Notes under the pieces: model-generated | The model's input: only the letters and a program-made list of their open reading frames with translations | What the model was told of the DNA's origin: nothing | Database searches by the model: none | Made by a program: the position numbers and the translations under genes | Shown here: piece after piece, positions 1-51,264 of the stretch | Position numbering within the stretch: position 1 is the stretch's first letter | How the letters are laid out: each line of letters starts with the position of its first letter | IMG/VR virus record: IMGVR_UViG_3300030099_006345 | Span: 33,143-84,406 of that record | From: a virus | Length of the DNA stretch: 51,264 nt | Direction: 5' to 3' (one strand)

Positions 1-413
1 ATCTGTCTTGCTTGTTCTGTGAGAGTATCTACTATCTGTTCACAGGCTTGATCCATTCCTCTTTTTAGTTCTGTGGGAGAAACGCCTGTTGCAATATATC
101 TTTGAGCACCTCTAATCATTTCTCTTGCAAGAACAGTGGTGGTTGTTGTTCCATCACCTGCTTGATTAGCTGATTGTTCAGCTGCTTGCTTTACAATCTG
201 TGCTCCTACATGTTCTATTGGGTCGTCTAACTCAATGAACTTTGCGATTGTTACACCGTCTTTTGTTACGACAGGTGTGTCTTGATCTTTATGATAAAGG
301 ATTACGTTCCTTCCTTTTGGTCCGAGTGTACTTGCTACGTTATCTGCAAGTGTATCAATTCCTTTCAATAGAGCTTCGGACAAAGCACTACCATTAGAAT
401 AAGTCTTTTTCAT
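1..413 (-). CDS. groEL: Chaperonin GroEL, N-terminal part (truncated by window edge)
   Basis: About 137 codons run from an ATG at 413 off the left edge. The translation reads as the N-terminal equatorial domain of a group I chaperonin: MKKTYSNGSALSEALLKGI, then ASTLGPKGRNVIL, TPVVTKDGVTIAK and the nucleotide-binding GDGTTT motif, all in the usual order and spacing. A GGAGG ribosome site lies 6 bases upstream, and a consensus sigma-70 promoter sits at 443-471, so the gene has its own promoter. In bacteria GroEL with GroES folds proteins in a double ring. Phage GroELs are known but uncommon, and T4 itself only brings a GroES substitute (gp31). The rest of the gene lies outside the window, so completeness cannot be judged. 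A GroES-like gene lies at 22497-22790. Confidence 0.93.
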   Translation of the reverse strand, partial: MKKTYSNGSALSEALLKGIDTLADNVASTLGPKGRNVILYHKDQDTPVVTKDGVTIAKFIELDDPIEHVGAQIVKQAAEQSANQAGDGTTTTTVLAREMIRGAQRYIATGVSPTELKRGMDQACEQIVDTLTEQARQ

Positions 414-442
414 TTTGCCTCCATGTTTAAACTTATATTTAT

Positions 443-471
443 ATTATAACCGCTCTTGACTAATTTGTCAA
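443..471 (-). promoter_or_regulatory. Sigma-70 promoter for groEL
   Basis: On the minus strand TTGACA (471-466), a 17-base spacer and TATAAT (448-443). It overlaps the intergenic space directly after the stop of the upstream gene and reads into groEL 30 bases further on. Confidence 0.85.
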
Positions 472-474
472 GTA

Positions 475-2028
475 TTATTTATTATTTTTTTTCATATCTC
501 GAATAGCTTCGGCTATGAGATCATCTATTTTTTCTATATTAGATTCCGAGACAGGTTGTTTGTCGAATTCTTTCTCTATATCACTCTGTCTATCACTGTC
601 GAATCCTTTTTCTTTGGCAACACCAGCAAATGATGTTTTTAAATCACTTTTTAATTCTGCATATTCTGAGGCTGCTTTCTGGACTACTGCGAAAGATTTA
701 GAGAAATCCCTTTCTGTTATAGCCAAATACCTTTGAGTTCTTTGTTTTATCTTAGATATGTTTTTGTAAACATTTACTATAGCCTTCTGGACATCGTTGT
801 TAGAATTATCAACAGCTTGATTGAATAAAGCTTGGAAGTTTAATGCTCCCATTTTTACATCTAAGTCAGTAGCAAACTCAAGTTCGTAGTCTGGTTCTTG
901 TTGAAATGGTATCTTATAATGAGTCCTTTTTTTCTTTCCACCAGCATTCTGTAGTTTCATCCCTGTGTCCACGCCATCTTTGTTGATAATCTTAAATCCT
1001 CGAGGAGAATTCTCATCAGAAATTCTATTGATACCAGTAATAAACAATCTAGCTTGATTGTAATTCTTGGCTGATGCCCCTGCACCGGGAACATTTGTCT
1101 TAGCCAACCCAACATACCAAATTGTTTCTCCAAGCTGTGTCTCTGCATGTATGTTGGCTTTTGATTGATCACCGCTTGGAACAGAACCATCATAAGCTTT
1201 CGCCGATATCATGACTTCACCGTTTTTACCAGCTAATATGTCGGCTGCTGCACCAGAACCTCCGAAAACTATACCGTTTGATAGAAATGCAAGGAAAACT
1301 TCGAAGATCGTACCTGCTGATGCTCCTTGATACATATTCATTACGTAAGTCAGGGTAGCCATAACAGAAGCTGAATTAAACAATTCTTGTGCTGGCACTT
1401 CTTTAAGGATGGCTTTAGCCTCTTGATCTCCTTTAGCAGCTTGTTGGATTACTTTTGATAATTTTTCATAGTGTTCAAACAGATCAATCATGTTTCCATG
1501 TCTTGCGATTTCAGCTTTAAAGACAGCAAGTGTTGTTGCGTCAAGACTTCTTTTTGATACCAGTTTATCATCTTCGTCAAAATCGCCAGCAAGTGCTTGA
1601 TAGTCAAGATCCAAAGAAGGAACAGAAGGGAATCTGTCTTCAGTATCATATTCTATACCATCTTCAGAAGACTCAACGTCTTTTGAGAAACCTTTCAGAT
1701 CTGGTTGTTGACCTCTCCATTTCTTTACAAAATCATCTTTCCAGTCTTCTGCTTGTTTTTTTGCATTGGTTCCGTCAGCGTGTTTGTTAATTTTAATATC
1801 AAAGTCTTTATCACTAAGGTCGCTCGAATTTCCATCAAGACCTGATATTCTATCCACGTCTTTGGGTGTCATGCTATTAGGAGGTCTGACTTCTTTTCCA
1901 TACAAAGCTCTATAAAGATCATCTTGTTTGAAGCGTGTTCCATCAGGATATGCTATGTTGACGTTTCTCTCCTTTAAGATATCTTTGATCATTTCGTCAA
2001 TTGTTTGTTCTGTTAGTTTTTTAGACAT
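475..2028 (-). CDS. Unknown phage protein with a PD-(D/E)XK-like core, possibly virion-packaged
   Basis: 517 aa. The ATG at 2028 is chosen because AAGGAGATTACT precedes it and it forms a TAATG overlap with the stop of the endolysin gene. The N-terminus (MSKKLTEQTIDEMIKDIL) is a short amphipathic helix resembling those of other proteins here (3740-4366, 21821-22510, 47999-48379). Around residues 240-277 the order is FEVFLAFL (Glu 243), GAAADILAG (Asp 263), then VMISAK (Lys 277). This Glu-helix, Asp, Ser-x-Lys arrangement looks like a PD-(D/E)XK nuclease core. That reading is inference; I do not recognise the whole family. It is flanked by lysis, protease, scaffold-like and chaperonin genes, which suggests late expression. 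A structural or ejected protein is the main alternative. Confidence 0.55.
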   Translation of the reverse strand: MSKKLTEQTIDEMIKDILKERNVNIAYPDGTRFKQDDLYRALYGKEVRPPNSMTPKDVDRISGLDGNSSDLSDKDFDIKINKHADGTNAKKQAEDWKDDFVKKWRGQQPDLKGFSKDVESSEDGIEYDTEDRFPSVPSLDLDYQALAGDFDEDDKLVSKRSLDATTLAVFKAEIARHGNMIDLFEHYEKLSKVIQQAAKGDQEAKAILKEVPAQELFNSASVMATLTYVMNMYQGASAGTIFEVFLAFLSNGIVFGGSGAAADILAGKNGEVMISAKAYDGSVPSGDQSKANIHAETQLGETIWYVGLAKTNVPGAGASAKNYNQARLFITGINRISDENSPRGFKIINKDGVDTGMKLQNAGGKKKRTHYKIPFQQEPDYELEFATDLDVKMGALNFQALFNQAVDNSNNDVQKAIVNVYKNISKIKQRTQRYLAITERDFSKSFAVVQKAASEYAELKSDLKTSFAGVAKEKGFDSDRQSDIEKEFDKQPVSESNIEKIDDLIAEAIRDMKKNNK

Positions 2029-2912
2029 TAGTAATCTCCTTGTTTGATTTCTGAAATTAGCTCGGGAAGATCCAAGCCGGCACAATCTATCTTGTTCTTT
2101 TTTAAATGGAAGTGCGATATAAAACCGCCATATGTTCCTCTGACAGCAGGTGCTGAGGTTGTTGAGGAATTAGGAGTCTCTAATGGTATTCCAGTCGCAT
2201 CGTGAACAGCCTTCATTAGAGCCTTGAGAGCATCAATTTGTACATCGTAGAATCCCAAGAATGGCTCAAGGTATTTTCCATGCACTTTCTTTTCTCTCCA
2301 AACTGGTCTTTCACCAAAACCATGCTTTCTATACCACTTTTGATATTTTGGATAATAAGCGTTTGTAATCTCAACTCCAATTGATGCATTGTTCCACTTA
2401 GTTCCACCAGCATGATAAGCTATGTGATTCATATCAAGCAATTGATATATGGTTCCATCATTGTCTATGAGGAAGTGGACCGATAAGCCCCTCTGTGAGA
2501 GCACTTTAAAGCAGCTCTTTGAATTCAAGCAGACGTCCCAGTGACAGACGAAGTTTTTTGGCTTACGTTTCTCAACGACTTTCTTATAGCCTTTGTTTAT
2601 TTTCATACCACCTTTCATAAATGGAAGAACGACCTTTGGCCATGGAATGTCAAAATAGTCGTTGTTATAAATTATGCTTGTGTTTTTGTGTTCTGGTATA
2701 TCATCATAAAGATAGCGAAGCTTGCTTTCTCTGTCTGTCCATACTCTTCTGTAAGTTCCGGGACCACAAAGTCCATCGGCTTTTATTCCTAATCTCTTTT
2801 GGAATTCTTTAATTGCGTCAGTCAACTCCTCATCAAATGAAGAACACCCGAACCATTCGGGTGTCCATCCTAATTTTGATGCAGATGCTTCATTGTAGAA
2901 TTCTGCGTCCAT
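2028..2912 (-). CDS. Endolysin: N-acetylmuramoyl-L-alanine amidase with peptidoglycan-binding domain
   Basis: 294 aa. Residues about 10-60 form a PG_binding_1-type helical domain (ELTDAIKEFQKRLGIKADG, then CGPGTYRRVW). Residues about 120-270 match the Amidase_2 (PGRP-like) zinc amidase fold. Putative zinc ligands are the His of FVCHWD, the His of IAYHAGG and a C-terminal HFHLKKNKIDCAG segment, with GVEI as a core strand. The enzyme would cut the amide bond between muramic acid and L-Ala to release virions. There is no signal peptide, so release would need a holin, which I cannot identify. The stop overlaps the next gene by one base (TAATG), and the ATG follows the ClpP-like stop with GAGG upstream. 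Confidence 0.88.
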   Translation of the reverse strand: MDAEFYNEASASKLGWTPEWFGCSSFDEELTDAIKEFQKRLGIKADGLCGPGTYRRVWTDRESKLRYLYDDIPEHKNTSIIYNNDYFDIPWPKVVLPFMKGGMKINKGYKKVVEKRKPKNFVCHWDVCLNSKSCFKVLSQRGLSVHFLIDNDGTIYQLLDMNHIAYHAGGTKWNNASIGVEITNAYYPKYQKWYRKHGFGERPVWREKKVHGKYLEPFLGFYDVQIDALKALMKAVHDATGIPLETPNSSTTSAPAVRGTYGGFISHFHLKKNKIDCAGLDLPELISEIKQGDY

Positions 2913-2913
2913 A

Positions 2914-3633
2914 TTAAATTACCTCGTCAGCTAATCCATATTCAACAGCTTCTTCAGCAGAAAGATACACGTTCACTTTTTGATCGAGCATTTTCTTTAG
3001 CTGTCTCTTAGTAAGTAGTGTTTGTTCGCATAATGCGGCTATATACATATCTTGAATGTTTTGGATTTCTTCCATCTCATTTACAAGGTTATGAATAGCT
3101 CCAACGTTACCAGCAGAGACTGCATGGATCATCACACGACAATTTTTCATAATCTTTCTTTTACCTCTGGTACCTGATGCAAGTAGCAAAGTTCCAGCAG
3201 ACATTATTTTGCCCATTCCAATTGTTTCAATATCACGATTTGCTTTTGTAATTCTCATCATATCGTGAATAGCCATCATGTCGTCAGCAGATCCACCATA
3301 AGTGGAAATATAAAATTTAATATCTTCTAACTCTTTCTTGGGGCCAATCTTCTTTTTATACTTTTCTACACGTTTTTTATCTCCGAGCAATAACAATGCA
3401 GAAACAATGTCTCCTGCTCTCTCTTCATTAACATCTCCATATAACATAAATGTCGATGGAATATCATCTTCTGGATTTGCAGGTGGTGGTCCACCCATCA
3501 ATTGAGCCATCAAATCTTTTGCCATTTCCATTTCTTCTTCAGTTGGAGGAGGGATTGGTAGTGGCGATGTTTCTTCATCTTTATTACCTTCGTCGATAAT
3601 AACTTTACTCTTTTTCTTCTTCGTGAACTTCAT
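2914..3633 (-). CDS. ClpP-like serine protease (possible prohead protease)
   Basis: 239 aa. An acidic and proline-rich N-terminal arm (about 70 aa, with PLPIPPPTEEE) is followed by a ClpP/crotonase-fold protease. Signature stretches are FYISTYGGSADDMMA (oxyanion glycines), GMGKIMSAGTLLLASG with the likely nucleophile Ser, and RVMIHAVSAG with the likely catalytic His. The C-terminal VYLSAEEAVEYGLADEVI is typical of ClpP. It lies directly downstream of the acidic scaffold-like gene 3740-4366 and has its own promoter at 3703-3730. That position suggests it processes the prohead core rather than acting with ClpA/X, but a housekeeping-type ClpP role cannot be excluded. The N-terminal extension is absent from cellular ClpP. 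Confidence 0.85.
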   Translation of the reverse strand: MKFTKKKKSKVIIDEGNKDEETSPLPIPPPTEEEMEMAKDLMAQLMGGPPPANPEDDIPSTFMLYGDVNEERAGDIVSALLLLGDKKRVEKYKKKIGPKKELEDIKFYISTYGGSADDMMAIHDMMRITKANRDIETIGMGKIMSAGTLLLASGTRGKRKIMKNCRVMIHAVSAGNVGAIHNLVNEMEEIQNIQDMYIAALCEQTLLTKRQLKKMLDQKVNVYLSAEEAVEYGLADEVI

Positions 3634-3664
3634 TTGACCTCCTTTGTGTTGTAAATTAAGTTCT

Positions 3665-3700
3665 ATTAAAACAAAAGGACAGGTTAACAGCCCGTCCTTT
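3665..3700 (-). terminator. Rho-independent terminator after the acidic scaffold-like gene
   Basis: On the minus strand AAAGGACGGG, loop CTGTTAA, CCTGTCCTTT (10 pairs with one G:U), then TTGTTTT. It terminates transcripts from 3740-4366. The promoter for the next gene is immediately upstream, so the predicted start (about 3696) falls inside the 5' arm. Confidence 0.8.
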
Positions 3701-3702
3701 AT

Positions 3703-3730
3703 ATTATAACATGTTTTTTTGTTTTGTCAA
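3703..3730 (-). promoter_or_regulatory. Sigma-70 promoter for the ClpP-like protease operon
   Basis: Minus strand TTGACA (3730-3725), 16-base spacer, TATAAT (3708-3703) with TG extension. It reads into 3633-475. Confidence 0.82.
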
Positions 3731-3739
3731 GGAAAAGCT

Positions 3740-4366
3740 TTATTTTTTTCCAAGAGCCTTATCTAATTTAGCCTGAGCTTCCTTAGCTTCTTGGAGACGA
3801 GCATGTACTCTTTGAGCAACAGTTTTAATGATATCATCTTTTGTGATTTCACTTTCTACTGCTTCTTGAATTTCTTGCTCTTCTTCCATAACTTCTTCAG
3901 CTTCTTCTTCAGCTTCCATGTCCATTTCCATGTCCATATCGTCTTCAGGTGCTTCAGGAGCGTCCTCTACAGGAGCTAGGTCGGCCATTTCACCAGCTTC
4001 ATCAGAGTCAGAATTTAGAACTTCAGCAACTTCTGCGATTGTAGCAGCGGCTTCAGCAAATTTCTTAACCAAATCTTGATCAAGTTCTACATCAGCTTGA
4101 GGAGCTTCTTCTGCTGCTTCCATTTCCATTTCTTCAGCTTCATACATCTCTTCATTGATCGCTTCTTCTTCTTCATTAATTGCTTCGTCTTCGTTTAAAG
4201 CCTCATCTTCATTGACTACTTCTTCTTCTTCGTTAATAACTTCTTCTTCATTTTCTACTTCTTCTTCAACAACTTCTGCTGAAGATTCCATTTCATGAAG
4301 AGGTTTGATATTAGCCAAGCTTTGGAAGCGTCGAACTTGGGCTTCAGATAATAATTTTTTAGACAT
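3740..4366 (-). CDS. Very acidic prohead core/scaffold-like protein
   Basis: 208 aa, starting MSKKLLSEAQVRRFQSLANI. The ATG at 4366 has AGGAG upstream; a TTG six bases earlier is possible. The N-terminal 25 residues are a basic amphipathic helix. Residues about 30-75 are a degenerate repeat of about six residues built on (I/V/L)NE(D/E)E(A/V). The remainder is rich in Glu, Asp, Met and Ala with predicted helix, ending in a mixed-charge helix (VAQRVHARLQEAKEAQAKL). Its composition and position beside a protease gene fit a T4 gp67/gp68/gp22-like core component, but I see no decisive family motif. The gene ends at a terminator (3665-3700). Confidence 0.6.
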   Translation of the reverse strand: MSKKLLSEAQVRRFQSLANIKPLHEMESSAEVVEEEVENEEEVINEEEEVVNEDEALNEDEAINEEEEAINEEMYEAEEMEMEAAEEAPQADVELDQDLVKKFAEAAATIAEVAEVLNSDSDEAGEMADLAPVEDAPEAPEDDMDMEMDMEAEEEAEEVMEEEQEIQEAVESEITKDDIIKTVAQRVHARLQEAKEAQAKLDKALGKK

Positions 4367-4426
4367 TTGCAAATTCTCCTTTATAAAATGTTTTATCTCT
4401 ATAAATAGATCATTAAAACCAAAAAA

Positions 4427-4750
4427 TCACAGTTCTGGGTGTTCTTCGGCTATTAAATCAAAAATATTTTCCAATTCATCATCTTTAATTCCAAACTTCG
4501 ACATAAGATCTTCTGCTTGTTCTTCTTCTTGTGTTGAGACTTTTTGGTCTCTCTTGCGACCAATGTTTTTCTCTTCTTTGTATTTTCGGATGAACTTCAT
4601 TAAATCTTTATCGCTCTCTGACATACCTGTTATGCATGCTCTAAAAAAGTCAGCTTGTGTTAAATTCTCTCTTTCAAGTCTAATTTTAAGCTGTGCATGT
4701 CTGATATCAGTATCTGTGAATTGGATTTTCTTTTTCTTATGTTCGCCCAT
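4427..4750 (-). CDS. Conserved-looking small phage protein, unknown function
   Basis: 107 aa. It has a lysine-rich start (MGEHKKKKIQFTDTDIRHAQ), a ribbon-helix-helix-like middle (QLKIRLERENLTQADFFRAC) and an acidic C-terminus ending in EEHPEL. The pattern of a short basic arm, a strand and two helices could be a small DNA-binding or scaffold-related protein, but I cannot assign it. It begins 4 bases after the dUTPase stop with only a weak GAG upstream, so translation is probably coupled. The 60 bases between it and the acidic gene hold no gene. Confidence 0.6.
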   Translation of the reverse strand: MGEHKKKKIQFTDTDIRHAQLKIRLERENLTQADFFRACITGMSESDKDLMKFIRKYKEEKNIGRKRDQKVSTQEEEQAEDLMSKFGIKDDELENIFDLIAEEHPEL

Positions 4751-4753
4751 GCT

Positions 4754-5179
4754 CTAATTAGTACCCGATGAGCCAAAACCACCTTTTCCTCTTTGAGTTT
4801 TTGAAAGTTCAAAAGCTTCCTCAAATTCTATTTGTGGATAAGGTAAGATCACTATCTGGGCTATCCTATCTCCGACATCATACACGGGTGAATTCTGTAC
4901 ATTGATGTCGAATTTTAGCATGATTTCTCCTCGATACCCAGAGTCTATGACTCCAACTGCGTTTCTTAGAGAATGGGCTGTTTTAGAAATAGAAGAGCGT
5001 GGAAACAAAAGTCCCACATATCCTTCAGGTATCTCCATGGCAAGCCCTGTACCATAAACATAATTGCCGTGATCATCAAAAGTTTGAGTCACAGCGTAAA
5101 GATCCATGCCTGCATCTCCGTTCTTTGCATACTTGGGGATTCTAGCTCCGGCATCGAGCTTCATTACTTTTACTTTCAT
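4754..5179 (-). CDS. dut: Deoxyuridine 5'-triphosphate nucleotidohydrolase (dUTPase)
   Basis: 141 aa, the normal length of trimeric dUTPases. All five motifs are visible in order: I AKNGDAGMDLYA, II PRSSI, III NAVGVIDSGYRGEI (uracil pocket, catalytic Asp), IV GDRIAQIVILP, V RGKGGFGSSG (phosphate-binding C-terminal arm). It hydrolyses dUTP to dUMP, which keeps uracil out of phage DNA and feeds thymidylate synthesis (ThyX at 21120). The ATG at 5179 follows GGAGGTAACA and overlaps the previous stop as ATGA. Confidence 0.97.
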   Translation of the reverse strand: MKVKVMKLDAGARIPKYAKNGDAGMDLYAVTQTFDDHGNYVYGTGLAMEIPEGYVGLLFPRSSISKTAHSLRNAVGVIDSGYRGEIMLKFDINVQNSPVYDVGDRIAQIVILPYPQIEFEEAFELSKTQRGKGGFGSSGTN

Positions 5180-5403
5180 TTGTTACCTCCAAATTGTTTT
5201 GGTTCTCTTGCTAGTAATTGTAACCTACTAGCATAAACATATTTCCATATTTTACTTCCTATCATAATTGAATAAGTAAACCCTCCTGAGAAGGTCACGC
5301 TCTTTTCAATTATTAAGGCTACTTTACCATATGGTGGCGGATCATTATGGTTAACAAAGCTATGACGTCCATGTCGAACAACAACTAAGTCACCAACTTT
5401 CAT
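5176..5403 (-). CDS. Small GDLV-family beta-barrel-like protein
   Basis: 75 aa. The ATG at 5403 is preferred over an in-frame TTG two codons earlier because it forms an ATGA overlap with the preceding stop. It opens MKVGDLVVVRHG, followed by alternating hydrophobic strands, a PPPYGKVALIIE turn and a YVYASRLQLL end strand. This pattern suggests an SH3/KOW-like small barrel. It is one of about six proteins in the window that share the (K/I/V)GDLV opening (others at 13564, 15942, 16574, 20851 and, less clearly, 29423). No biochemical function can be inferred. Confidence 0.65.
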   Translation of the reverse strand: MKVGDLVVVRHGRHSFVNHNDPPPYGKVALIIEKSVTFSGGFTYSIMIGSKIWKYVYASRLQLLAREPKQFGGNK

Positions 5404-5807
5404 AACCAAGAGTCCCCCTTGTTTTCAACTGTTTGTATTACTTTGTTAGCCATCTTATCTATTTTTGCATACTTTGCACGTCCGGGCCTTCTTTTACGAA
5501 CCACTATCTCTTCTACTGGAGATTTGATGTGCTCTGCCTCCCAAATTAGTGCACAGTTTTTAGTAAAAAAAGTATGAATGCTTTCATAGTATTTTTCATC
5601 TTTCCTCTTTCTCTGTAGCAATGCAGCTAATTCTCTTGCTGCATCTTCGTTATCAACAAACTCTATCTCTTCTTCGAAGAGTTTTAGCCATTTTTCTACT
5701 GCAAAAGCGTATGCTGCCTTTTTATTATTACCAGCATACACAATTTCAGTATCAGTGGCTTGGCTTATTTGACAATCTCTGTTTCTATGGTGTATTACTG
5801 TGTACAT
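5400..5807 (-). CDS. Unknown small phage protein
   Basis: 135 aa from the ATG at 5807, which has GGAGG six bases upstream. It starts MYTVIHHRNRDCQI, with a helical middle (AAYAFAVEKWLKLFEEE, then DAARELAALLQRKRK). A basic patch VRKRRPGRAKYAKIDK near the C-terminus could bind nucleic acid. I do not recognise a family. Its end overlaps the next gene by 4 bases (ATGA). Confidence 0.6.
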   Translation of the reverse strand: MYTVIHHRNRDCQISQATDTEIVYAGNNKKAAYAFAVEKWLKLFEEEIEFVDNEDAARELAALLQRKRKDEKYYESIHTFFTKNCALIWEAEHIKSPVEEIVVRKRRPGRAKYAKIDKMANKVIQTVENKGDSWL

Positions 5808-5913
5808 TGTTGCCTCCAAATTTGTATTTAATATATGTCCCCGCAAAGGGCAGTGTTGATATCATGGCTAGTAAAGCATTCCACTCTCCATGACAATTCA
5901 TTAGGTGTTCCAT
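5785..5913 (-). CDS. Small single-pass membrane protein
   Basis: 42 aa: MEHLMNCHGEWNALLAMIST, then a continuation of the hydrophobic stretch (LPFAGTYI) and a short basic tail. A strong CGGAGGATAAT precedes the ATG at 5913. The HGEWNALLAM start followed by one membrane span is a recurring style for tiny phage inner-membrane proteins. The stop lies 23 bases inside the next gene in another frame. Function unknown; holin-like activity is possible but unsupported. Confidence 0.6.
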   Translation of the reverse strand: MEHLMNCHGEWNALLAMISTLPFAGTYIKYKFGGNNVHSNTP

Positions 5914-5927
5914 ATTATCCTCCGTTG

Positions 5928-6107
5928 TTAATAAAATTTACCAATTTCTCTTGGAACCTCTTTTACTAAGATGGAATATCCATTCCCAATTATGTTCCAC
6001 AGTTCTTCACCATTTGATTTTATGGTGGTTCTTTCTAAAGCCGTTATTGAGTCAAGCTTTACCCACAAATGTCTATTTCCATCCCAAGATACCAAGTGTA
6101 TTATCAT
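5928..6107 (-). CDS. Unknown small protein
   Basis: 59 aa (ATG at 6107; a GTG one codon earlier is also possible). The ATG overlaps the preceding stop as TGATG. It reads as beta-rich, with MIIHLVSWDGNRHLWVKLD at the start and GNGYSILVKEVPREIGKFY at the end. No family recognised. Confidence 0.5.
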   Translation of the reverse strand: MIIHLVSWDGNRHLWVKLDSITALERTTIKSNGEELWNIIGNGYSILVKEVPREIGKFY

Positions 6108-6415
6108 CACTCACCGTCCCTTGGGATAGTTTTTTTAATAGAATTGTAAAGATCAACAAAATCAGACATATCTACATCGTCTTCTATCATTCTATGAATC
6201 TTAATAGCCAATCTTTGTTGTTTGGTATCAAGCCATTCGTTTTCTTTATAATTCTTTTTCAACTCTTTTAGTTGCTCTTTAAAGGGAGCAATTGCCTCCT
6301 CTAAAGCTTTCACTGATTGAATGAACTCAATCATGTGCTCTGCCTCTTCCTTTTCTGTTTCATCATCTTCCCATTCGGAAACCATGACTATATTGTCTTT
6401 GTTGTCATTCCACAT
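6107..6415 (-). CDS. Small coiled-coil protein, unknown (faint GapR-like C-terminus)
   Basis: 102 aa from the ATG at 6415 (AAGGAG upstream), under the promoter at 6445-6473. An acidic start (SEWEDDETEKEEAEHM) leads to a coiled coil (about 30-65, VKALEEAIAPFKEQLKELKK) and a short helical C-terminus (QQRLAIKIHRMIEDDVDMSD). The helix-loop-helix order is faintly like GapR/DUF2312 DNA-binding proteins, but the key basic residues are few, so this stays a weak comparison. Confidence 0.55.
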   Translation of the reverse strand: MWNDNKDNIVMVSEWEDDETEKEEAEHMIEFIQSVKALEEAIAPFKEQLKELKKNYKENEWLDTKQQRLAIKIHRMIEDDVDMSDFVDLYNSIKKTIPRDGE

Positions 6416-6444
6416 AGTTTTCTCCTTTTTTCTAGTGTGTTTAT

Positions 6445-6473
6445 ATTGTAACATTAAGTGTTAAACATGTCAA
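6445..6473 (-). promoter_or_regulatory. Sigma-70 promoter for the 6415-4427 operon
   Basis: Minus strand TTGACA (6473-6468), 17-base spacer, TACAAT (6450-6445) with TG extension. It starts where the restriction-like gene stops and drives the dUTPase cluster. Confidence 0.78.
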
Positions 6474-6474
6474 G

Positions 6475-7248
6475 TTAAAATATAATTAAATTTTTATTTT
6501 CTTGCAATCTTTCTATAACTTTATCACATCTATCTTGCTGTATCTTAACTGCTGGTATTGATGTTGAGTTACTATTACTTCTACCCAACAAAGCATTGAC
6601 CCCATTGTTTAGAACAAGTCTTATTCTTAAATTGTGCTCTATAATATTGTTATCTTTGTCTTCAAAGATTATTTTTGCTGATGTCAGTCCTCTTCCAAAA
6701 AGAAGCCTACAGGTTATATTTTCATCAAGTATGTCTCTGTACAACTGGCTTTCTGCAAACTTCCACCAGTAATTTTTACTTGTACTTTTGTCTGTTACCA
6801 TGATATTCATGTCTTCGTTTTTCAAAGCAACATGGTCTTTAAGTATTTGTTTTATTTCATCAGAATCCATAGCTTTCAATAAAGAGTTGGCTTTTTTGTT
6901 AAAACTACTTCTTGTTGTGGAAACTGATTGATCAAGTATTTTCAATTTCTTGGCGTATTCCTTAATCTCATGCAAAGAACAACCATCAGATAAAACAGAA
7001 GAACTATTAACATAATCATAGGACCCTGTTTTTAATTTTGTTTTTCTCTTAGCAGAAACTTTGTGAGTGCCTTTATCAGTTATAATTACAAAGTCCTCCT
7101 TATACGACGTTCCTCCTCTCTTTTCAATTTTAAAACTCTTGACGTTTTTAATAACTCTGTGAACACCTCCGTTCTGAAGTGTTTTTATTTGATCTTTTTC
7201 GTTCTTTATACCATTTCGGTGTGATGAACCATCTGTTTTGTAAGCCAT
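6475..7248 (-). CDS. Putative type II restriction endonuclease (PD-(D/E)XK)
   Basis: 257 aa, immediately after a DNA methyltransferase (2-base gap, AGGAGG upstream of the ATG). The N-terminal third carries a nuclease-like core: NGIKNEKDQIKTL with Glu 17 on a helix, YKEDFVIITDKG with Asp 52 starting a strand, then THKVSAKRKTK with Ser 65-Ala-Lys 67. Asp-x(12)-Ser-x-Lys is a common variant of the PD-(D/E)XK site. The C-terminal part (RIRLVLNNGVNALLGRSN) is probably for target recognition. Pairing with the methyltransferase is the main argument for a restriction enzyme. The recognition site cannot be predicted, and a methylation-linked non-restriction nuclease is the alternative. Confidence 0.65.
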   Translation of the reverse strand: MAYKTDGSSHRNGIKNEKDQIKTLQNGGVHRVIKNVKSFKIEKRGGTSYKEDFVIITDKGTHKVSAKRKTKLKTGSYDYVNSSSVLSDGCSLHEIKEYAKKLKILDQSVSTTRSSFNKKANSLLKAMDSDEIKQILKDHVALKNEDMNIMVTDKSTSKNYWWKFAESQLYRDILDENITCRLLFGRGLTSAKIIFEDKDNNIIEHNLRIRLVLNNGVNALLGRSNSNSTSIPAVKIQQDRCDKVIERLQENKNLIIF

Positions 7249-7250
7249 AT

Positions 7251-8207
7251 TTACCTCCTTAATTTTTTGTTACATAGCTCAATTGCGTCTGGGTTTATAT
7301 CAAACAAAATATATTGTCTATTTAAGTTTTTAGCGGCCAAACCCGTTGTGCCTCCACCAGCTACTGGGTCTAATATTATGTCTCCTTCATCGGAAGACAT
7401 TTCAATTATTCTTTCCAACAGCTTAACAGGTTTTTGAGTTGGCCACTCTCTCTTTTCTGCTCCCATGCTTATAGAATGTACATCATCCCATAGGTCTGTT
7501 GCTGGTTTGCCTTTTGATTCATGTTTGTATATTTTTTTGTATGGATTTGCTCCTTCTTTGGTTGGAAAATGTATTCTGTCTTCTTTAATTAAGTCTTCTA
7601 AGTCTTGCTTAGACATTCTCCAACCGTTTTCTGGTTCATAAGTAATGCCATTGTGATCTAAGCTATATAACCTTTCTTTATTTTTTGTTTTCTGTGTTTT
7701 TGTGTATACGATATGTCCTAATGCGTAGTTTCCTCTATCATCCTTGTTTTTATAAGAGTTCTTTGAATAATAATCATCTAACTTTTGATATACAGGATTA
7801 AATTTTGGTTTTTTTGAATTAGAGCACTTTATTATAATATCCATGCATGCACCAAGCTTACTTTTGACGTTGTTTTTGGATCTAGATCTTTTCCAGAAAA
7901 TAAGTTGTGTATTACTAAAGTGCTTTTCACACAACATCATCGGTATAAGACTGTCTTTTGCTGAAATATGAAAGAATAAATTACCATCAGGCTTTAATAT
8001 TCTTTTACATTCCACCAACATTGGTTCGACAAGACCTATGTAAGACTCATCATCTTCGAACTTGTCTTTGAACCCTATCTTGTTGTCTGGTGTTAAGTAA
8101 TAGTTTCTATCTGAATTGAATGGAGGGTCAAAATATATTGTTTGTACAATATTATCCTCCACTTCTTTCAGCAATTCTCTTGAATCACCTAATTTTATTA
8201 AATTCAT
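7251..8207 (-). CDS. DNA methyltransferase, beta class (N6-adenine or N4-cytosine)
   Basis: 318 aa. The ATG at 8207 has GGGAGGTGGAA upstream; an in-frame GTG lies two codons earlier. Motif IV DPPF (about residues 27-30) comes first. The SAM-binding motif I ILDPVAGGGTTGLAAKNL comes near the C-terminus (about 280-295), which is the beta-class order. EWPTQKPVKLLERII (motif X region) and YILFDINPDAI (motif II/III) are also present. DPPF rather than SPPY favours N6-adenine methylation. It is expressed from the promoter at 8234-8262 together with the restriction-like gene, so it would protect phage DNA in the same unit. Confidence 0.9.
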   Translation of the reverse strand: MNLIKLGDSRELLKEVEDNIVQTIYFDPPFNSDRNYYLTPDNKIGFKDKFEDDESYIGLVEPMLVECKRILKPDGNLFFHISAKDSLIPMMLCEKHFSNTQLIFWKRSRSKNNVKSKLGACMDIIIKCSNSKKPKFNPVYQKLDDYYSKNSYKNKDDRGNYALGHIVYTKTQKTKNKERLYSLDHNGITYEPENGWRMSKQDLEDLIKEDRIHFPTKEGANPYKKIYKHESKGKPATDLWDDVHSISMGAEKREWPTQKPVKLLERIIEMSSDEGDIILDPVAGGGTTGLAAKNLNRQYILFDINPDAIELCNKKLRR

Positions 8208-8233
8208 TTCCACCTCCCTTGTGAATCATTTAT

Positions 8234-8262
8234 ATTATAACATGTAGTGTTCTATTTGTCAA
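8234..8262 (-). promoter_or_regulatory. Sigma-70 promoter for the restriction-modification genes
   Basis: Minus strand TTGACA (8262-8257), 17-base spacer, TATAAT (8239-8234) with TG extension. Its -35 touches the end of dnaE. Confidence 0.85.
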
Positions 8263-8265
8263 GTT

Positions 8266-11200
8266 TTATTTTACCAAAATTGACCATGAATTATTTATCG
8301 CCCCAAATGTCGAGAATCCCCAATCGACAGAGTGTCTAGGTCTAATCATATATGGGCGATTTATGTATATCTTGTCTTTGTCTGGATTGATAGACCAGCA
8401 CCTGATCTGAGTTTCTACAGAATTAGAATCTATGACTTTTACAACGAAGAAATCTTTACCTTTCTTTGTTTTCTTTTTTACAACAGACCTTGGTATACAC
8501 CAGCAAACTTGCAGATCTGGATCATATTCAGAAATCGGTGGAACACATTTTTGCTCAAGCTTTTTCTGTATATGGTCACCCATCACCATAGAAATAGGAA
8601 AGATTCCCGTGAGATCAGCAATGAAACTGATCTTTTCTTCTTCTGTGAAAGATCTCTCGGGTCTATACAGATCTATGTTCTCATCAAATTTCTTCTTATT
8701 CTTTGGACGATCAACACAAACAGCAGACCAAAAGTGTTTATCACCACTAAACCTATCATCAATCAAATCATCCATAGCACCAGCTCGACAAAGAACATCA
8801 AGTGCTTTCTTGTTTAACTTAGAATACTTAATGTCTTTGTTGAAGAGTAATTCTTCTGCTGTTGCAAAAGGTCTGTGCTGGAGAACTTGTTCAAAAGCTG
8901 CGTCGCCGAATCCCTTGATACCTGTAAGAGGTGCTATAAGTGTTTTGTCTCCTTCAATTCTCCAAGTTGACTCAGAGTAATTAATGTTTAATGGCTTTAT
9001 CTCAAATCCATGTTGCTTTGCAAGATTGATAGCTTTCTCCTTGCGAGATTCAGGTTCTTTGTCCAAGAAGGAAGCAGTCCATTCTGCTTTGTAGTAGTTA
9101 CACAACCAAGCACACTGGTAAGATATAATAGAATAAGATACAGCGTGAGACTTGTTAAAACCGTAGCCGGAGAAATACTCGAACTTCTGCCAAAGTTTCT
9201 CAGCGGCTCTTCTAGAAATGTTCTTCTCCAGACAACCCTGAAGGAATTTAGCATATATAGCTTCTTTAACTTCATGACCTTTTCCTGTTCCTTTCTTTGT
9301 TAAGACCTTGCGAAGAAGGTTGGCTTCATCCATAGTAATTCCTTTACCGAGTCTGTAAGCCAGCATAGCAATTTGCTCTTGGAAGATTAAAAAACCATAA
9401 GTCTCTTGAGTTACTTCTTTAACAAGATTATTTAAATAGCGTACTTCATCTGGTTTCCACTCTTTATATTCATCAAGATCCATGTTTAATTCTCTTGCAA
9501 CTTCTTCATCAGTTGGGTCACTTCCAAAGCTTTTCTTAAGCATATTGATTACTTTCTCATGACGAGCAAGTTTTGCATAAGCTTTATCAACACCTGCTGA
9601 TAATGGACCCGGACGATAGATTGATGTAATAGCCGAGATATCAACGATAGATGTTGGTCGTGCTCTTTCTGCAAGCTTTTGTGCACCATTTTCTGTGAAT
9701 TGGAATACCCCAACCCATTGTCCATCGTGAAAGATATTCTTGTAGACTTCTTGGTCATCAAGATTTATCTTGTCTGGATGGAGGTTCTCATCATAATACT
9801 CTTTAATCTGAGAAAAGGTTGGGTTCTCAATTCCATGATGTCGGCGAAGAATCTTGGAGATACAATCCTCAATCATACGCAAAGTCGAAAGACCAAGAAT
9901 ATCAAACTTAATGAAACCCATTGGCTCCAATTGTCTAACATTCATCCCTTCGGACCACGGCGTTTGACGAACTCCCTTAGAAGAGATAAGAGGCATGTAT
10001 CTGTCCAATTGTTCTCCAATCACAACACCACCAGCATGTCTAGAACACGAACGATAAGACCCATGAAGGGCTTGAACGTGCTCTTTGACGTGAGGATACT
10101 TAGCAAAGAACTTCTGTAGAGATTCTGAAAACTCAATTACCTCATCAAAGGTCGGAGTATAAACACCAGCTTTGATACCATGCTTTTGTTTTGCAAGAGG
10201 TGTAGCTTCTTGTAACATCTTTCCTGTTACAACGTTTACCTCCATAAAAGGAATCTCATAGAATTTAGATATGTCTTTGATTAGCGAACGAAGTTGGAGT
10301 GTGTTCCAATTTGAGATAGGAACAACAACATTATTGCCCCATTCGTCAATCAATATGTCCTTAAGGACCATAGGGTCAGACACATCATAGTCAATATCAG
10401 GGTAATCAGTTGCATCGGATCTAAGAAAACGGGAGAATAATAGTCCATAAGCAATAGGGTCGATCTGAGTGATCCCCAGACTATAAGCAACCAGAGAGCC
10501 AGCCGCAGAGCCTCTACCGGGGCCTGATAATTGTACTTCATTTGTTTTATCCGAAATGGCTTTCATTGTAAGAAAGTATTTAGAAAAACCACGATCAGCA
10601 ATTACTTTAAGTTCATGCTTTAGTCGTTTCTCATATTCATAAATAGAGGAAGACTGTTTTCCTTCCTCAGAAGTTAGTCCTCTTTTCTTTAGAATAGTAA
10701 ACATACCTTCTGAAGAAAGTCTCTCAAGGTATTCGTCTTCATTATAACCAGCAGGAACAACGAAGTCGGGAAGTCTTACCGTTGTGTCAGGAAGAAAGTC
10801 CTCACAACGTTCCATGGCAATATGGTATGATTCTTCTATGGATTGACGTACTAATTCATCGTCATATTCATAACCACATTCCTCAGAATATTGCTTGTAA
10901 GACTCCCACATCTCTTGTCCGTTCTTTGGATACAATTCGTATTCCATCTCTTGAACAGAAGTTGGAAGATTCATATCAAGCCATTCAGGCTTTCCACGAC
11001 CAAGCCAACCAAGTCTCTTGTATAATTCTCTGTCTTTCCAAGCATCAGGCGTTGGATAGTGAGAATCACCAGTAGAGACTAATTTAAGACCGTATTCTTG
11101 TGCAATCTGAATGATATAGGTATTCAATTCATGTTGCTCTGGAACTCCGTTCCATTGGATCTCTGGATACCATCTATCTCCGAATATCTTGATCATCTTT

Positions 11201-11820
11201 TCAGTAAGCTTTCTCATAGCCCACAGTACATGTTCTTCGCCTTCATCACGGTTCTGCCAGTAACAACCAGCATAAACGCCCCCAAGACAAGCAGAAAGAG
11301 CGATAACGCCCTCACTATGTTTCTCTAGTAAGTCAAAGTCAATTCGTGGCTTTCGATAATAATAGTCTCCATGATAAGACTCAGAAACCATCTTAAATAT
11401 GTTGTTAAGACCAGTTTGGTTCATAGCTATAAGAACCAAGTGTCTCGTTCTGTTTATATCAGATTTAGAGACACCTTTGGACTCTCCATCTGCTTCAATG
11501 TTTGTTCCAGATCTACCATCATCGATAGATCTAGCTTTCTTAGTATCTTTCTTTAATTCTTCAAGCTTTTCTTTCCACTCAGGAACAGAAGGAATGAAGT
11601 AAGCTTCAACACCAAATATTGGCTTGAAATTCTTTCCTTCCTTCTTCATTTTCTTTGCGTGAAGAACTTGATAGGCAAAACCATTCATATTGCCGTGATC
11701 TGTCAAAGCCAGACCCTCACAGCCATTGTCATATGCAAAATCCATATGTTCGCTTGGGTAACCAAATCCGTCAAATGGGGACCCAACGCCACTGTGTGCA
11801 TGTAAATTAATGAACTTCAT
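8266..11820 (-). CDS. dnaE: DNA polymerase III alpha subunit (replicative, family C)
   Basis: 1184 aa, close to the 1160 aa of E. coli DnaE. The N-terminal PHP domain shows FINLHAHSGVGSPFDGFGYP, LTDHGNMNG and FGVEAYF. The polymerase core has SGPGRGSAAGSLVAYSLGI, the catalytic pair in DYPDIDYDVSDP, the SCSRHAGGVVI segment and the third acidic residue in IKFDILGL. YGFNKSHAVSYS marks the fingers, and a C-terminal OB-like region follows (FFVVKVIDSNSVETQIRCW). No family C exonuclease (epsilon-like) gene is visible in the window. T4-type phages normally use a family B polymerase, so this is an unusual replicase for a T4-like virion. The gene shares a TAATG overlap with the small gene before it. Confidence 0.96.
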   Translation of the reverse strand: MKFINLHAHSGVGSPFDGFGYPSEHMDFAYDNGCEGLALTDHGNMNGFAYQVLHAKKMKKEGKNFKPIFGVEAYFIPSVPEWKEKLEELKKDTKKARSIDDGRSGTNIEADGESKGVSKSDINRTRHLVLIAMNQTGLNNIFKMVSESYHGDYYYRKPRIDFDLLEKHSEGVIALSACLGGVYAGCYWQNRDEGEEHVLWAMRKLTEKMIKIFGDRWYPEIQWNGVPEQHELNTYIIQIAQEYGLKLVSTGDSHYPTPDAWKDRELYKRLGWLGRGKPEWLDMNLPTSVQEMEYELYPKNGQEMWESYKQYSEECGYEYDDELVRQSIEESYHIAMERCEDFLPDTTVRLPDFVVPAGYNEDEYLERLSSEGMFTILKKRGLTSEEGKQSSSIYEYEKRLKHELKVIADRGFSKYFLTMKAISDKTNEVQLSGPGRGSAAGSLVAYSLGITQIDPIAYGLLFSRFLRSDATDYPDIDYDVSDPMVLKDILIDEWGNNVVVPISNWNTLQLRSLIKDISKFYEIPFMEVNVVTGKMLQEATPLAKQKHGIKAGVYTPTFDEVIEFSESLQKFFAKYPHVKEHVQALHGSYRSCSRHAGGVVIGEQLDRYMPLISSKGVRQTPWSEGMNVRQLEPMGFIKFDILGLSTLRMIEDCISKILRRHHGIENPTFSQIKEYYDENLHPDKINLDDQEVYKNIFHDGQWVGVFQFTENGAQKLAERARPTSIVDISAITSIYRPGPLSAGVDKAYAKLARHEKVINMLKKSFGSDPTDEEVARELNMDLDEYKEWKPDEVRYLNNLVKEVTQETYGFLIFQEQIAMLAYRLGKGITMDEANLLRKVLTKKGTGKGHEVKEAIYAKFLQGCLEKNISRRAAEKLWQKFEYFSGYGFNKSHAVSYSIISYQCAWLCNYYKAEWTASFLDKEPESRKEKAINLAKQHGFEIKPLNINYSESTWRIEGDKTLIAPLTGIKGFGDAAFEQVLQHRPFATAEELLFNKDIKYSKLNKKALDVLCRAGAMDDLIDDRFSGDKHFWSAVCVDRPKNKKKFDENIDLYRPERSFTEEEKISFIADLTGIFPISMVMGDHIQKKLEQKCVPPISEYDPDLQVCWCIPRSVVKKKTKKGKDFFVVKVIDSNSVETQIRCWSINPDKDKIYINRPYMIRPRHSVDWGFSTFGAINNSWSILVK

Positions 11821-11963
11821 TATTTTGCCTCCTTTATAACGTCAACGACACCAGTAAGGTGTCTCTTTAATTTTCTAGTATTGACATCCTTAAAGTAAGG
11901 AATGTCCTTGTGGAATACTGCTCCGATAGCAATACCAATTAGTAAACACAATAGTTCTCTCAT
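11820..11963 (-). CDS. Small membrane protein upstream of dnaE
   Basis: 47 aa: MRELLCLLIGIAIGAVFHKD, then a soluble mixed-charge tail. One N-terminal membrane span. The ATG at 11963 has CGGAGGATAAA upstream and follows the promoter at 11986-12014 with only a short leader. Its stop overlaps the dnaE start by one base (TAATG), so it is translationally coupled to dnaE. Function unknown. Confidence 0.65.
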   Translation of the reverse strand: MRELLCLLIGIAIGAVFHKDIPYFKDVNTRKLKRHLTGVVDVIKEAK

Positions 11964-11985
11964 TTTATCCTCCGTTGTTGTATGT

Positions 11986-12014
11986 ATTATAACATAAAAC
12001 CCCTTGATTGTCAA
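11986..12014 (-). promoter_or_regulatory. Sigma-70 promoter for dnaE, built into a terminator
   Basis: Minus strand TTGACA (12014-12009), 17-base spacer, TATAAT (11991-11986) with TG extension. The -35 and half the spacer are the terminator hairpin at 11996-12023. Confidence 0.85.
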
Positions 12015-12023
12015 GGGGCTTTT
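11996..12023 (-). terminator. Rho-independent terminator overlapping a promoter
   Basis: Minus strand CCCCTTGA, loop CAA, TCAAGGGG, TTTTAT: eight perfect pairs extended by A/T pairs. It ends the 12035-13462 transcript. Confidence 0.85.
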
Positions 12024-12034
12024 GTTACTTTTTT

Positions 12035-13462
12035 TTATTCTTGAAAAGTTCTCAAGAACCAGCCGTCAAAAGTTATATACTTGTAAACACTTTTGCGACT
12101 TGATTTGCACCACTGAATGTATTCTATGTCGATCTGTTGCTTATAGACCTCAAGCATTCTTCCATCTTTCATGTATAACTTGTTTAAAAGCTTATAAGCT
12201 TTCTCTTTTGTTGGGTGCCATTTCTTCTCTTTATTATCTGACCTTAGATGGCCGTGACCATATCCTGTGGCTTTTATAGTCAGTTCTTTGTGTCTTGCTT
12301 TTCTAAACTCCTCACGATCTCTGCCAATATAACTTCGATCTTCCTTGTTTTTCTCAATAACCTTTCTTCTTTCAAACTTTTCTCGAAAGAGCTTGTCCTT
12401 CTCATCTAGCTGGTCTCTTAGGTCTGCTTCTGTTCCTAAATCTTCTAGGTACTGGTTCAAAGAATTGATCTTTGCACAGATGTCCTCATGAGTATTTCTT
12501 ACTGGTTCTAAGAGAGATTCCCAAAGAATTCTTTTTTCGAGATAAGGGTTTTCTTTACTTATCTCTGCAATCTCTTTATCAAAATCAGCAATGACCGTGT
12601 TTTTCCCCCATTCAAAAACAAAAGCTTTATTTAAGTCTTCAAGATCTTTTTCCAAATCTTTTATCAATTTGTTTGTTTTTCTCATTGAGGAAATTATCTT
12701 TGTAGCATCACCTTCATAATAGGGCTTTTGACTGCTATTTGAGCTCATACAATTGTATACATTCTGAACTCCTTTTTTTAGTTCTCGAATATCTTTTACA
12801 ATCGCTTGGCGTTGTTTGGTGATTCTGGCTGTGTTTTGTTTTTGTATTTCACTATAATGTAGCCTTTCGCCAAACACTTGTTCATGAATGTCAAGAGAAT
12901 GTTCAATCGCCAACTCGTTAAGATAATAATTATGCCCTTTACCAGAGGTCATGTATTCATACTCTTTTTTTACTTTTTCTTTATGCTCGCTCTTCTCACG
13001 ATTATAGTCAGCTTTTTCTTTTTCCCAAACAGCCCAAGAGTCAATTGCAGATTGGTATCTTTCAGACCAAGACTTGTGATATCGGTGTTCTCGTATCGGA
13101 CTAAACCCATAGCGAGAATCACTTTCTGTATTTGTGTTTACATAAAAATCAGTAGTGGACATGTTGGATATAGCTATTGGAAAAGTCAATAGTTTGTTAT
13201 AATACTTGTTTTTATTTTCTAAAAAAGCAATCATTGCTTTGGTCTTTGCTACATCCCATCGATATTGGGCTAGTTCTGTGTCTGTATAATTGGAGACAAC
13301 CCCGTGTTTATTTAGTTTAGACACTGGTTCTTCATAATCGAAACTGATATTAGTTCCAGTTATTGATTCGTAGACAGATTTGTAAAGATTGCGTTTAGGC
13401 ATCCTTTCTTGCCTCATTGCACGGTACTCCGTCCAGTGTTTGTTGTATGAATTGTATGGCAT
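12035..13462 (-). CDS. Large coiled-coil protein, unknown function
   Basis: 475 aa from an ATG at 13462 with AAGGAGG upstream. It is highly charged and helical. Long Lys/Glu-rich coiled-coil stretches run from about residue 140 to 400 (for example EKEKADYNREKSEHKEKVKK and TNKLIKDLEKDLEDLNK). The C-terminal 100 residues are basic and aromatic. There is no signal peptide or membrane span. I recognise no family. It is a single-gene transcription unit with its own promoter (13539-13567), structured leader and terminator. Confidence 0.65.
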   Translation of the reverse strand: MPYNSYNKHWTEYRAMRQERMPKRNLYKSVYESITGTNISFDYEEPVSKLNKHGVVSNYTDTELAQYRWDVAKTKAMIAFLENKNKYYNKLLTFPIAISNMSTTDFYVNTNTESDSRYGFSPIREHRYHKSWSERYQSAIDSWAVWEKEKADYNREKSEHKEKVKKEYEYMTSGKGHNYYLNELAIEHSLDIHEQVFGERLHYSEIQKQNTARITKQRQAIVKDIRELKKGVQNVYNCMSSNSSQKPYYEGDATKIISSMRKTNKLIKDLEKDLEDLNKAFVFEWGKNTVIADFDKEIAEISKENPYLEKRILWESLLEPVRNTHEDICAKINSLNQYLEDLGTEADLRDQLDEKDKLFREKFERRKVIEKNKEDRSYIGRDREEFRKARHKELTIKATGYGHGHLRSDNKEKKWHPTKEKAYKLLNKLYMKDGRMLEVYKQQIDIEYIQWCKSSRKSVYKYITFDGWFLRTFQE

Positions 13463-13499
13463 AGGCCCTCCTTGGTTAGTACAATTAATGGGCGATTAC

Positions 13500-13522
13500 C
13501 ATGACTATTGTTTTTAGTCATA
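13500..13522 (-). promoter_or_regulatory. Leader hairpin of the coiled-coil gene
   Basis: The minus-strand transcript contains ATGACTA, a 7-base AT-rich loop, TAGTCAT, a perfect 7-bp stem in the 5' leader between the promoter and the ATG at 13462. It has no U-tract, so it is not a terminator. A role in mRNA stability or translation control is possible. Confidence 0.4.
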
Positions 13523-13538
13523 ACCCCCCAATGATTAT

Positions 13539-13567
13539 ACTATAACATATCAATTCAAATCTGTCAA
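13539..13567 (-). promoter_or_regulatory. Sigma-70 promoter for the 12035-13462 gene
   Basis: Minus strand TTGACA (13567-13562), 17-base spacer, TATAGT (13544-13539) with TG extension. It overlaps the last codons of the upstream gene. Confidence 0.78.
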
Positions 13568-13980
13568 GTTTTTTTGTCAAGTTTTATGAAATAATATTCT
13601 TTTGTCCCGAGCCTATCGCTTATATCGTAATGATTAGGTCGTTCGCCAACCCAATCAACATAGAGAAAATTTACATTTTTAGTTTTTCTAATCTCTGTTA
13701 CAAGCCCAATTGCTTCTGAACTTAAAAACAAAGGATCAAGTTTAACCAAATCGCCAATTTTAATCACATTTGGTTCTTTAGCCATTAGTTTTACGTACTT
13801 TTTTTCTATTTTACTTAATCTTAATTGCGTTGACCTTCTAACTTCTTCTTGATGAGCCCACGCATCAGATATATTGTTTGGAAAATCAGAGTGATATAGC
13901 TTTTCATCAGCTTGTTTGACTGTTATATAGCCTCTATCAACCCATTCTTGTACAATTCTTTTAGCCTGATCTTTAGTCAT
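13564..13980 (-). CDS. GDLV-family protein with an N-terminal helical domain
   Basis: 138 aa. The ATG at 13980 is chosen for GGAGACGAT upstream and because it lies 12 bases after the deaminase stop. Residues 1-75 are helical (MTKDQAKRIVQEWVDRGYIT, with a helix-turn-helix feel). The C-terminal half begins NVIKIGDLVKLDPLFLSS and continues as strands (AIGLVTEIRK, FLYVDWVGE), as in the other GDLV proteins. This is an unknown domain pairing. Confidence 0.62.
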   Translation of the reverse strand: MTKDQAKRIVQEWVDRGYITVKQADEKLYHSDFPNNISDAWAHQEEVRRSTQLRLSKIEKKYVKLMAKEPNVIKIGDLVKLDPLFLSSEAIGLVTEIRKTKNVNFLYVDWVGERPNHYDISDRLGTKEYYFIKLDKKT

Positions 13981-13991
13981 ATCGTCTCCAT

Positions 13992-14864
13992 TTATAAAAA
14001 TCTTTTTTCGTCTGCCCATATTTGTGTCTGTGCTATGTCTCTTCTCGTCAAACCACAATGCAATTTGGCAAGATGCATTTCATTCTCTATATCGGTTTTA
14101 GACAAAAGAGTATTGTCTGTACATATTGAGAATTTTATCCCTTCATAGATCCAGTCTTTCATCGGATGATCAGAGTATTCCTTGATGCACCCAGTATGAT
14201 AATTAGATGATAGACAAGCTTCTATAAGAATATCTTTCTCTAATACCAAATCCATGGTCTTCCAATCATCCATTACGGTTAATCCATGACCAATTCTTTG
14301 TGCATGAAGGAAATTTATTGCAACTTCTATCTCTTTAGCCGATCTTCCTTCTCCAGCATGTACAGTTCTACCAAGACCATACTTTTTTGCCTTCGTAAAG
14401 GCGTCAGAATAGTCCATAAGCGAATAGAAATGATTAGGGCTTGGTGCACCAGCCAAGTCAATTCCAACGACCTTCTCACGGGTCCTAGCGGTCTCTACAA
14501 GTCTGTCCAATACTCTTGGATGTTCTCCATAAAGTCCACAAAGGATCAGTCTTTTGTTTCCATAAAGACCAGCTTGGGCTGCGTCAACAATTTCTTCTAA
14601 TGGAGCACCATAATGAAGTTGTGGAGCAAAGCGTATCTCTGCATCGTAAACCCCATTAAAAGTCAAATCGGTACACAAGTTCTCTACTGCTTTTTTAACT
14701 AAATCGGGAGTTTGAATTGTTCCCAGAATTGTCTCAAAGCTTTTAAGTGCATTCTCAAGACCCATTCCTTTATGAAAATAGATCTCAGTTGGATCAAAGC
14801 CCAAGAAATCTACTAAAGCTGCATGTCTTATTGAGCCATCTAAATGACAGTGAAGCTCAATCAT
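13992..14864 (-). CDS. Adenosine deaminase-like metal-dependent hydrolase
   Basis: 290 aa, somewhat shorter than typical adenosine deaminases (330-350). Zinc and catalytic motifs appear in order: MIELHCHLDGSIR (HxH), VVGIDLAG, GRTVHAGEG (His and catalytic Glu), AQRIGHGLTV, and SICTDNTLL at the final metal Asp. Cellular enzymes normally have TDD at the last motif; here the second Asp is Asn, which may shift substrate preference. The expected reaction is adenosine or deoxyadenosine to inosine plus ammonia. Possible roles are nucleotide salvage or removal of a modified or signalling nucleotide. The ATG at 14864 has GGAGG upstream and overlaps the clpS stop (ATGA). Confidence 0.85.
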   Translation of the reverse strand: MIELHCHLDGSIRHAALVDFLGFDPTEIYFHKGMGLENALKSFETILGTIQTPDLVKKAVENLCTDLTFNGVYDAEIRFAPQLHYGAPLEEIVDAAQAGLYGNKRLILCGLYGEHPRVLDRLVETARTREKVVGIDLAGAPSPNHFYSLMDYSDAFTKAKKYGLGRTVHAGEGRSAKEIEVAINFLHAQRIGHGLTVMDDWKTMDLVLEKDILIEACLSSNYHTGCIKEYSDHPMKDWIYEGIKFSICTDNTLLSKTDIENEMHLAKLHCGLTRRDIAQTQIWADEKRFL

Positions 14865-15184
14865 TCTGCCTCCATCGTTACCATTAGCGGATGTCCTTCT
14901 TGTTGTGCATATGCATTGCATTTCTTAGTTCGCATCCAAGCTATTTCTTTTGAATAAACTCCAGCAATACCCTTTCCTTCTTGATGAACTTGTAACATAA
15001 CAGCCTGTGCTTTTTCATTGCCGTAATTAAATACATGAACCAAAATATCCACAACAAACTCCATTGGTGTGAAGTCGTCATTGTGCAGTATGACCTTGAA
15101 TTTCTTTGGTGGCTGGACAGTTTGTCTATCCTTTAATTCGACACCATGTCCGGTGCCTTCTTTTCTCTTTTTCTGTGTTGACAT
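14861..15184 (-). CDS. clpS: ClpS-like adaptor of the Clp protease (N-end rule)
   Basis: 107 aa, the usual ClpS size. A disordered basic N-terminal arm is followed by the ClpS fold: PPKKFKVILHNDDFTPMEFV, then VDILVHVFNYGNEKAQAVML, a VHQEGKGIAGVYSKEIA segment and a final strand. The HNDDFTPMEFV motif forms the N-degron pocket in cellular ClpS. The protein would redirect host ClpAP toward N-end-rule substrates or block it. It is co-transcribed with the deaminase and the small Smr-like gene. Confidence 0.92.
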   Translation of the reverse strand: MSTQKKRKEGTGHGVELKDRQTVQPPKKFKVILHNDDFTPMEFVVDILVHVFNYGNEKAQAVMLQVHQEGKGIAGVYSKEIAWMRTKKCNAYAQQEGHPLMVTMEAE

Positions 15185-15195
15185 AATTTCCTCCG

Positions 15196-15414
15196 TTATT
15201 TAGCCAATATAATTATATACTTCATATTCAGCAATAAGTCTGATCTTGTTACTCTGAATTTATAAGGCTCCACAGTTTGCAACACAATATCTCTCATTCT
15301 ATAAGAATTACCAAATATAACTTTTATCTCTTCTCCAATATTGGAGTTTATAAAAGAATGTATTGCTTGTGGAACCTCATGATGTTTGTATCCATGAAGG
15401 TCTAAAACTTTCAT
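15196..15414 (-). CDS. Minimal Smr-like domain protein
   Basis: 72 aa from the ATG at 15414 (GGAGACAAG upstream). VLDLHGYKHHEVPQAIHSFI matches the LDLHG start of Smr domains. IKVIFGNSYRMRDIV corresponds to the central strand and glycine turn, although the usual GxG(xx)S/T motif is reduced to FGNS. Smr domains bind nucleic acid and some cut RNA or branched DNA. The protein is expressed from the promoter at 15436-15463, ahead of clpS. Confidence 0.65.
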   Translation of the reverse strand: MKVLDLHGYKHHEVPQAIHSFINSNIGEEIKVIFGNSYRMRDIVLQTVEPYKFRVTRSDLLLNMKYIIILAK

Positions 15415-15435
15415 CTTGTCTCCGTGTGTATTGAT

Positions 15436-15463
15436 ATTATAACACATTTTGGAGATTTGTCAA
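15436..15463 (-). promoter_or_regulatory. Sigma-70 promoter for the Smr-like, clpS and deaminase genes
   Basis: Minus strand TTGACA (15463-15458), 16-base spacer, TATAAT (15441-15436) with TG extension. Confidence 0.83.
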
Positions 15464-15466
15464 GTT

Positions 15467-15949
15467 TTATTTTCCTATTCTTCCCATTAATCTTATAACA
15501 GCTTGACTTATGTCTTGTTCTGTTATTTCACCTTCTTTTCTCACCAACAATGGAGGCTTTTCTATTTTGGTCTTTTTTGGAGCAATTGTTCCTTTTTGTA
15601 TTACCGTTGTTTTGATTTTAGTTACTTGAGGTATCTTCTCGATTTTATAACGCTTGTTGATTATAGCTTCAGCTACAATTTCAGCTTTTCCGTTAAGAAG
15701 AAATAAATTAACTTGCTTTGAATCACCATCATCATACTCATATATATCAAGAACCCAATAACCTCTTTCTAATGCACATTCTCTAGGCTCTCTGTCCTTG
15801 CAATCGATCCAAGTAACAGCAATCATGTCCTTCTTTTCAGAATGAAAGGTTTTGTTAACAAAGTGGTGAGCAACCGTTGTTTCTAATTGACTCCCCATTG
15901 GTACATATACTGTTGTCGCCATAGCTAGGCTTAATAAAAAACTAATCAT
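15467..15949 (-). CDS. Secreted protein of unknown function
   Basis: 160 aa from the ATG at 15949 (AAGGAGAATGTG upstream). Residues 1-15 (MISFLLSLAMATTVY) look like a short signal sequence or membrane anchor. The following domain is mostly strands (GYWVLDIYEYDD, then VNLFLLNGKAEIVAEA) with two cysteines (in IDCKDREPRECALE) that may pair. A lysine-rich linker leads to a C-terminal helix (TEQDISQAVIRLMGRIGK). The location is probably periplasmic or on the envelope. No family recognised. Confidence 0.55.
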   Translation of the reverse strand: MISFLLSLAMATTVYVPMGSQLETTVAHHFVNKTFHSEKKDMIAVTWIDCKDREPRECALERGYWVLDIYEYDDGDSKQVNLFLLNGKAEIVAEAIINKRYKIEKIPQVTKIKTTVIQKGTIAPKKTKIEKPPLLVRKEGEITEQDISQAVIRLMGRIGK

Positions 15950-16262
15950 CACATTCTCCTTTTTCTAGTTTTAAAAACTCCTCAGAAAAATATCTGTAAC
16001 AATTCTCTTTAGTCATATGCAGTTTATACTCAATAATATACCAAGGATCTTCTTCAGACTCAAAGTTATAATCAGTACATTGATAAAAACAAATCTCAAC
16101 AACAACACCAAGTCCTGACTTTATATAAAAGCTATCTGAAAGATTGCCAGAATTTATCTGTGCAGAAACAAGATCACCTATTTTAAACAAAGGTGCTCTG
16201 TGCGTTGGCAGCTTGTCTACCTTGAATTGTTTAAAGTATTTTTCGATTTCGGAACCCTCCAC
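15942..16262 (-). CDS. GDLV-family protein (start uncertain)
   Basis: 106 aa if it starts at the GTG at 16262. The frame stays open to an ATG at 16358, but that would overlap the upstream gene by 128 bases, and no position has a clear ribosome site. The core is FKIGDLVSAQINSG, then YIKSGLGVVVEICFYQ and WYIIEYKLHM, consistent with the small barrel of the GDLV group. It shares an 8-base overlap with the secreted protein gene. Confidence 0.55.
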   Translation of the reverse strand: MEGSEIEKYFKQFKVDKLPTHRAPLFKIGDLVSAQINSGNLSDSFYIKSGLGVVVEICFYQCTDYNFESEEDPWYIIEYKLHMTKENCYRYFSEEFLKLEKGECDD

Positions 16263-16581
16263 TTCGATGGCGATTCCAGACTTCTCTAGAAATTTTGGAC
16301 GCCATCTGTTCCGCCATCTGAATAACACCGTCAAGATATGGGTCACGTTCACCATCATAGTAAATAGTTAAATATCCCCATTTCATCTTAACTTGCACAA
16401 TCCTTTTGGGATTCAGTAAATCTCGGTTTCTTATAACAAAGCATTTTGTTACAAATGCAACAATCTCGTCAAGCTCGACATATGGAGAGTAATCGTAACA
16501 TTCTCTATATAATTCGAGGACTTCCTCTTTATAGAGGTTTTCAATATATTTGCTAAGTCTGTTCTTCCATATATCAGTCAT
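16231..16581 (-). CDS. Unknown small protein
   Basis: 116 aa. The N-terminal part is helical (WKNRLSKYIENLYKEEVLEL). The middle strands (RIVQVKMKWGYLTIYYDGE) are followed by a helix and a basic tail (NRHRSGGFRNRKIL). It overlaps the previous gene by 8 bases with no obvious ribosome site, so translation is probably coupled. No family recognised. Confidence 0.55.
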   Translation of the reverse strand: MTDIWKNRLSKYIENLYKEEVLELYRECYDYSPYVELDEIVAFVTKCFVIRNRDLLNPKRIVQVKMKWGYLTIYYDGERDPYLDGVIQMAEQMASKISREVWNRHRSGGFRNRKIL

Positions 16582-17044
16582 CGTTCGGAACCGTTAATTT
16601 AAAAAGTTCATATTTGGTCACAAGATGATTTTGTATACCATTTGTAATTTCATAATCAAACCAACCAGAATCCATAAGAGTTGGGTTAAGAATCTTTTTA
16701 ATTACCCAAACTGATTTAGGATTCATAAAAGTATGGACAGGGTACCATTTTACCAAGTCTCCAACTTCTAAACTAGGTATCTCTCCTATAACATTCGAAT
16801 GACATTGTCTATTCTCACTGTTTCGCAAGTCCCCTGAGAAACTAGATAGACAGTCAAATATTGATGATCCGAGATCGCCGATGGTGGGAATAGGACAAGG
16901 CCGATCATCTCCATCGCATTGTGCGGCAGAGACCTGAACAATATCAATTGTCCCTTCTTCAAAACTGTCATCTTCGCTCCATTCGCATTCACAAGGATCG
17001 CAAGCACACATTGGACAAAAAGTACTATTTGTCACAACACTCAC
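16574..17044 (-). CDS. Cys-rich N-terminus fused to a GDLV domain
   Basis: 156 aa if it starts at the GTG at 17044; an in-frame ATG 11 codons on is possible. Residues 10-21 are FCPMCACDPCECEW, a CxxCxCxxCxC cluster that could bind zinc. An acidic linker follows. The C-terminal half begins SLEVGDLVKWYPVHTF and reads as the GDLV barrel. The start lies inside the Cys-rich micropeptide gene (17025-17090), so translation of the two is interlocked. Confidence 0.58.
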   Translation of the reverse strand: MSVVTNSTFCPMCACDPCECEWSEDDSFEEGTIDIVQVSAAQCDGDDRPCPIPTIGDLGSSIFDCLSSFSGDLRNSENRQCHSNVIGEIPSLEVGDLVKWYPVHTFMNPKSVWVIKKILNPTLMDSGWFDYEITNGIQNHLVTKYELFKLTVPNDD

Positions 17045-17090
17045 ACTTGCACTCTTCTTTTATACATCCACAACATTCACATTTTTCCAT
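17025..17090 (-). CDS. 21-residue Cys-rich micropeptide
   Basis: MEKCECCGCIKEECKCECCD plus a final Lys: nine cysteines in 21 residues. AGGAGATAAAAA precedes the ATG at 17090. The cysteine pattern resembles the N-terminus of the following protein (16574-17044) and metallothionein-like metal binders. Since it is short it may be a leader peptide that couples translation, but the ribosome site and composition argue that it is translated. Confidence 0.5.
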   Translation of the reverse strand: MEKCECCGCIKEECKCECCDK

Positions 17091-17093
17091 TTT

Positions 17094-17396
17094 TTATCTC
17101 CTGTTTTTAAGTCTATTGATTTCTCTTTTCATGTTATCGCATTTCTTCTCCATATCGGCTAATCTTTGCTCCATGAGTTTCATCTGAACTTCTCTGTCAA
17201 CGGCAGATTGTCCATTCTCGCTCTCCATATGATTAACTATCTTTTCCAAGTTTTTATTCGCATCGTCCATCTTAAATTCTAATGCTCCAAGTCTCATTTC
17301 CGAATCCCAGATCCAAATAAAACAAGGAACGATTATAATTGATAACAATACGGTAAAACCTTTCCAAGCATAATCCATTAATTGTGATTTTTGCAT
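17094..17396 (-). CDS. Membrane-anchored coiled-coil protein (possible inner-membrane spanin)
   Basis: 100 aa. The ATG at 17396 overlaps the upstream stop as TAATG. A single N-terminal span (WKGFTVLLSIIIVPCFIWIW) is followed by a periplasm-length coiled coil (residues about 35-100, for example VDREVQMKLMEQRLADMEKK) ending in basic residues. One span plus a coiled coil of about 65 residues is the layout of i-spanins. No lipoprotein partner of spanin type lies beside it, so the role is tentative. Confidence 0.6.
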   Translation of the reverse strand: MQKSQLMDYAWKGFTVLLSIIIVPCFIWIWDSEMRLGALEFKMDDANKNLEKIVNHMESENGQSAVDREVQMKLMEQRLADMEKKCDNMKREINRLKNRR

Positions 17397-17554
17397 TATT
17401 CTTGACTCCAATAATTATACGAACATAAACAACATAGGGCCAAACATATAATTGCAAATCCCCAATAACCTTCCATAAGAAAATCAAATGCAAAAGCACC
17501 GTTTATTATCGCACACAAAAAGCTAAATCTTTTTGATCCAAACATTTCTAACAT
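17396..17554 (-). CDS. Small two-span membrane protein
   Basis: 52 aa: MLEMFGSKRFSFLCAIINGA, then a second hydrophobic stretch WGFAIICLALCCLCSY. CGGAGGAACAAAA precedes the ATG at 17554. It is coupled by TAATG to the coiled-coil membrane protein, and tRNA-Ala lies directly upstream in the same transcript. Two short spans and linkage to a possible spanin make a holin or anti-holin conceivable, but this is inference. Confidence 0.6.
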   Translation of the reverse strand: MLEMFGSKRFSFLCAIINGAFAFDFLMEGYWGFAIICLALCCLCSYNYWSQE

Positions 17555-17567
17555 TTTTGTTCCTCCG

Positions 17568-17665
17568 TAAGTGATAAATGGTGGAGATGACAGGAATCGA
17601 ACCTGCGACCTACTGCGTGCAAGGCAGTTGCTCTCCCTACTGAGCTACATCCCCATTATCACTTA
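17568..17665. repeat. 10-bp inverted repeat flanking the tRNA gene
   Basis: TAAGTGATAA at 17568-17577 and TTATCACTTA at 17656-17665 bracket the tRNA almost exactly. In the transcript they would form a stem closing on the tRNA, a likely processing signal. Confidence 0.7.
17579..17654 (-). tRNA. tRNA-Ala (anticodon TGC)
   Basis: A 76-base cloverleaf including an encoded CCA. The acceptor stem GGGGATG/CATCTCC has the G3:U70 pair that identifies alanine tRNAs. The D arm is AGCTCAGTAGGGAGAGC. The anticodon arm has CTTGCAC in its loop (anticodon TGC), and the T arm has GGTTCGATTCC. A 10-bp inverted repeat flanks the gene. It lies between the lipoprotein gene and the small membrane genes, with no separate promoter visible. 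It would decode GCA and GCG/GCU-type Ala codons and might pair functionally with the AlaRS-like protein at 27494. Confidence 0.96.
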
Positions 17666-17672
17666 TAAATAG

Positions 17673-18566
17673 TTACTCGATATGTCCTGTGCCAATAACT
17701 TGCCATTCAGTATGGGTTTCAATATAAGAATTGTTTATATCGGTCTCAACAAGTTCGACCTTATGGCGAACCAAATGAACCGCAACCAACCCTCCATATG
17801 GATAAGATTGCAGATATTGCCCCGGAATTTGCATAAAGCCATTATCGGGACCTCCGCATGTAACAAAACCAAGAAGTTGAGCTCCGTCAGGAGAATAGAC
17901 GGCAACGGTTATGTTGAATGTATGGTTTTGCGATGTTGGAGCCCATGAAAAAGCAGCTCCCGAACGATAAATTGGAGTTTCGAACGCATACGATGGGTCA
18001 ACCCACAAAAGAGTATAAGGCTCGATCCAATCAAAACCATGAGATGAATAAAAGGTGTAAGAGCCCTCATCGGTGACAACTTGATATGGAGCATCTCGTT
18101 GAATTTGAGGCTCCCATATTGTGTTGTTCTCATAATAGCCATTTCCGATTTGAGGAGCGGCAAATTGATGATTTTGGTTTGAAACTTGGATTTGCATTCC
18201 AACGGTTTGAGGAATTGTGGATGGCGTTGTGTTATACATTTGAGTATCGCAAACTCCCTCGGGAACAACCCAATCCGTCCATCCATCAGATGATGGTTGA
18301 TGGAAATTAGCGGAAAATTTTATTCGCATTTCTTGAGTCTCTCCAACGCATGCAGGGCATGCAACTTGAGTTAACTCCCAATATGTATAGCCGGTAATGC
18401 CGGTTCTTTGCGGATCATATGATGGTTCGGTTGTTGGTTCGGAAGAAACTCCTCCGGTTGTATCCCCAACAACGATAACTTCTTCGGAAGTGTCCTCGAC
18501 TTCTTTTGTTACCTTAATGATTCCAACATCTCCTTGTCGGCATGCAAGCAATAATAATAATAGCAT
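17673..18566 (-). CDS. Lipoprotein with long acidic/Thr-rich linker, unknown
   Basis: 297 aa. It has an unusually short signal, MLLLLLLAC, with a lipobox (LLAC) and Cys 9 and no basic n-region. A Thr/Ser/Glu/Val linker (about 20-55) leads into a beta-rich domain. The domain contains paired cysteines (VACPACVGE, GVCDTQ, FVTCGG) and many aromatic residues and N-x-S/T patterns. Such lipoproteins are typical of bacterial envelopes rather than virions, so it would act on the infected cell surface. Superinfection exclusion is one idea. No family recognised. It has a ribosome site GGAG before the ATG. Confidence 0.6.
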   Translation of the reverse strand: MLLLLLLACRQGDVGIIKVTKEVEDTSEEVIVVGDTTGGVSSEPTTEPSYDPQRTGITGYTYWELTQVACPACVGETQEMRIKFSANFHQPSSDGWTDWVVPEGVCDTQMYNTTPSTIPQTVGMQIQVSNQNHQFAAPQIGNGYYENNTIWEPQIQRDAPYQVVTDEGSYTFYSSHGFDWIEPYTLLWVDPSYAFETPIYRSGAAFSWAPTSQNHTFNITVAVYSPDGAQLLGFVTCGGPDNGFMQIPGQYLQSYPYGGLVAVHLVRHKVELVETDINNSYIETHTEWQVIGTGHIE

Positions 18567-18567
18567 T

Positions 18568-19143
18568 TTATTCTCCTTTTTTAATTTTGTCTATTGTTTT
18601 TAAAAAATGTTTAATTAGATTTTCTTTGCACTTTTCGTTGTCTCCACATTCCCAGAATTTCCATGAAAACATGGTCGAATTTTTCTCAATTAATTTTTCT
18701 ATCTTTTTTGCTTCGTTTCTTAATAATTTATCGATTTCTTTTACGTTATGTATTGCGACTTCATATTTAGTTGCCAAAAAGATAATTTTCGACCATTTTG
18801 CATGTAACCATGCATCATTTAAGATTTTAAAGTCGGTATCGTCTCCATCATTCTTGTCGGGATGCGTTAGTTTTGCTAGTTTTTTATATGTAATTTTGAA
18901 GTGCTCTTGTCCTAATAGTGTCTCCTCTGGAACTTCGAATTCGTGCTTATCATCTTTAGCTTCTTGAGTGGGTTGTTTTGGCTTCTCAGGTGCTTGCGGT
19001 ATTTCGACATCGTTTTCCTCACACCATTGTCTATAATATTCATCAAACTCTCCATGTTGATCTAATAATATATCTTTCTGCCAGTCTAACTCTGTTTCTA
19101 AGAAATCTATTTTTTTTAACGTAGCTTCAAGTCTTTTATTCAT
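18568..19143 (-). CDS. J-domain (DnaJ-like) protein
   Basis: 191 aa. A coiled-coil N-terminus (MNKRLEATLKKIDFLETELD) and an acidic/proline linker precede a J-domain: FKITYKKLAKLTHPDKN with the diagnostic HPD at about residues 94-96, then DFKILNDAWLHAKW. The C-terminal part is helical (KEIDKLLRNEAKKIEKLIEK). The HPD loop would stimulate DnaK ATPase and so recruit host Hsp70 to a phage substrate. Zinc-finger and G/F regions of full DnaJ are absent. The ATG at 19143 is embedded in the -10 box of a promoter (19142-19170), so this gene must be read from upstream transcripts. Confidence 0.82.
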   Translation of the reverse strand: MNKRLEATLKKIDFLETELDWQKDILLDQHGEFDEYYRQWCEENDVEIPQAPEKPKQPTQEAKDDKHEFEVPEETLLGQEHFKITYKKLAKLTHPDKNDGDDTDFKILNDAWLHAKWSKIIFLATKYEVAIHNVKEIDKLLRNEAKKIEKLIEKNSTMFSWKFWECGDNEKCKENLIKHFLKTIDKIKKGE

Positions 19144-19170
19144 TATAACATACCTATTCGTCTTTGTCAA
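19142..19170 (-). promoter_or_regulatory. Sigma-70 promoter overlapping a start codon
   Basis: Minus strand TTGACA (19170-19165), 17-base spacer, TATAAT (19147-19142) with TG extension. The last bases of the -10 are the ATG of the J-domain gene. Confidence 0.72.
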
Positions 19171-20062
19171 GCCCAATCGAACCAAATTCTGTTTTTTTCA
19201 TGAGCCATGTCGGTGGTCGCTTGGTTTGCTCGGCAAGTTCTGATGATAAATAGTTTCTATAATTGTCCCAAGAAGATAAATCGTAGAACTCTTTTACCTC
19301 TAACGAATTGCTTCGCTTATTGTCGAGATCTATGAAAACATCCTCAAGATTGTACCATCTTGCTGAGTATCTTTCTGCAAGTGGGAGCTTTGTTTGGGGT
19401 ATGCCTTTTTCGTTTACTTCGTTTTTGTAAGTGCCTGTTCCTTTGCGAATTTGCCTTCGGAACCTTATAAACTCGTCTTTTCCGAATGAAAATGAGGTGT
19501 GAAGACCTTGTTCTGGAGTTTTGCGGTTGTGAGTTATATAGAAATTTTTGGGCGAGGAAATTTTTTGGCGATGTTCTCTCAACAACTCTGGATTGAAATA
19601 CCCATATGGAAAAGAGACCCAATACTTGTCTGGATATATCCATTTAGAGATGTTGGCTGAAACTTTAAATGCTGAAAGAGCTCCCTCGATAACCGACCAT
19701 GATAAACAATCTCTTCTAAACCTATTCTTCGGATGAACGGGTACATAGAAAATTGGTATCCTTCTTTGGTTCTCCTTGGGATGACGGTCCATTCCACGCC
19801 ATGCCCATACGGGATCTTGCACATAATCACCGATTCTATAACGAACTAATGGTGCCGTGTCCTCATATAGACAAACCCATATCGTTTCGCAACCAGCCCA
19901 TGCACATTCCATTATTGCAGCCTCAATCATTGTGTAATTGGGAGCTATCGGCATCATAAAGTCCGGCCATTCCATTCCAAAGTCAAGAGGTTGCCCTCCA
20001 CATGGAACTATTCCGGCGAGGTGGTAAGATGAGCCAGCAGAAGGTTTTGCGTTAAATTCCAT
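19154..20062 (-). CDS. Nucleotidyltransferase-like protein of T4-like marine phages
   Basis: 302 aa. The N-terminus resembles a sugar-nucleotidyltransferase Rossmann core: HLAGIVPCGGQPLDFGMEWP, then a DFMMPIAPNYTMIEAAIMEC and AGCETIWVCLYED stretch. Next comes PLVRYRIGDYVQDPV. The exact GxGxR signature is altered (PCGGQP), so catalysis is unproven. I recall similar proteins as uncharacterised in cyanophage-type genomes, but did not search. It overlaps the preceding gene by 55 bases, and GGAAC is the ribosome site. Confidence 0.55.
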   Translation of the reverse strand: MEFNAKPSAGSSYHLAGIVPCGGQPLDFGMEWPDFMMPIAPNYTMIEAAIMECAWAGCETIWVCLYEDTAPLVRYRIGDYVQDPVWAWRGMDRHPKENQRRIPIFYVPVHPKNRFRRDCLSWSVIEGALSAFKVSANISKWIYPDKYWVSFPYGYFNPELLREHRQKISSPKNFYITHNRKTPEQGLHTSFSFGKDEFIRFRRQIRKGTGTYKNEVNEKGIPQTKLPLAERYSARWYNLEDVFIDLDNKRSNSLEVKEFYDLSSWDNYRNYLSSELAEQTKRPPTWLMKKTEFGSIGLDKDE

Positions 20063-20826
20063 AAATTAGTTCCTTTAATGTCCTTGAACTTTAACACTTC
20101 TTCAACGGACATTTTGTTGTTATATTTCTCGAATACCTCACGATACATGAATTCTATATCAATAGCGTAATGAAGTGTTCTTCCTTTTTTATCATAGCCA
20201 TTTGCACGTCCTCTTATTCCTATCTCTTTCATCATTTTTAGCGTTTTAATTCGAGTGTAGACGTTTGAGTGCTCTATGTCTTTTAAGTCTCTTCTAGGCA
20301 CCCTAGAGACCGCACAAACATCCTTTACATCAGTCCTTGTACGTGGTCTTGTTGATCTATGGAACAATAGCAGGTGACAAAGATCAGATGAAGGATCAGG
20401 AATTACTTCCCAATCGTGTCTAGAACCCGAATGAACAGCAAACCAATCATAAACCATTAAATCTTCTTGCACATCTCTATCAAATTCTATAATTTTGTTA
20501 AAGCCAACTTCCATCTTTCTATTATCTAAGGCAATAATTGTTATTTTGTTTTCCTCAAGCCTAAAGTTCTGGATATTGTTGGGAAACAACACCAGACCAG
20601 ACATTGATAGAAGAAAAGACAGTCTATCCCATACTTGAGACTTAAGATGCTCAATTCCTCTCTTGAAACCAAGAAATCTTAGATCCCAATCCAACGGACA
20701 AGTCTCTAATGCAAATGGTATATGTGCTACGTCTATTAAAACTGGTAAGTTCTTTTTATAAGCGTAAAGAAGTGCTGTCAATGATCCTCCGAGAACAAGC
20801 TCGTTGAAGTAAAAACTATTAACCAT
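20008..20826 (-). CDS. Unknown protein with a GGSL nucleotide-binding-like start
   Basis: 272 aa. It begins FYFNELVLGGSLTALLYAYK, then LPVLIDV, which looks like the first strand, glycine turn and helix of a dinucleotide-binding fold. The rest has no motif I recognise. The middle contains a basic segment (RSTRPRTRTDVKDV). It is coupled by a long overlap to the nucleotidyltransferase-like gene, so the two probably act together. A cap, glycan or nucleotide modification pathway would fit, but that is inference. GGAGG precedes the start. Confidence 0.5.
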   Translation of the reverse strand: MVNSFYFNELVLGGSLTALLYAYKKNLPVLIDVAHIPFALETCPLDWDLRFLGFKRGIEHLKSQVWDRLSFLLSMSGLVLFPNNIQNFRLEENKITIIALDNRKMEVGFNKIIEFDRDVQEDLMVYDWFAVHSGSRHDWEVIPDPSSDLCHLLLFHRSTRPRTRTDVKDVCAVSRVPRRDLKDIEHSNVYTRIKTLKMMKEIGIRGRANGYDKKGRTLHYAIDIEFMYREVFEKYNNKMSVEEVLKFKDIKGTNLWNLTQNLLLAHLTTSPE

Positions 20827-20850
20827 TGAGCCTCCATAATTTTTTTGATT

Positions 20851-21105
20851 TCATACAGGTTCGACCTTTACCAAGAAATTCTCTGGCATCATTGTAATTA
20901 GTTTGCCGTCTATTAAAACGTCATAACACCACCACTCAAAATATACCAAATCGTAGTAACTTTCTACACTTTTGTAGCTATAAGGTTCGCTAGAGATGAT
21001 TCCTAGCTCATGATCGGTGCCTGCGAGTAGTATTCCGAAGCCCCTAATCTTAACTAAATCGCCAATAGAATATAATGGACTTGTTGTTGGTTGTTGAGGT
21101 TTCAT
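20851..21105 (-). CDS. Small GDLV-family protein
   Basis: 84 aa. After a short polar start, LYSIGDLVKIRGFGILLAG is followed by strands ELGIISSEPYSY, YDLVYFEWWCYDVLIDGKL and a final ENFLVKVEPV. This is a clear member of the GDLV group. There is no ribosome site; the ATG follows the thyX stop by 14 bases in a small direct repeat (AGTAACT twice), so reinitiation is likely. Confidence 0.6.
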   Translation of the reverse strand: MKPQQPTTSPLYSIGDLVKIRGFGILLAGTDHELGIISSEPYSYKSVESYYDLVYFEWWCYDVLIDGKLITMMPENFLVKVEPV

Positions 21106-21119
21106 ACAGTAACTAGTAA

Positions 21120-21821
21120 CTAGTGTCTCAATTCCCTATATGAGCTAACAGCTTCAGGCCATAGGTCAGTTGCGATCTCTAGACAAGCTTCTGCAACCTT
21201 TACAATTTCCCACTGTGCTCCTTCGTGCATTCTAAGGTCAATAAATTTAAGCAAATTATTTAGATTCACGGATCCGTAATATTCTGTGTAAAGATTTTGT
21301 GGTAAAATCATTCTTGCCTGTTCTCTGCAAACTCCTGCATCTATCATGCTGTTGAAAGCTTGCAAACAATCTCTTGTTTTTAATTTCAATAATTCAGAAG
21401 CAGTAAAAATGGACAAATCTCCATATACTCTTGGGTCTACTAATTCTTCTGTATTTGATGCTTGTCTATTGGACTTATGTTGAGTCCTAAAAGTTTTTGG
21501 AAGATAAAATCTTATCTCCTTGTCCGTATATCTTCTCGATATTTCATTATAAGACCAAGTACGGTGTCTATGATGTTGTGAACGGACAAATAAAGGCACA
21601 ACAAACCTGAAAGTAACAACATTGTGCTCGAGAGTTGATGTATGTCTGTGTTTAATGAGATATTTAATAAGTTTTCTGTCTTTATTGTCAAGCTCAGTTT
21701 TCTCCACACCAAAGGAGACTCTTGCTGAATTAACCACAGTAAGATCGCTCCCCATATGCTGGATATAACGCACAGAGCCGATGCCATCGCCGTATAAGGG
21801 TATTTCTTTATCATAAGGCAC
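21120..21821 (-). CDS. thyX: Flavin-dependent thymidylate synthase ThyX
   Basis: 233 aa. The ThyX signature RHR-x7-S is present as RHRTWSYNEISRRY, preceded by STLEHNVVTFRFVVPLFVRSQ and followed by RMILPQNLYTEYYGSVNL and FIDLRMHEGAQWEI. It makes dTMP from dUMP with FAD, methylenetetrahydrofolate and NADPH, downstream of dUTPase and RNR. It uses a GTG start with AAGGAGAAA upstream, overlapping the preceding TAG stop. Frequent in marine phages. Confidence 0.97.
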   Translation of the reverse strand: MPYDKEIPLYGDGIGSVRYIQHMGSDLTVVNSARVSFGVEKTELDNKDRKLIKYLIKHRHTSTLEHNVVTFRFVVPLFVRSQHHRHRTWSYNEISRRYTDKEIRFYLPKTFRTQHKSNRQASNTEELVDPRVYGDLSIFTASELLKLKTRDCLQAFNSMIDAGVCREQARMILPQNLYTEYYGSVNLNNLLKFIDLRMHEGAQWEIVKVAEACLEIATDLWPEAVSSYRELRH

Positions 21822-22510
21822 TACTTTCTCCTTACAAATCTAATTTTCTTCCCCTTGTTTTCGTTAGCTTTTTTCATAGCTTCAATAACAGAATTAGGAG
21901 CATCAACTACAACTTCTTCTTGTATCTCTTCTTTAAATTGGAAAGGAGATCCACCACCACGAACTCTTGACCAGAATGGTGCATCGTCTTTTACTGCTTG
22001 CATTGACGACCATGGACCGCCCCAATCTTGGACTTCACCGTTTGCGTTAAATGCTTGTATCATTCTTCTTGATCCTGCCTTGGAGGTTACCATTTCACCA
22101 TATATAAAAGCTTCTTGAGAATACTCTTTCGACATTCTTTTTCCAAGCTCGAAGAGTTCTTCTGATTGTTCGGCGACGTCTGGTCGAGTATCCGAATATA
22201 TAATAACAGAATTCTCTTGAACTTTTCTTTTTTCCCCAGTTTCTTCATCTGTTTCCACCCATTGTCCAATAAACTCAGTAAATGGAAATCCAGCAGATTT
22301 AACTTTTTGCTTAAATTGCTTATAAATCTCTTTATTCTCAGCTGGAGATCTTTCGCCACGATCTGAGGACATAACAACAAATTCGCTTGCTGTTCTTTCA
22401 CTCTTTTCTGGGTCTGGATTAATTCTTCTCTTGACGGATCCGAAGGTTGCTTCGGTCATCTTCATTTCCTTAATGACCATTTCTTTAAGTATTTCTTTAG
22501 TTAATTTCAT
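21821..22510 (-). CDS. DUF3293-like phage protein
   Basis: 229 aa. The N-terminal amphipathic helix MKLTKEILKEMVIKEM resembles those of 475-2028 and 3740-4366. The central part (FVVMSSDRGERSPAENKEIY, then GFPFTEFIGQWVE and the VQENSVIIYSD strand) follows the pattern of DUF3293 proteins, whose function is unknown. The C-terminus has a basic helix (KGKKIRFVRRK). It overlaps the GroES-like gene by 14 bases. Virion packaging of this protein is possible because of its N-terminal helix. Confidence 0.55.
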   Translation of the reverse strand: MKLTKEILKEMVIKEMKMTEATFGSVKRRINPDPEKSERTASEFVVMSSDRGERSPAENKEIYKQFKQKVKSAGFPFTEFIGQWVETDEETGEKRKVQENSVIIYSDTRPDVAEQSEELFELGKRMSKEYSQEAFIYGEMVTSKAGSRRMIQAFNANGEVQDWGGPWSSMQAVKDDAPFWSRVRGGGSPFQFKEEIQEEVVVDAPNSVIEAMKKANENKGKKIRFVRRK

Positions 22511-22790
22511 CTGCTATGCTCCCATAAATATAGTTTTCTAATACTAAATAGTTCTTCTGTCCTTTAACTTCTACCTCAATCATCATTCTACGCTCTAAAA
22601 TGACATCAGTACCAATTGAAAGGCGGCACTTACAGTCATCTGCGAAGTCTAAAACTCTCGCTACTGCATAAGGTGATTCGGGTTTTTTATAGTCATCAGG
22701 CAGAGCTATCAAGCTTTGCTTAATTTCCACTTCTTCTTTCTCTTCTAATGGTTTGATCAATACATGTCTATTGTATACTTCGTTTATCAT
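22497..22790 (-). CDS. GroES-like co-chaperonin
   Basis: 97 aa, the size of GroES. The ATG at 22790 has GGAGGTAAA upstream. It has the GroES strand order: YNRHVLIKPLEEKEEVEIKQ, a mobile-loop region (SLIALPDDYKKPES), AVARVLDFADDC, then LSIGTDVILERRM and YLVLENYIYGSI. The pattern 'xxRHVLIKP ... G.V ... ENYIYGSI' parallels HDRVIVKRKE and ESDILAIVE in GroES. Sequence identity is low, as for T4 gp31. It would cap the phage GroEL (1-413) or host GroEL. Confidence 0.78.
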   Translation of the reverse strand: MINEVYNRHVLIKPLEEKEEVEIKQSLIALPDDYKKPESPYAVARVLDFADDCKCRLSIGTDVILERRMMIEVEVKGQKNYLVLENYIYGSIADEIN

Positions 22791-22879
22791 TTTACCTCCA
22801 AAAATTAATGATGGCTTGTCACGCAAAGAAAAGTTGCTACAAGCTCTATTCAACACCATAAGTCGAACAGCATGTGTAC

Positions 22880-22908
22880 ATTATAACACATTAAATGCTA
22901 TTTGTCAA
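22880..22908 (-). promoter_or_regulatory. Sigma-70 promoter for the GroES-like/thyX operon
   Basis: Minus strand TTGACA (22908-22903), 17-base spacer, TATAAT (22885-22880) with TG extension. It lies just after the terminator at 22917-22953. Confidence 0.85.
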
Positions 22909-22916
22909 GTATTTTT

Positions 22917-22953
22917 ATAAAAAAACCCCATATTAATTATATAGGGTTTTTTC
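22917..22953 (-). terminator. Rho-independent terminator after the Hc1-like gene
   Basis: Minus strand AAAAACCCTATAT, loop AATTA, ATATGGGGTTTTTTT. Nine core pairs (one G:U) extended by A/T pairs and a T-run. Confidence 0.85.
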
Positions 22954-22971
22954 TAGAACAACTTATTAACT

Positions 22972-23157
22972 CTACTCTTCGTTTTTACGTTCTTGAATCT
23001 CTTTACGCAATTCTTGGAATTCTTTACGAGATTCATGTAAAACCTTTCTAGCCCTAACAGCAGCTGCTTTGTAGCCGTAAGCATGTTCTTCAACCTTCTC
23101 AACATCGTTAAGAATATTGTTTAAGTTTTCTATTATTTGTAATATTTTATCTCTCAT
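22972..23157 (-). CDS. Small Hc1 histone-like protein
   Basis: 61 aa from the ATG at 23157 (AAGGAGTGGAT upstream). It has a helical N-terminus (RDKILQIIENLNNILNDVEK), then GYKAAAVRARKVLHESRKEF and a basic/acidic coiled C-terminus (LRKEIQERKNEE). The AAAxRARKxLxExxK pattern resembles Hc1-type bacterial histone-like proteins found in Chlamydia and many marine phages. Expected role: DNA binding or compaction. It ends just before a strong terminator. Confidence 0.6.
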   Translation of the reverse strand: MRDKILQIIENLNNILNDVEKVEEHAYGYKAAAVRARKVLHESRKEFQELRKEIQERKNEE

Positions 23158-23205
23158 ATCCACTCCTTTGTAATAATATGAAATTTGTAATATAAATAGT
23201 TTTAT

Positions 23206-25062
23206 TTATTTTATTTCACATGCTCCAGCTGCACAAGCAAGCTCTCCAGTGAGGTTTGTATTGTCATCAAGCTCTACAACTTTATCCAAATCAACCTCAA
23301 CAAGCGACTTCATTAGCTGCTCATACTGCTCTTTGGTACAATCCTCAAATGGTGCTTGTTTATAAGTGTGATCAGCAAATGGAAGAACAGATAATCCATT
23401 ATAATTTTTTCTATTTTCCCACATCCAATCTCCAACCTCTTCCCATTCTGGTTGTTTAATAGTTATTGTTGCAGATACGTTATTGGTGTTTTGGCCACTC
23501 CTATGTCCTTTGTTAACCCACTCTAGATGAACTTTCTTGACTCTTTCTAATAGATCCAATGCTGATTCATGGCGTGTAATTGCACCTTCAGGAGCTTTTT
23601 GAGGAACAGATATAACAGCAGTGTCGTGAGGGCTAAAGAACTCGTCTTCTACCAATTCTGGATGATTGATCTGAAGATATGTGTATATGCTCTCTGACTT
23701 TCCAACACGAATTCTTCGTATATAGTAATCATTATGCCATGCGTGGATTCCACTTGACGTTCCAAGGGTTAATGAGGTTGTTCCAGCTGGTTTTACTGTT
23801 GTGCAGCGAGCAGCAGGCTTGATTCCTATTTTCTCCGCAATTTCTGCGTTGATTAATTTAACAATCTCCGCAGCTTTGGACATATCAAGTTGCAACACTT
23901 TGCCAGAAGCAATACCAGTCATGGATACTCCAATAAGATAATCTTTCTCTGTATTTCTCTTCCAAACAGGGCGAAGATAGTGAAAGTCCGTATATGAAGC
24001 TTGCAAAGTTCCAATTATTGTTGCAGCTTGAGATCTTGCAATCAATTCGTCTTGTGTCTCGACATCACTTACATTTATTTCTGTAAGATTGCAGAACTGA
24101 TAAGGCCTAAGAGAGATTTCACAACAAGGGTTGCATCCATAGTCTTTGTCGTTTGTGAAATAAAATCCGGGTTCTCCTGCTCCAGACGCTCTTACACGAT
24201 CCCATAAATTAAGGAAGGTTTCCTTGTCTATTCTGTGTCTCATAATAACTACGGAATTATTTGCTCTTCCTCGTTGAGGATTGGTTTCCCACCAAGCTCC
24301 CGATTTAGCACTGAGCATATCATTATCAGTTGCACTGAACAAAGAAATAAGAGCAGCCCTCCTAATACCACCAGCAAGGACAGCGTCGGCGATGTAGCAT
24401 ATGATGTCGTGTACCTCGAGCGTTGATAGTTGGTCACCGCTTTCTTTTGCATCTAAAATACCCTCCATTTTTAGGAGGCACTCCTTTAAAGGTTGTGGAC
24501 CGGGAGCTTTCCCTCCACTAGTAATTAGTCTTGCACCTTTAGGACGGATATCAGAGAAATCAAATCTTAATTTTGAAGAGCCTGTGAAATACGACTTCAT
24601 AAGTGCATTTACAGCATCAGACCACCCCTCAATTGAGTCTCCAATCAGGAATCTTCTTGTTCTTTTTGTGCTTGGTTTATTAATTGCAGGCAGTTTCTCA
24701 ACATGATGGTTTTGTACTGAATAGCCTACACCAGTTCCTCCAAGGAGAAGAAACATAATCTCTCCAAAGACCTTCATGTGGTCAATTGGTGCATAAGCAC
24801 AGTTAAATATACGATTAGGAGAAACATCAATAGGTTTTCCTCCAAACTGCATTGAACGCATTGATGGCAATACTTTCTTATTGTAAACAAATGAATATGC
24901 CCATTCTATCACCTCTTTTAATTGTGGAAATTTCTTGAGGTGCATGTCTTTGTTTCTTGTTACCAATTCTTGCCAATTTTCTCTTCTTTGCTCTTCTGGA
25001 AGATACCGAGCATATTTCATGTGGACTGTTATGTCCGATAGTATGTTGTTTTCTATAGCCAT
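23206..25062 (-). CDS. nrdJ: Adenosylcobalamin-dependent (class II) ribonucleotide reductase
   Basis: 618 aa, shorter than the Lactobacillus enzyme (about 740). Motifs: LPSMRSMQFGGKP, FNCAYAPID (Cys of the redox pair), LLLGGTGVGYSVQ, NPCCEISL with the radical-site Cys, CNLTEINVS, KPAGTTSLTLGTSSGIHAW, and a C-terminal CAAGACEIK tail with the reducing cysteines. It reduces ribonucleotides to deoxyribonucleotides using B12, so replication depends on cobalamin from the host. No NrdA/NrdB or thioredoxin-type gene is seen here. A GGAG site precedes the ATG. Confidence 0.95.
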   Translation of the reverse strand: MAIENNILSDITVHMKYARYLPEEQRRENWQELVTRNKDMHLKKFPQLKEVIEWAYSFVYNKKVLPSMRSMQFGGKPIDVSPNRIFNCAYAPIDHMKVFGEIMFLLLGGTGVGYSVQNHHVEKLPAINKPSTKRTRRFLIGDSIEGWSDAVNALMKSYFTGSSKLRFDFSDIRPKGARLITSGGKAPGPQPLKECLLKMEGILDAKESGDQLSTLEVHDIICYIADAVLAGGIRRAALISLFSATDNDMLSAKSGAWWETNPQRGRANNSVVIMRHRIDKETFLNLWDRVRASGAGEPGFYFTNDKDYGCNPCCEISLRPYQFCNLTEINVSDVETQDELIARSQAATIIGTLQASYTDFHYLRPVWKRNTEKDYLIGVSMTGIASGKVLQLDMSKAAEIVKLINAEIAEKIGIKPAARCTTVKPAGTTSLTLGTSSGIHAWHNDYYIRRIRVGKSESIYTYLQINHPELVEDEFFSPHDTAVISVPQKAPEGAITRHESALDLLERVKKVHLEWVNKGHRSGQNTNNVSATITIKQPEWEEVGDWMWENRKNYNGLSVLPFADHTYKQAPFEDCTKEQYEQLMKSLVEVDLDKVVELDDNTNLTGELACAAGACEIK

Positions 25063-25074
25063 TTTGTTCTCCTT

Positions 25075-26436
25075 TTATTTTGATCCTGATAGTTTTGTGT
25101 AATACTTTTGAAGATTTTCTCTTTGCTCCTTTGCAGTGAGCACAGGCGTTTCTTCTTCACCTGTTCTTTCTAGCACCTCTATAGACACAGTTGCCCAATC
25201 AACAGCAGCAGGGAATACCAATCCATCTGGTCCGTTTCTGTTCTTAGCAATAAATATACGCCCCGAATTAGCTTGCTTATCCTGCGGAGTTCTCGATAAT
25301 GAAAAAATAAAGTCAGCAACAAAACATTTGTTAAAAGCCTCTGATATAGACTCCATTGTGATAACTTCAGCATTAAGACCTCCACGATTTGTTTGTGATG
25401 CTGTAATAAAGGCACAATTAAACTCGGTAGCCATGCCTCTAAGTTCTTCATAAATACTTTCCAAATCATGTCTCTTCTCGGAATTCCTTGTAGAAGTTGG
25501 TCTAAGAAGATCAGCATAATCAACAATTACAACATCGGGAAGGATGTTTTGTTTTTTTAGCTTTTCCAAATGAGACTTCAAGGAATTAGTCGAAGCAGAT
25601 TTAGTTGGATATTCTTTTATAATTAGTTTCCCCGGAATGTCGGAGATTCTTTCTTTAACAATTTCTTTTGAATCCATTATATCTCTAAGATCTACCTTCG
25701 ATAAACATGAGTCATAGCGGAGCCCAACAACAGTGTCTGCTAATTCCAAAGTATAATGAACAACTTTTTTACCAAGTTTTAAGGCTTGAGCTCCCAAGTG
25801 AACTAGTACCATAGACTTTCCAGCTCCTGTTGGAGCGATAACAACAGCCAATTCTTTACATCCAACTCCACCCTTAGTTATATCATCAATTCTCGACCAA
25901 CCAGTTGTTGTGGGTCTTCTTGACTTTCTTACATATCTTGCATCCATGTCTTTGTGGAAATCATGACCAAAATCTTGACTATTGCCTTTAGACATGGCTT
26001 CGTTTATAACTTTGGTTATAGAATCATAATCACTTTTCTTGATCATATCTACACATTCTAGCATAGCTTTCTTAAGAGTTTGTTTCTTACAAAAATCTAT
26101 AGATCTGTCTTTTATGAATTGTTTATCCTGTATAGGTCCAGAGGATTTGATTCTTGTATAGAATTCTGTTACTTGTTTTAAGATGGTTTTGTCCAAATTG
26201 TCTCCACCTTGCTTTAACAACATCTCTACAGTTGAATAATGAGGGTGTTGTCCATACTTTTCTCTATAATTTAGCAACATCTCAACAAAAGACCTGTGGT
26301 ATGTTTTATCGAAATAATCTATCTCTAATATTTCCTCAATTTGGTCACAAAACGGACGATCTTCAAGCATTAGTTGTGCAACTTTGTCCTGAAAGTCGGT
26401 ACCGTAGTTCATAAATGTTTCTTTACTTTTCTCCAT
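25075..26436 (-). CDS. Replicative DNA helicase, DnaB/gp41 family
   Basis: 453 aa from the ATG at 26436 (TTGGAGGATAT upstream). The C-terminal RecA-like domain shows Walker A VVIAPTGAGKSMVLVHLG, then KKVVHYTLELAD, Walker B LPDVVIVDYADLLRP and the motif FITASQTNRGG. FIFSLSRTPQDKQANSGRI and IAKNRNG complete the DnaB pattern. The N-terminal 150 residues are the helical collar part. It would unwind the fork ahead of the DnaE polymerase. No primase domain is seen in the window. Promoter at 26458-26485. Confidence 0.92.
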   Translation of the reverse strand: MEKSKETFMNYGTDFQDKVAQLMLEDRPFCDQIEEILEIDYFDKTYHRSFVEMLLNYREKYGQHPHYSTVEMLLKQGGDNLDKTILKQVTEFYTRIKSSGPIQDKQFIKDRSIDFCKKQTLKKAMLECVDMIKKSDYDSITKVINEAMSKGNSQDFGHDFHKDMDARYVRKSRRPTTTGWSRIDDITKGGVGCKELAVVIAPTGAGKSMVLVHLGAQALKLGKKVVHYTLELADTVVGLRYDSCLSKVDLRDIMDSKEIVKERISDIPGKLIIKEYPTKSASTNSLKSHLEKLKKQNILPDVVIVDYADLLRPTSTRNSEKRHDLESIYEELRGMATEFNCAFITASQTNRGGLNAEVITMESISEAFNKCFVADFIFSLSRTPQDKQANSGRIFIAKNRNGPDGLVFPAAVDWATVSIEVLERTGEEETPVLTAKEQRENLQKYYTKLSGSK

Positions 26437-26457
26437 ATATCCTCCAAATGTTCTATA

Positions 26458-26485
26458 AGTATAACATAAAAATGTCAACTGTCAA
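26458..26485 (-). promoter_or_regulatory. Sigma-70 promoter for the helicase/RNR operon
   Basis: Minus strand TTGACA (26485-26480), 16-base spacer, TATACT (26463-26458) with TG extension. The -35 lies inside the last codons of the exonuclease gene. Confidence 0.72.
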
Positions 26486-27431
26486 GTAAAATTTTATTAA
26501 AATTTCCAAAAAGTGTTTCGAGTTTTAATGTAATTTGCCCATCTTCCATCAATAGGCGTTGGAAATCAAGCTTTTGCCATTCAGCCTCGAAATTCTCAAT
26601 AGCAAAATTTATTTGTTCTCTGGTTATGGACGATATCACAGGTTTATACAATTGCATGATATCATAATTGTTCTGAATTAAATCAAGGTTGGCAAGAATG
26701 TTTTCATGAAGTTTAACCTTTTTGTCCACGTTTTTGCAAACTTCAGCAATTGTCTCAACGGTTTGTACCTTTTCTTCGCCCATAAAAGGAAAGCGATTTT
26801 TGATTGTTTTAAGACCAGCCCGAGGAACACCGGGCAAGTTATCTGACTTATCTCCAGCAATGGCACGAGCAAGGGCAAAATTATTGGGATGTATACCATG
26901 TTCCTCCATAAGAGACTGTTCATTGACCAACTTCTTTTGGATTGGTCGGTACAACATTGTGTCGTGTCTGATGAGTTGGAAGAAATCTCTATCGCTTGAG
27001 ATAATATATTTATCCCAGCCTCTATATTTATCGTGTCTAATAGCATAAGCGATAATATCATCGGCTTCCACATGGTCAACAACGATTTGAATTGTAGGTG
27101 TCTCATTTAAATACTCCACTAGTCTAATGTACTGATTTGCCTTATTGGCTGTTTGCTGTTTTTCGTTCAATTCTACCATTCTTCTATTAAAACGAATAGG
27201 CTTTCTTCCGTCCTTGTAGTTTTTGTTCATTTGTTTGCGTTTAGAGGACCCTGAATGGCCGTCCCAAGCGATTATAATCTCGTCAGGGCTAAACATACCG
27301 CAAACTTTCTGGAGACTCTTAATAAAGCCTATGGTGCCTCCTATGGGCTCTCCTGATGGGGCCAGTGTCGGATTCACAACATAGCTTCTTAAAAACATGT
27401 TGAGTCCGTCAATTATCATTAACTTCTTCAT
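26475..27431 (-). CDS. 5'-3' exonuclease (FEN/Pol I N-terminal type)
   Basis: 318 aa. It has the acidic clusters of the flap-nuclease family: MKKLMIIDGLNMFLRSY, then IIIAWDGHSG, VDHVEADDIIAY, YIISSDRDFFQLI and a helix-hairpin-helix AIAGDKSDNLPGVPRAGLKT. It would remove RNA primers or flaps like T4 RNase H. The gene has its own promoter (27455-27483), and GGAGG precedes the ATG. Confidence 0.94.
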   Translation of the reverse strand: MKKLMIIDGLNMFLRSYVVNPTLAPSGEPIGGTIGFIKSLQKVCGMFSPDEIIIAWDGHSGSSKRKQMNKNYKDGRKPIRFNRRMVELNEKQQTANKANQYIRLVEYLNETPTIQIVVDHVEADDIIAYAIRHDKYRGWDKYIISSDRDFFQLIRHDTMLYRPIQKKLVNEQSLMEEHGIHPNNFALARAIAGDKSDNLPGVPRAGLKTIKNRFPFMGEEKVQTVETIAEVCKNVDKKVKLHENILANLDLIQNNYDIMQLYKPVISSITREQINFAIENFEAEWQKLDFQRLLMEDGQITLKLETLFGNFNKILLDS

Positions 27432-27454
27432 CCATCCTCCTTTGATGTATTAGT

Positions 27455-27483
27455 ATAATAACATATCTGTTCTTATTTGTCAA
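27455..27483 (-). promoter_or_regulatory. Sigma-70 promoter for the exonuclease
   Basis: Minus strand TTGACA (27483-27478), 17-base spacer, TATTAT (27460-27455) with TG extension. Confidence 0.75.
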
Positions 27484-27493
27484 GTAAAATTAC

Positions 27494-28357
27494 TTATTTT
27501 TCTTGTTTCAAGCTTTCAATGAAGTCTATATCGACTCCCATTGTATCAAACCACCATTCTTTTGATTTACCTTGATACTTCGCTTTGTGTTTGTCTTTGT
27601 TGTACCTCTTGATAACCTTGTCCTGTCTTTGTTTTTCTTTTAGGTAGTGTTCGTTGTCCCAAGTTGATTGAAGGCGATAAAGCTCTCTCAAAAGCTTTCT
27701 AAAGACATACCCTTGTTCTTTGTTTGAAGGGTAATAGCCTGAATGTAGAAGTTTCTCACATGCCTCGATTAGGATCTCCTCTCTTGTCTGTTCGACAACT
27801 TCATTCACAAACATGTCAAGTCTTTGTAAACCGAACCCAACATCGATGCAAGTGCCGAGAGGATTGACTATATTTCCTATCTCAACATCGTCTTTGAAGA
27901 ACTCTGTACAATAACCTCCGATTTGTCCATCGGTCCATGTGCATTCGTCATCTGCTCTTATCTCAACATCATAATTGTCATAAAGACTCTTCCATTCTTC
28001 CATTTTATCGGGATGTATGGTCACATAGTCTATTTTGATCCCCAAGACATCCTCGACGAATTCCATCCAAAAGTCAACGGCTTGTTGAACCGTCAATTGT
28101 CTGAATGAGAACAAACCCATCATGTCAAAGTATAAGAAATGGGTGCCATCTCCTATCTCGTCCAAATCTTTTAGTCTAACACACGATTGTATGTTAGCTA
28201 TTGTTCCCACATCTTCTGATGAGAATTTCTTCTTAAACTGCTGCATTCCTGCTGGGCAGAACAGGGTTGTTTCATCATAAGGACACACAGTATCATCTAA
28301 CTGAAACTGTATGCCTTTTGATTCGCAATATTTACTGTATTCTTCTGTTATATTCAT
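27494..28357 (-). CDS. Alanyl-tRNA synthetase-like catalytic domain protein
   Basis: 287 aa from the ATG at 28357, coupled by TAATG to the small gene before it (GGAG upstream). The first 185 residues follow the AlaRS catalytic core: YDETTLFCPAGMQQFKKKF (cf. LLFTNAGMNQFK), motif 2 IQSCVRLKDL with Arg 61, THFLYFDMMGLFSF (cf. HTFFEMLGNFSFG), a YCTEFF segment (cf. CSEIF), and motif 3 IDVGFGLQRL with Gly 174 and Arg 179. In cellular AlaRS motif 3 is GxGLERL; here Glu is Gln. The editing and C-Ala domains are absent, while residues 190-287 are helical and basic. Cellular AlaRS is about 875 aa. It may charge tRNA-Ala without proofreading or activate alanine for another acceptor. Confidence 0.82.
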   Translation of the reverse strand: MNITEEYSKYCESKGIQFQLDDTVCPYDETTLFCPAGMQQFKKKFSSEDVGTIANIQSCVRLKDLDEIGDGTHFLYFDMMGLFSFRQLTVQQAVDFWMEFVEDVLGIKIDYVTIHPDKMEEWKSLYDNYDVEIRADDECTWTDGQIGGYCTEFFKDDVEIGNIVNPLGTCIDVGFGLQRLDMFVNEVVEQTREEILIEACEKLLHSGYYPSNKEQGYVFRKLLRELYRLQSTWDNEHYLKEKQRQDKVIKRYNKDKHKAKYQGKSKEWWFDTMGVDIDFIESLKQEK

Positions 28358-28449
28358 TATCTCCAATCCTGATGAATTGCCCATGATCCAATCATTGGTG
28401 CAATAATAAATACGACAGCAAATGCTATCCATAATTCTGTATAATCCAT
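28357..28449 (-). CDS. 30-residue membrane peptide
   Basis: MDYTELWIAFAVVFIIAPMI plus a short tail GSWAIHQDWR. One membrane span, with AAGGAGAAATAAA before the ATG at 28449. The stop is TAATG with the AlaRS-like start, so the two are translated together. Unknown function. Confidence 0.6.
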   Translation of the reverse strand: MDYTELWIAFAVVFIIAPMIGSWAIHQDWR

Positions 28450-28450
28450 T

Positions 28451-29383
28451 TTATTTCTCCTTCATTAGATTACGCATTTTAAAGAGTGCTTGCTCTTTGT
28501 GCTTGGCTTCAAGCATAATGTCCATTGGCAAACCATAGGTGTTTATTGGTCGGACATATGAGTCTGAGTGGGCTTGGGGTTTGATCTTTGGATCTCCGTA
28601 TTCATCTGATCTAGACTCTGAATAGTGAACCACAGGGCGAACACCCACATCCCAAGTGGAAAGAGCCATTTCAAGAGCTTCTTGCTCTGATTGACCTCCA
28701 CTGTGTAAACTGTGGTGATGATAGTCAAATACCACAGGAATGCCAATGCGTTTAAAGATATTATCATATAATTCCCTCGTTGTGTACAATGATGGTTTAT
28801 CATCGTTTTCGACTGTTAGTCTTGTTTTGACGGCTTCTGATAATCTTTGAAAATTCTTGCAAAAGTTACCAACGGCCATAGGTTTGTCATCATAAGCTGC
28901 TCCTACGTGAATGTTAATTTTAGCATAAGTAGTTCTTGGAAGACACATGAGATCAAATATCTCACCATGGATCTCCAAGTCTCTCATGGTTCTTAGTATG
29001 ACTTCCTCTCTTGGAGAGGTTAGTTTGTTGAAGGGGCCCGGATGCGTAGTTACACGAATGTCGTTTTCTGCTGCATACAGACCTGCTTCGTACAAAGCTT
29101 CAGATATTTGTTCGTATTCTGGAAGCTCTGTTAGTTGATATTCAGATGCCCACGGGATTAAGTCCGAAGACATTCTGAAGAAATTAATATTGTTTTCTTT
29201 ATTCCATTTAAGTATTTTAAGTAAGTCTCTGCAATTTGCAAGAGACAATTGTGAAGCATAAGCTATTCCCTTTTCTTGAAAGGTTCTTTTGATCATACTT
29301 CTGTTTGTTGTTATGCGTTGTTTCTTTGGTCTTTGTGAAAAGCCCATATTGATACAAGCATAGCCCAATCTATAATTAGACAT
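28451..29383 (-). CDS. uvsE: UV damage endonuclease (UVDE/UvsE)
   Basis: 310 aa. It matches the UVDE TIM-barrel throughout: RLGYACINMGFSQ, FFRMSSDLIPWASE, RVTTHPGPFNKL, KINIHVGAAYDDK, RLTVENDDKPSL, IPVVFDYHHHSLH, and VRPVVHYSESRS. It nicks 5' of cyclobutane dimers and (6-4) photoproducts and so would repair phage or host DNA in sunlit water. Promoter at 29405-29433; CGGAGGATAA precedes the ATG. Confidence 0.95.
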   Translation of the reverse strand: MSNYRLGYACINMGFSQRPKKQRITTNRSMIKRTFQEKGIAYASQLSLANCRDLLKILKWNKENNINFFRMSSDLIPWASEYQLTELPEYEQISEALYEAGLYAAENDIRVTTHPGPFNKLTSPREEVILRTMRDLEIHGEIFDLMCLPRTTYAKINIHVGAAYDDKPMAVGNFCKNFQRLSEAVKTRLTVENDDKPSLYTTRELYDNIFKRIGIPVVFDYHHHSLHSGGQSEQEALEMALSTWDVGVRPVVHYSESRSDEYGDPKIKPQAHSDSYVRPINTYGLPMDIMLEAKHKEQALFKMRNLMKEK

Positions 29384-29404
29384 TTATCCTCCGTTGTTGT
29401 TTAT

Positions 29405-29433
29405 ATTATAACATGCTTACAATTATTTGTCAA
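29405..29433 (-). promoter_or_regulatory. Sigma-70 promoter for the UVDE/AlaRS-like operon
   Basis: Minus strand TTGACA (29433-29428), 17-base spacer, TATAAT (29410-29405) with TG extension. A CAACAACGGAGGATAA leader follows. Confidence 0.85.
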
Positions 29434-29734
29434 ATAATTTGTCCCACTCTTTTTTAGTTGTGATAGAAACCCACTCACCATCGTCATTCATATAATGAAA
29501 TACCTCATATATATAAGCTCCATCATAATCTTCATAAGGATCTTGGTGCGACCAAACAAATTCCAAATTGTCTATTAAGGACAAATACTCTATCATCCAT
29601 TTTTCATGTGGATCTCCCCAAGGCAAAGTACCTATATAAAGATAACCTTCTCTAATTATACATCCAAAGTCTTGCATTTGCAAACCTTGATCAATATCGT
29701 AATAATCAATCTTTATTAGTGTGCCTAACTTCAT
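29423..29734 (-). CDS. Small beta-rich protein, distant GDLV-like
   Basis: 103 aa from the ATG at 29734, chosen for GGAGACTGCT upstream. It opens MKLGTLIKIDYYDIDQGLQM, then FGCIIREGYLYIGTL and KWMIEYLS. This is the same strand-turn order as the GDLV proteins, with GTLI in place of GDLV. The C-terminus is acidic and aromatic (EDYDGAYIYEVFHYMNDDGE). It lies directly after the uvsX terminator. Confidence 0.55.
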   Translation of the reverse strand: MKLGTLIKIDYYDIDQGLQMQDFGCIIREGYLYIGTLPWGDPHEKWMIEYLSLIDNLEFVWSHQDPYEDYDGAYIYEVFHYMNDDGEWVSITTKKEWDKLFDK

Positions 29735-29776
29735 AGCAGTCTCCATACAGTAATTATGGTTCCTTTTTATTATATA

Positions 29777-29809
29777 AAGAAAAAACCCCCAACGCAATGT
29801 CGGGGGTTT
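29777..29809 (-). terminator. Rho-independent terminator of uvsX
   Basis: Minus strand AAACCCCC, 11-base loop, GGGGGTTTTTTCTTT. Confidence 0.85.
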
Positions 29810-29827
29810 AACAACAGGAGTACATGT

Positions 29828-30946
29828 TTAATCGTTATGATAGTCATAATCTTCTATATTCTCAGGTTTTATATTAGTTCCAGATAATTCAAATTTCTTT
29901 ATCAATTCATTGTCCATTATATCTAAGACCATCTTTTTAAAACCATCTTTCTTCATCAATTCCATCCATTCTTTTGAACGAAACTTGAGTTCTTTTCCTT
30001 TGTAACTTATTAGGCACCATCCACCAGCTACTTTGTAATTCTCTGATTGTTTTACAACTTCGAACCAAGACTCTTCATCCATGATACCAACTCTATCGCC
30101 CCAGCGAATTTGGAATACAGCCATTCTGTCTTGAGTTCCGAAACGAGATTTAACTATCTTTGCTTTTACCTCTGATCCTACTCTTCTGTCTCCTTCCATT
30201 ACGAAAGAAGCTTTTGATTTACGACCTGTAAGCCATATTCTAAGTGAACAAGCAAACTCAATTGCTTTTCCACCCGGTGCTGTGTATGGTGTTAGGCGAG
30301 CTTCTGCTATATTTGAGGTTATATTGGTTTTTAACTGATTTATAAGGATCAGTGTATGTTGTCCGTTAGCAATTGGGGTTGTTATTTTTGGAAAACCTTT
30401 GGAAAAGACCCTTGGTTTTACTGCCATTGATGATTGTGGATTGAAGTCACCTTCTATATCGCTTTCTGTTGGGGTCATAGCAATAGAGTCCCAAATGAAA
30501 ACAAACTGAACTCCTTCGTAGTCAGGATCATTCATAGTATCCTCAATTCCTTTGAGAACTTTCTCAACAGATACTGCTTGTGTATAAAGAAACATCCCTT
30601 CTTCTAAATCAATTCCTGCATCTTTTACAAACTTTCTATCAAGGGCAGACTCAGAGTCATAGTAAACCACTACCTTGCCTTGTTTAATTGCTCGGGCTGC
30701 TATTTGTATAGCCATATAAGACTTACCTACAGAGGATAGTCCTGCAATCTCTGTTATTTTACCAACAGGTATACCTCCCATTTTTCCTTTACATGTTATT
30801 GAATCAAGCCATCGGGATCCTGTTGGTATCCATTCTTTCACAATTGTTGGGTTGTCTTCCAAAAGATCGTAGGAAGCTGCTATACCCATAGCTTTGTTCA
30901 TTGATTTTTTAAGCTTTGCTAATGCTATTTTTCCTGCTTTTGCCAT
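29828..30946 (-). CDS. uvsX: RecA-like recombinase UvsX
   Basis: 372 aa from the ATG at 30946 (AAAGGAATAA upstream). Walker A is ITEIAGLSSVGKSYMAIQIA, followed by KVVVYYDSESALDRKF, the catalytic Glu region, Walker B VQFVFIWDSIAMTP, and LILINQLKTNITSNI, APGGKAIEF. The size and order match RecA/UvsX. It would carry out strand exchange in recombination-dependent replication with gp32 (32823) and the helicase. It has a long structured leader. Confidence 0.93.
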   Translation of the reverse strand: MAKAGKIALAKLKKSMNKAMGIAASYDLLEDNPTIVKEWIPTGSRWLDSITCKGKMGGIPVGKITEIAGLSSVGKSYMAIQIAARAIKQGKVVVYYDSESALDRKFVKDAGIDLEEGMFLYTQAVSVEKVLKGIEDTMNDPDYEGVQFVFIWDSIAMTPTESDIEGDFNPQSSMAVKPRVFSKGFPKITTPIANGQHTLILINQLKTNITSNIAEARLTPYTAPGGKAIEFACSLRIWLTGRKSKASFVMEGDRRVGSEVKAKIVKSRFGTQDRMAVFQIRWGDRVGIMDEESWFEVVKQSENYKVAGGWCLISYKGKELKFRSKEWMELMKKDGFKKMVLDIMDNELIKKFELSGTNIKPENIEDYDYHND

Positions 30947-30972
30947 TGTTATTCCTTTGTTATTAATAAAAT

Positions 30973-31083
30973 GGGAGTCTTTGTGGCTGTAGGTTGACTC
31001 CCTGATACCTATGATATTAGCCATTGCCCGGCTTAAACAAATCCTAAGATTGCGACCAACACTTGAGGTCTGCGATGTTTAAG
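30973..31083 (-). promoter_or_regulatory. Structured 5' leader of uvsX
   Basis: About 185 bases without a gene separate uvsX from the upstream terminator. They hold GGGAGTC/GACTCCC (30973-30979 with 30996-31002, perfect 7 bp) and CTTAAAC/GTTTAAG (31032-31038 with 31077-31083, 7 bp). The second encloses an inner stem around GACC/GGTC. The two hairpins are consistent with a regulatory mRNA leader, perhaps autoregulation. I see no clear -35/-10 pair. Confidence 0.5.
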
Positions 31084-31122
31084 TTCCATAAACAAAATTG
31101 TATATGTTGGACAACTTTTATG

Positions 31123-31149
31123 TAAAATTACCCCCTTAACGGAGAGGGC
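31123..31149 (-). terminator. Rho-independent terminator of the GHKL ATPase gene
   Basis: Minus strand GCCCTC, loop TCCGTTAA, GGGGGT, then AATTTTAC. It has the same loop as the gp32 terminator. Confidence 0.7.
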
Positions 31150-31160
31150 AACCGTTTTGT

Positions 31161-32723
31161 TTAATTAAAGTGCTTATAGATTTCGTTCGTTTTGACTGAT
31201 GTTTTATCAGCAAATGACTCAATTGTAGATTCCTCAGATGTTTCGTAATAAGAATATCGCATAATACATTCAGCTGCCCATAATGTTTTGAGAGCCTTTT
31301 TTGTTTCTTTGTTCCCATTGATAAAAACATCTCTAACAAAATCTGATCCTGCATTTATTATTACGGTCATTTTGTTTTCTTCAATATCGTACCAATGTGT
31401 ATTTGGGCATTTTTTGTGATTTTCTATTTTAAATTGAGGAACAACTCTGTTTTTAGTCTTTGAGCTTCTTGTAATACCGGTACCTTTCGGTTCAATCGTG
31501 CCCTTTTTGCTTTCATCATCAGGTAACTTTCTTCTAGTAATCTTGTCATCAACACCATTGGCGTTTGCAACTCTTGGCAAGTCTAGTGAACCAGCATTTG
31601 ATTCTAAATCTTTTGAAAACTTTTCTAATTCAAGACTGACTTTATTTGATTGATCAGATTTGACTACTTTGTATTTATTTTCTAGTTGTAATCTAAAAGG
31701 TTTGACTACTTTTTCATATATTAGATTAGCCAGTGATTCTTGCAAACAAACTTTATTTTTTGTAGCCGTCAGGTTGAAGTCACCATCAGAATCCTCTGTG
31801 AAATTTATCTCAACTCTTCCAGCGTTTTGGAGTGGATTACTTTTCCACAAACCTTTAACATCATTGGATTGTATTATTTCTCTAGAGTTCCTAACAAAAT
31901 AGACACCTTGATTTTGGTAGCTTTGGATTTTTTTGCTATCTGGTATTACATCAAAATTTAAACCAACAGTTCTTACTATTATTTGTTTTCCGTTGAAATT
32001 TAGTGTTGTTGTGTTTTCAGGGACACTGTGGTAGTCTTTTTCACCTCTAAATAAAGGATCGAATGGTTTAAGTTTTGTTATTTTATCTCCTTTTATCCAG
32101 AATTTTCTATTTTTTTTCATTCTAGCTCTAAACTTTTGTCCTAATTCTTTTATTAGTTCATTTTCTAAAGTTTTTAGTCTTTTTGTTGGGTCAATTGCTG
32201 ACTCGTTTAGATTATTGATTATTATCACAGTACCTTGTTCTGAATTATCTGTGCATTGGTTGAAAAAATCTATTTCTGGTTGATCGGAATCTTGAATACA
32301 TACACTGTTAGACAAATTAGAGTTGTTAGAGGTCAAATCTTGATATGCTGTCAAGTAACTTCCGTCTTTCTGTTTTGTAATGGTTCTTTTGGATTTTCCA
32401 AGTGTAAAAGAACCAATTGTTCCACCAACACCAAATTTTCCTAAATCACCTTTGCTATGCATCGTTTCCGTTACAAACCGAAATGATTCAACTAAAGTAG
32501 CAGCATCCATTCCTATGCCGTCATCATATATGATGAGTCTATCGATTTTAGACAATGTGCCTTTTATGATTAATCCAATGTTTTTAGCTTCTGCATCATC
32601 TGAATTGTCCCATAGATCAGCAATTGCTCCAACAGTATCATGCCCTAAAGCTGGTAAGACTGTTGTGTAAAGTTTCGAAATACTTGGATTTATCGAGTGA
32701 TATTTTTCTTTTGTTATTTGCAT
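31161..32723 (-). CDS. GHKL (HSP90/MORC-like) ATPase, unknown role
   Basis: 520 aa. The N-terminal Bergerat fold shows the N-box GAIADLWDNSDDAEAK (cf. ELIDNSIDA), IIYDDGIGMD, then GDLGKFGVGGTIGSFTLGKS (G2 lid). The transducer-like middle (about 200-340) includes FNGKQIIVRTVGLNFD and VYFVRNSREII. The C-terminal region is basic with a separate domain (WYDIEENKMTVIINAGSDFV). This layout is closest to MORC/HATPase_c_3 proteins rather than gyrase or MutL. In bacteria such ATPases occur in defence systems. Here it may act in DNA remodelling or host takeover; that is inference. It lies between gp32 and uvsX with AAAAGGAG before the ATG. Confidence 0.78.
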   Translation of the reverse strand: MQITKEKYHSINPSISKLYTTVLPALGHDTVGAIADLWDNSDDAEAKNIGLIIKGTLSKIDRLIIYDDGIGMDAATLVESFRFVTETMHSKGDLGKFGVGGTIGSFTLGKSKRTITKQKDGSYLTAYQDLTSNNSNLSNSVCIQDSDQPEIDFFNQCTDNSEQGTVIIINNLNESAIDPTKRLKTLENELIKELGQKFRARMKKNRKFWIKGDKITKLKPFDPLFRGEKDYHSVPENTTTLNFNGKQIIVRTVGLNFDVIPDSKKIQSYQNQGVYFVRNSREIIQSNDVKGLWKSNPLQNAGRVEINFTEDSDGDFNLTATKNKVCLQESLANLIYEKVVKPFRLQLENKYKVVKSDQSNKVSLELEKFSKDLESNAGSLDLPRVANANGVDDKITRRKLPDDESKKGTIEPKGTGITRSSKTKNRVVPQFKIENHKKCPNTHWYDIEENKMTVIINAGSDFVRDVFINGNKETKKALKTLWAAECIMRYSYYETSEESTIESFADKTSVKTNEIYKHFN

Positions 32724-32780
32724 TTTTTACTCCTTTTAGTTTGATGCCCGGTGTTCTACCGGACAGTTATGAAATAATTT

Positions 32781-32808
32781 AAAAAAATGCCCCCTTAACG
32801 GAGGAGGC
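32781..32808 (-). terminator. Rho-independent terminator of gene 32
   Basis: Minus strand GCCTCC, loop TCCGTTAA, GGGGGC, then ATTTTTTT. Six pairs (one G:U) and a T-run. Loop shared with the terminator at 31123. Confidence 0.82.
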
Positions 32809-32822
32809 AACCGAGTCCTTTT

Positions 32823-33578
32823 TTAGCCTATTAATTTATCAAAGGCTTCGTCAACTGCGTCTTTAGCTCCGTACTTTACGGTTTCAGAGGATGATCCTTC
32901 CGATCCATCAGCACTTAAGAATTCGTTTAACAATGCTTGTACATCAGCAGTTGTTTTTCTCTCAAACTGAGCTCCTATATCAGGAACTGAGTCTAATAAA
33001 GCGTCACAGTCAGTAACATCATCATCACACAGGACAGAGGGACGACGACGAGGCTTAAGAGTCGTTTTAGGGAAAGAACCGGGAGTTCCGGGAATATCGT
33101 AATTTAATACGACATCAGTACCAGACTCTGGATCTGTAATATCACCATAATCAGGATCAAGGACGTATCCTAAAAGCGTTTCATAAGCCATTTTGCCGTA
33201 AGACCAGACTTTTACACCTTCGGTCTCTTTTCCACGAACTAAAATTGGAGAGAAATAACGCTTGCGAACAAAAAGCTTTTTTGCTTCTTTTTTAGCAAGA
33301 TCATCGTTATTGTCCACGCCTTCTTTCCATAATTTGGAAGCGAAGTCACAAATTGGACATTCTTCATTAAAGTTACGCTTCGGGCACATAATACCCGGAT
33401 TTTTACCTACGTTATAATGAAAGTGGAATTCCTTAAACGGATCGCCATCTTTTGTTGGTAAAATACGGATTGTTTGGTCACCTTGTTCAGGTCTCCATTT
33501 GGTGTCTTTTTTATTAGCATTAGCACCATTCTTGCTTGCATTGAGTTTCCTTCTCATTGCTTCTAAATCTATAGCCAT
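32823..33578 (-). CDS. 32: Single-stranded DNA-binding protein (gp32-like)
   Basis: 251 aa from the ATG at 33578 (AAAAGGAG upstream). It has a basic N-terminal B-region (MAIDLEAMRRKLNASK), an OB-fold core with a zinc-type motif (FHFHYNVGKNPGIMCPKRNF, then ECPICDFASKLW), KLFVRKRYFSPILVRG, and an acidic C-terminal tail ending KYGAKDAVDEAFDKLIG. The order matches T4 gp32. It coats ssDNA and interacts with UvsX and polymerase. The leader has a hairpin and a T4-late-like promoter; the gene ends at a terminator. Confidence 0.92.
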   Translation of the reverse strand: MAIDLEAMRRKLNASKNGANANKKDTKWRPEQGDQTIRILPTKDGDPFKEFHFHYNVGKNPGIMCPKRNFNEECPICDFASKLWKEGVDNNDDLAKKEAKKLFVRKRYFSPILVRGKETEGVKVWSYGKMAYETLLGYVLDPDYGDITDPESGTDVVLNYDIPGTPGSFPKTTLKPRRRPSVLCDDDVTDCDALLDSVPDIGAQFERKTTADVQALLNEFLSADGSEGSSSETVKYGAKDAVDEAFDKLIG

Positions 33579-33622
33579 AATTATACTCCTTTTGTTATTA
33601 TTGACTTTACTGTCTAAGGCAA

Positions 33623-33637
33623 GAGCACTATGTGCTC
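33623..33637 (-). promoter_or_regulatory. Hairpin in the gene 32 leader
   Basis: Minus strand GAGCAC, loop ATA, GTGCTC, a perfect 6-bp stem about 45 bases before the start codon. T4 gene 32 is autoregulated through leader structure, so a translational operator is plausible. Confidence 0.45.
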
Positions 33638-33652
33638 CAACCAAAACGCTCC

Positions 33653-33660
33653 TATTTATA
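33653..33660 (-). promoter_or_regulatory. T4-type late promoter box for gene 32
   Basis: Minus strand TATAAATA (33660-33653), the T4 late -10 consensus, with no -35. The predicted start is some 65-70 bases before the ATG. Confidence 0.5.
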
Positions 33661-33745
33661 CCCTAATAAGGAGATAAAGGGTCGAGTTTTTTAACAAGTG
33701 TTGGTTATCTCGACGAACAACTGGAAGCCTGTTCCTAATAAGGCT

Positions 33746-34012
33746 CTATCCGTTGATAGAGACTTCTTGTCTTTGGTATGTAGGTTGATCTACTACATTG
33801 TTATGATTAAAAACTCTCCAACCATTTTGGTCAAGATCAAAAACTACCTCATGTTTGGTATCAAGATATCTTGGTTTAATTCCAGATCCTCGAAGTGCTT
33901 GAGGCACAGCTGTTTCTTTAATGAAACGCATTTGACGTGTTGATCCGTCTTTTTTGGTAAAGCTTCCGTTATAAACGTTAGCGTTGAATGTGAAAGTGTT
34001 AATTGTAGACAT
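33746..34012 (-). CDS. WYL_2/DUF2693-like small SH3-type protein
   Basis: 88 aa. NVYNGSFTKKDGSTRQMRFI, then a linker and EVVFDLDQNGWRVFNHNNVV. The KKDG(S/T)xR and VxFDLxxxGWRxF pattern matches the small phage/Bacteroidetes WYL_2 (DUF2693) family as I recall it, thought to be a Sm-like barrel. AAGGAGGAAAT precedes the ATG. Promoter at 34095-34123; a tiny unconfirmed ORF lies in the leader. Confidence 0.65.
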   Translation of the reverse strand: MSTINTFTFNANVYNGSFTKKDGSTRQMRFIKETAVPQALRGSGIKPRYLDTKHEVVFDLDQNGWRVFNHNNVVDQPTYQRQEVSING

Positions 34013-34094
34013 ATTTCCTCCTTATAATGTTAATGTCAATTAATTGTTGAGGTTTACATTTCGGTTGACTCCTCCAAACAACCATCGTGTTTAT

Positions 34095-34123
34095 ATTATA
34101 ACATATTCTTAACTTTTTGTCAA
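34095..34123 (-). promoter_or_regulatory. Sigma-70 promoter for the WYL_2-like gene
   Basis: Minus strand TTGACA (34123-34118), 17-base spacer, TATAAT (34100-34095) with TG extension. Confidence 0.85.
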
Positions 34124-34202
34124 GTAAATTTATTTATTTTTTTTGTTTTTTTCCGGCGATGTAAGAGCAAGCTTAATAAAGCTTTTTGTTTTAAGTGTTT
34201 AT
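34124..34202 (-). ncRNA. Possible small RNA between tandem promoters
   Basis: No ORF. A full promoter (34203-34231) fires into this 79-base stretch, which then meets the next promoter. The minus-strand RNA would contain AAGCTT, loop TATT, AAGCTT, a short unpaired part with CGCCGG and long A-rich runs. No strong terminator was seen, so it may equally be a long leader of the WYL_2-like gene. Confidence 0.3.
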
Positions 34203-34231
34203 ATTATAACACATTATTTAAATGTTGTCAA
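34203..34231 (-). promoter_or_regulatory. Second upstream sigma-70 promoter
   Basis: Minus strand TTGACA (34231-34226), 17-base spacer, TATAAT (34208-34203) with TG extension. Confidence 0.82.
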
Positions 34232-34240
34232 GTATTTTTT

Positions 34241-34669
34241 TTATTTTTTTTTCGAGTGTCTGTTTGGAACGTCGTGTTTTGGAAACAAATCGGGTTTGTA
34301 TTTCTTAACACTGAAAGACTTGGTTGGGATCTTTGAATAATTTGATATATGATAAAAATAAACTTTTTCGTCTCTAAGATCAACACCTGCTAACCAGTCA
34401 ATGCCGTGTTCTGCATAATCAATAGAATTTCTTGTCTTTCCATTATGACTAACTCTTTCACCAGAGCGGTCAATAATTTTTGAAATAGAGTTTCCAGACA
34501 TCGTTTTGACCTGAATTCTTTCAAACTTGCCGTTTCCTCGATCAACCACCAAGTCAGCAACTGAATCTCTAGAAATTGGTGTTGATGCTATCCAGCCCAA
34601 CTTAATAATTTCATATTGTACTCTTGCTTGACTTAGGTCGCCAGATTGATTTGATAAATCTCTATACAT
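34241..34669 (-). CDS. PD-(D/E)XK endonuclease-like protein
   Basis: 142 aa from the ATG at 34669 (AGGTGGTGAT upstream). GDLSQARVQYEIIKLGWIAS, then DSVADLVVDRGNGKFERIQVKT. The Glu-helix, ADLVVD Asp and IQVK catalytic strand are the PDDEXK_5 type known from group I intron-associated and Holliday-junction-like nucleases. The C-terminal part (GIDWLAGVDLRDEKVYFYHI) also fits. No intron is visible around it. It ends just before the promoter at 34203-34231. Confidence 0.78.
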   Translation of the reverse strand: MYRDLSNQSGDLSQARVQYEIIKLGWIASTPISRDSVADLVVDRGNGKFERIQVKTMSGNSISKIIDRSGERVSHNGKTRNSIDYAEHGIDWLAGVDLRDEKVYFYHISNYSKIPTKSFSVKKYKPDLFPKHDVPNRHSKKK

Positions 34670-34670
34670 A

Positions 34671-35177
34671 TCACCACCTATACAGCAATGCTGCATTGGG
34701 AATTGGTGTTATACCAAATCCTTCTGAACTTGTTCTTATTCCAAATGGTAATTCAAATCTGAGGACCATGTTGTCCCAAAACATATATTGCATACCAACA
34801 CCCGGCCCAGTGATAACACCCCAGCCTTCGTCAATTACTTCTGTGCATATGTTTTCTCCGTTCTCAGGGTTTTCCAAGTCCTCAACCCATCGACAGTCTT
34901 CATCAATGTCTTTCCATATACCTGCACCGACGCCGACAGAGCCATAAAGACCGACTTTGCCATTTTCATGAAAGTTCTTTTTTAGGTTTATTCCTCCAAA
35001 GATCCTTCCACCTTCTTCTTCATCCCAAATTGGAAGTGTGGTAATTTGTATTCCCCATTCTTCCGTATCGTATGAGTAAGATAACCCTGCTCCATAAGTT
35101 CCTCCAGCAGCGAATCCCAATGAATTGGTTGCAGCCTCAGATGTGCTTAAGAACAAGGAAGTTAATAATGTAATCAT
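34671..35177 (-). CDS. Secreted outer-membrane beta-barrel-like protein
   Basis: 168 aa. Signal peptide MITLLTSLFLSTSEA, then alternating-strand sequence with glycine and aromatic residues (LGFAAGGTYGAGLSYSYDTE, GLYGSVGVGAGIWKDI, GVGMQYMFWDNMVLRFELPF) ending in a barrel-type YRW. Two cysteines lie in an acidic loop. It resembles an 8-strand OmpA/OmpW-size barrel. Phage-encoded outer membrane proteins may mask receptors. Promoter at 35200-35228; AAGGAG before the ATG. Confidence 0.68.
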   Translation of the reverse strand: MITLLTSLFLSTSEAATNSLGFAAGGTYGAGLSYSYDTEEWGIQITTLPIWDEEEGGRIFGGINLKKNFHENGKVGLYGSVGVGAGIWKDIDEDCRWVEDLENPENGENICTEVIDEGWGVITGPGVGMQYMFWDNMVLRFELPFGIRTSSEGFGITPIPNAALLYRW

Positions 35178-35199
35178 TTTTTCTCCTTGATTGTTTTAT

Positions 35200-35228
35200 A
35201 TTATAACATACTTCTAAAAGTTTGTCAA
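35200..35228 (-). promoter_or_regulatory. Sigma-70 promoter for the barrel and nuclease genes
   Basis: Minus strand TTGACA (35228-35223), 17-base spacer, TATAAT (35205-35200) with TG extension. Confidence 0.84.
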
Positions 35229-35235
35229 ATTTTTT

Positions 35236-36336
35236 TTAAAAAATGTCAATATCTAAAAATTCCCCAATTAAAATTTTGTCATCGGTTTCTGTTTTTGTTT
35301 GAGGAAGCCAATAAACTTTGTCTACGGTTGGAAATATTTTTTCATTCCAATCGGCAAGCTCTTGTTTCATAGTTTTTCTTTTTTCATCAATTTTAGTAGA
35401 GTTGCTGCCATTAATTGATTGTATCACTATTACAAGATCAATCTTCTCTTTCATTTTCTTTCTACAGATATTAACTAATAAAGCACTTGAGTTATACGCA
35501 TTACCTTGAGTGCTAAAATAAAGACATATTGATTTTCCATTGACTTTTAATATTTTACCAGAAGCATGAGAGTCATCGAAAAGTATTTTTCCATTAGTTT
35601 GTGTTATACCTTCTTTATTGTGAGCTATAAAATACTTTAGTTGATCAATCTTGTGCCAATTCTTAAAACTAGCTACCGAGTTTGGATCTGTTTTTGTATA
35701 TTCATTCCAAAGTCCCTTAAACTTTCTTCCACCCCATGCAGGGCACTTAGACTTCATCCATTTTTTTGCTTTTTCGTATTGTTCAATATCATCGCAATTT
35801 TTGAAGAGCTTAGAAGGAGTATCAAGACCTCCAACTTTGATGAATTTTGCTAACATACTTTTCATATCAGAATCGGATGCTGGGGTATTCGGAATCTTGT
35901 TACCATTCTCCATCATTTGAATTTCAATTTCGTCAGCCTCACTGCCATTGAAAATCCAAGCCCATAAACACCACTCCAAGGAACCAGCCACTTGATGTTG
36001 AAGTTTTTTTGCATGCTCCATGGCCCACTTCCTAGTATAACCATAAGAAAGAGCAAATTCTCCATTATAACTATCCCATTTAACACAAATAGGTTCAAGT
36101 TGACCATCTGGGTTTGTTATAAGATCTTCATAAATCTTCTTATAAGTAGCAGGTGTTCCGTTTATCCTTGCAGGATTGTGCAAAGCCGGATTTATCTCAT
36201 CCAAAGGTATAGCAAAACACGTCTTTTTCTTTTTAGTTACTGGGCAATACATCACTCGTTGTTTGTACCTTGATAAATCTAAGGGATGCGATGTCCTTCT
36301 TTTTTTTGATTTTAATTGTATAATATTATTTTTCAT
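35236..36336 (-). CDS. ParB-like domain protein, unknown role
   Basis: 366 aa. After a basic arm, IPLDEINPALHNPARINGTP and the segment GQLEPICVKW, then EFALSYGYTRKWAMEHAKK, match the ParB N-terminal pattern (I.xx.I.P.xxNpR ... pi.V ... G.xR..A). The middle is helical (about 150-230). The C-terminal third (GKSICLYFSTQGNAYNSSAL, then KIDLVIVIQSINGSN) may be a separate catalytic domain that I do not recognise. GGAGG precedes the ATG. Its promoter (36459-36487) lies inside a decayed gene fragment. Confidence 0.55.
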   Translation of the reverse strand: MKNNIIQLKSKKRRTSHPLDLSRYKQRVMYCPVTKKKKTCFAIPLDEINPALHNPARINGTPATYKKIYEDLITNPDGQLEPICVKWDSYNGEFALSYGYTRKWAMEHAKKLQHQVAGSLEWCLWAWIFNGSEADEIEIQMMENGNKIPNTPASDSDMKSMLAKFIKVGGLDTPSKLFKNCDDIEQYEKAKKWMKSKCPAWGGRKFKGLWNEYTKTDPNSVASFKNWHKIDQLKYFIAHNKEGITQTNGKILFDDSHASGKILKVNGKSICLYFSTQGNAYNSSALLVNICRKKMKEKIDLVIVIQSINGSNSTKIDEKRKTMKQELADWNEKIFPTVDKVYWLPQTKTETDDKILIGEFLDIDIF

Positions 36337-36362
36337 TTATCCTCCAATAGTAATTTAATATT

Positions 36363-36488
36363 TTAATTGTTTTGTTTTTCTTCTTTTGTTTCTAAGTAAG
36401 TTCTTATATTTTTCAAAAGATGTTTGTCATTTTCTTTTTTGTAAGAACTTATACTATAGTAATAACACGATTCTGTAATGTTGTCAAG
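36363..36488 (-). pseudogene. Decayed 3' fragment of a paralog of the 37396-38211 gene
   Basis: Read on the minus strand, 41 codons up to a TAA give LDNITESCYYYSISS, a 12-residue stretch, then IRT. The intact gene at 37396 has LDNVTETCYYYSISS, 12 residues, IRT. About 40 of the first 44 bases are identical, with conservative changes (I/V, S/T). There is no start codon or upstream coding part, so it is a remnant, now serving as promoter and leader for the ParB-like gene. Confidence 0.75.
36459..36487 (-). promoter_or_regulatory. Promoter for the ParB-like gene
   Basis: Minus strand TTGACA (36487-36482), 17-base spacer, TATTAC (36464-36459); a TATAGT follows 2 bases on. Weaker -10 than elsewhere. 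Confidence 0.5.
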
Positions 36489-36506
36489 TAAATTTATTTA
36501 TTTTTT

Positions 36507-36950
36507 TTATAATCTTATTACTCTTGGCTCCCACCGGACACCAAATGTAACAAGGTGTGCATTATCCATTAAAGGACCGCTGTGCAAGCTTACCTCATAA
36601 GACATTATAATTGATCTTTTCTCACCTATAATCTCCAATTGAGGACCAATAGTTGCAGGCCAAAGTCTAAAAGCCAAGGACAATCTAGTTTTATCATAAT
36701 TCAAGCCAGCACAGGCTTTTATTGTTACAATTGTCGGTAGAGCTATCCCAAACTGACTTTCGAAAAACAATCTGTCATTTGTATGAACAGTAGATCTAAG
36801 ATAAGATGTTCCCGGAAAGATATCATGATATCCAAATGGATCTAAGCCAGATACACCAGCATTAAATTCTCTATATTGATGAGTCTCAGCTGTTGCTGGA
36901 TTGGAAAATCCCAATATAAAGCCAGCGATTAAAGGTATAAGTTTTTTCAT
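36507..36950 (-). CDS. Secreted barrel-like protein, paralog 2
   Basis: 147 aa from the ATG at 36950 (AGGAGAAAAAA; ATGA overlap). Signal peptide MKKLIPLIAGFILGFSNPAT with an AETH cleavage area, then strand-rich sequence: REFNAGVSGLDPFG, LFFESQFGIALPTIVTIKA, LWPATIGPQLEIIGE, HLVTFGVRWEP. It clearly parallels the upstream gene (IGPQL, TFG/LGxxWE, REMNVG/REFNAG). It is probably an outer membrane or periplasmic barrel. Confidence 0.65.
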   Translation of the reverse strand: MKKLIPLIAGFILGFSNPATAETHQYREFNAGVSGLDPFGYHDIFPGTSYLRSTVHTNDRLFFESQFGIALPTIVTIKACAGLNYDKTRLSLAFRLWPATIGPQLEIIGEKRSIIMSYEVSLHSGPLMDNAHLVTFGVRWEPRVIRL

Positions 36951-37378
36951 TTTTTTCTCCTGTTGTTTTTTTCCCACTGAATTCCTAAAGTTGCAATGTT
37001 ATCGTTCAAAGTATACCATCTTTCATATGAAAACATTAGATTAAAAGGTCCAGTTTTAAATTTCAATTGAGGTCCAATTGTTAATGGAAAGATTCTAACT
37101 GCTATTGATGGTTGCATAACAACTGTTGTTGGTCCAATAGACAGTTTTGCTGTTATTAAGGAACGATATGCAATTCCATAGTAATATTCTATAGTCATCC
37201 TTCCATTATCAAATGTTTTCCCTTTAGAAAAAGAAGCTCCGTATTCTTCGCCTCCAAGACAAACAATCGGCATTGCTACTCCGCACTTGCCGACATTCAT
37301 CTCTCTAAATTCTGTTTTTTCAAATTCTTGTGCTTTTGCGTTTTTTAAAGACAAAAGGATAAATAGTAATTTAATCAA
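36947..37378 (-). CDS. Secreted barrel-like protein, paralog 1
   Basis: 143 aa from a TTG at 37378, chosen because GGGAGG lies 4 bases upstream and no ATG gives a signal sequence. Signal peptide MIKLLFILLSLKNAKA before QEF. Mature part: FREMNVGKCGVAMPIVCLGG (two Cys), MTIEYYYGIAYRSLITAKLS, RIFPLTIGPQLKFKTG, and IATLGIQWE. It is a tandem paralog of the following gene. Same layout as small outer-membrane barrels. Confidence 0.62.
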   Translation of the reverse strand: MIKLLFILLSLKNAKAQEFEKTEFREMNVGKCGVAMPIVCLGGEEYGASFSKGKTFDNGRMTIEYYYGIAYRSLITAKLSIGPTTVVMQPSIAVRIFPLTIGPQLKFKTGPFNLMFSYERWYTLNDNIATLGIQWEKNNRRKK

Positions 37379-37395
37379 GCAACCTCCCAAATTAT

Positions 37396-38211
37396 TTAAG
37401 TTTTCTCCTTTTGAATAAAATGGGTATACTTTATAGAATAGAAGAAAGAGTGAGCAGAAGCATTTTTCCAAATTCCAAATGTTGCGACTTTGGTTTGCTG
37501 CTCATTTATTATATTAGTTCTTATGATCGGTATCAAGTCTGAATTGTTATCAATCTCATCTGAACTGATACTATAGTAATAACATGTTTCTGTAACGTTG
37601 TCAAGTGCAAAATATGATTTTTCTCGATGATTTTCAACACTGCCCACTGATACTGAACAAATTCTTGAATGCTCTTTTGGTTTATGAGTTGTTCCCATAA
37701 TTGGTTTGGTATTGTTAAACCATAAAATGTTCATAAGTACATTAGCAATTGATTCGTTTACATTTTTATAATATTCAGACAAACTTCCTTCTCCAACAAC
37801 ATCTCCCATGGTTTTGTTATCAAATAGCCATAAAGAATGAATCATGCCTGATCTTGCATACTCTTGCAAGACATTGTAGACAACTCTATGTTGTTTTCTT
37901 CTTATATCTGTTAAGAAGTAGCGTTCAGGGTGAATGTATATTACTTTGACCTCTCGATCTTTTATTTGTTCTAAAATTGCTAAAGTTGCTCCAGAAACAG
38001 TTGATGCACCGGTTAGAATCAGCCACACATCTTGTTCTTTCCCTAATCTTAGCTTGTTGCCTAGCTTTGGTACATTCTCTTCGTATTCTTCATGAGAAGA
38101 ACACACAGGCAACCCTTTTCCACCATCCAACACTGTTGTTTTGATCCCCTTTGCCTTTGAAAGAATTTTACATATATTCTCTCCACAATTTCCAAGTCCA
38201 ATAACGTGCAT
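37396..38211 (-). CDS. Tubulin/FtsZ-like candidate of unknown role
   Basis: 271 aa. It starts MHVIGLGNCGENICKIL, a glycine turn like the FtsZ/tubulin nucleotide-binding start (GVGGAGxNxI). At about residues 64-80 comes LILTGASTVSGATLAILEQI, at the place of the tubulin GGGTGSG loop. Then VKVIYIHPERYFLTDIRRKQ and RVVYNVLQEYARSG match the middle of a family of phage tubulin-like proteins as I recall it. The G-box is weak, so GTP use is uncertain. The 3' end contains a promoter-like sequence (37576-37604). AAGGAG precedes the ATG. Confidence 0.5.
   Translation of the reverse strand: MHVIGLGNCGENICKILSKAKGIKTTVLDGGKGLPVCSSHEEYEENVPKLGNKLRLGKEQDVWLILTGASTVSGATLAILEQIKDREVKVIYIHPERYFLTDIRRKQHRVVYNVLQEYARSGMIHSLWLFDNKTMGDVVGEGSLSEYYKNVNESIANVLMNILWFNNTKPIMGTTHKPKEHSRICSVSVGSVENHREKSYFALDNVTETCYYYSISSDEIDNNSDLIPIIRTNIINEQQTKVATFGIWKNASAHSFFYSIKYTHFIQKEKT
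37576..37604 (-). promoter_or_regulatory. Promoter-like sequence inside the tubulin-like gene
   Basis: Minus strand TTGACA (37604-37599), 17-base spacer, TATTAC, sister of the one at 36459. It could fire the barrel genes but may just be coding sequence. Confidence 0.35.
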
Positions 38212-38225
38212 TATAAATCTCCTTT

Positions 38226-38504
38226 TTATTTTTTCTTATTTGCGTAGTATGGGTTCTTACCAGATGCATGATCTGTTGCATCAATAATTGATGCAATCTC
38301 AGGAAATTGTTCTTTAAGGAAATATTCTATTTGCCCGTATAGTGTGTCCTTAGATGCACTACATCCTTGGCATCCACCTCCCATCTGTACGATTAAAACC
38401 CTTTCTTCATTATCAAATTCTAATATTCTAAGATGCCCATTGTGACTCTCAAGTGCTGGGTTGATTTCTTCATCAACAAATTTCTGTATTTCGTCTTGTG
38501 TCAT
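38226..38504 (-). CDS. NifU-like/NfuA C-terminal Fe-S scaffold protein
   Basis: 92 aa. MTQDEIQKFVDEEINPALES, then VLIVQMGGGCQGCSASKDTL with the CxxC cluster site, and DATDHASGKNPYYA at the end, the NfuA signature. Such proteins hold a 4Fe-4S cluster on a dimer interface and deliver it to target enzymes. It overlaps the polymerase stop (TAATG), and its ribosome site lies inside that gene. A phage role might be supplying Fe-S to a host or phage enzyme. Confidence 0.92.
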   Translation of the reverse strand: MTQDEIQKFVDEEINPALESHNGHLRILEFDNEERVLIVQMGGGCQGCSASKDTLYGQIEYFLKEQFPEIASIIDATDHASGKNPYYANKKK

Positions 38505-39676
38505 TATAAATCTCCTAATGTTTTTCCAACTTTCATGTTAACTCTAAATTTACCTAGTTTTGTATTCTCAAAAATCTGCATAATTTCTTTTATCTTATTC
38601 TTCTCTGAGAAAGGTACGTCCAATATTATAGAGTCGTGTATGAGGAAAGCTACGTTTGTTTTGAGTCCTCTACAATATCTGTGGATTGCGTATGCTCTAT
38701 CGAGGAAGTTATCTGATGACGTTGATTGTATGAGGTAGTTAAGCGAGTGGAAATCATCTGAAGGAATTTCTCTTCCGAACGGAGTCTTGATAATTCCCTG
38801 TTCATAGTATTTTGATAACGCATGCGTTCTATCATAATATGGTGTTCTAATCGCTTGCGAGTTCGGATTATAGAGCCAAGCAAAAATCTTTCTCTTCGCA
38901 TCATCTCGTTCACAATTATTATTAAAAATGTTAATTTTATTCCAAGCATGTATGTCCTCCTCTGGTTGATCATGTCCTGATAAGTTTAGTAATGTTCTTA
39001 GTTCTGCTCCGTTGAAATCAAGCTCAACAAAACAATCCCATTTGGGCTTCACAATGTCCCTTATTTCACGTTTTAGATTAAGGATGGGGAAAGATCCCTC
39101 ATTAAGTCCAAGGCGTCCCGTAACGGTTCCCCAAGGGTTGTAATCGACTCTTAATTGCTTATCCCAAAACCTTTTGGAAAGACTCATTGCTTTTTGGTCC
39201 CTTTCAGCATGCCATTTCCATCTTGCTTTGTCAACTCTCATTTCTTGTTGAGCAATTTCTTTACACATCATGTTTATGTTGTGCATTTGTCTGTAATGCT
39301 TTGGTTTCTCATTGTTATTAATAACCCACTCTGTAATCTCGTTAACAAGGCTGTAATAATGTTGAGTATCTTTCTCTGGAATTAAATCATAGAAGCAAAT
39401 GTCTGATAATCTTATTTTAGAAGTCATAAAAGACTTTAAGTGTGCTTTTATCTTTCTTTCTCTCGACTGTAGTCTTTCTTTTAGGTGTTCTGGACATGCG
39501 TCGTTGATTGTAGCACCTCCAGCATATATTTTGGCTAATTTAACGTCTTTATCTCCGATTAACTCTGACCAATCCCATGTTGCCTCCAGAGAATTTGGTA
39601 AATCTTTGAATCTTAACTTACCATTCGCAAAATATCCTCTGCATTCTCTTTTATCATCAATTATCTGAAATATCAT
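38504..39676 (-). CDS. Divergent family A DNA polymerase domain without exonuclease
   Basis: 390 aa, against about 600 for a Klenow fragment. The palm/fingers motifs are placed as in Pol I: TVTGRLGLNEG (184-194), motif A VELDFNGAELRTLL (Asp 220, Glu 225), motif B R257, K261, F265, Y269 with the exact R-x3-K-x3-F-x3-Y spacing, N313-x3-Q317, and motif C LIHDSIILDV (His 347, Asp 348, Ser 349; HDE becomes HDS). No 3'-5' exonuclease or 5' nuclease domain is attached. It may act in repair or gap filling beside the DnaE replicase. It is coupled to the structural gene upstream (ATGA). Confidence 0.82.
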   Translation of the reverse strand: MIFQIIDDKRECRGYFANGKLRFKDLPNSLEATWDWSELIGDKDVKLAKIYAGGATINDACPEHLKERLQSRERKIKAHLKSFMTSKIRLSDICFYDLIPEKDTQHYYSLVNEITEWVINNNEKPKHYRQMHNINMMCKEIAQQEMRVDKARWKWHAERDQKAMSLSKRFWDKQLRVDYNPWGTVTGRLGLNEGSFPILNLKREIRDIVKPKWDCFVELDFNGAELRTLLNLSGHDQPEEDIHAWNKINIFNNNCERDDAKRKIFAWLYNPNSQAIRTPYYDRTHALSKYYEQGIIKTPFGREIPSDDFHSLNYLIQSTSSDNFLDRAYAIHRYCRGLKTNVAFLIHDSIILDVPFSEKNKIKEIMQIFENTKLGKFRVNMKVGKTLGDL

Positions 39677-40866
39677 TTATCCTCCGAACGTAATCTCCGT
39701 CTTTCTTGGAATGAATATAGACCACCGGGTCTTCTTAAAACCAATTTACGGAACTGTTCATTAGTATAACTCAAAGCTTGAGACTTGTCAAGTGTTTTTT
39801 CAAAGATTTCTTGCTTTTCTTGTATCCTGTCGAGTTCAGCGGAAGTGTAGACCGAGTACTCTTCTATGTTCCTAGCCATAATATATAATTTATTATAATA
39901 TGAATTATTATATTTATTATTATTAATATTATTATTATATTTAAATATATTATAATTTATACTATTACATTTATCTAAGCTTAGTTGTGTTTTATATTTA
40001 TTTCCACTTACAAACTTTTTGTAACCAGCTTCCAGTACTCTTTTAAGTAATGTTACGTCTCTTTCGTAACATAAAAAATAATTGTTAAGAAAAATGCTAT
40101 TTGTACTTGACAAATCAAACTCATCAAGATATAATATCATTGCAGGTGAATTTAAATCAGCCACTAACAACCATGGAGTATCCTTTGAAACTGAAAAACC
40201 AAATTGCTTTGCAGCATTTAGATAAAATTCTAGACATTTATTGTTTAAGAATAACTGTTCCTTGATTGGATCCTTGTCTGCATCCAGAGTTGCAACGGAT
40301 ATCGCCAAACCAGAAGTATAAATGTTAGACATTTTTGTTCTTTGGAAGTTTGAGAAAGTAATTGGAAATTGAGGACCGTTTGATCTGGTCCAAAACATAA
40401 ACTCCTCTACCCAATCACTATAATCATTCACTTTATCCTTGTTTACAAAGTCATTAAAGATCCTTATGTATTCCTCGATAAAATCTAGGTACAAATTCTC
40501 GGGACTTTCATATGCTCTTAAGGGCTTTAGTCGGGAAAGTATAGGATCATTAGGAATTTGCTTCATTCTGGTTGCTTGTTTCATCTTGTTTTGCAACAAA
40601 GTGAATGGTTTATGAACAAATTCAGCTACAAAAAGAGCTTCTTCTTCGTTTGGAAGTAATTTCATCTTATTTGGGTCTGGATATATTGTATTCATATTAG
40701 CATCAACTCTTCCATATTGAGTTTTCTCTGCGAAATTAAAGTCTACAACATTTTGAGGCTTTTCTCCAAGCTCATTTTTAAACGCTTGGAGCCTATATTT
40801 AGCTCTTTCTCTAGCTAACTTCATTGTGGATGGTGTGTCGTTTATTGCTTTATATTTATTACTCAT
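39673..40866 (-). CDS. Virion structural protein with Asn-rich insert, unknown
   Basis: 397 aa. Position after the large baseplate gene and ribosome site AAAGGGTG suggest a structural role. Sequence: DFIEEYIRIFNDFVNKDKVN, FMFWTRSNGPQFPITFS, and a low-complexity Asn/Tyr/Lys stretch near residues 305-330 (YNNNINNNKYNN) encoded by a very AT-rich tract at about 39880-39970. The C-terminus is basic (FQERRRLRSEDK). No family recognised. The polymerase start overlaps its stop. Confidence 0.6.
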   Translation of the reverse strand: MSNKYKAINDTPSTMKLARERAKYRLQAFKNELGEKPQNVVDFNFAEKTQYGRVDANMNTIYPDPNKMKLLPNEEEALFVAEFVHKPFTLLQNKMKQATRMKQIPNDPILSRLKPLRAYESPENLYLDFIEEYIRIFNDFVNKDKVNDYSDWVEEFMFWTRSNGPQFPITFSNFQRTKMSNIYTSGLAISVATLDADKDPIKEQLFLNNKCLEFYLNAAKQFGFSVSKDTPWLLVADLNSPAMILYLDEFDLSSTNSIFLNNYFLCYERDVTLLKRVLEAGYKKFVSGNKYKTQLSLDKCNSINYNIFKYNNNINNNKYNNSYYNKLYIMARNIEEYSVYTSAELDRIQEKQEIFEKTLDKSQALSYTNEQFRKLVLRRPGGLYSFQERRRLRSEDK

Positions 40867-43800
40867 TATTTATCACCCTTTAGAAATTTGCTACTTATAT
40901 TACCAGTTTGAGTAAGACTCCTTATTGCAGCTTGTCCTTTCTTAGTAGCTCTTTTAGCAATATCACAATAATTCTTGTCGTTATCCACAGAGGCATCATC
41001 CGAACATATATTTGGCAATCTTTGTTGCTCATCTCCCTCTGTTCTTATGCTTGTTCGAGGTTCTTCCCCAGAATGCTCAAAATAACACTCAACAGTAGTC
41101 TCAAACTTACCAGACTCATCAATAGAGGAATTAACCCTTAAGACCCTTTGATATCCCCCAATTCCCATTATATTAGAAAGATTTGGATTGTTTACAGATC
41201 CGGGACCATCGTTTGGTAATCCAAATTCCATACCTCCAAATCCAAATGGATTGAGATACAACAACATTCCCGGATAGAAGATTGTATTTCCTACCATTGT
41301 AATGGTAGATCTATAAAGAGAAGAAAGCTGTAACAAGGAATTTCTACCTTGGGATAACATCCTAGCCTCTCTCTGAAACTGTATATCGGATTTTGAGAAT
41401 GAAACTGTTTTTAACAAACCTCGATCTTGCCCTATGTATAGATGATGAATACCTTTTTTCTCATCTTCTCTGGGGTCGCCCTTGCCTGTGTTGAACTTTG
41501 GTCTATGATGAGGATAAATCAGTAAATATTGAATAAAATCTGATGGTCTTGTGTTCTCTCCTGACTCTACCGAGGTGGGGAGGGGTAGATAGCTCCCATC
41601 TGTATAAAATACATTCAAGTCTATAACAGGTACTTTTTCTATAGTCATCATTCTTTCCATAGCCCCTATCTCATCGACTTTTACAGAAGTTATGGGAGCA
41701 GTCATGAAAGATAATCTTTTGTGTTGTTGATTATTAACACAAAGCTCAGTATAGATGTCTGTTATAAGGTAATTTGCAAATCTTTTTATAAAGTCCATAA
41801 ATGAAATGAATTCCAAGTCCTTGTCTATTATCTCTTCTTTATACCATTTGGTAAACACCTCCACTTCAACAGGAATTTGACCTATATTTACAAGAGTTTC
41901 ATCATCGTCATTGTCATCAAATGGGTTGTCTATTGAAAAGGAAGATAAAATAATTTTTATTTGCTCTTCTCTCTCTTCTTCTCCTTCTTTGTATAAAGAA
42001 TCTAATAAAAAATACACCATGTCTGCAACGAAAAAGAAGCATATCCTTTCATTATCGTCTTTCTGAGGATCTCTTACATATGAATTAAGAATATGTTCCC
42101 ATTTTTGGATTTTTATTTTTTTTCCACTTGCGGAAGGAGATGGGACGAACTTTCTAGACTCTGAAACAACTCTTGCTGAACTTTTTAAGCGTGGTTTGCT
42201 TGAGAAAAATCTTTTTTTTGTGAAGTCCTTTCGAGTGGCGGACTCTGCGTGTGTGTAAAACAGGCAATTGTTCTTTAATAATTTCTCAATTAAAGATTGG
42301 TGAATAGAATCTCTAGAGGCAACTCTCAAAGCATTTATCGTAGCAGTTAATTCCTTCATTGCTTCATTTGTTCTTTTACATTTTTTGCCGGCTTCATTGT
42401 AGCTATCAATAGCTTGTTGTTGAGCTTTTTGTGTTTCTCTTGATATCAAAGCGTTTTGGTTGCTTAAGAATCCTTCAATAAATGCTATGTAATTGGCAGA
42501 AATCGTAACAGTACCATTGTCTGCTATATTGATTTCGTGGTCTATCAGGTTTAAATAAAAAGACTTATTTAATCTTTCTAAAGCTATTTGTAGCTGACTT
42601 GTTGAAAAGCCTCTTTTTTCTAATATACTTCTAAACTCTTTATCTCCTCTAGGTTCCCAACCAACGTCTACCCTAAGTCTGTAGAACTCTGGGTCGTAAT
42701 GCAATGGAGATAAGGAATTCTTATCCTTTGGACAAAATTTGGTATTTACAAACATATCGACATATCTAAATGTCTCATCTTCAGTGTTACCTTCGTTGTC
42801 TATTTTTCCATTATTAACCGTCCTTTCTTTTACAAAATCATGAAAAGATTGAAAAAATAAGGTCAAGTCTGCGTTTATGAATTTTTGCGATGTAGCAGGA
42901 GTTTCTCCATCAAAAGAGAAATTAAATGATTTAATCCCAACTCCATCTCCTCGATCTATTGATTTTCCATCAAAATTAACAACTCTATTCGGATCAGTGA
43001 AAGACGGAAAAGGAAACTCAAAAGAGTAAGTCTTTCCATCCTTATCTTTGTATATTTTGTAAAATCTTAATCTCGGTCTTAATGCAGAAAGAATATCATT
43101 TGTTATATTCATAAAAGGTTTGACCAATTTACCAGTTGGTGTTATAAGTTTGTTTTTTATTGCTAAAGGGTCAATAGAATCTTGAATCATATACAACCTG
43201 TTGTCGTGACTATATGTAGAGTGTATTGACCCTATTTTATTTTTGCTACTTTTTAATATCTGATCATAATCTGCTTTTAAATCTTTCATGTTTAGTAACA
43301 AACAACATTGTTTATACAATTGTGTTCTTGCTTCAATATCTTCTTCATCGACTATCAAATCATCAGAATCAACAGCAAGACCTGATAGATTGTCATCAGC
43401 ATTTTGCCTTGCTTGATCTAAAGAATCCTCGACGTTTTGTAGCTGTTCTTCTGATTGTGCGGACACAATCTTCGCTAAATTAAAACGAATCAAGTTCTCT
43501 TGAAATGCAAATAGCTTTGGAATTATTGCTATATAAGCCTCTTCCACAATATATTTTTCGTATGTGCCTATAGTTTCAGGTAACTCTTTATCTTCTGGTG
43601 TTGCCTCGACTGTTTCCACAAGATCATTAATAAACTTTATGTAATAGCCGGCCACCACATGTTCAGGACCAGTGCGATTATTCTTAAAGAAGTTTCCAAA
43701 AGTATATAAATCAACAGTTGGATCGTAATGCTCTTTTAAATCTTCAGGATAAAATGGTATCACCTCTCTAGGTCTTTTATAAAAGAAAACTTCTTCATAA

Positions 43801-44729
43801 GAAGTTGGGCTGTCATACATGATGGTTGTGATCTGTTTTTCTTTGTCCCTATATTTCAATTGTTCATATGGTACCTTGGTACGCATATCAGTAGAATTAG
43901 ATCCTGCTATATTTTCCAACCTTATTCCTGATGCTGTGGAATTTAATTTTCTCATGGTAAGATCTATTCTTTGTGACATATCGTTTTCTAAATTTATCCA
44001 CTCAACATAAGGATTATCGTCGTACAGTATTGTGATTAGGTTTTCTTCTTTTACTTCGTTAGACGTAAGTCCCCAACTTTCGCCCGAATCGACTCCGTTG
44101 TCTATAAATTCCCGGATTGCTTTATCAACTCTCTCTTTAAATCTGTCTAATGTAAAGAACTCACTAAGCTTACTGTATTGTTCTTGTATAAATGCTGACT
44201 CGCCTGTTGTTTTTACTATTTCTATCCTTAAATCACCGGTCACTTTTAAGGATCTAATTGCTGGTATTTTTGAATATTCTACGTAAAATTTACTTTCTGT
44301 TTGAGTCAAACTCTCTTTATCTTTTAGTTTGTTTAAAAGATTGTTAAAAATGTTTATAATACCTGTGTTAAACTGTCTGACTGTTGGTCCGTCTAAATCT
44401 CCAGAAATATTATCATTAAAAAAGAAATTATAAATATCGTCGTGCAATAAAAAAGAAAGATCAGATTCATCCTGCTTTAAAGGAGCAGAAGAGGAAATTA
44501 CTATCAAGCCTTGGATGTATTTTGGAAAAGAAGAGAAACTATACCTGTCTCCAAGAAGGGCACCAAAAGTGGCTTTTTTACCATCAATGGTTAAATTTTC
44601 AAATTGCTCAAAATCTATAGCTGATATTTGTTCATCAAGACCTATATCATCAATTAATTTCATAACACCTATAGATTTTGTAAAGTAGAAATTATTTTCT
44701 TTTTCTCCATAATAAGAAACGTTACCCAT
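40866..44729 (-). CDS. Very large baseplate/tail structural protein
   Basis: 1287 aa. The N-terminal 1000 residues are mixed helical. The C-terminal 300 include VPVIDLNVFYTDGSYLPL, SSLYRSTITMVGNTIFYPGM, LLYLNPFGFGGMEFGLPN and GGYQRVLRVNSS, followed by a strand and YFEHSGEEPR. A YPGM(L)xYxxP block followed by a GLGGYxxV-like strand pair is a pattern I associate with phage baseplate hub/wedge proteins of marine T4-like phages. Its place between a LysM protein and another structural gene supports this. The exact T4 counterpart is not clear. Confidence 0.65.
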   Translation of the reverse strand: MGNVSYYGEKENNFYFTKSIGVMKLIDDIGLDEQISAIDFEQFENLTIDGKKATFGALLGDRYSFSSFPKYIQGLIVISSSAPLKQDESDLSFLLHDDIYNFFFNDNISGDLDGPTVRQFNTGIINIFNNLLNKLKDKESLTQTESKFYVEYSKIPAIRSLKVTGDLRIEIVKTTGESAFIQEQYSKLSEFFTLDRFKERVDKAIREFIDNGVDSGESWGLTSNEVKEENLITILYDDNPYVEWINLENDMSQRIDLTMRKLNSTASGIRLENIAGSNSTDMRTKVPYEQLKYRDKEKQITTIMYDSPTSYEEVFFYKRPREVIPFYPEDLKEHYDPTVDLYTFGNFFKNNRTGPEHVVAGYYIKFINDLVETVEATPEDKELPETIGTYEKYIVEEAYIAIIPKLFAFQENLIRFNLAKIVSAQSEEQLQNVEDSLDQARQNADDNLSGLAVDSDDLIVDEEDIEARTQLYKQCCLLLNMKDLKADYDQILKSSKNKIGSIHSTYSHDNRLYMIQDSIDPLAIKNKLITPTGKLVKPFMNITNDILSALRPRLRFYKIYKDKDGKTYSFEFPFPSFTDPNRVVNFDGKSIDRGDGVGIKSFNFSFDGETPATSQKFINADLTLFFQSFHDFVKERTVNNGKIDNEGNTEDETFRYVDMFVNTKFCPKDKNSLSPLHYDPEFYRLRVDVGWEPRGDKEFRSILEKRGFSTSQLQIALERLNKSFYLNLIDHEINIADNGTVTISANYIAFIEGFLSNQNALISRETQKAQQQAIDSYNEAGKKCKRTNEAMKELTATINALRVASRDSIHQSLIEKLLKNNCLFYTHAESATRKDFTKKRFFSSKPRLKSSARVVSESRKFVPSPSASGKKIKIQKWEHILNSYVRDPQKDDNERICFFFVADMVYFLLDSLYKEGEEEREEQIKIILSSFSIDNPFDDNDDDETLVNIGQIPVEVEVFTKWYKEEIIDKDLEFISFMDFIKRFANYLITDIYTELCVNNQQHKRLSFMTAPITSVKVDEIGAMERMMTIEKVPVIDLNVFYTDGSYLPLPTSVESGENTRPSDFIQYLLIYPHHRPKFNTGKGDPREDEKKGIHHLYIGQDRGLLKTVSFSKSDIQFQREARMLSQGRNSLLQLSSLYRSTITMVGNTIFYPGMLLYLNPFGFGGMEFGLPNDGPGSVNNPNLSNIMGIGGYQRVLRVNSSIDESGKFETTVECYFEHSGEEPRTSIRTEGDEQQRLPNICSDDASVDNDKNYCDIAKRATKKGQAAIRSLTQTGNISSKFLKGDK

Positions 44730-45061
44730 TATCCTAATACCTCCACAGCCAACTGTAGATCAGTTGGGATTCTTATCTCCTCCCCTTCTTCTATTTGAGC
44801 TTCTGTGGGCTTGTTATTAAATCTTGCAATTATATACCAATATCTATGATCTCCGTAGTACTTCTGGGCTAACTTAAAGAATCTTTGTCCCGGAACCCAG
44901 AAATGTATTTCGTATGGTATCTCATTTATTATATCTTGAGTTGGGTTTGGAAATTTTGGTGTTACATATTGAGATATAGATCTGACTCCTCTGTTCTCGA
45001 ACAAATCATCATCTTCATATACATCATTTTTAGCTATTATTCTTTTTCTATTTCTACTCAT
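44729..45061 (-). CDS. LysM-like baseplate protein (gp53 type)
   Basis: 110 aa. After a basic arm, IHFWVPGQRFFKLAQKYYGD, then YWYIIARFNNK and EEIRIPTDLQLA. This is a LysM fold (GD..xx.A..YGD...W..I...N) of the kind that holds the baseplate wedge in gp53 and related proteins. Start and stop each overlap neighbours closely; GAGGGATAAAAA precedes the ATG. Confidence 0.75.
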   Translation of the reverse strand: MSRNRKRIIAKNDVYEDDDLFENRGVRSISQYVTPKFPNPTQDIINEIPYEIHFWVPGQRFFKLAQKYYGDHRYWYIIARFNNKPTEAQIEEGEEIRIPTDLQLAVEVLG

Positions 45062-45064
45062 TTT

Positions 45065-45751
45065 TTATCCCTCAGATGTGAATTTCTTCCAATTATCAGT
45101 ACCTGCTATCCAACCTTTAGTGTTGTAGCCAAGATCATGTTCATGAAGAACATTAAAAGTACAAGACATTGTATATACTTTTGGATATTGTTTTTGATTC
45201 TCTATAAAAAACCCCATTTCCATTGAAGGCGTTATGTTAAAGCCATCAACCCATCCAAGTAAACCATCAGTTCCATTTGATGAAGCTATTAAATTAGCAT
45301 AAGATAATCTTATTAAAGGTGGTTTAGCTAAAGAGTTAGCAGTTGTGTATTTTATTTTTTCAGCACCTATTGCAGTTGGGCCTTCTGAGATTGTCTTTGG
45401 GTTTTTTGCATACGCTGGATAAAGCATCATTGCCAAACCTCTTGTTGCTTTTAGATTACTTTTGGCTTCTCCTATGTTCGCAGCTGGTATTGTCCAACCA
45501 AGTGTGATACTTCTTTGTGTGTTTCTGAAAGTGCCTATTGGGTCCATTCTTCCGTATACAGTTTCACTATCCCAATTAGACTGATAGTTATCGGACATCT
45601 CAGTTATGAAGCCTTTAAACTCTATCTCAAATGAATTATCTATAGTTGACTGGAACTTTATGACGGAATTTGTTATTACCTCATCAGCATATAATTTGGT
45701 TCCATCTCCAGTCTGTGGTATATCTGATAGTTTTCTAGTTGGAAAGCTCAT
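45065..45751 (-). CDS. Baseplate/tail protein, T4-like marine phage type
   Basis: 228 aa. VIKFQSTIDNSFEIEFKGFI, then ETVYGRMDPIGTFRNTQRSI, TLGWTIPAANIGEAKSNLKA, and LAMMLYPAYAK. The 'VYGRMDPI..F..T.R.I.LGW...A....A..NL......MLYP' pattern is one I recall from tail/baseplate proteins next to LysM proteins in several phages. It probably bridges tube and baseplate. ATGA overlap with the tape measure stop. Confidence 0.65.
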   Translation of the reverse strand: MSFPTRKLSDIPQTGDGTKLYADEVITNSVIKFQSTIDNSFEIEFKGFITEMSDNYQSNWDSETVYGRMDPIGTFRNTQRSITLGWTIPAANIGEAKSNLKATRGLAMMLYPAYAKNPKTISEGPTAIGAEKIKYTTANSLAKPPLIRLSYANLIASSNGTDGLLGWVDGFNITPSMEMGFFIENQKQYPKVYTMSCTFNVLHEHDLGYNTKGWIAGTDNWKKFTSEG

Positions 45752-47994
45752 GTTTTAAAATCTCCACCGGCTATATTAATTATTCTATTACGGATAAGAT
45801 GTTCGTTCTTATTATTTAGCACATCTACCACAGCGTCTTTTACAACTTTCTTAAGTCCACCATCATCAACTCTCAAAGTAATATCTATTTTTGTGGTCAT
45901 TACTGCTTGAACAGCTTCTTTTAATTCTGTTGTTAGTGCAACACTTCCACCTTTCATTGCTTTTGCTGATGTTCCTGTTGCAATTAGTGCAAGATTCTCA
46001 AGTGCATTAGATATTTGTGATGTATCTTCACCAATAGTCTTTTTGATATCTGATATTCCTGTTGCTAATGTGGAAATTGAATCAAATGCGTTGGGACCGA
46101 TGCTGGTCAAATCAACAAATGATGATATTAAATATCCAATCCCCATTGCAGCTCCGGCAATTGCGAGCCCAATACCTACCAAAGGAACTGCAAATGTTCC
46201 TAATCCAGCGGCGGCTCCGGCTGCTGCGGCTCCTACTGCTGCCATAGCAGGTGCTGCGGCAGTAAGTGCTGCTGTCATTGCGGTCACTCCAGCTGCAATA
46301 ACTCCGGCTCCAGCACCCAAAGCAGGCATACCAGCACTGGCTCCTGCAAATGCAGTCACTAACAATAACACTGCACTTCCTGCTCCGATAGCGTATTTTG
46401 TTGTATCATCCATTCCAGAAGCTATGGATGTTAGGAAATCTAACACACCAGATGCAGCGTCTAACAATGGTTGCACAAACATAGCAAATTCAGCCATGAA
46501 TTGTTTAAACTTCTCAGACAATTCTTCTGTTGCTTCTAATGCTTTATTAAAGTTTTCTTGGATTTGTGCTTGTCTTTGCATATCTCTTTGATATGTTTTG
46601 TATTCTCTCATACTCATACCAAATATCTTTTGAGCCTCATTCATATCAGTTATTCCAGCAGCATTTGCAATAGCCATTTGTTGGAACTTATTCATATTTG
46701 CAAATGATTCACCAGATATCTGGACTTGTTGTATTAATGTTTCTATTCTTTGGTCTTCTTTCATAAACAACATTTCTGTTGTGGATAGTTGTGTTCCCAT
46801 CAAAGCATTTAGCTTACCAACTGTTTCTGCGGCTTCTTCATATTTATCAAATTTGCCTGCCATTCCAGCTAGAGTTCCAACTTCAACACCAGCAGCACGA
46901 GCAGCAGCGGCCATGTTGCTAAACACACCTACGGCATCCTCGCCATAAACTGCGAGTGTCTCCATTGACTTGTTAAAATCTTCCAAGAATTTTTGAGAAT
47001 CTCCAAGAACACCACCCATACTTACTAATGATTTAGTCATTTCTATGGCTGATTTTTGTGATTTTCCCATTGTTACTGTGAACACGTTCATTATTTCGGC
47101 TGATGTATCTGTTGAGATTCCAATCCTATCCATTAAAGCAACTTGTGTAGCCATTTCTTTTTGAGCTGCCTTTGACGAGTTTAAGAAACCAACCTGAGTT
47201 CTTATCAAAGACTGTATCGCTTTAGAGGAATTCTCAAAGGTCACACCAAGGTCGTTTGATTCCATTCTCATCTCAAGCATCATACCAGTGAATTGGTCAC
47301 CAGTACCTGTAGCGGCAGCCAATGAAGCAGATGCTTCATCAAAAGCTTTTACCATTCCAATTGTAGATTCGATTATGTTCTCAACCATACCAGCAGCCAA
47401 GGTTGTAAAATTAAAATGTTTTAGAAAAGAATTGCCCATTATCTTGGCTGCTTCTCCAGAGTTTCGTGCTTCAGCTGCAAACTTGGTCATAGTTCCAAGC
47501 AGCCCTTTGTTTGGATCTCCGAAGATAGCGGCTTTTGTTGCAAGGTCGCTAAATACACCATCTGCTGTTTTGGCGAACTTGTTTATCGCTGCTCTGTTCT
47601 CATCAAAGGCTTTGGTCTGTTTGAGCATTGCTTCTGTCTGCTCCTCAGTTAGTCCAAGCATTTCTGCTTGGGCTCGTATATGTTCCTCAATTGCTTGTTT
47701 TTGGGCCATATATTCTTCTGTTTGTCCTTTGCCTACATCTATGGCTTCTTTTTCCATTGCAAGTCTAAGGTTTAAAAGCTTATAGAGCTCGCCTTCTTGT
47801 GCAGTTCTGTCGTTTTGCATTGCTGCTAAATCAGAATTATACTGTATTTCTCTGAGCTTTTCATCATTGGATTGTTTCAAACTTTTGTTAAGTCTTTCTA
47901 TTGCCTTAATAAGATTTTCTTTGCTCTCAACGTTGTCGTCAGTAGCTTGGGTATTTTCTTTTATTTTCTTTGTATCATTAGGATCTGTAGGCAT
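45748..47994 (-). CDS. Tail tape measure protein
   Basis: 748 aa, the longest helical protein of the tail module. An N-terminal coiled coil (IKAIERLNKSLKQSNDEKLR) is followed by a long helical body. A hydrophobic Ala/Gly-rich segment runs from about residue 540 to 650 (YAIGAGSAVLLLVTAFAGAS, then AAAPAMAAVGAAAAGAAAGL) and would cross the host membrane. A short polar C-terminus follows. Its length sets tail length and it guides DNA through the envelope. It lies downstream of two short chaperone-position genes, as in most tailed phages. AGGGGTAACTAA precedes the ATG. Confidence 0.85.
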   Translation of the reverse strand: MPTDPNDTKKIKENTQATDDNVESKENLIKAIERLNKSLKQSNDEKLREIQYNSDLAAMQNDRTAQEGELYKLLNLRLAMEKEAIDVGKGQTEEYMAQKQAIEEHIRAQAEMLGLTEEQTEAMLKQTKAFDENRAAINKFAKTADGVFSDLATKAAIFGDPNKGLLGTMTKFAAEARNSGEAAKIMGNSFLKHFNFTTLAAGMVENIIESTIGMVKAFDEASASLAAATGTGDQFTGMMLEMRMESNDLGVTFENSSKAIQSLIRTQVGFLNSSKAAQKEMATQVALMDRIGISTDTSAEIMNVFTVTMGKSQKSAIEMTKSLVSMGGVLGDSQKFLEDFNKSMETLAVYGEDAVGVFSNMAAAARAAGVEVGTLAGMAGKFDKYEEAAETVGKLNALMGTQLSTTEMLFMKEDQRIETLIQQVQISGESFANMNKFQQMAIANAAGITDMNEAQKIFGMSMREYKTYQRDMQRQAQIQENFNKALEATEELSEKFKQFMAEFAMFVQPLLDAASGVLDFLTSIASGMDDTTKYAIGAGSAVLLLVTAFAGASAGMPALGAGAGVIAAGVTAMTAALTAAAPAMAAVGAAAAGAAAGLGTFAVPLVGIGLAIAGAAMGIGYLISSFVDLTSIGPNAFDSISTLATGISDIKKTIGEDTSQISNALENLALIATGTSAKAMKGGSVALTTELKEAVQAVMTTKIDITLRVDDGGLKKVVKDAVVDVLNNKNEHLIRNRIINIAGGDFKT

Positions 47995-47998
47995 TTAG

Positions 47999-48379
47999 TT
48001 ACCCCTCGTCTTTAAAAGGCCAAGTAATCCCTGTTAATTGCTCAAAGTTTGTAACAGCTTGGTCTAGCTTCTCTTTCATTTTTAAAGATTTTGGATGATC
48101 TTCTCCATACTGGACATAACAGTCAAGATATTCTTTCTGTGCCATGATAGCTTGGGCATATGCTCTAACATCTTCTTCTTCACCACGAATTGTGAATTTA
48201 AGTGTTTGCTCTTCGTCTTCGCCTTCTTTAAACATTTTGCCTAAGTGATGAACACCAAGTTCTGCTGTCATATTCACGTCTTTTCCGTAAATGTGTCTAA
48301 GTAGTGTCTTGTTCCAAGAACCAAATGCTCGGAGCCAAGACTCTGTAAGGAGTTTCTTTTTTGTAAAATCAATAACCAT
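47999..48379 (-). CDS. Small tail-module protein of unknown function
   Basis: 126 aa. VIDFTKKKLLTESWLRAFGS has the short 'LLTE' helix seen in other proteins here. An acidic helical middle (EEDVRAYAQAIMAQKEYLDC) and QAVTNFEQLTGITWPFKDEG follow. It sits directly before the tape measure, where tail assembly factors are usual. No family recognised. AGAGGTTATTGAT precedes the ATG. Confidence 0.6.
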   Translation of the reverse strand: MVIDFTKKKLLTESWLRAFGSWNKTLLRHIYGKDVNMTAELGVHHLGKMFKEGEDEEQTLKFTIRGEEEDVRAYAQAIMAQKEYLDCYVQYGEDHPKSLKMKEKLDQAVTNFEQLTGITWPFKDEG

Positions 48380-48426
48380 ATCAATAACCTCTGGAATAAA
48401 TAGTTTTATAAGATAAAAGCCAAGGG

Positions 48427-48681
48427 TTATCTCGAACGCTTGGCCTTATCAATTGCTTTTTTCTCTTCCTCAAAGTGCTTCTGAAGTCTTTCGAGGAACC
48501 AATTCCTCAAACCGATTGGTAAATTGTAAGCCTCAATGAATGACCAACCTCCATGATGTTTGAGAAGAAAGAACTGTTCGTAAACAGATTCCATATACTT
48601 AGGAGTCAGGCCAAAAAAAGTCTGCCCCGAAGGACACCTCCAATTCCTGTTCATGTCCACAGGAGTTACAGGAGAAATCAT
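48427..48681 (-). CDS. Tail assembly chaperone-like ORF, possibly made by frameshift
   Basis: 84 aa if read from the ATG at 48681, but that lies 83 bases inside the previous gene. None of its starts (48681, 48654, 48594) has a ribosome site. Conserved-looking core: KYMESVYEQFFLLKHHGGWS, then FIEAYNLPIGLRNWFLERL and an acidic/basic tail. This resembles the short second tail-chaperone component of many phages. It shares the T7 run at 48613-48619 with the preceding gene, which would allow a +1 slip fusion. Confidence 0.6.
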   Translation of the reverse strand: MISPVTPVDMNRNWRCPSGQTFFGLTPKYMESVYEQFFLLKHHGGWSFIEAYNLPIGLRNWFLERLQKHFEEEKKAIDKAKRSR

Positions 48682-49441
48682 CTACTATTCTAATGTTTGG
48701 TATAATTGTTTTATAAGCTTTTCTTAAGAACCTAGAATCAGCAGCAGGCATCATTTCTATGAATTTACCTAATGTAGACCTATCTTTAACACCCTCTACA
48801 GATACGATCATCATTTTATATTGATCAGTCATTGCAGACTCGCCAAGTCTATTTTTCTTTTTGTTCTGGGAAAGTTGGGTTAGATATTGTTCATCTTTTC
48901 CTGTAAGTAACCTCACCTCGACTTCGAACTGTGTTTGTGGAAGCTTTATTACAAAGTTCCCTGCTTCGTTCTTGTTTATAAAATCAACGTTTTCATAATC
49001 AAGTTCTTGTATTTGTGGGTTTGACAAATCAAATGTTGTTTGAGACACAGCACCGCAACTAGGGCACGTTGTTTTAGTTTCATAGGCATTACCATACCCA
49101 GAAGCTCTAGTGGCTATTATAACCGCATTACGGTCCCCTATTAGCATTGTTTTCGGGTCTATTGTTTTATCAACAATTATATTCTCAAGAAGTCTTTCTA
49201 AAGCCACTCCTTTCTTCAAAAGAGTTTGGCTTGTAAGTATGTCTTCATCTTTTGCAGTCATAAAACGAATCTCGATAACGTCTTTCCCATGAAGAGGATG
49301 GTCCTCTGAATAAGCCAAGCCCTTTGATGGAAGCTCAACAAATTCTGTTGGGGAAACGAAATCAAGAATAGATTTTTGCTGCGGAGTTTCTGCATGGATT
49401 GGAGCTGACCCCATACGGTCATTGTTATTTCTATTACTCAA
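48599..49441 (-). CDS. 26: gp26-like baseplate hub assembly protein with two zinc pairs
   Basis: 280 aa from a TTG at 49441 (GAGGTG upstream). SPTEFVELPSKGLAYSEDHP, then FMTAKDEDILTSQTLLKKG, MLIGDRNAVIIATRASGYGN, ETKTTCPSCGAVSQTTFDLS. The C-terminal half has a second pair CNSCGHEQELE and ends GADFFWPDS. The 'ELPSKGLxY ... EIRFMTxKDEDIL ... GDRNAVIIATRxSGYG' run matches T4 gp26-type proteins as I recall them. In T4 gp26 and gp51 assist hub and tape measure assembly. Confidence 0.75.
   Translation of the reverse strand: MSNRNNNDRMGSAPIHAETPQQKSILDFVSPTEFVELPSKGLAYSEDHPLHGKDVIEIRFMTAKDEDILTSQTLLKKGVALERLLENIIVDKTIDPKTMLIGDRNAVIIATRASGYGNAYETKTTCPSCGAVSQTTFDLSNPQIQELDYENVDFINKNEAGNFVIKLPQTQFEVEVRLLTGKDEQYLTQLSQNKKKNRLGESAMTDQYKMMIVSVEGVKDRSTLGKFIEMMPAADSRFLRKAYKTIIPNIRIVDDFSCNSCGHEQELEVSFGADFFWPDS
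48613..48622 (-). promoter_or_regulatory. Candidate +1 ribosomal frameshift site
   Basis: The minus strand reads GAC TTT TTT TGG in the gp26-like frame. Slipping tRNA-Phe by +1 on the T7 run gives TTT TTT then GGC CTG ACT, the frame of 48427-48681. The stop of the gp26-like gene is four codons later. Confidence 0.4.
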
Positions 49442-49466
49442 TTTGCACCTCGTTGTTAATTATTTG

Positions 49467-49964
49467 TTATATATTGAATTCTGCGTAATCGTAAGAGATT
49501 ACAAGTTCTAGTTTTACTAGATCGTCACTTGAATAATCAAGTTCTCCAAAGTTTGTGGATTTTATAAATGGGTTTACCAATTTCCATTGTTCTACTAGAC
49601 TACCATCTGCATCTATTTGGTCTATTAAAAAATCTGATCCGTTTCTTAGATTAGCAGCGGATAGGCTTTTAGAAATACCGTCTCCAGCTATTCCCTGTCC
49701 AAAAGGCTGATAACCAGTAAATTGCAATTTGTTATAAAGTTCGAATGTTTTATCTCCAGTATCAACAATAGTAAGAGTTATATCATTCCAAGTTAAAACT
49801 CCGGGATACTTATATTTATGATTTATTAATTTGTATTCCTCGGTGTTTATATCATAGGAAGGCTTGGAACAAGACGAAGCCCACCACCAAACTCCGGATC
49901 CATTTGAAACTTTGAAACGAAATTGGCGAGTGGGGCTTAAAGTTGATTCTGTCCAAAAAGTCAT
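49467..49964 (-). CDS. Tail tube-like protein, paralog A
   Basis: 165 aa from the ATG at 49964 (AGGTGAAT upstream). MTFWTESTLSPTRQFRFKVS, then SCSKPSYDINTEEYKLINHK, YKYPGVLTWNDITLTIVD, and LVKLELVISYDYAEFNI at the end. The NxxEYxLxNHKxKYPG pattern is that of gp19-type tubes. It is similar to the next gene up. One of the two may be a tube and the other an end or initiator protein. Confidence 0.82.
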   Translation of the reverse strand: MTFWTESTLSPTRQFRFKVSNGSGVWWWASSCSKPSYDINTEEYKLINHKYKYPGVLTWNDITLTIVDTGDKTFELYNKLQFTGYQPFGQGIAGDGISKSLSAANLRNGSDFLIDQIDADGSLVEQWKLVNPFIKSTNFGELDYSSDDLVKLELVISYDYAEFNI

Positions 49965-49973
49965 ATTCACCTA

Positions 49974-50564
49974 CTATTGGAAGAAGGTATCAGGAGTTAC
50001 TTCTGTTCTACCTGCTTTCAGAATTTCACAAGTAGCCCAATCGTATCTAATAGACATATCAATTGTTCTAAGATCTTCGTTAGCATAATCTAGATCACTA
50101 AAAGAAACTGATTTCACGAATGCGTTATTTAGGGTCCACACCTCTAAAGCATTACCTTCGTCATCTAAAATTGATATCTTTATAGATCCTACACCAGAAT
50201 TAGTAGCTTTATTTTTAGAAATTGTTCTTGCGGCCTCGTTTGATGCTTTCTTCACAACATAGCCAGAATCTTCTAACAATTGCATTGTTCTTTTTGTCGC
50301 ATCAGGAGAAGCAGGATCAACAAGAGTCATTGTGACTTCTTCCCAAGTTGCACGTCCGGGATAATAATATTTATTATCTAAAAAGTTGTGCTCTGTATCG
50401 CTAAAGCTTACGCTTGGTAATTTAGCATTTTTAGCAAACCACAAGATATCATTAGAATCTTGACCATCTCCACCTGCTGCACCTATCTTACCATATGCTG
50501 CAAATTGTATAAGAAATCTAAAATTCCTTTTTGGTATTACACTACTGTTTGTCCAGAAACTCAT
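49974..50564 (-). CDS. Tail tube-like protein, paralog B
   Basis: 196 aa. MSFWTNSSVIPKRNFRFLIQ, then LPSVSFSDTEHNFLDNKYYY, PGRATWEEVTMTLVD, and LRTIDMSIRYDWATCEILKA. It is the same gp19-type fold with a longer loop. AAAGGAG precedes the ATG. It directly follows the sheath gene, as gp19 follows gp18 in T4. Confidence 0.88.
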   Translation of the reverse strand: MSFWTNSSVIPKRNFRFLIQFAAYGKIGAAGGDGQDSNDILWFAKNAKLPSVSFSDTEHNFLDNKYYYPGRATWEEVTMTLVDPASPDATKRTMQLLEDSGYVVKKASNEAARTISKNKATNSGVGSIKISILDDEGNALEVWTLNNAFVKSVSFSDLDYANEDLRTIDMSIRYDWATCEILKAGRTEVTPDTFFQ

Positions 50565-50600
50565 TATTTAATTCTCCTTTATAATTTATTATAACTAGTT

Positions 50601-51264
50601 TTATAACTCAATTCCACTGCGAGTAACAACAAAGTCTACAACAATAAACTCAAGTGCTCTTGCAGGTTTGATAAGAACCTTTGCATAAAGAATGTTTCTA
50701 TCTACAAGGTCTGCGGTTGTTGTGGTCTCATCGAGAACCAATTTATATTCTACAATTCCCAAACGAGATTGTACATCTGACAATATACGTTCTGCTTGTG
50801 CTCTAAATCTATTCCATGTTGCTTGTACGTTTTGATCAAACAAGATAGTTTCAGAAACTTTTCCAATTCTTCTTTTGATGAAAAGTAACAAACGACGAAC
50901 ATTAATTCTATCTAATGCTGATGGTAATTGTTGCATGGTTTTTTGACCGAAGATAACAATGTCACCAGAAGCAGGGAATCTTGCAATTGGGTTGATGTTC
51001 TCTTCATAAAGAGAGTCACGATTTGCTTTTGATAAATGTTCTACTGTTCCAAGTACTCTTGGACCTTGAGTTCCACCAAGCTCATTGATTCCACCTCTGT
51101 TGAACCCAGCAGGTGCGAACCAAGGATCAGATACTGCTTGTGATTTTGCTATCGCTCCAATTGCAGCGACAGAAGGAGGAACAATTATAACATCTCTATT
51201 ACCATTAGCCATGTCTTGCATTCTTACTGAAGGGTAGTAGGTTGCTGCAAAAGAAGAGTTAATT
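50601..51264 (-). CDS. 18: Tail sheath protein, C-terminal part (truncated by window edge)
   Basis: 221 codons, open to the right edge. INSSFAATYYPSVRMQDMAN, then VIIVPPSVAAIGAIAKSQA, DPWFAPAGFNRGGI, FPASGDIVIFGQKTMQ and RINVRRLLLFIKRRIGK are the standard sheath C-terminal motifs. The end AKVLIKPARALEFIVVDFVV is typical. The sheath contracts around the tube on infection. The rest of the gene is outside the window. Confidence 0.95.
   Translation of the reverse strand, partial: INSSFAATYYPSVRMQDMANGNRDVIIVPPSVAAIGAIAKSQAVSDPWFAPAGFNRGGINELGGTQGPRVLGTVEHLSKANRDSLYEENINPIARFPASGDIVIFGQKTMQQLPSALDRINVRRLLLFIKRRIGKVSETILFDQNVQATWNRFRAQAERILSDVQSRLGIVEYKLVLDETTTTADLVDRNILYAKVLIKPARALEFIVVDFVVTRSGIEL

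Follow-up and report, generated by a model that had tools for sequence, protein, structure and literature searches.

A 287-residue AlaRS-like protein encoded by a phage that also carries tRNA-Ala(UGC) is a candidate editing-free alanine-charging enzyme

The window analysed here, a stretch of 51,264 nucleotides from a marine virus of bacteria, covering positions 33,143 to 84,406 of the virus record IMGVR_UViG_3300030099_006345, encodes a tRNA-Ala(UGC) and, on the same strand and ~9.8 kb away, a small protein related to alanyl-tRNA synthetase (AlaRS), referred to below as mini-AlaRS. Judging from sequence and predicted structure, mini-AlaRS is probably a phage-supplied, editing-free alanine-charging enzyme that would act on any acceptor bearing the G3:U70 pair, and the relation between the two genes is best read as a loose pairing, not as a private pair. 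The features on which this reading draws are the following.

17579..17654 (-), tRNA-Ala(UGC) with G3:U70, A73 and encoded CCA (ARAGORN, Rfam), syntenic with the tRNA-Ala of sister phage G001
23206..25062 (-), ribonucleotide reductase, member of the conserved block
25075..26478 (-), DnaB-like helicase, which served as lineage marker
26475..27431 (-), 5'-3' exonuclease, immediate downstream neighbour of mini-AlaRS and part of a block kept in relatives
27494..28357 (-), mini-AlaRS, 287 aa, catalytic core plus a shortened G3:U70-reading domain (Pfam, alignments, AF2/Foldseek, hhalign)
28357..28449 (-), ORF for a putative membrane-type hydrophobic peptide of 30 aa, preceded by the good ribosome-binding sequence AAGGAG, its stop overlapping the mini-AlaRS start as TAATG (sequence reading)

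ARAGORN and Rfam RF00005 (72.9 bits, E=3.9e-14) delimit exactly the same span for the tRNA gene. Its acceptor stem, GGGGAUG/CAUCUCC, contains G3:U70 and is accompanied by the discriminator A73 and a genome-encoded CCA; a cloverleaf fold was obtained, and, together with the UGC anticodon, these features are those of a bacterial-type tRNA-Ala. The original prediction of such a tRNA at this place, with G3:U70 and an encoded CCA, is therefore confirmed, and so is its claim of an AlaRS-like core about 10 kb from it. The search of the whole 84,406-bp virus record found no tRNA besides this tRNA-Ala. Alanine codons in the window (GCU 45%, GCA 40%, GCC 12% and GCG 4%, with GCA, GCU and GCG together making up ~88%) are suited to the UGC anticodon.

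The AlaRS-like ORF spans 27494-28432(-) and matches the class II AlaRS catalytic domain PF01411 with 78.4 bits against a cut-off of 30.3 (E=5.6e-22). The most likely start codon is the one at 28357, for a product of 287 aa, because homology to relatives begins there and the 30-aa ORF overlaps that ATG; a longer product starting at 28432 would be possible. Translational coupling of the 30-aa ORF with mini-AlaRS is possible in view of this overlap. A comparison of the 22 genes that the window has in common with four relatives puts mini-AlaRS first in conservation (mean 79%), and the gene is under purifying selection, with dN of 0.07-0.14 (dS is saturated, so that only dN is quoted).

A gene for the UV-damage endonuclease UvdE lies directly upstream of mini-AlaRS (28451-29383). 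The UvdE homolog of G001 is ~20 kb from the enzyme gene, so the neighbourhood has been rearranged. The window also encodes ClpS (14861-15184), a ClpP-like protease (2914-3633) and a GroEL-like ORF (3-413), a host-like set for protein turnover and folding, as well as an adenosine deaminase family protein (13992-14921; PF00962, E=1.9e-46).

Alignment with E. coli AlaRS, whose residue numbers count Met1, places R86, F102, W166, N187, D197, G199 and R204 of mini-AlaRS at R70, F91, W171, N213, D236, G238 and R243. These seven ATP- and alanine-binding residues, which include R86, W166, N187, D197 and the motif 3 arginine R204, are retained and are invariant in 20 of 20 phage family members, and the motifs also hold in bacterial homologs. 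Residues N303 and D400 of the E. coli enzyme are the known readers of G3:U70. They correspond to N237 and D296 of the window protein, both kept in the window lineage. Profile-profile alignment places the PSN motif (N303) with high probability, and the DTxG match (D296 with D400) comes from the global alignment only. Across the family, several members have P, S, G or H at the N237 position, and two have E or N at that of D296.

The catalytic core, the alanine pocket, motif 3 and the PSN and DTxG motifs are thus shared with the 876-aa E. coli AlaS (TIGR00344), whereas the canonical architecture is not: mini-AlaRS ends at the DTxG motif, without an editing domain and without a C-Ala domain, its tRNA-recognition domain is shortened, with most helices between the two G3:U70-reading residues absent, and its motif 2 loop is shortened by four residues relative to the E. 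coli loop, whose lysine it lacks. The TIGR00344 score, 77 bits, is below the cut-off of 457. A search for a stand-alone editing domain (PF07973) in 12 carrier records returned no match, and control of Ser/Gly mischarging would therefore depend on host enzymes. In a Foldseek search with the AlphaFold2 model (pLDDT 82, pTM 0.77), the best PDB matches are catalytic fragments of AlaRS (TMq up to 0.72); in the viral set of predicted structures, matches at E<=0.001 are confined to two giant-virus AlaRS, of 464 and 513 aa. The window protein has the appearance of a genuine alanine-activating enzyme equipped with G3:U70-reading residues. The shortened motif 2 loop and the very small size would also suit a protein that mimics AlaRS without catalysing anything, binding tRNA-Ala or the host AlaRS and so regulating or inhibiting host translation. 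We consider such a mimic barely credible, since all compared alanine- and ATP-contacting residues are invariant across phages and bacteria that are 44-82% identical, and a decoy need not keep them.

Phage synthetases and giant-virus mini-AlaRS are already known. The closest parallel in architecture is TuAlaRS of Tupanvirus, which has 461 aa and lacks the editing and C-Ala domains (PMC10036535). No smaller AlaRS is known to charge tRNA. It charges tRNA-Ala and a microhelix about equally, rescues yeast and charges G3:U70 tRNA despite P and T replacing N and D (PMC10036535). Both cases combine a viral AlaRS that lacks the editing and C-Ala domains, and consists of the aminoacylation domain only, with viral tRNA-Ala genes bearing G3:U70, and the N-to-P change at the position of E. 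coli N303 recurs in some phage members. The likeness is one of architecture: the phage protein is ~40% shorter (287 aa, ~174 residues less) and belongs to a bacterial-virus lineage, its clade is far from cellular AlaRS, and both N and D are present in the window member. Phage-encoded charging enzymes in many-tRNA genomes have also been described for huge phages, with up to 15 synthetases per genome, and the main text of that study does not include an alanyl synthetase (PMC7162821).

Proteins of ~275-290 aa homologous to mini-AlaRS are encoded by marine phages, by huge phages with genomes of up to 635 kb and by rhizobia, in the last frequently on plasmids. Of the homologs in IMG/VR, 22 are close (74-82%) and 11 more distant (46-61%), the latter on contigs of up to 508 kb, and one further homolog is encoded by the 634,780-bp phage LR745206. 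One scan of bacterial genomes yielded 50 homologs of similar length, mostly from Rhizobium, Neorhizobium, Phyllobacterium and Inquilinus; two are located on Rhizobium plasmids and annotated as 'alanine--tRNA ligase-related protein'. Such rhizobial proteins (e.g. WP_028743334.1, pRL9) belong to the same clade, have the same length and show ~50% identity to the phage protein, from which they differ in being cellular, in being plasmid- or chromosome-borne and in having no tRNA-Ala gene found near them. In the tree, the mini proteins group as one clade (support 100/100), which a long branch separates from the three cellular AlaRS included; phage and bacterial members are intermixed, and a single phage clade is rejected (p-AU 0.0011). 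The PHROG family of the phage protein, phrog_28604, supplied no name beyond 'unknown function', and our literature searches, made in freely readable main texts, found no paper on a phage alanyl-tRNA synthetase, no functional study of the rhizobial protein and no description of a ~280-aa AlaRS family common to phages and rhizobia.

The bacterial homologs bear on whether the enzyme serves translation at all. AcmF, a truncated AlaRS-like transferase of ascamycin biosynthesis in which the activation residues are lost (N219Q, D232E), likewise comprises aminoacylation and tRNA-recognition domains only (PMC12945691), and its existence allows for an AcmF-like or other non-translational enzyme that alanylates a small molecule, a lipid or a carrier protein from Ala-tRNA or free alanine. 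The bacterial proteins, which stand alone on rhizobial plasmids or chromosomes in genomes that also have a full-length AlaRS (3 of 3 mini-AlaRS-bearing genomes checked), would agree with such a role. Still, we regard it as unlikely: the equivalents of the residues lost from AcmF, N187 and D197, are retained and invariant in mini-AlaRS, which disfavours an AcmF-like transferase; no conserved neighbours, biosynthetic or other, were found for the bacterial genes across genera; and in huge phages the mini-AlaRS gene sits within tRNA arrays. On both plasmids viewed, the rhizobial gene (L200:7661-9598 on R. johnstonii pRL9) adjoins an Xre/RES toxin-antitoxin pair, an arrangement that is not kept across genera.

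A charging enzyme for G3:U70 acceptors is the preferred reading of mini-AlaRS, and its relation to the phage tRNA-Ala can be judged from the distribution of the two genes. In the sister phage G001, a tRNA-Ala(UGC) occupies the same syntenic place, ~12 kb downstream of the enzyme gene and behind the same gene block. Elsewhere the two are closer still, the tRNA-Ala(UGC) gene being separated from mini-AlaRS by 0.4 kb (LR745206), 0.9 kb (L059), 1.6 kb (L056), 2.4 kb (L060) or 4.7 kb (L064). LR745206 has 58 ARAGORN tRNA calls, and its single tRNA-Ala is the second-nearest tRNA to mini-AlaRS; in the 508-kb record G020 (L056), the two tRNA-Ala calls among 61, one of them odd in sequence, are the two nearest to it. 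These two arrays may share descent and are therefore not counted as independent events. In the L057 and L062 records, tRNA-Ala is present elsewhere than beside mini-AlaRS. All convincing tRNA-Ala genes have G3:U70, as is general in bacteria.

Over records longer than 40 kb, tRNA-Ala is present in 9 of 15 that carry mini-AlaRS and in 3 of 15 comparison records, which are relatives picked by their DnaB helicase that lack it (Fisher one-sided p=0.03, two-sided 0.06; the records are related and mostly fragments). Fragments also make up the close group L007-L024, several of which end near the place of the tRNA. Co-occurrence of the two genes in relatives is partial: the synteny in G001 and the 0.4-5 kb spacing in five records speak for it, and the counts have exceptions both ways. 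No tRNA-Ala was found in the 437-kb G018 (L065), which has the enzyme and 27 tRNAs, or in the 149-kb L063 record, which also carries mini-AlaRS, while the 186-kb relative G027 has a tRNA-Ala and no detectable PF01411, and G049 has a tRNA-Ala without mini-AlaRS.

These exceptions give some weight to the view that tRNA and enzyme are independent add-ons with no functional link, the host AlaRS charging the phage tRNA and the phage enzyme serving host tRNA-Ala. Vibrio phage tRNA sets in which tRNA-Ala is present and no mini-AlaRS was found point the same way, as do the rhizobial enzymes without a tRNA neighbour. This view is a real possibility that we nevertheless hold with doubt, given the syntenic place kept in G000 and G001, the position of tRNA-Ala as the tRNA closest or next-closest to the enzyme gene in two huge phages, and the enrichment in carriers.

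At the opposite end stands the idea that enzyme and tRNA are a dedicated, orthogonal pair for alanine, by which the phage would insulate its translation from the host. Co-occurrence and synteny speak for it, yet we judge it very unlikely: the phage tRNA has the universal elements G3:U70, A73 and G20, so that the host AlaRS should charge it, and shows no element that would distinguish it; the universal G3:U70 readers are present in the enzyme; and co-occurrence is incomplete, with G018 and G027 as exceptions in the two directions. The dedicated pair proposed in the original prediction is thus not upheld, since the universal G3:U70 identity pair on both sides leaves host partners open to each half. 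The loose pairing named at the outset accommodates these observations, and insulation of phage translation from host tRNA depletion, raised along with the dedicated pair, is possible.

The tmRNA would be a further acceptor in some relatives. G001 encodes a tmRNA (L112:5103-5434, corresponding to G001 105103-105434) with a G3:U70 stem and the tag ANNNLFFDEVALAA, and a second tmRNA, above the Rfam cut-off, is located in G020 at 59955-60348(-). AlaRS is the enzyme that charges tmRNA, and an enzyme that contacts only the acceptor stem should therefore serve phage tmRNA too. Such restricted contact, like that of the Tupanvirus AlaRS, would be expected of mini-AlaRS because it has lost the editing domain, the elbow-binding C-Ala domain and the greater part of the helices that separate the two readers. 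In the mechanism that we propose, mini-AlaRS would activate L-alanine with ATP and load acceptor stems bearing G3:U70, namely those of phage tRNA-Ala, host tRNA-Ala and, in relatives that encode one, phage tmRNA. This would sustain the supply of Ala-tRNA in the late phase of infection, in which the host's AlaRS or tRNA may be limiting or attacked, and the phage tRNA-Ala would read the GCA/GCU-rich alanine codons. Activity, substrate range and benefit are all inferred here.

A mini-AlaRS gene was also observed in an Armatimonadetes MAG (G054), on the 1.36-Mb contig 5 (L190; L384-L395). Its surroundings have 53% GC, as sampled between 85 and 530 kb, and include ~60 tRNAs of nearly all isotypes, three of them tRNA-Ala (CGC, GGC and UGC); the remainder of the contig has ~60% GC and its own tRNAs. 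Full-length AlaRS was not found in this MAG and is present in all 20 relatives (21 genomes compared). We rejected this as evidence that mini-AlaRS replaces the canonical enzyme, since the stretch resembles a huge-phage element, integrated or chimeric, and the missing AlaRS may be a gap in the MAG. Huge-phage arrays also contain CUA-anticodon tRNAs, called as Pyl by ARAGORN (in G018, L121; in G020; and in L190); they are likely suppressors, and amber recoding is possible.

AlaRS is the textbook synthetase that reads an acceptor-stem code, and the mini-AlaRS family common to huge phages and soil bacteria is almost unstudied. The broader claim, which we regard as evenly poised, is that an uncharacterised family of ~280-aa AlaRS, in which the recognition domain is reduced and proofreading is absent, charges G3:U70 stems, that it serves marine and huge phages, alongside tRNA-Ala and tmRNA, in taking control of the alanine supply, and that its relatives reside on rhizobial plasmids. 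If true, an AlaRS of ~280 aa would have about one third of the size of the E. coli enzyme, well under the 461-aa record, and the window enzyme could be the smallest natural AlaRS. Such a natural enzyme would be a minimal system for asking which parts suffice for reading G3:U70 and whether proofreading is dispensable, and it would exemplify phages that supply, for a single amino acid, the charging enzyme, the tRNA and the tmRNA; the same family has a bacterial branch on rhizobial plasmids.

Follow-up and report, generated by a model that had tools for sequence, protein, structure and literature searches.

A phage-encoded miniature alanyl-tRNA synthetase and a putative alanine-codon frameshifting leader among its relatives

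Several virus-encoded or truncated alanyl-tRNA synthetases (AlaRSs) have been described. According to the sections of the report that we cite (PMC10036535), the mini-AlaRS of Tupanvirus (TuAlaRS, 461 residues) charges tRNA-Ala as well as an acceptor microhelix and rescues yeast, and a fragment of E. coli AlaRS (1–461) is a poor binder of tRNA that fails to rescue yeast. The same sections identify N303 and D400 of the E. coli enzyme as the readers of the G3:U70 base pair. For huge phages, as many as 15 tRNA synthetases have been reported (PMC7162821), in an article whose main text does not contain the word "alanyl". Here, we analyzed a 51,264-nucleotide stretch of viral DNA, which we call the window (positions 33,143 to 84,406 of the IMG/VR record IMGVR_UViG_3300030099_006345), for a gene that was originally predicted to encode an AlaRS-like protein. 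We regard its product as a genuine mini-AlaRS and estimate with a probability of roughly 0.8 that it charges tRNA-Ala without proofreading.

The predicted open reading frame is real, and its length and boundaries are exact (Table 1). A longer start at 28432 in the ORF listing was rejected, as the relatives start at the equivalent of 28357. The ATG is preceded by GGAG, and its overlap with the stop codon of the upstream ORF might allow translational coupling. Elsewhere in the window, the minus strand carries an adenosine deaminase-like gene (PF00962, 13992–14921). The RecA-like protein of the phage is 34% identical to that of the nearest phage among the matches listed.

Table 1. Features of the mini-AlaRS locus and of the tRNA-Ala gene, in window positions
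Feature	Position	Strand	Basis
Mini alanyl-tRNA synthetase gene	27494..28357	−	287 aa = 287 codons + stop
Class II catalytic domain, residues 1–186	27800..28357	−	AlphaFold structure; alignment with E. coli AlaRS
Shrunken tRNA-recognition domain, residues 187–287	27497..27799	−	Structural and sequence alignment to E. coli AlaRS
30-codon upstream ORF	28357..28449	−	Stop overlaps AlaRS ATG as TAATG, read by eye
UV endonuclease UvdE, neighbor	28451..29383	−	Pfam PF03851, E=1.9e-59
5'-3' exonuclease, neighbor	26475..27431	−	Pfam PF02739, E=2.5e-27
tRNA-Ala(UGC) gene, G3:U70, A73, CCA encoded	17579..17654	−	ARAGORN, Rfam tRNA 72.9 bits and sequence

All the motifs quoted with the original prediction are present (within PAGMQQFK, SCVR, FDMMGLFSF and GFGLQRL), and the profile search it called for identified the protein as an AlaRS: the Pfam family PF01411 matched with 79.2 bits (E=3.3e-22) against a cut-off of 30.3. 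The match to the NCBIfam model alaS (76.1 bits, E=1.8e-21) lies below the equivalog cut-off of 457 for full-length AlaRS, as expected because the window protein is short. The PDB sequence matches listed for it were all AlaRSs, 14 in one search and 15 in another. An AlphaFold2 model, computed from an alignment of the window protein with 16 relatives, reached a pLDDT of 87.5 and a pTM of 0.81. When this model was compared with the PDB, the best 23 rows from Foldseek and the best 18 from VIA-align (Z-scores of 18.3–23.3) were AlaRSs; a better match to another enzyme, which the original prediction had named as a possible objection, did not appear among these rows. Among the other class II synthetases, HisRS and GlyRS followed with Z-scores of 15.6 and 15.2, respectively, and none gave a Pfam hit above the cut-off. 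The top VIA-align match (9jc7, Z-score 23.3, 285 residues aligned with an r.m.s.d. of 4.3) covers chain residues 1–405, and therefore the aminoacylation module is present in a shrunken form, which is more than the bare catalytic core to which the protein had been thought to be reduced. Twenty-two further viral loci at 78–82% identity argue against a chance ORF.

We counted residues in 87 distinct family members, including the window protein, aligned to E. coli AlaRS. Seven positions of the alanine pocket and the ATP site, which we take to be the equivalents of E. coli R69, W170, N212, V214, D235, G237 and the motif-3 Arg, are invariant in 87/87; the row for E. coli M88 fell on a mis-numbered column, and this residue was left unscored. 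In the window protein, the corresponding residues are R61 in motif 2, W141, N162, V164, D172 and G174 in the alanine pocket, and R179 in motif 3, with roles that we presume from AlaRSs in general. The two arginines presumed to bind ATP (R61 and R179), conservation of which was a check proposed with the original prediction, are thus retained throughout the family. The glutamine noted in motif 3 is also there (Q178), and it carries little weight: the position is variable among the 87 members (Glu 58, Gln 15, Asp 11, Ser 3), and we rejected any special meaning for it. At the position of E. coli K73 in the motif-2 loop, all 87 mini-AlaRSs have a gap, and so does the 594-residue AlaRS of MT835476 in the alignment. 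This protein from a fecal contig, 23% identical over 98% of the query, was rejected as a mini-AlaRS.

The C-terminal part of the window protein (residues ~187–287) maps onto the tRNA-recognition domain of AlaRS by both VIA-align and sequence alignment. Its N212 and D271 align with the G3:U70 readers N303 and D400 of the E. coli enzyme. Asp occupies the position of D400 in 80 of the 87 members, and Asn that of N303 in 60, the Asn reader being replaced in the other 27. The predicted loss of the editing and C-Ala domains is borne out by the structural alignment, which stops near E. coli residue 415. The tRNA_SAD editing domain gave no match in any of the 11 phage records searched for it, including that of the window, and none of the 17 phage records searched for AlaRS had a second match.

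The phage itself encodes a possible substrate. The single tRNA that ARAGORN found in the window's record (84,406 bp) is a tRNA-Ala(UGC) with G3:U70, located 10 kb away from the mini-AlaRS gene, and alanine codons in the window, counted over the 38 ATG-initiated minus-strand ORFs with 150 residues or more, are 338 GCA, 370 GCT, 91 GCC and 31 GCG. We gathered viral relatives with three scans and found tRNA-Ala in 9 of 17 related records (7 of them scanned whole or nearly so, and LR745206 and G005 in part), all 17 being possibly incomplete. The eight records in which tRNA-Ala was absent comprise five fragments of 33–54 kb (G002, G003, G004, G010 and G015) and three larger ones, namely G007 (232 kb, with a near relative, G011, that has one), G012 (149 kb) and G014 (437 kb). 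The last of these (loci L051 and L213) carries 26 tRNAs, one with the anticodon CUA and none for alanine, and no tmRNA above the cut-off, and its mini-AlaRS is accompanied by the leader described below. Over 56 viral sources grouped by protein identity at 95, 85 and 70%, Ala was the commonest tRNA type, in 12/30, 11/21 and 9/17 clusters, respectively, followed by Glu with 9, 8 and 8 clusters, which at 70% is 8 against 9 of 17 for Ala. G3:U70 was found in 22 of 25 tRNA-Ala calls, the other three being "agc" ones. However, a tRNA-Ala-like match also occurred in 1168 of 50,697 phage records (part of these matches being non-Ala), and such genes are found in phages without a mini-AlaRS; tRNA-Ala is thus no rarity among phages, and finding it is by itself weak evidence.

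In several phages with large genomes, the mini-AlaRS is located among other genes of tRNA biology. In LR745206 (635 kb), the 24.8 kb that we fetched contain 13 tRNA genes around it, tRNA-Ala(UGC) included, and a class II synthetase core (PF00587), Thg1 and a PP-loop (TilS-like) protein are encoded nearby. The copy of a 508-kb phage (L042) is flanked on one side by a class II core and on the other by a TyrRS-like gene (PF00579), with genes for tRNA-Gly, tRNA-Tyr and tRNA-Ala nearby. The class II cores of 246–266 residues (PF00587) that adjoin the mini-AlaRS at L042:7158–7958 and L027:11220–11960 also stand beside several tRNA-Gly genes, and they might possibly be miniature glycyl-tRNA synthetases.

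The family extends beyond phages. One pattern-limited scan of the genomes of 84,980 bacterial and archaeal species, the counts of which are lower bounds, identified at least 49 bacterial mini-AlaRS loci, mostly in Rhizobium, with others in Phyllobacterium, Neorhizobium, Inquilinus, Reyranella, MAGs of Caulobacteraceae, Neisseriaceae and Armatimonadota, and others. Two copies whose NCBI names we looked up are called "alanine--tRNA ligase-related protein". A full-length AlaRS accompanies the mini-AlaRS in 8 of 9 bacterial genomes searched, and a tenth, that of L158, stands outside this count. In the Armatimonadota MAG G022 (L175), the mini-AlaRS is the sole PF01411 match and 15/15 other genomes of the order have a full AlaRS, a comparison limited by the completeness of the MAG. 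Within the order of R. johnstonii, a high-scoring mini-AlaRS was found in 2 of 297 genomes, one of which was the center of the search and the other of which has the gene split over two frames; the mini-AlaRS is therefore an accessory gene in that order. No tRNA-Ala was found in the fetched flanks of the 49 bacterial loci, 7 of which have some other tRNA. On two annotated plasmids of R. leguminosarum/johnstonii, the gene stands beside RES-Xre toxin-antitoxin genes, and a rough ORF clustering of the 49 loci gave no conserved Rhizobium neighbor of clear meaning.

The most surprising part of the family is absent from the window copy, which has an ordinary ATG, and the way it would work is deduced from sequence patterns. 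We surveyed 104 family ORFs (window, L003–L024, L027, L136–L183 and L185–L216) for a short leader in the +1 frame, defined by a start codon, no more than a few further codons, one codon with A or G as its third base, GAC or AAC, GCN, and a stop codon 0–7 codons further on. The pattern was found in 56 of the 104 ORFs, in Rhizobium, other bacteria and several huge phages (the start being ACG in L159), and L185 provides a 57th leader with GTG GAC GCA ATT TAA. Relative to this mini-ORF, the AlaRS frame is −1. The putative slip sites are CGG GAC GCN (47), CTG GAC GCN (6) and CTA AAC GCA (3); although the pattern permitted A or G before either codon, G precedes GAC and A precedes AAC in 56/56. Examples in which the mini-ORF encodes [LR][DN]A directly before its stop or close to it can be seen at L155:5950–6120, L027:11960–12000, L213, L205–L211 and L194, among others. 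Clustered at 70% identity, the ORFs form 22 groups, 13 of which include the leader. A strong Shine-Dalgarno sequence is present in 50 of the 56 loci (the six without it being L027, L194, L210, L211, L215 and L159), and the arrangement of GGAGG, spacer, ATG, 0–3 codons and slip site occurs 50 times in the 1.41 million bases of both strands of the 56 leader loci, 50/50 at the gene start, versus 0 times in the 0.85 million bases of 42 loci of the non-leader group.

The mini-AlaRS might also be started in ordinary ways at these loci. Between the leader and 20 codons before the GM core, an in-frame TTG is found in 4/57 (L176, L205, L209 and L213) and ATG or GTG in 0/57; some leader loci have an in-frame start closer to the GM core, which would remove much of the N-terminal region. 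Upstream of the leader, back to the preceding in-frame stop, an in-frame ATG, GTG or TTG is absent in 26/57 and present in 31/57 (20 of them ATG), at scattered distances, the nearest mostly 16–91 bases off, and an ordinary start upstream of the Shine-Dalgarno sequence is possible in these 31 loci. For one plasmid, NCBI appears to place the start at a CTG directly following the mini-ORF, which is possible in many Rhizobium copies; CTG does not stand at that place in L027, L185, L194, L206, L207, L210 and L213. What speaks against both kinds of start is that the leader stands at nearly the same position throughout and is shared by many clusters. Of the 43 ORFs without the leader pattern, 41 have an in-frame ATG, with the exceptions of L185 and L212, as do all five ORFs that the leader script did not parse. 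On a tree of the 87 family members and two outside AlaRSs, in which several deep branches are weakly supported, the leader label needs four changes with the leader rows coming first, and L185, the sister of the window clade (99/92), has the leader. From this placement, the leader is probably old, with the window clade having probably received a plain ATG in its place. RNAalifold on 13 sequences gave no sign of a stimulatory RNA structure around the leader, with 13 pairs, none changed on both sides, and a covariation term of −0.04.

These features suggest a programmed −1 frameshift at the leader alanine codon. GAC or AAC followed by GCN, read in frame, would lead to the stop of the mini-ORF, and a −1 shift at the alanine codon would let the ribosome continue into the AlaRS. 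Two known routes would fit: the P-site tRNA-Asp or tRNA-Asn might slip to GGA or AAA while GCN awaits scarce Ala-tRNA, or tRNA-Ser3 might read GC as a doublet, and either route could raise the amount of AlaRS as Ala-tRNA falls. Doublet reading of GCA by E. coli tRNA-Ser3 is described in the passages cited of PMC12202706, which cover GCA, the Rhizobium leader codon being GCC; another model of the same shift is given in PMC6920855, also cited here in part. Atkins et al. (2016; PMC5009743) wrote, in the section cited, that hungry-codon frameshifting could yield trans-frame proteins with a starvation-specific function, of which "no examples are known". A −1 leader at an alanine codon of an aminoacyl-tRNA synthetase gene was unreported in the titles and abstract openings that we searched, a collection mostly outside subscription papers. 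We tentatively propose, with somewhat less than even confidence, that the mini-AlaRS family may act as an alanyl-tRNA starvation device. The ancestral type, retained by Rhizobium and several huge phages and lost in the window clade, would be synthesized after a required −1 shift at the invariant alanine codon. A shortage of Ala-tRNA, through an A site left empty or through doublet reading by tRNA-Ser3, would then switch on a proofreading-free AlaRS. If this is true, the leader would represent hungry-codon or doublet-decoding frameshifting put to natural use, and a new and testable kind of control by the aminoacylation level of one tRNA.

A different reason for the same chemistry is that the protein might be a backup AlaRS, keeping alanyl-tRNA flowing when the host AlaRS or tRNA-Ala is inhibited, for example by ascamycin, or destroyed by host defense. 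This explanation overlaps with our main reading, and as an account of why the gene is there we consider it unlikely, albeit the least unlikely of the alternatives. The bacterial copies mostly come on top of a full-length AlaRS, they seem to be rare accessory genes among the genomes of the R. johnstonii order, many of them have a leader that could respond to scarce Ala-tRNA, and AcmD, an extra AlaRS copy, confers self-resistance to ascamycin according to the part cited of PMC12945691. The window gene itself fits less well, with its ordinary start and no leader, and an unsystematic look beside it revealed no inhibitor, defense or resistance genes.

The other alternatives concern substrate and activity. 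tmRNA, another substrate of AlaRS, could be the main one, with the enzyme supporting trans-translation and feeding the tagged proteins to Clp parts of its own; the window does encode ClpS (PF02617, 14861–15184, minus strand) and ClpP (PF00574, 2914–3633, minus strand). tmRNA exceeded the Rfam cut-off in 4 of the 17 records (RF00023 in G001 and G005, and the permuted form RF04321 in G008, G009 and also G001), and in G008 and G009 the permuted gene (L045:9117–9295 and L046:9138–9312, on phage contigs) begins ~300 bp downstream of the mini-AlaRS. However, none was found above the cut-off in the window's record and 12 others of the 17, tRNA-Ala is commoner among the relatives, and ClpS is an N-degron adaptor rather than a receptor of the ssrA tag, which makes this explanation improbable. 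A little more improbable still is aminoacylation of a target other than tRNA, be it a nucleotide, a carrier protein or a peptidoglycan precursor, as by AcmF or the amino acid:carrier protein ligases; the original prediction had offered a nucleotide, a protein or peptidoglycan as such targets, for which we found no support. The two-domain layout of the truncated AlaRS-like AcmF (PMC12945691), the existence of synthetase paralogues that load carrier proteins (PMC9437257) and the lack of tRNA-Ala in the fetched bacterial loci would be in its favor. AcmF, as described in the part cited, has the substitutions N219Q and D232E, whereas the presumed matching Asn and Asp are invariant in 87/87 of the mini family, a correspondence that is assumed from the description with AcmF outside the alignment. 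The tRNA-recognition residues are mostly retained, several phage copies lie within tRNA clusters, and biosynthetic neighbors common to the bacterial loci did not emerge from the rough ORF comparison. Finally, a catalytically dead tRNA-binding decoy or regulator would agree with the small size and the shortened motif-2 loop without the Lys73 equivalent, but it is the least probable of all, given that the seven pocket and ATP-site residues are invariant in all 87 members, some of which are down to 45–55% identity to the window protein.

We therefore retain the reading as a mini-AlaRS that charges tRNA-Ala. The fold, the invariant alanine pocket, the kept G3:U70 readers and the presence of the tRNA come directly from the computation. 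Catalysis, the use of the substrate and the benefit to the phage are what we infer from these sequences: the enzyme is predicted to activate alanine with ATP and would transfer it to G3:U70 tRNAs, above all the phage tRNA-Ala(UGC) and also the host tRNA-Ala, recognizing the acceptor stem alone because C-Ala is missing. The phage might thereby keep alanyl-tRNA available throughout infection, and in the relatives with tmRNA the same enzyme could charge this RNA as well. Charging without proofreading, as suggested originally, agrees with the AlaRS fold, the catalytic residues and the loss of editing and C-Ala. Against a charging role, the host AlaRS could charge the window tRNA-Ala, and 287 residues are far below the 461 of the Tupanvirus enzyme. 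The poor performance of the E. coli 1–461 fragment, the gap at K73, the eight records in which tRNA-Ala was absent, the nearly equal frequency of Glu tRNAs at 70% clustering, the tRNA-Ala-like genes of phages without the protein, the 10 kb between tRNA and gene and the 27 relatives with a replaced Asn reader count on the same side. To our knowledge, a length of ~285 residues is among the smallest of natural AlaRS forms with the activation site and the G3:U70 readers. Occurring in phages as well as in bacteria already equipped with a full-length AlaRS, the mini-AlaRS bears on how little of an AlaRS suffices for acceptor-stem charging and on why viruses carry synthetases.

In comparison with the aminoacylation fragment of canonical bacterial AlaS, the window protein has the same fold, alanine pocket, class II motifs and G3:U70 readers, but its tRNA-recognition domain shows large internal deletions, its motif-2 loop is shorter, and both editing and C-Ala are missing. 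The Rhizobium "alanine--tRNA ligase-related protein" (for example WP_028743334.1 on pRL9), ~52% identical to it, belongs to the same mini family; unlike the window gene, it is bacterial, has the +1-frame leader and is additional to a full AlaRS where tested. The family leader could be likened to what we take to be the autoregulatory frameshift of RF2 (prfB), in which a short leader ORF and a change of frame tie synthesis to the gene's own product; the prfB shift is +1 at a stop codon, whereas that of the family leader is a putative −1 at an alanine codon. For −1 shifting at GCA alanine codons, the doublet decoding by tRNA-Ser3 is established E. coli biochemistry in the passages cited (PMC12202706). 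AcmF of ascamycin biosynthesis, in the part cited of PMC12945691, is truncated and AlaRS-like with the same two domains as the mini family, but it is without the activation residues, which the mini family keeps, and moves alanine from Ala-tRNA to a nucleoside. TuAlaRS and the window protein are both virus-encoded and consist of the catalytic and tRNA-recognition domains without editing and C-Ala, and both viruses have a tRNA-Ala with G3:U70, as far as the cited sections of PMC10036535 describe Tupanvirus. TuAlaRS is a 461-residue protein of a eukaryotic giant virus with proven activity, whereas the window protein, known here from its sequence and model, is a phage protein of 287 residues that keeps both the N and D readers, which TuAlaRS has lost (P321 and T416).
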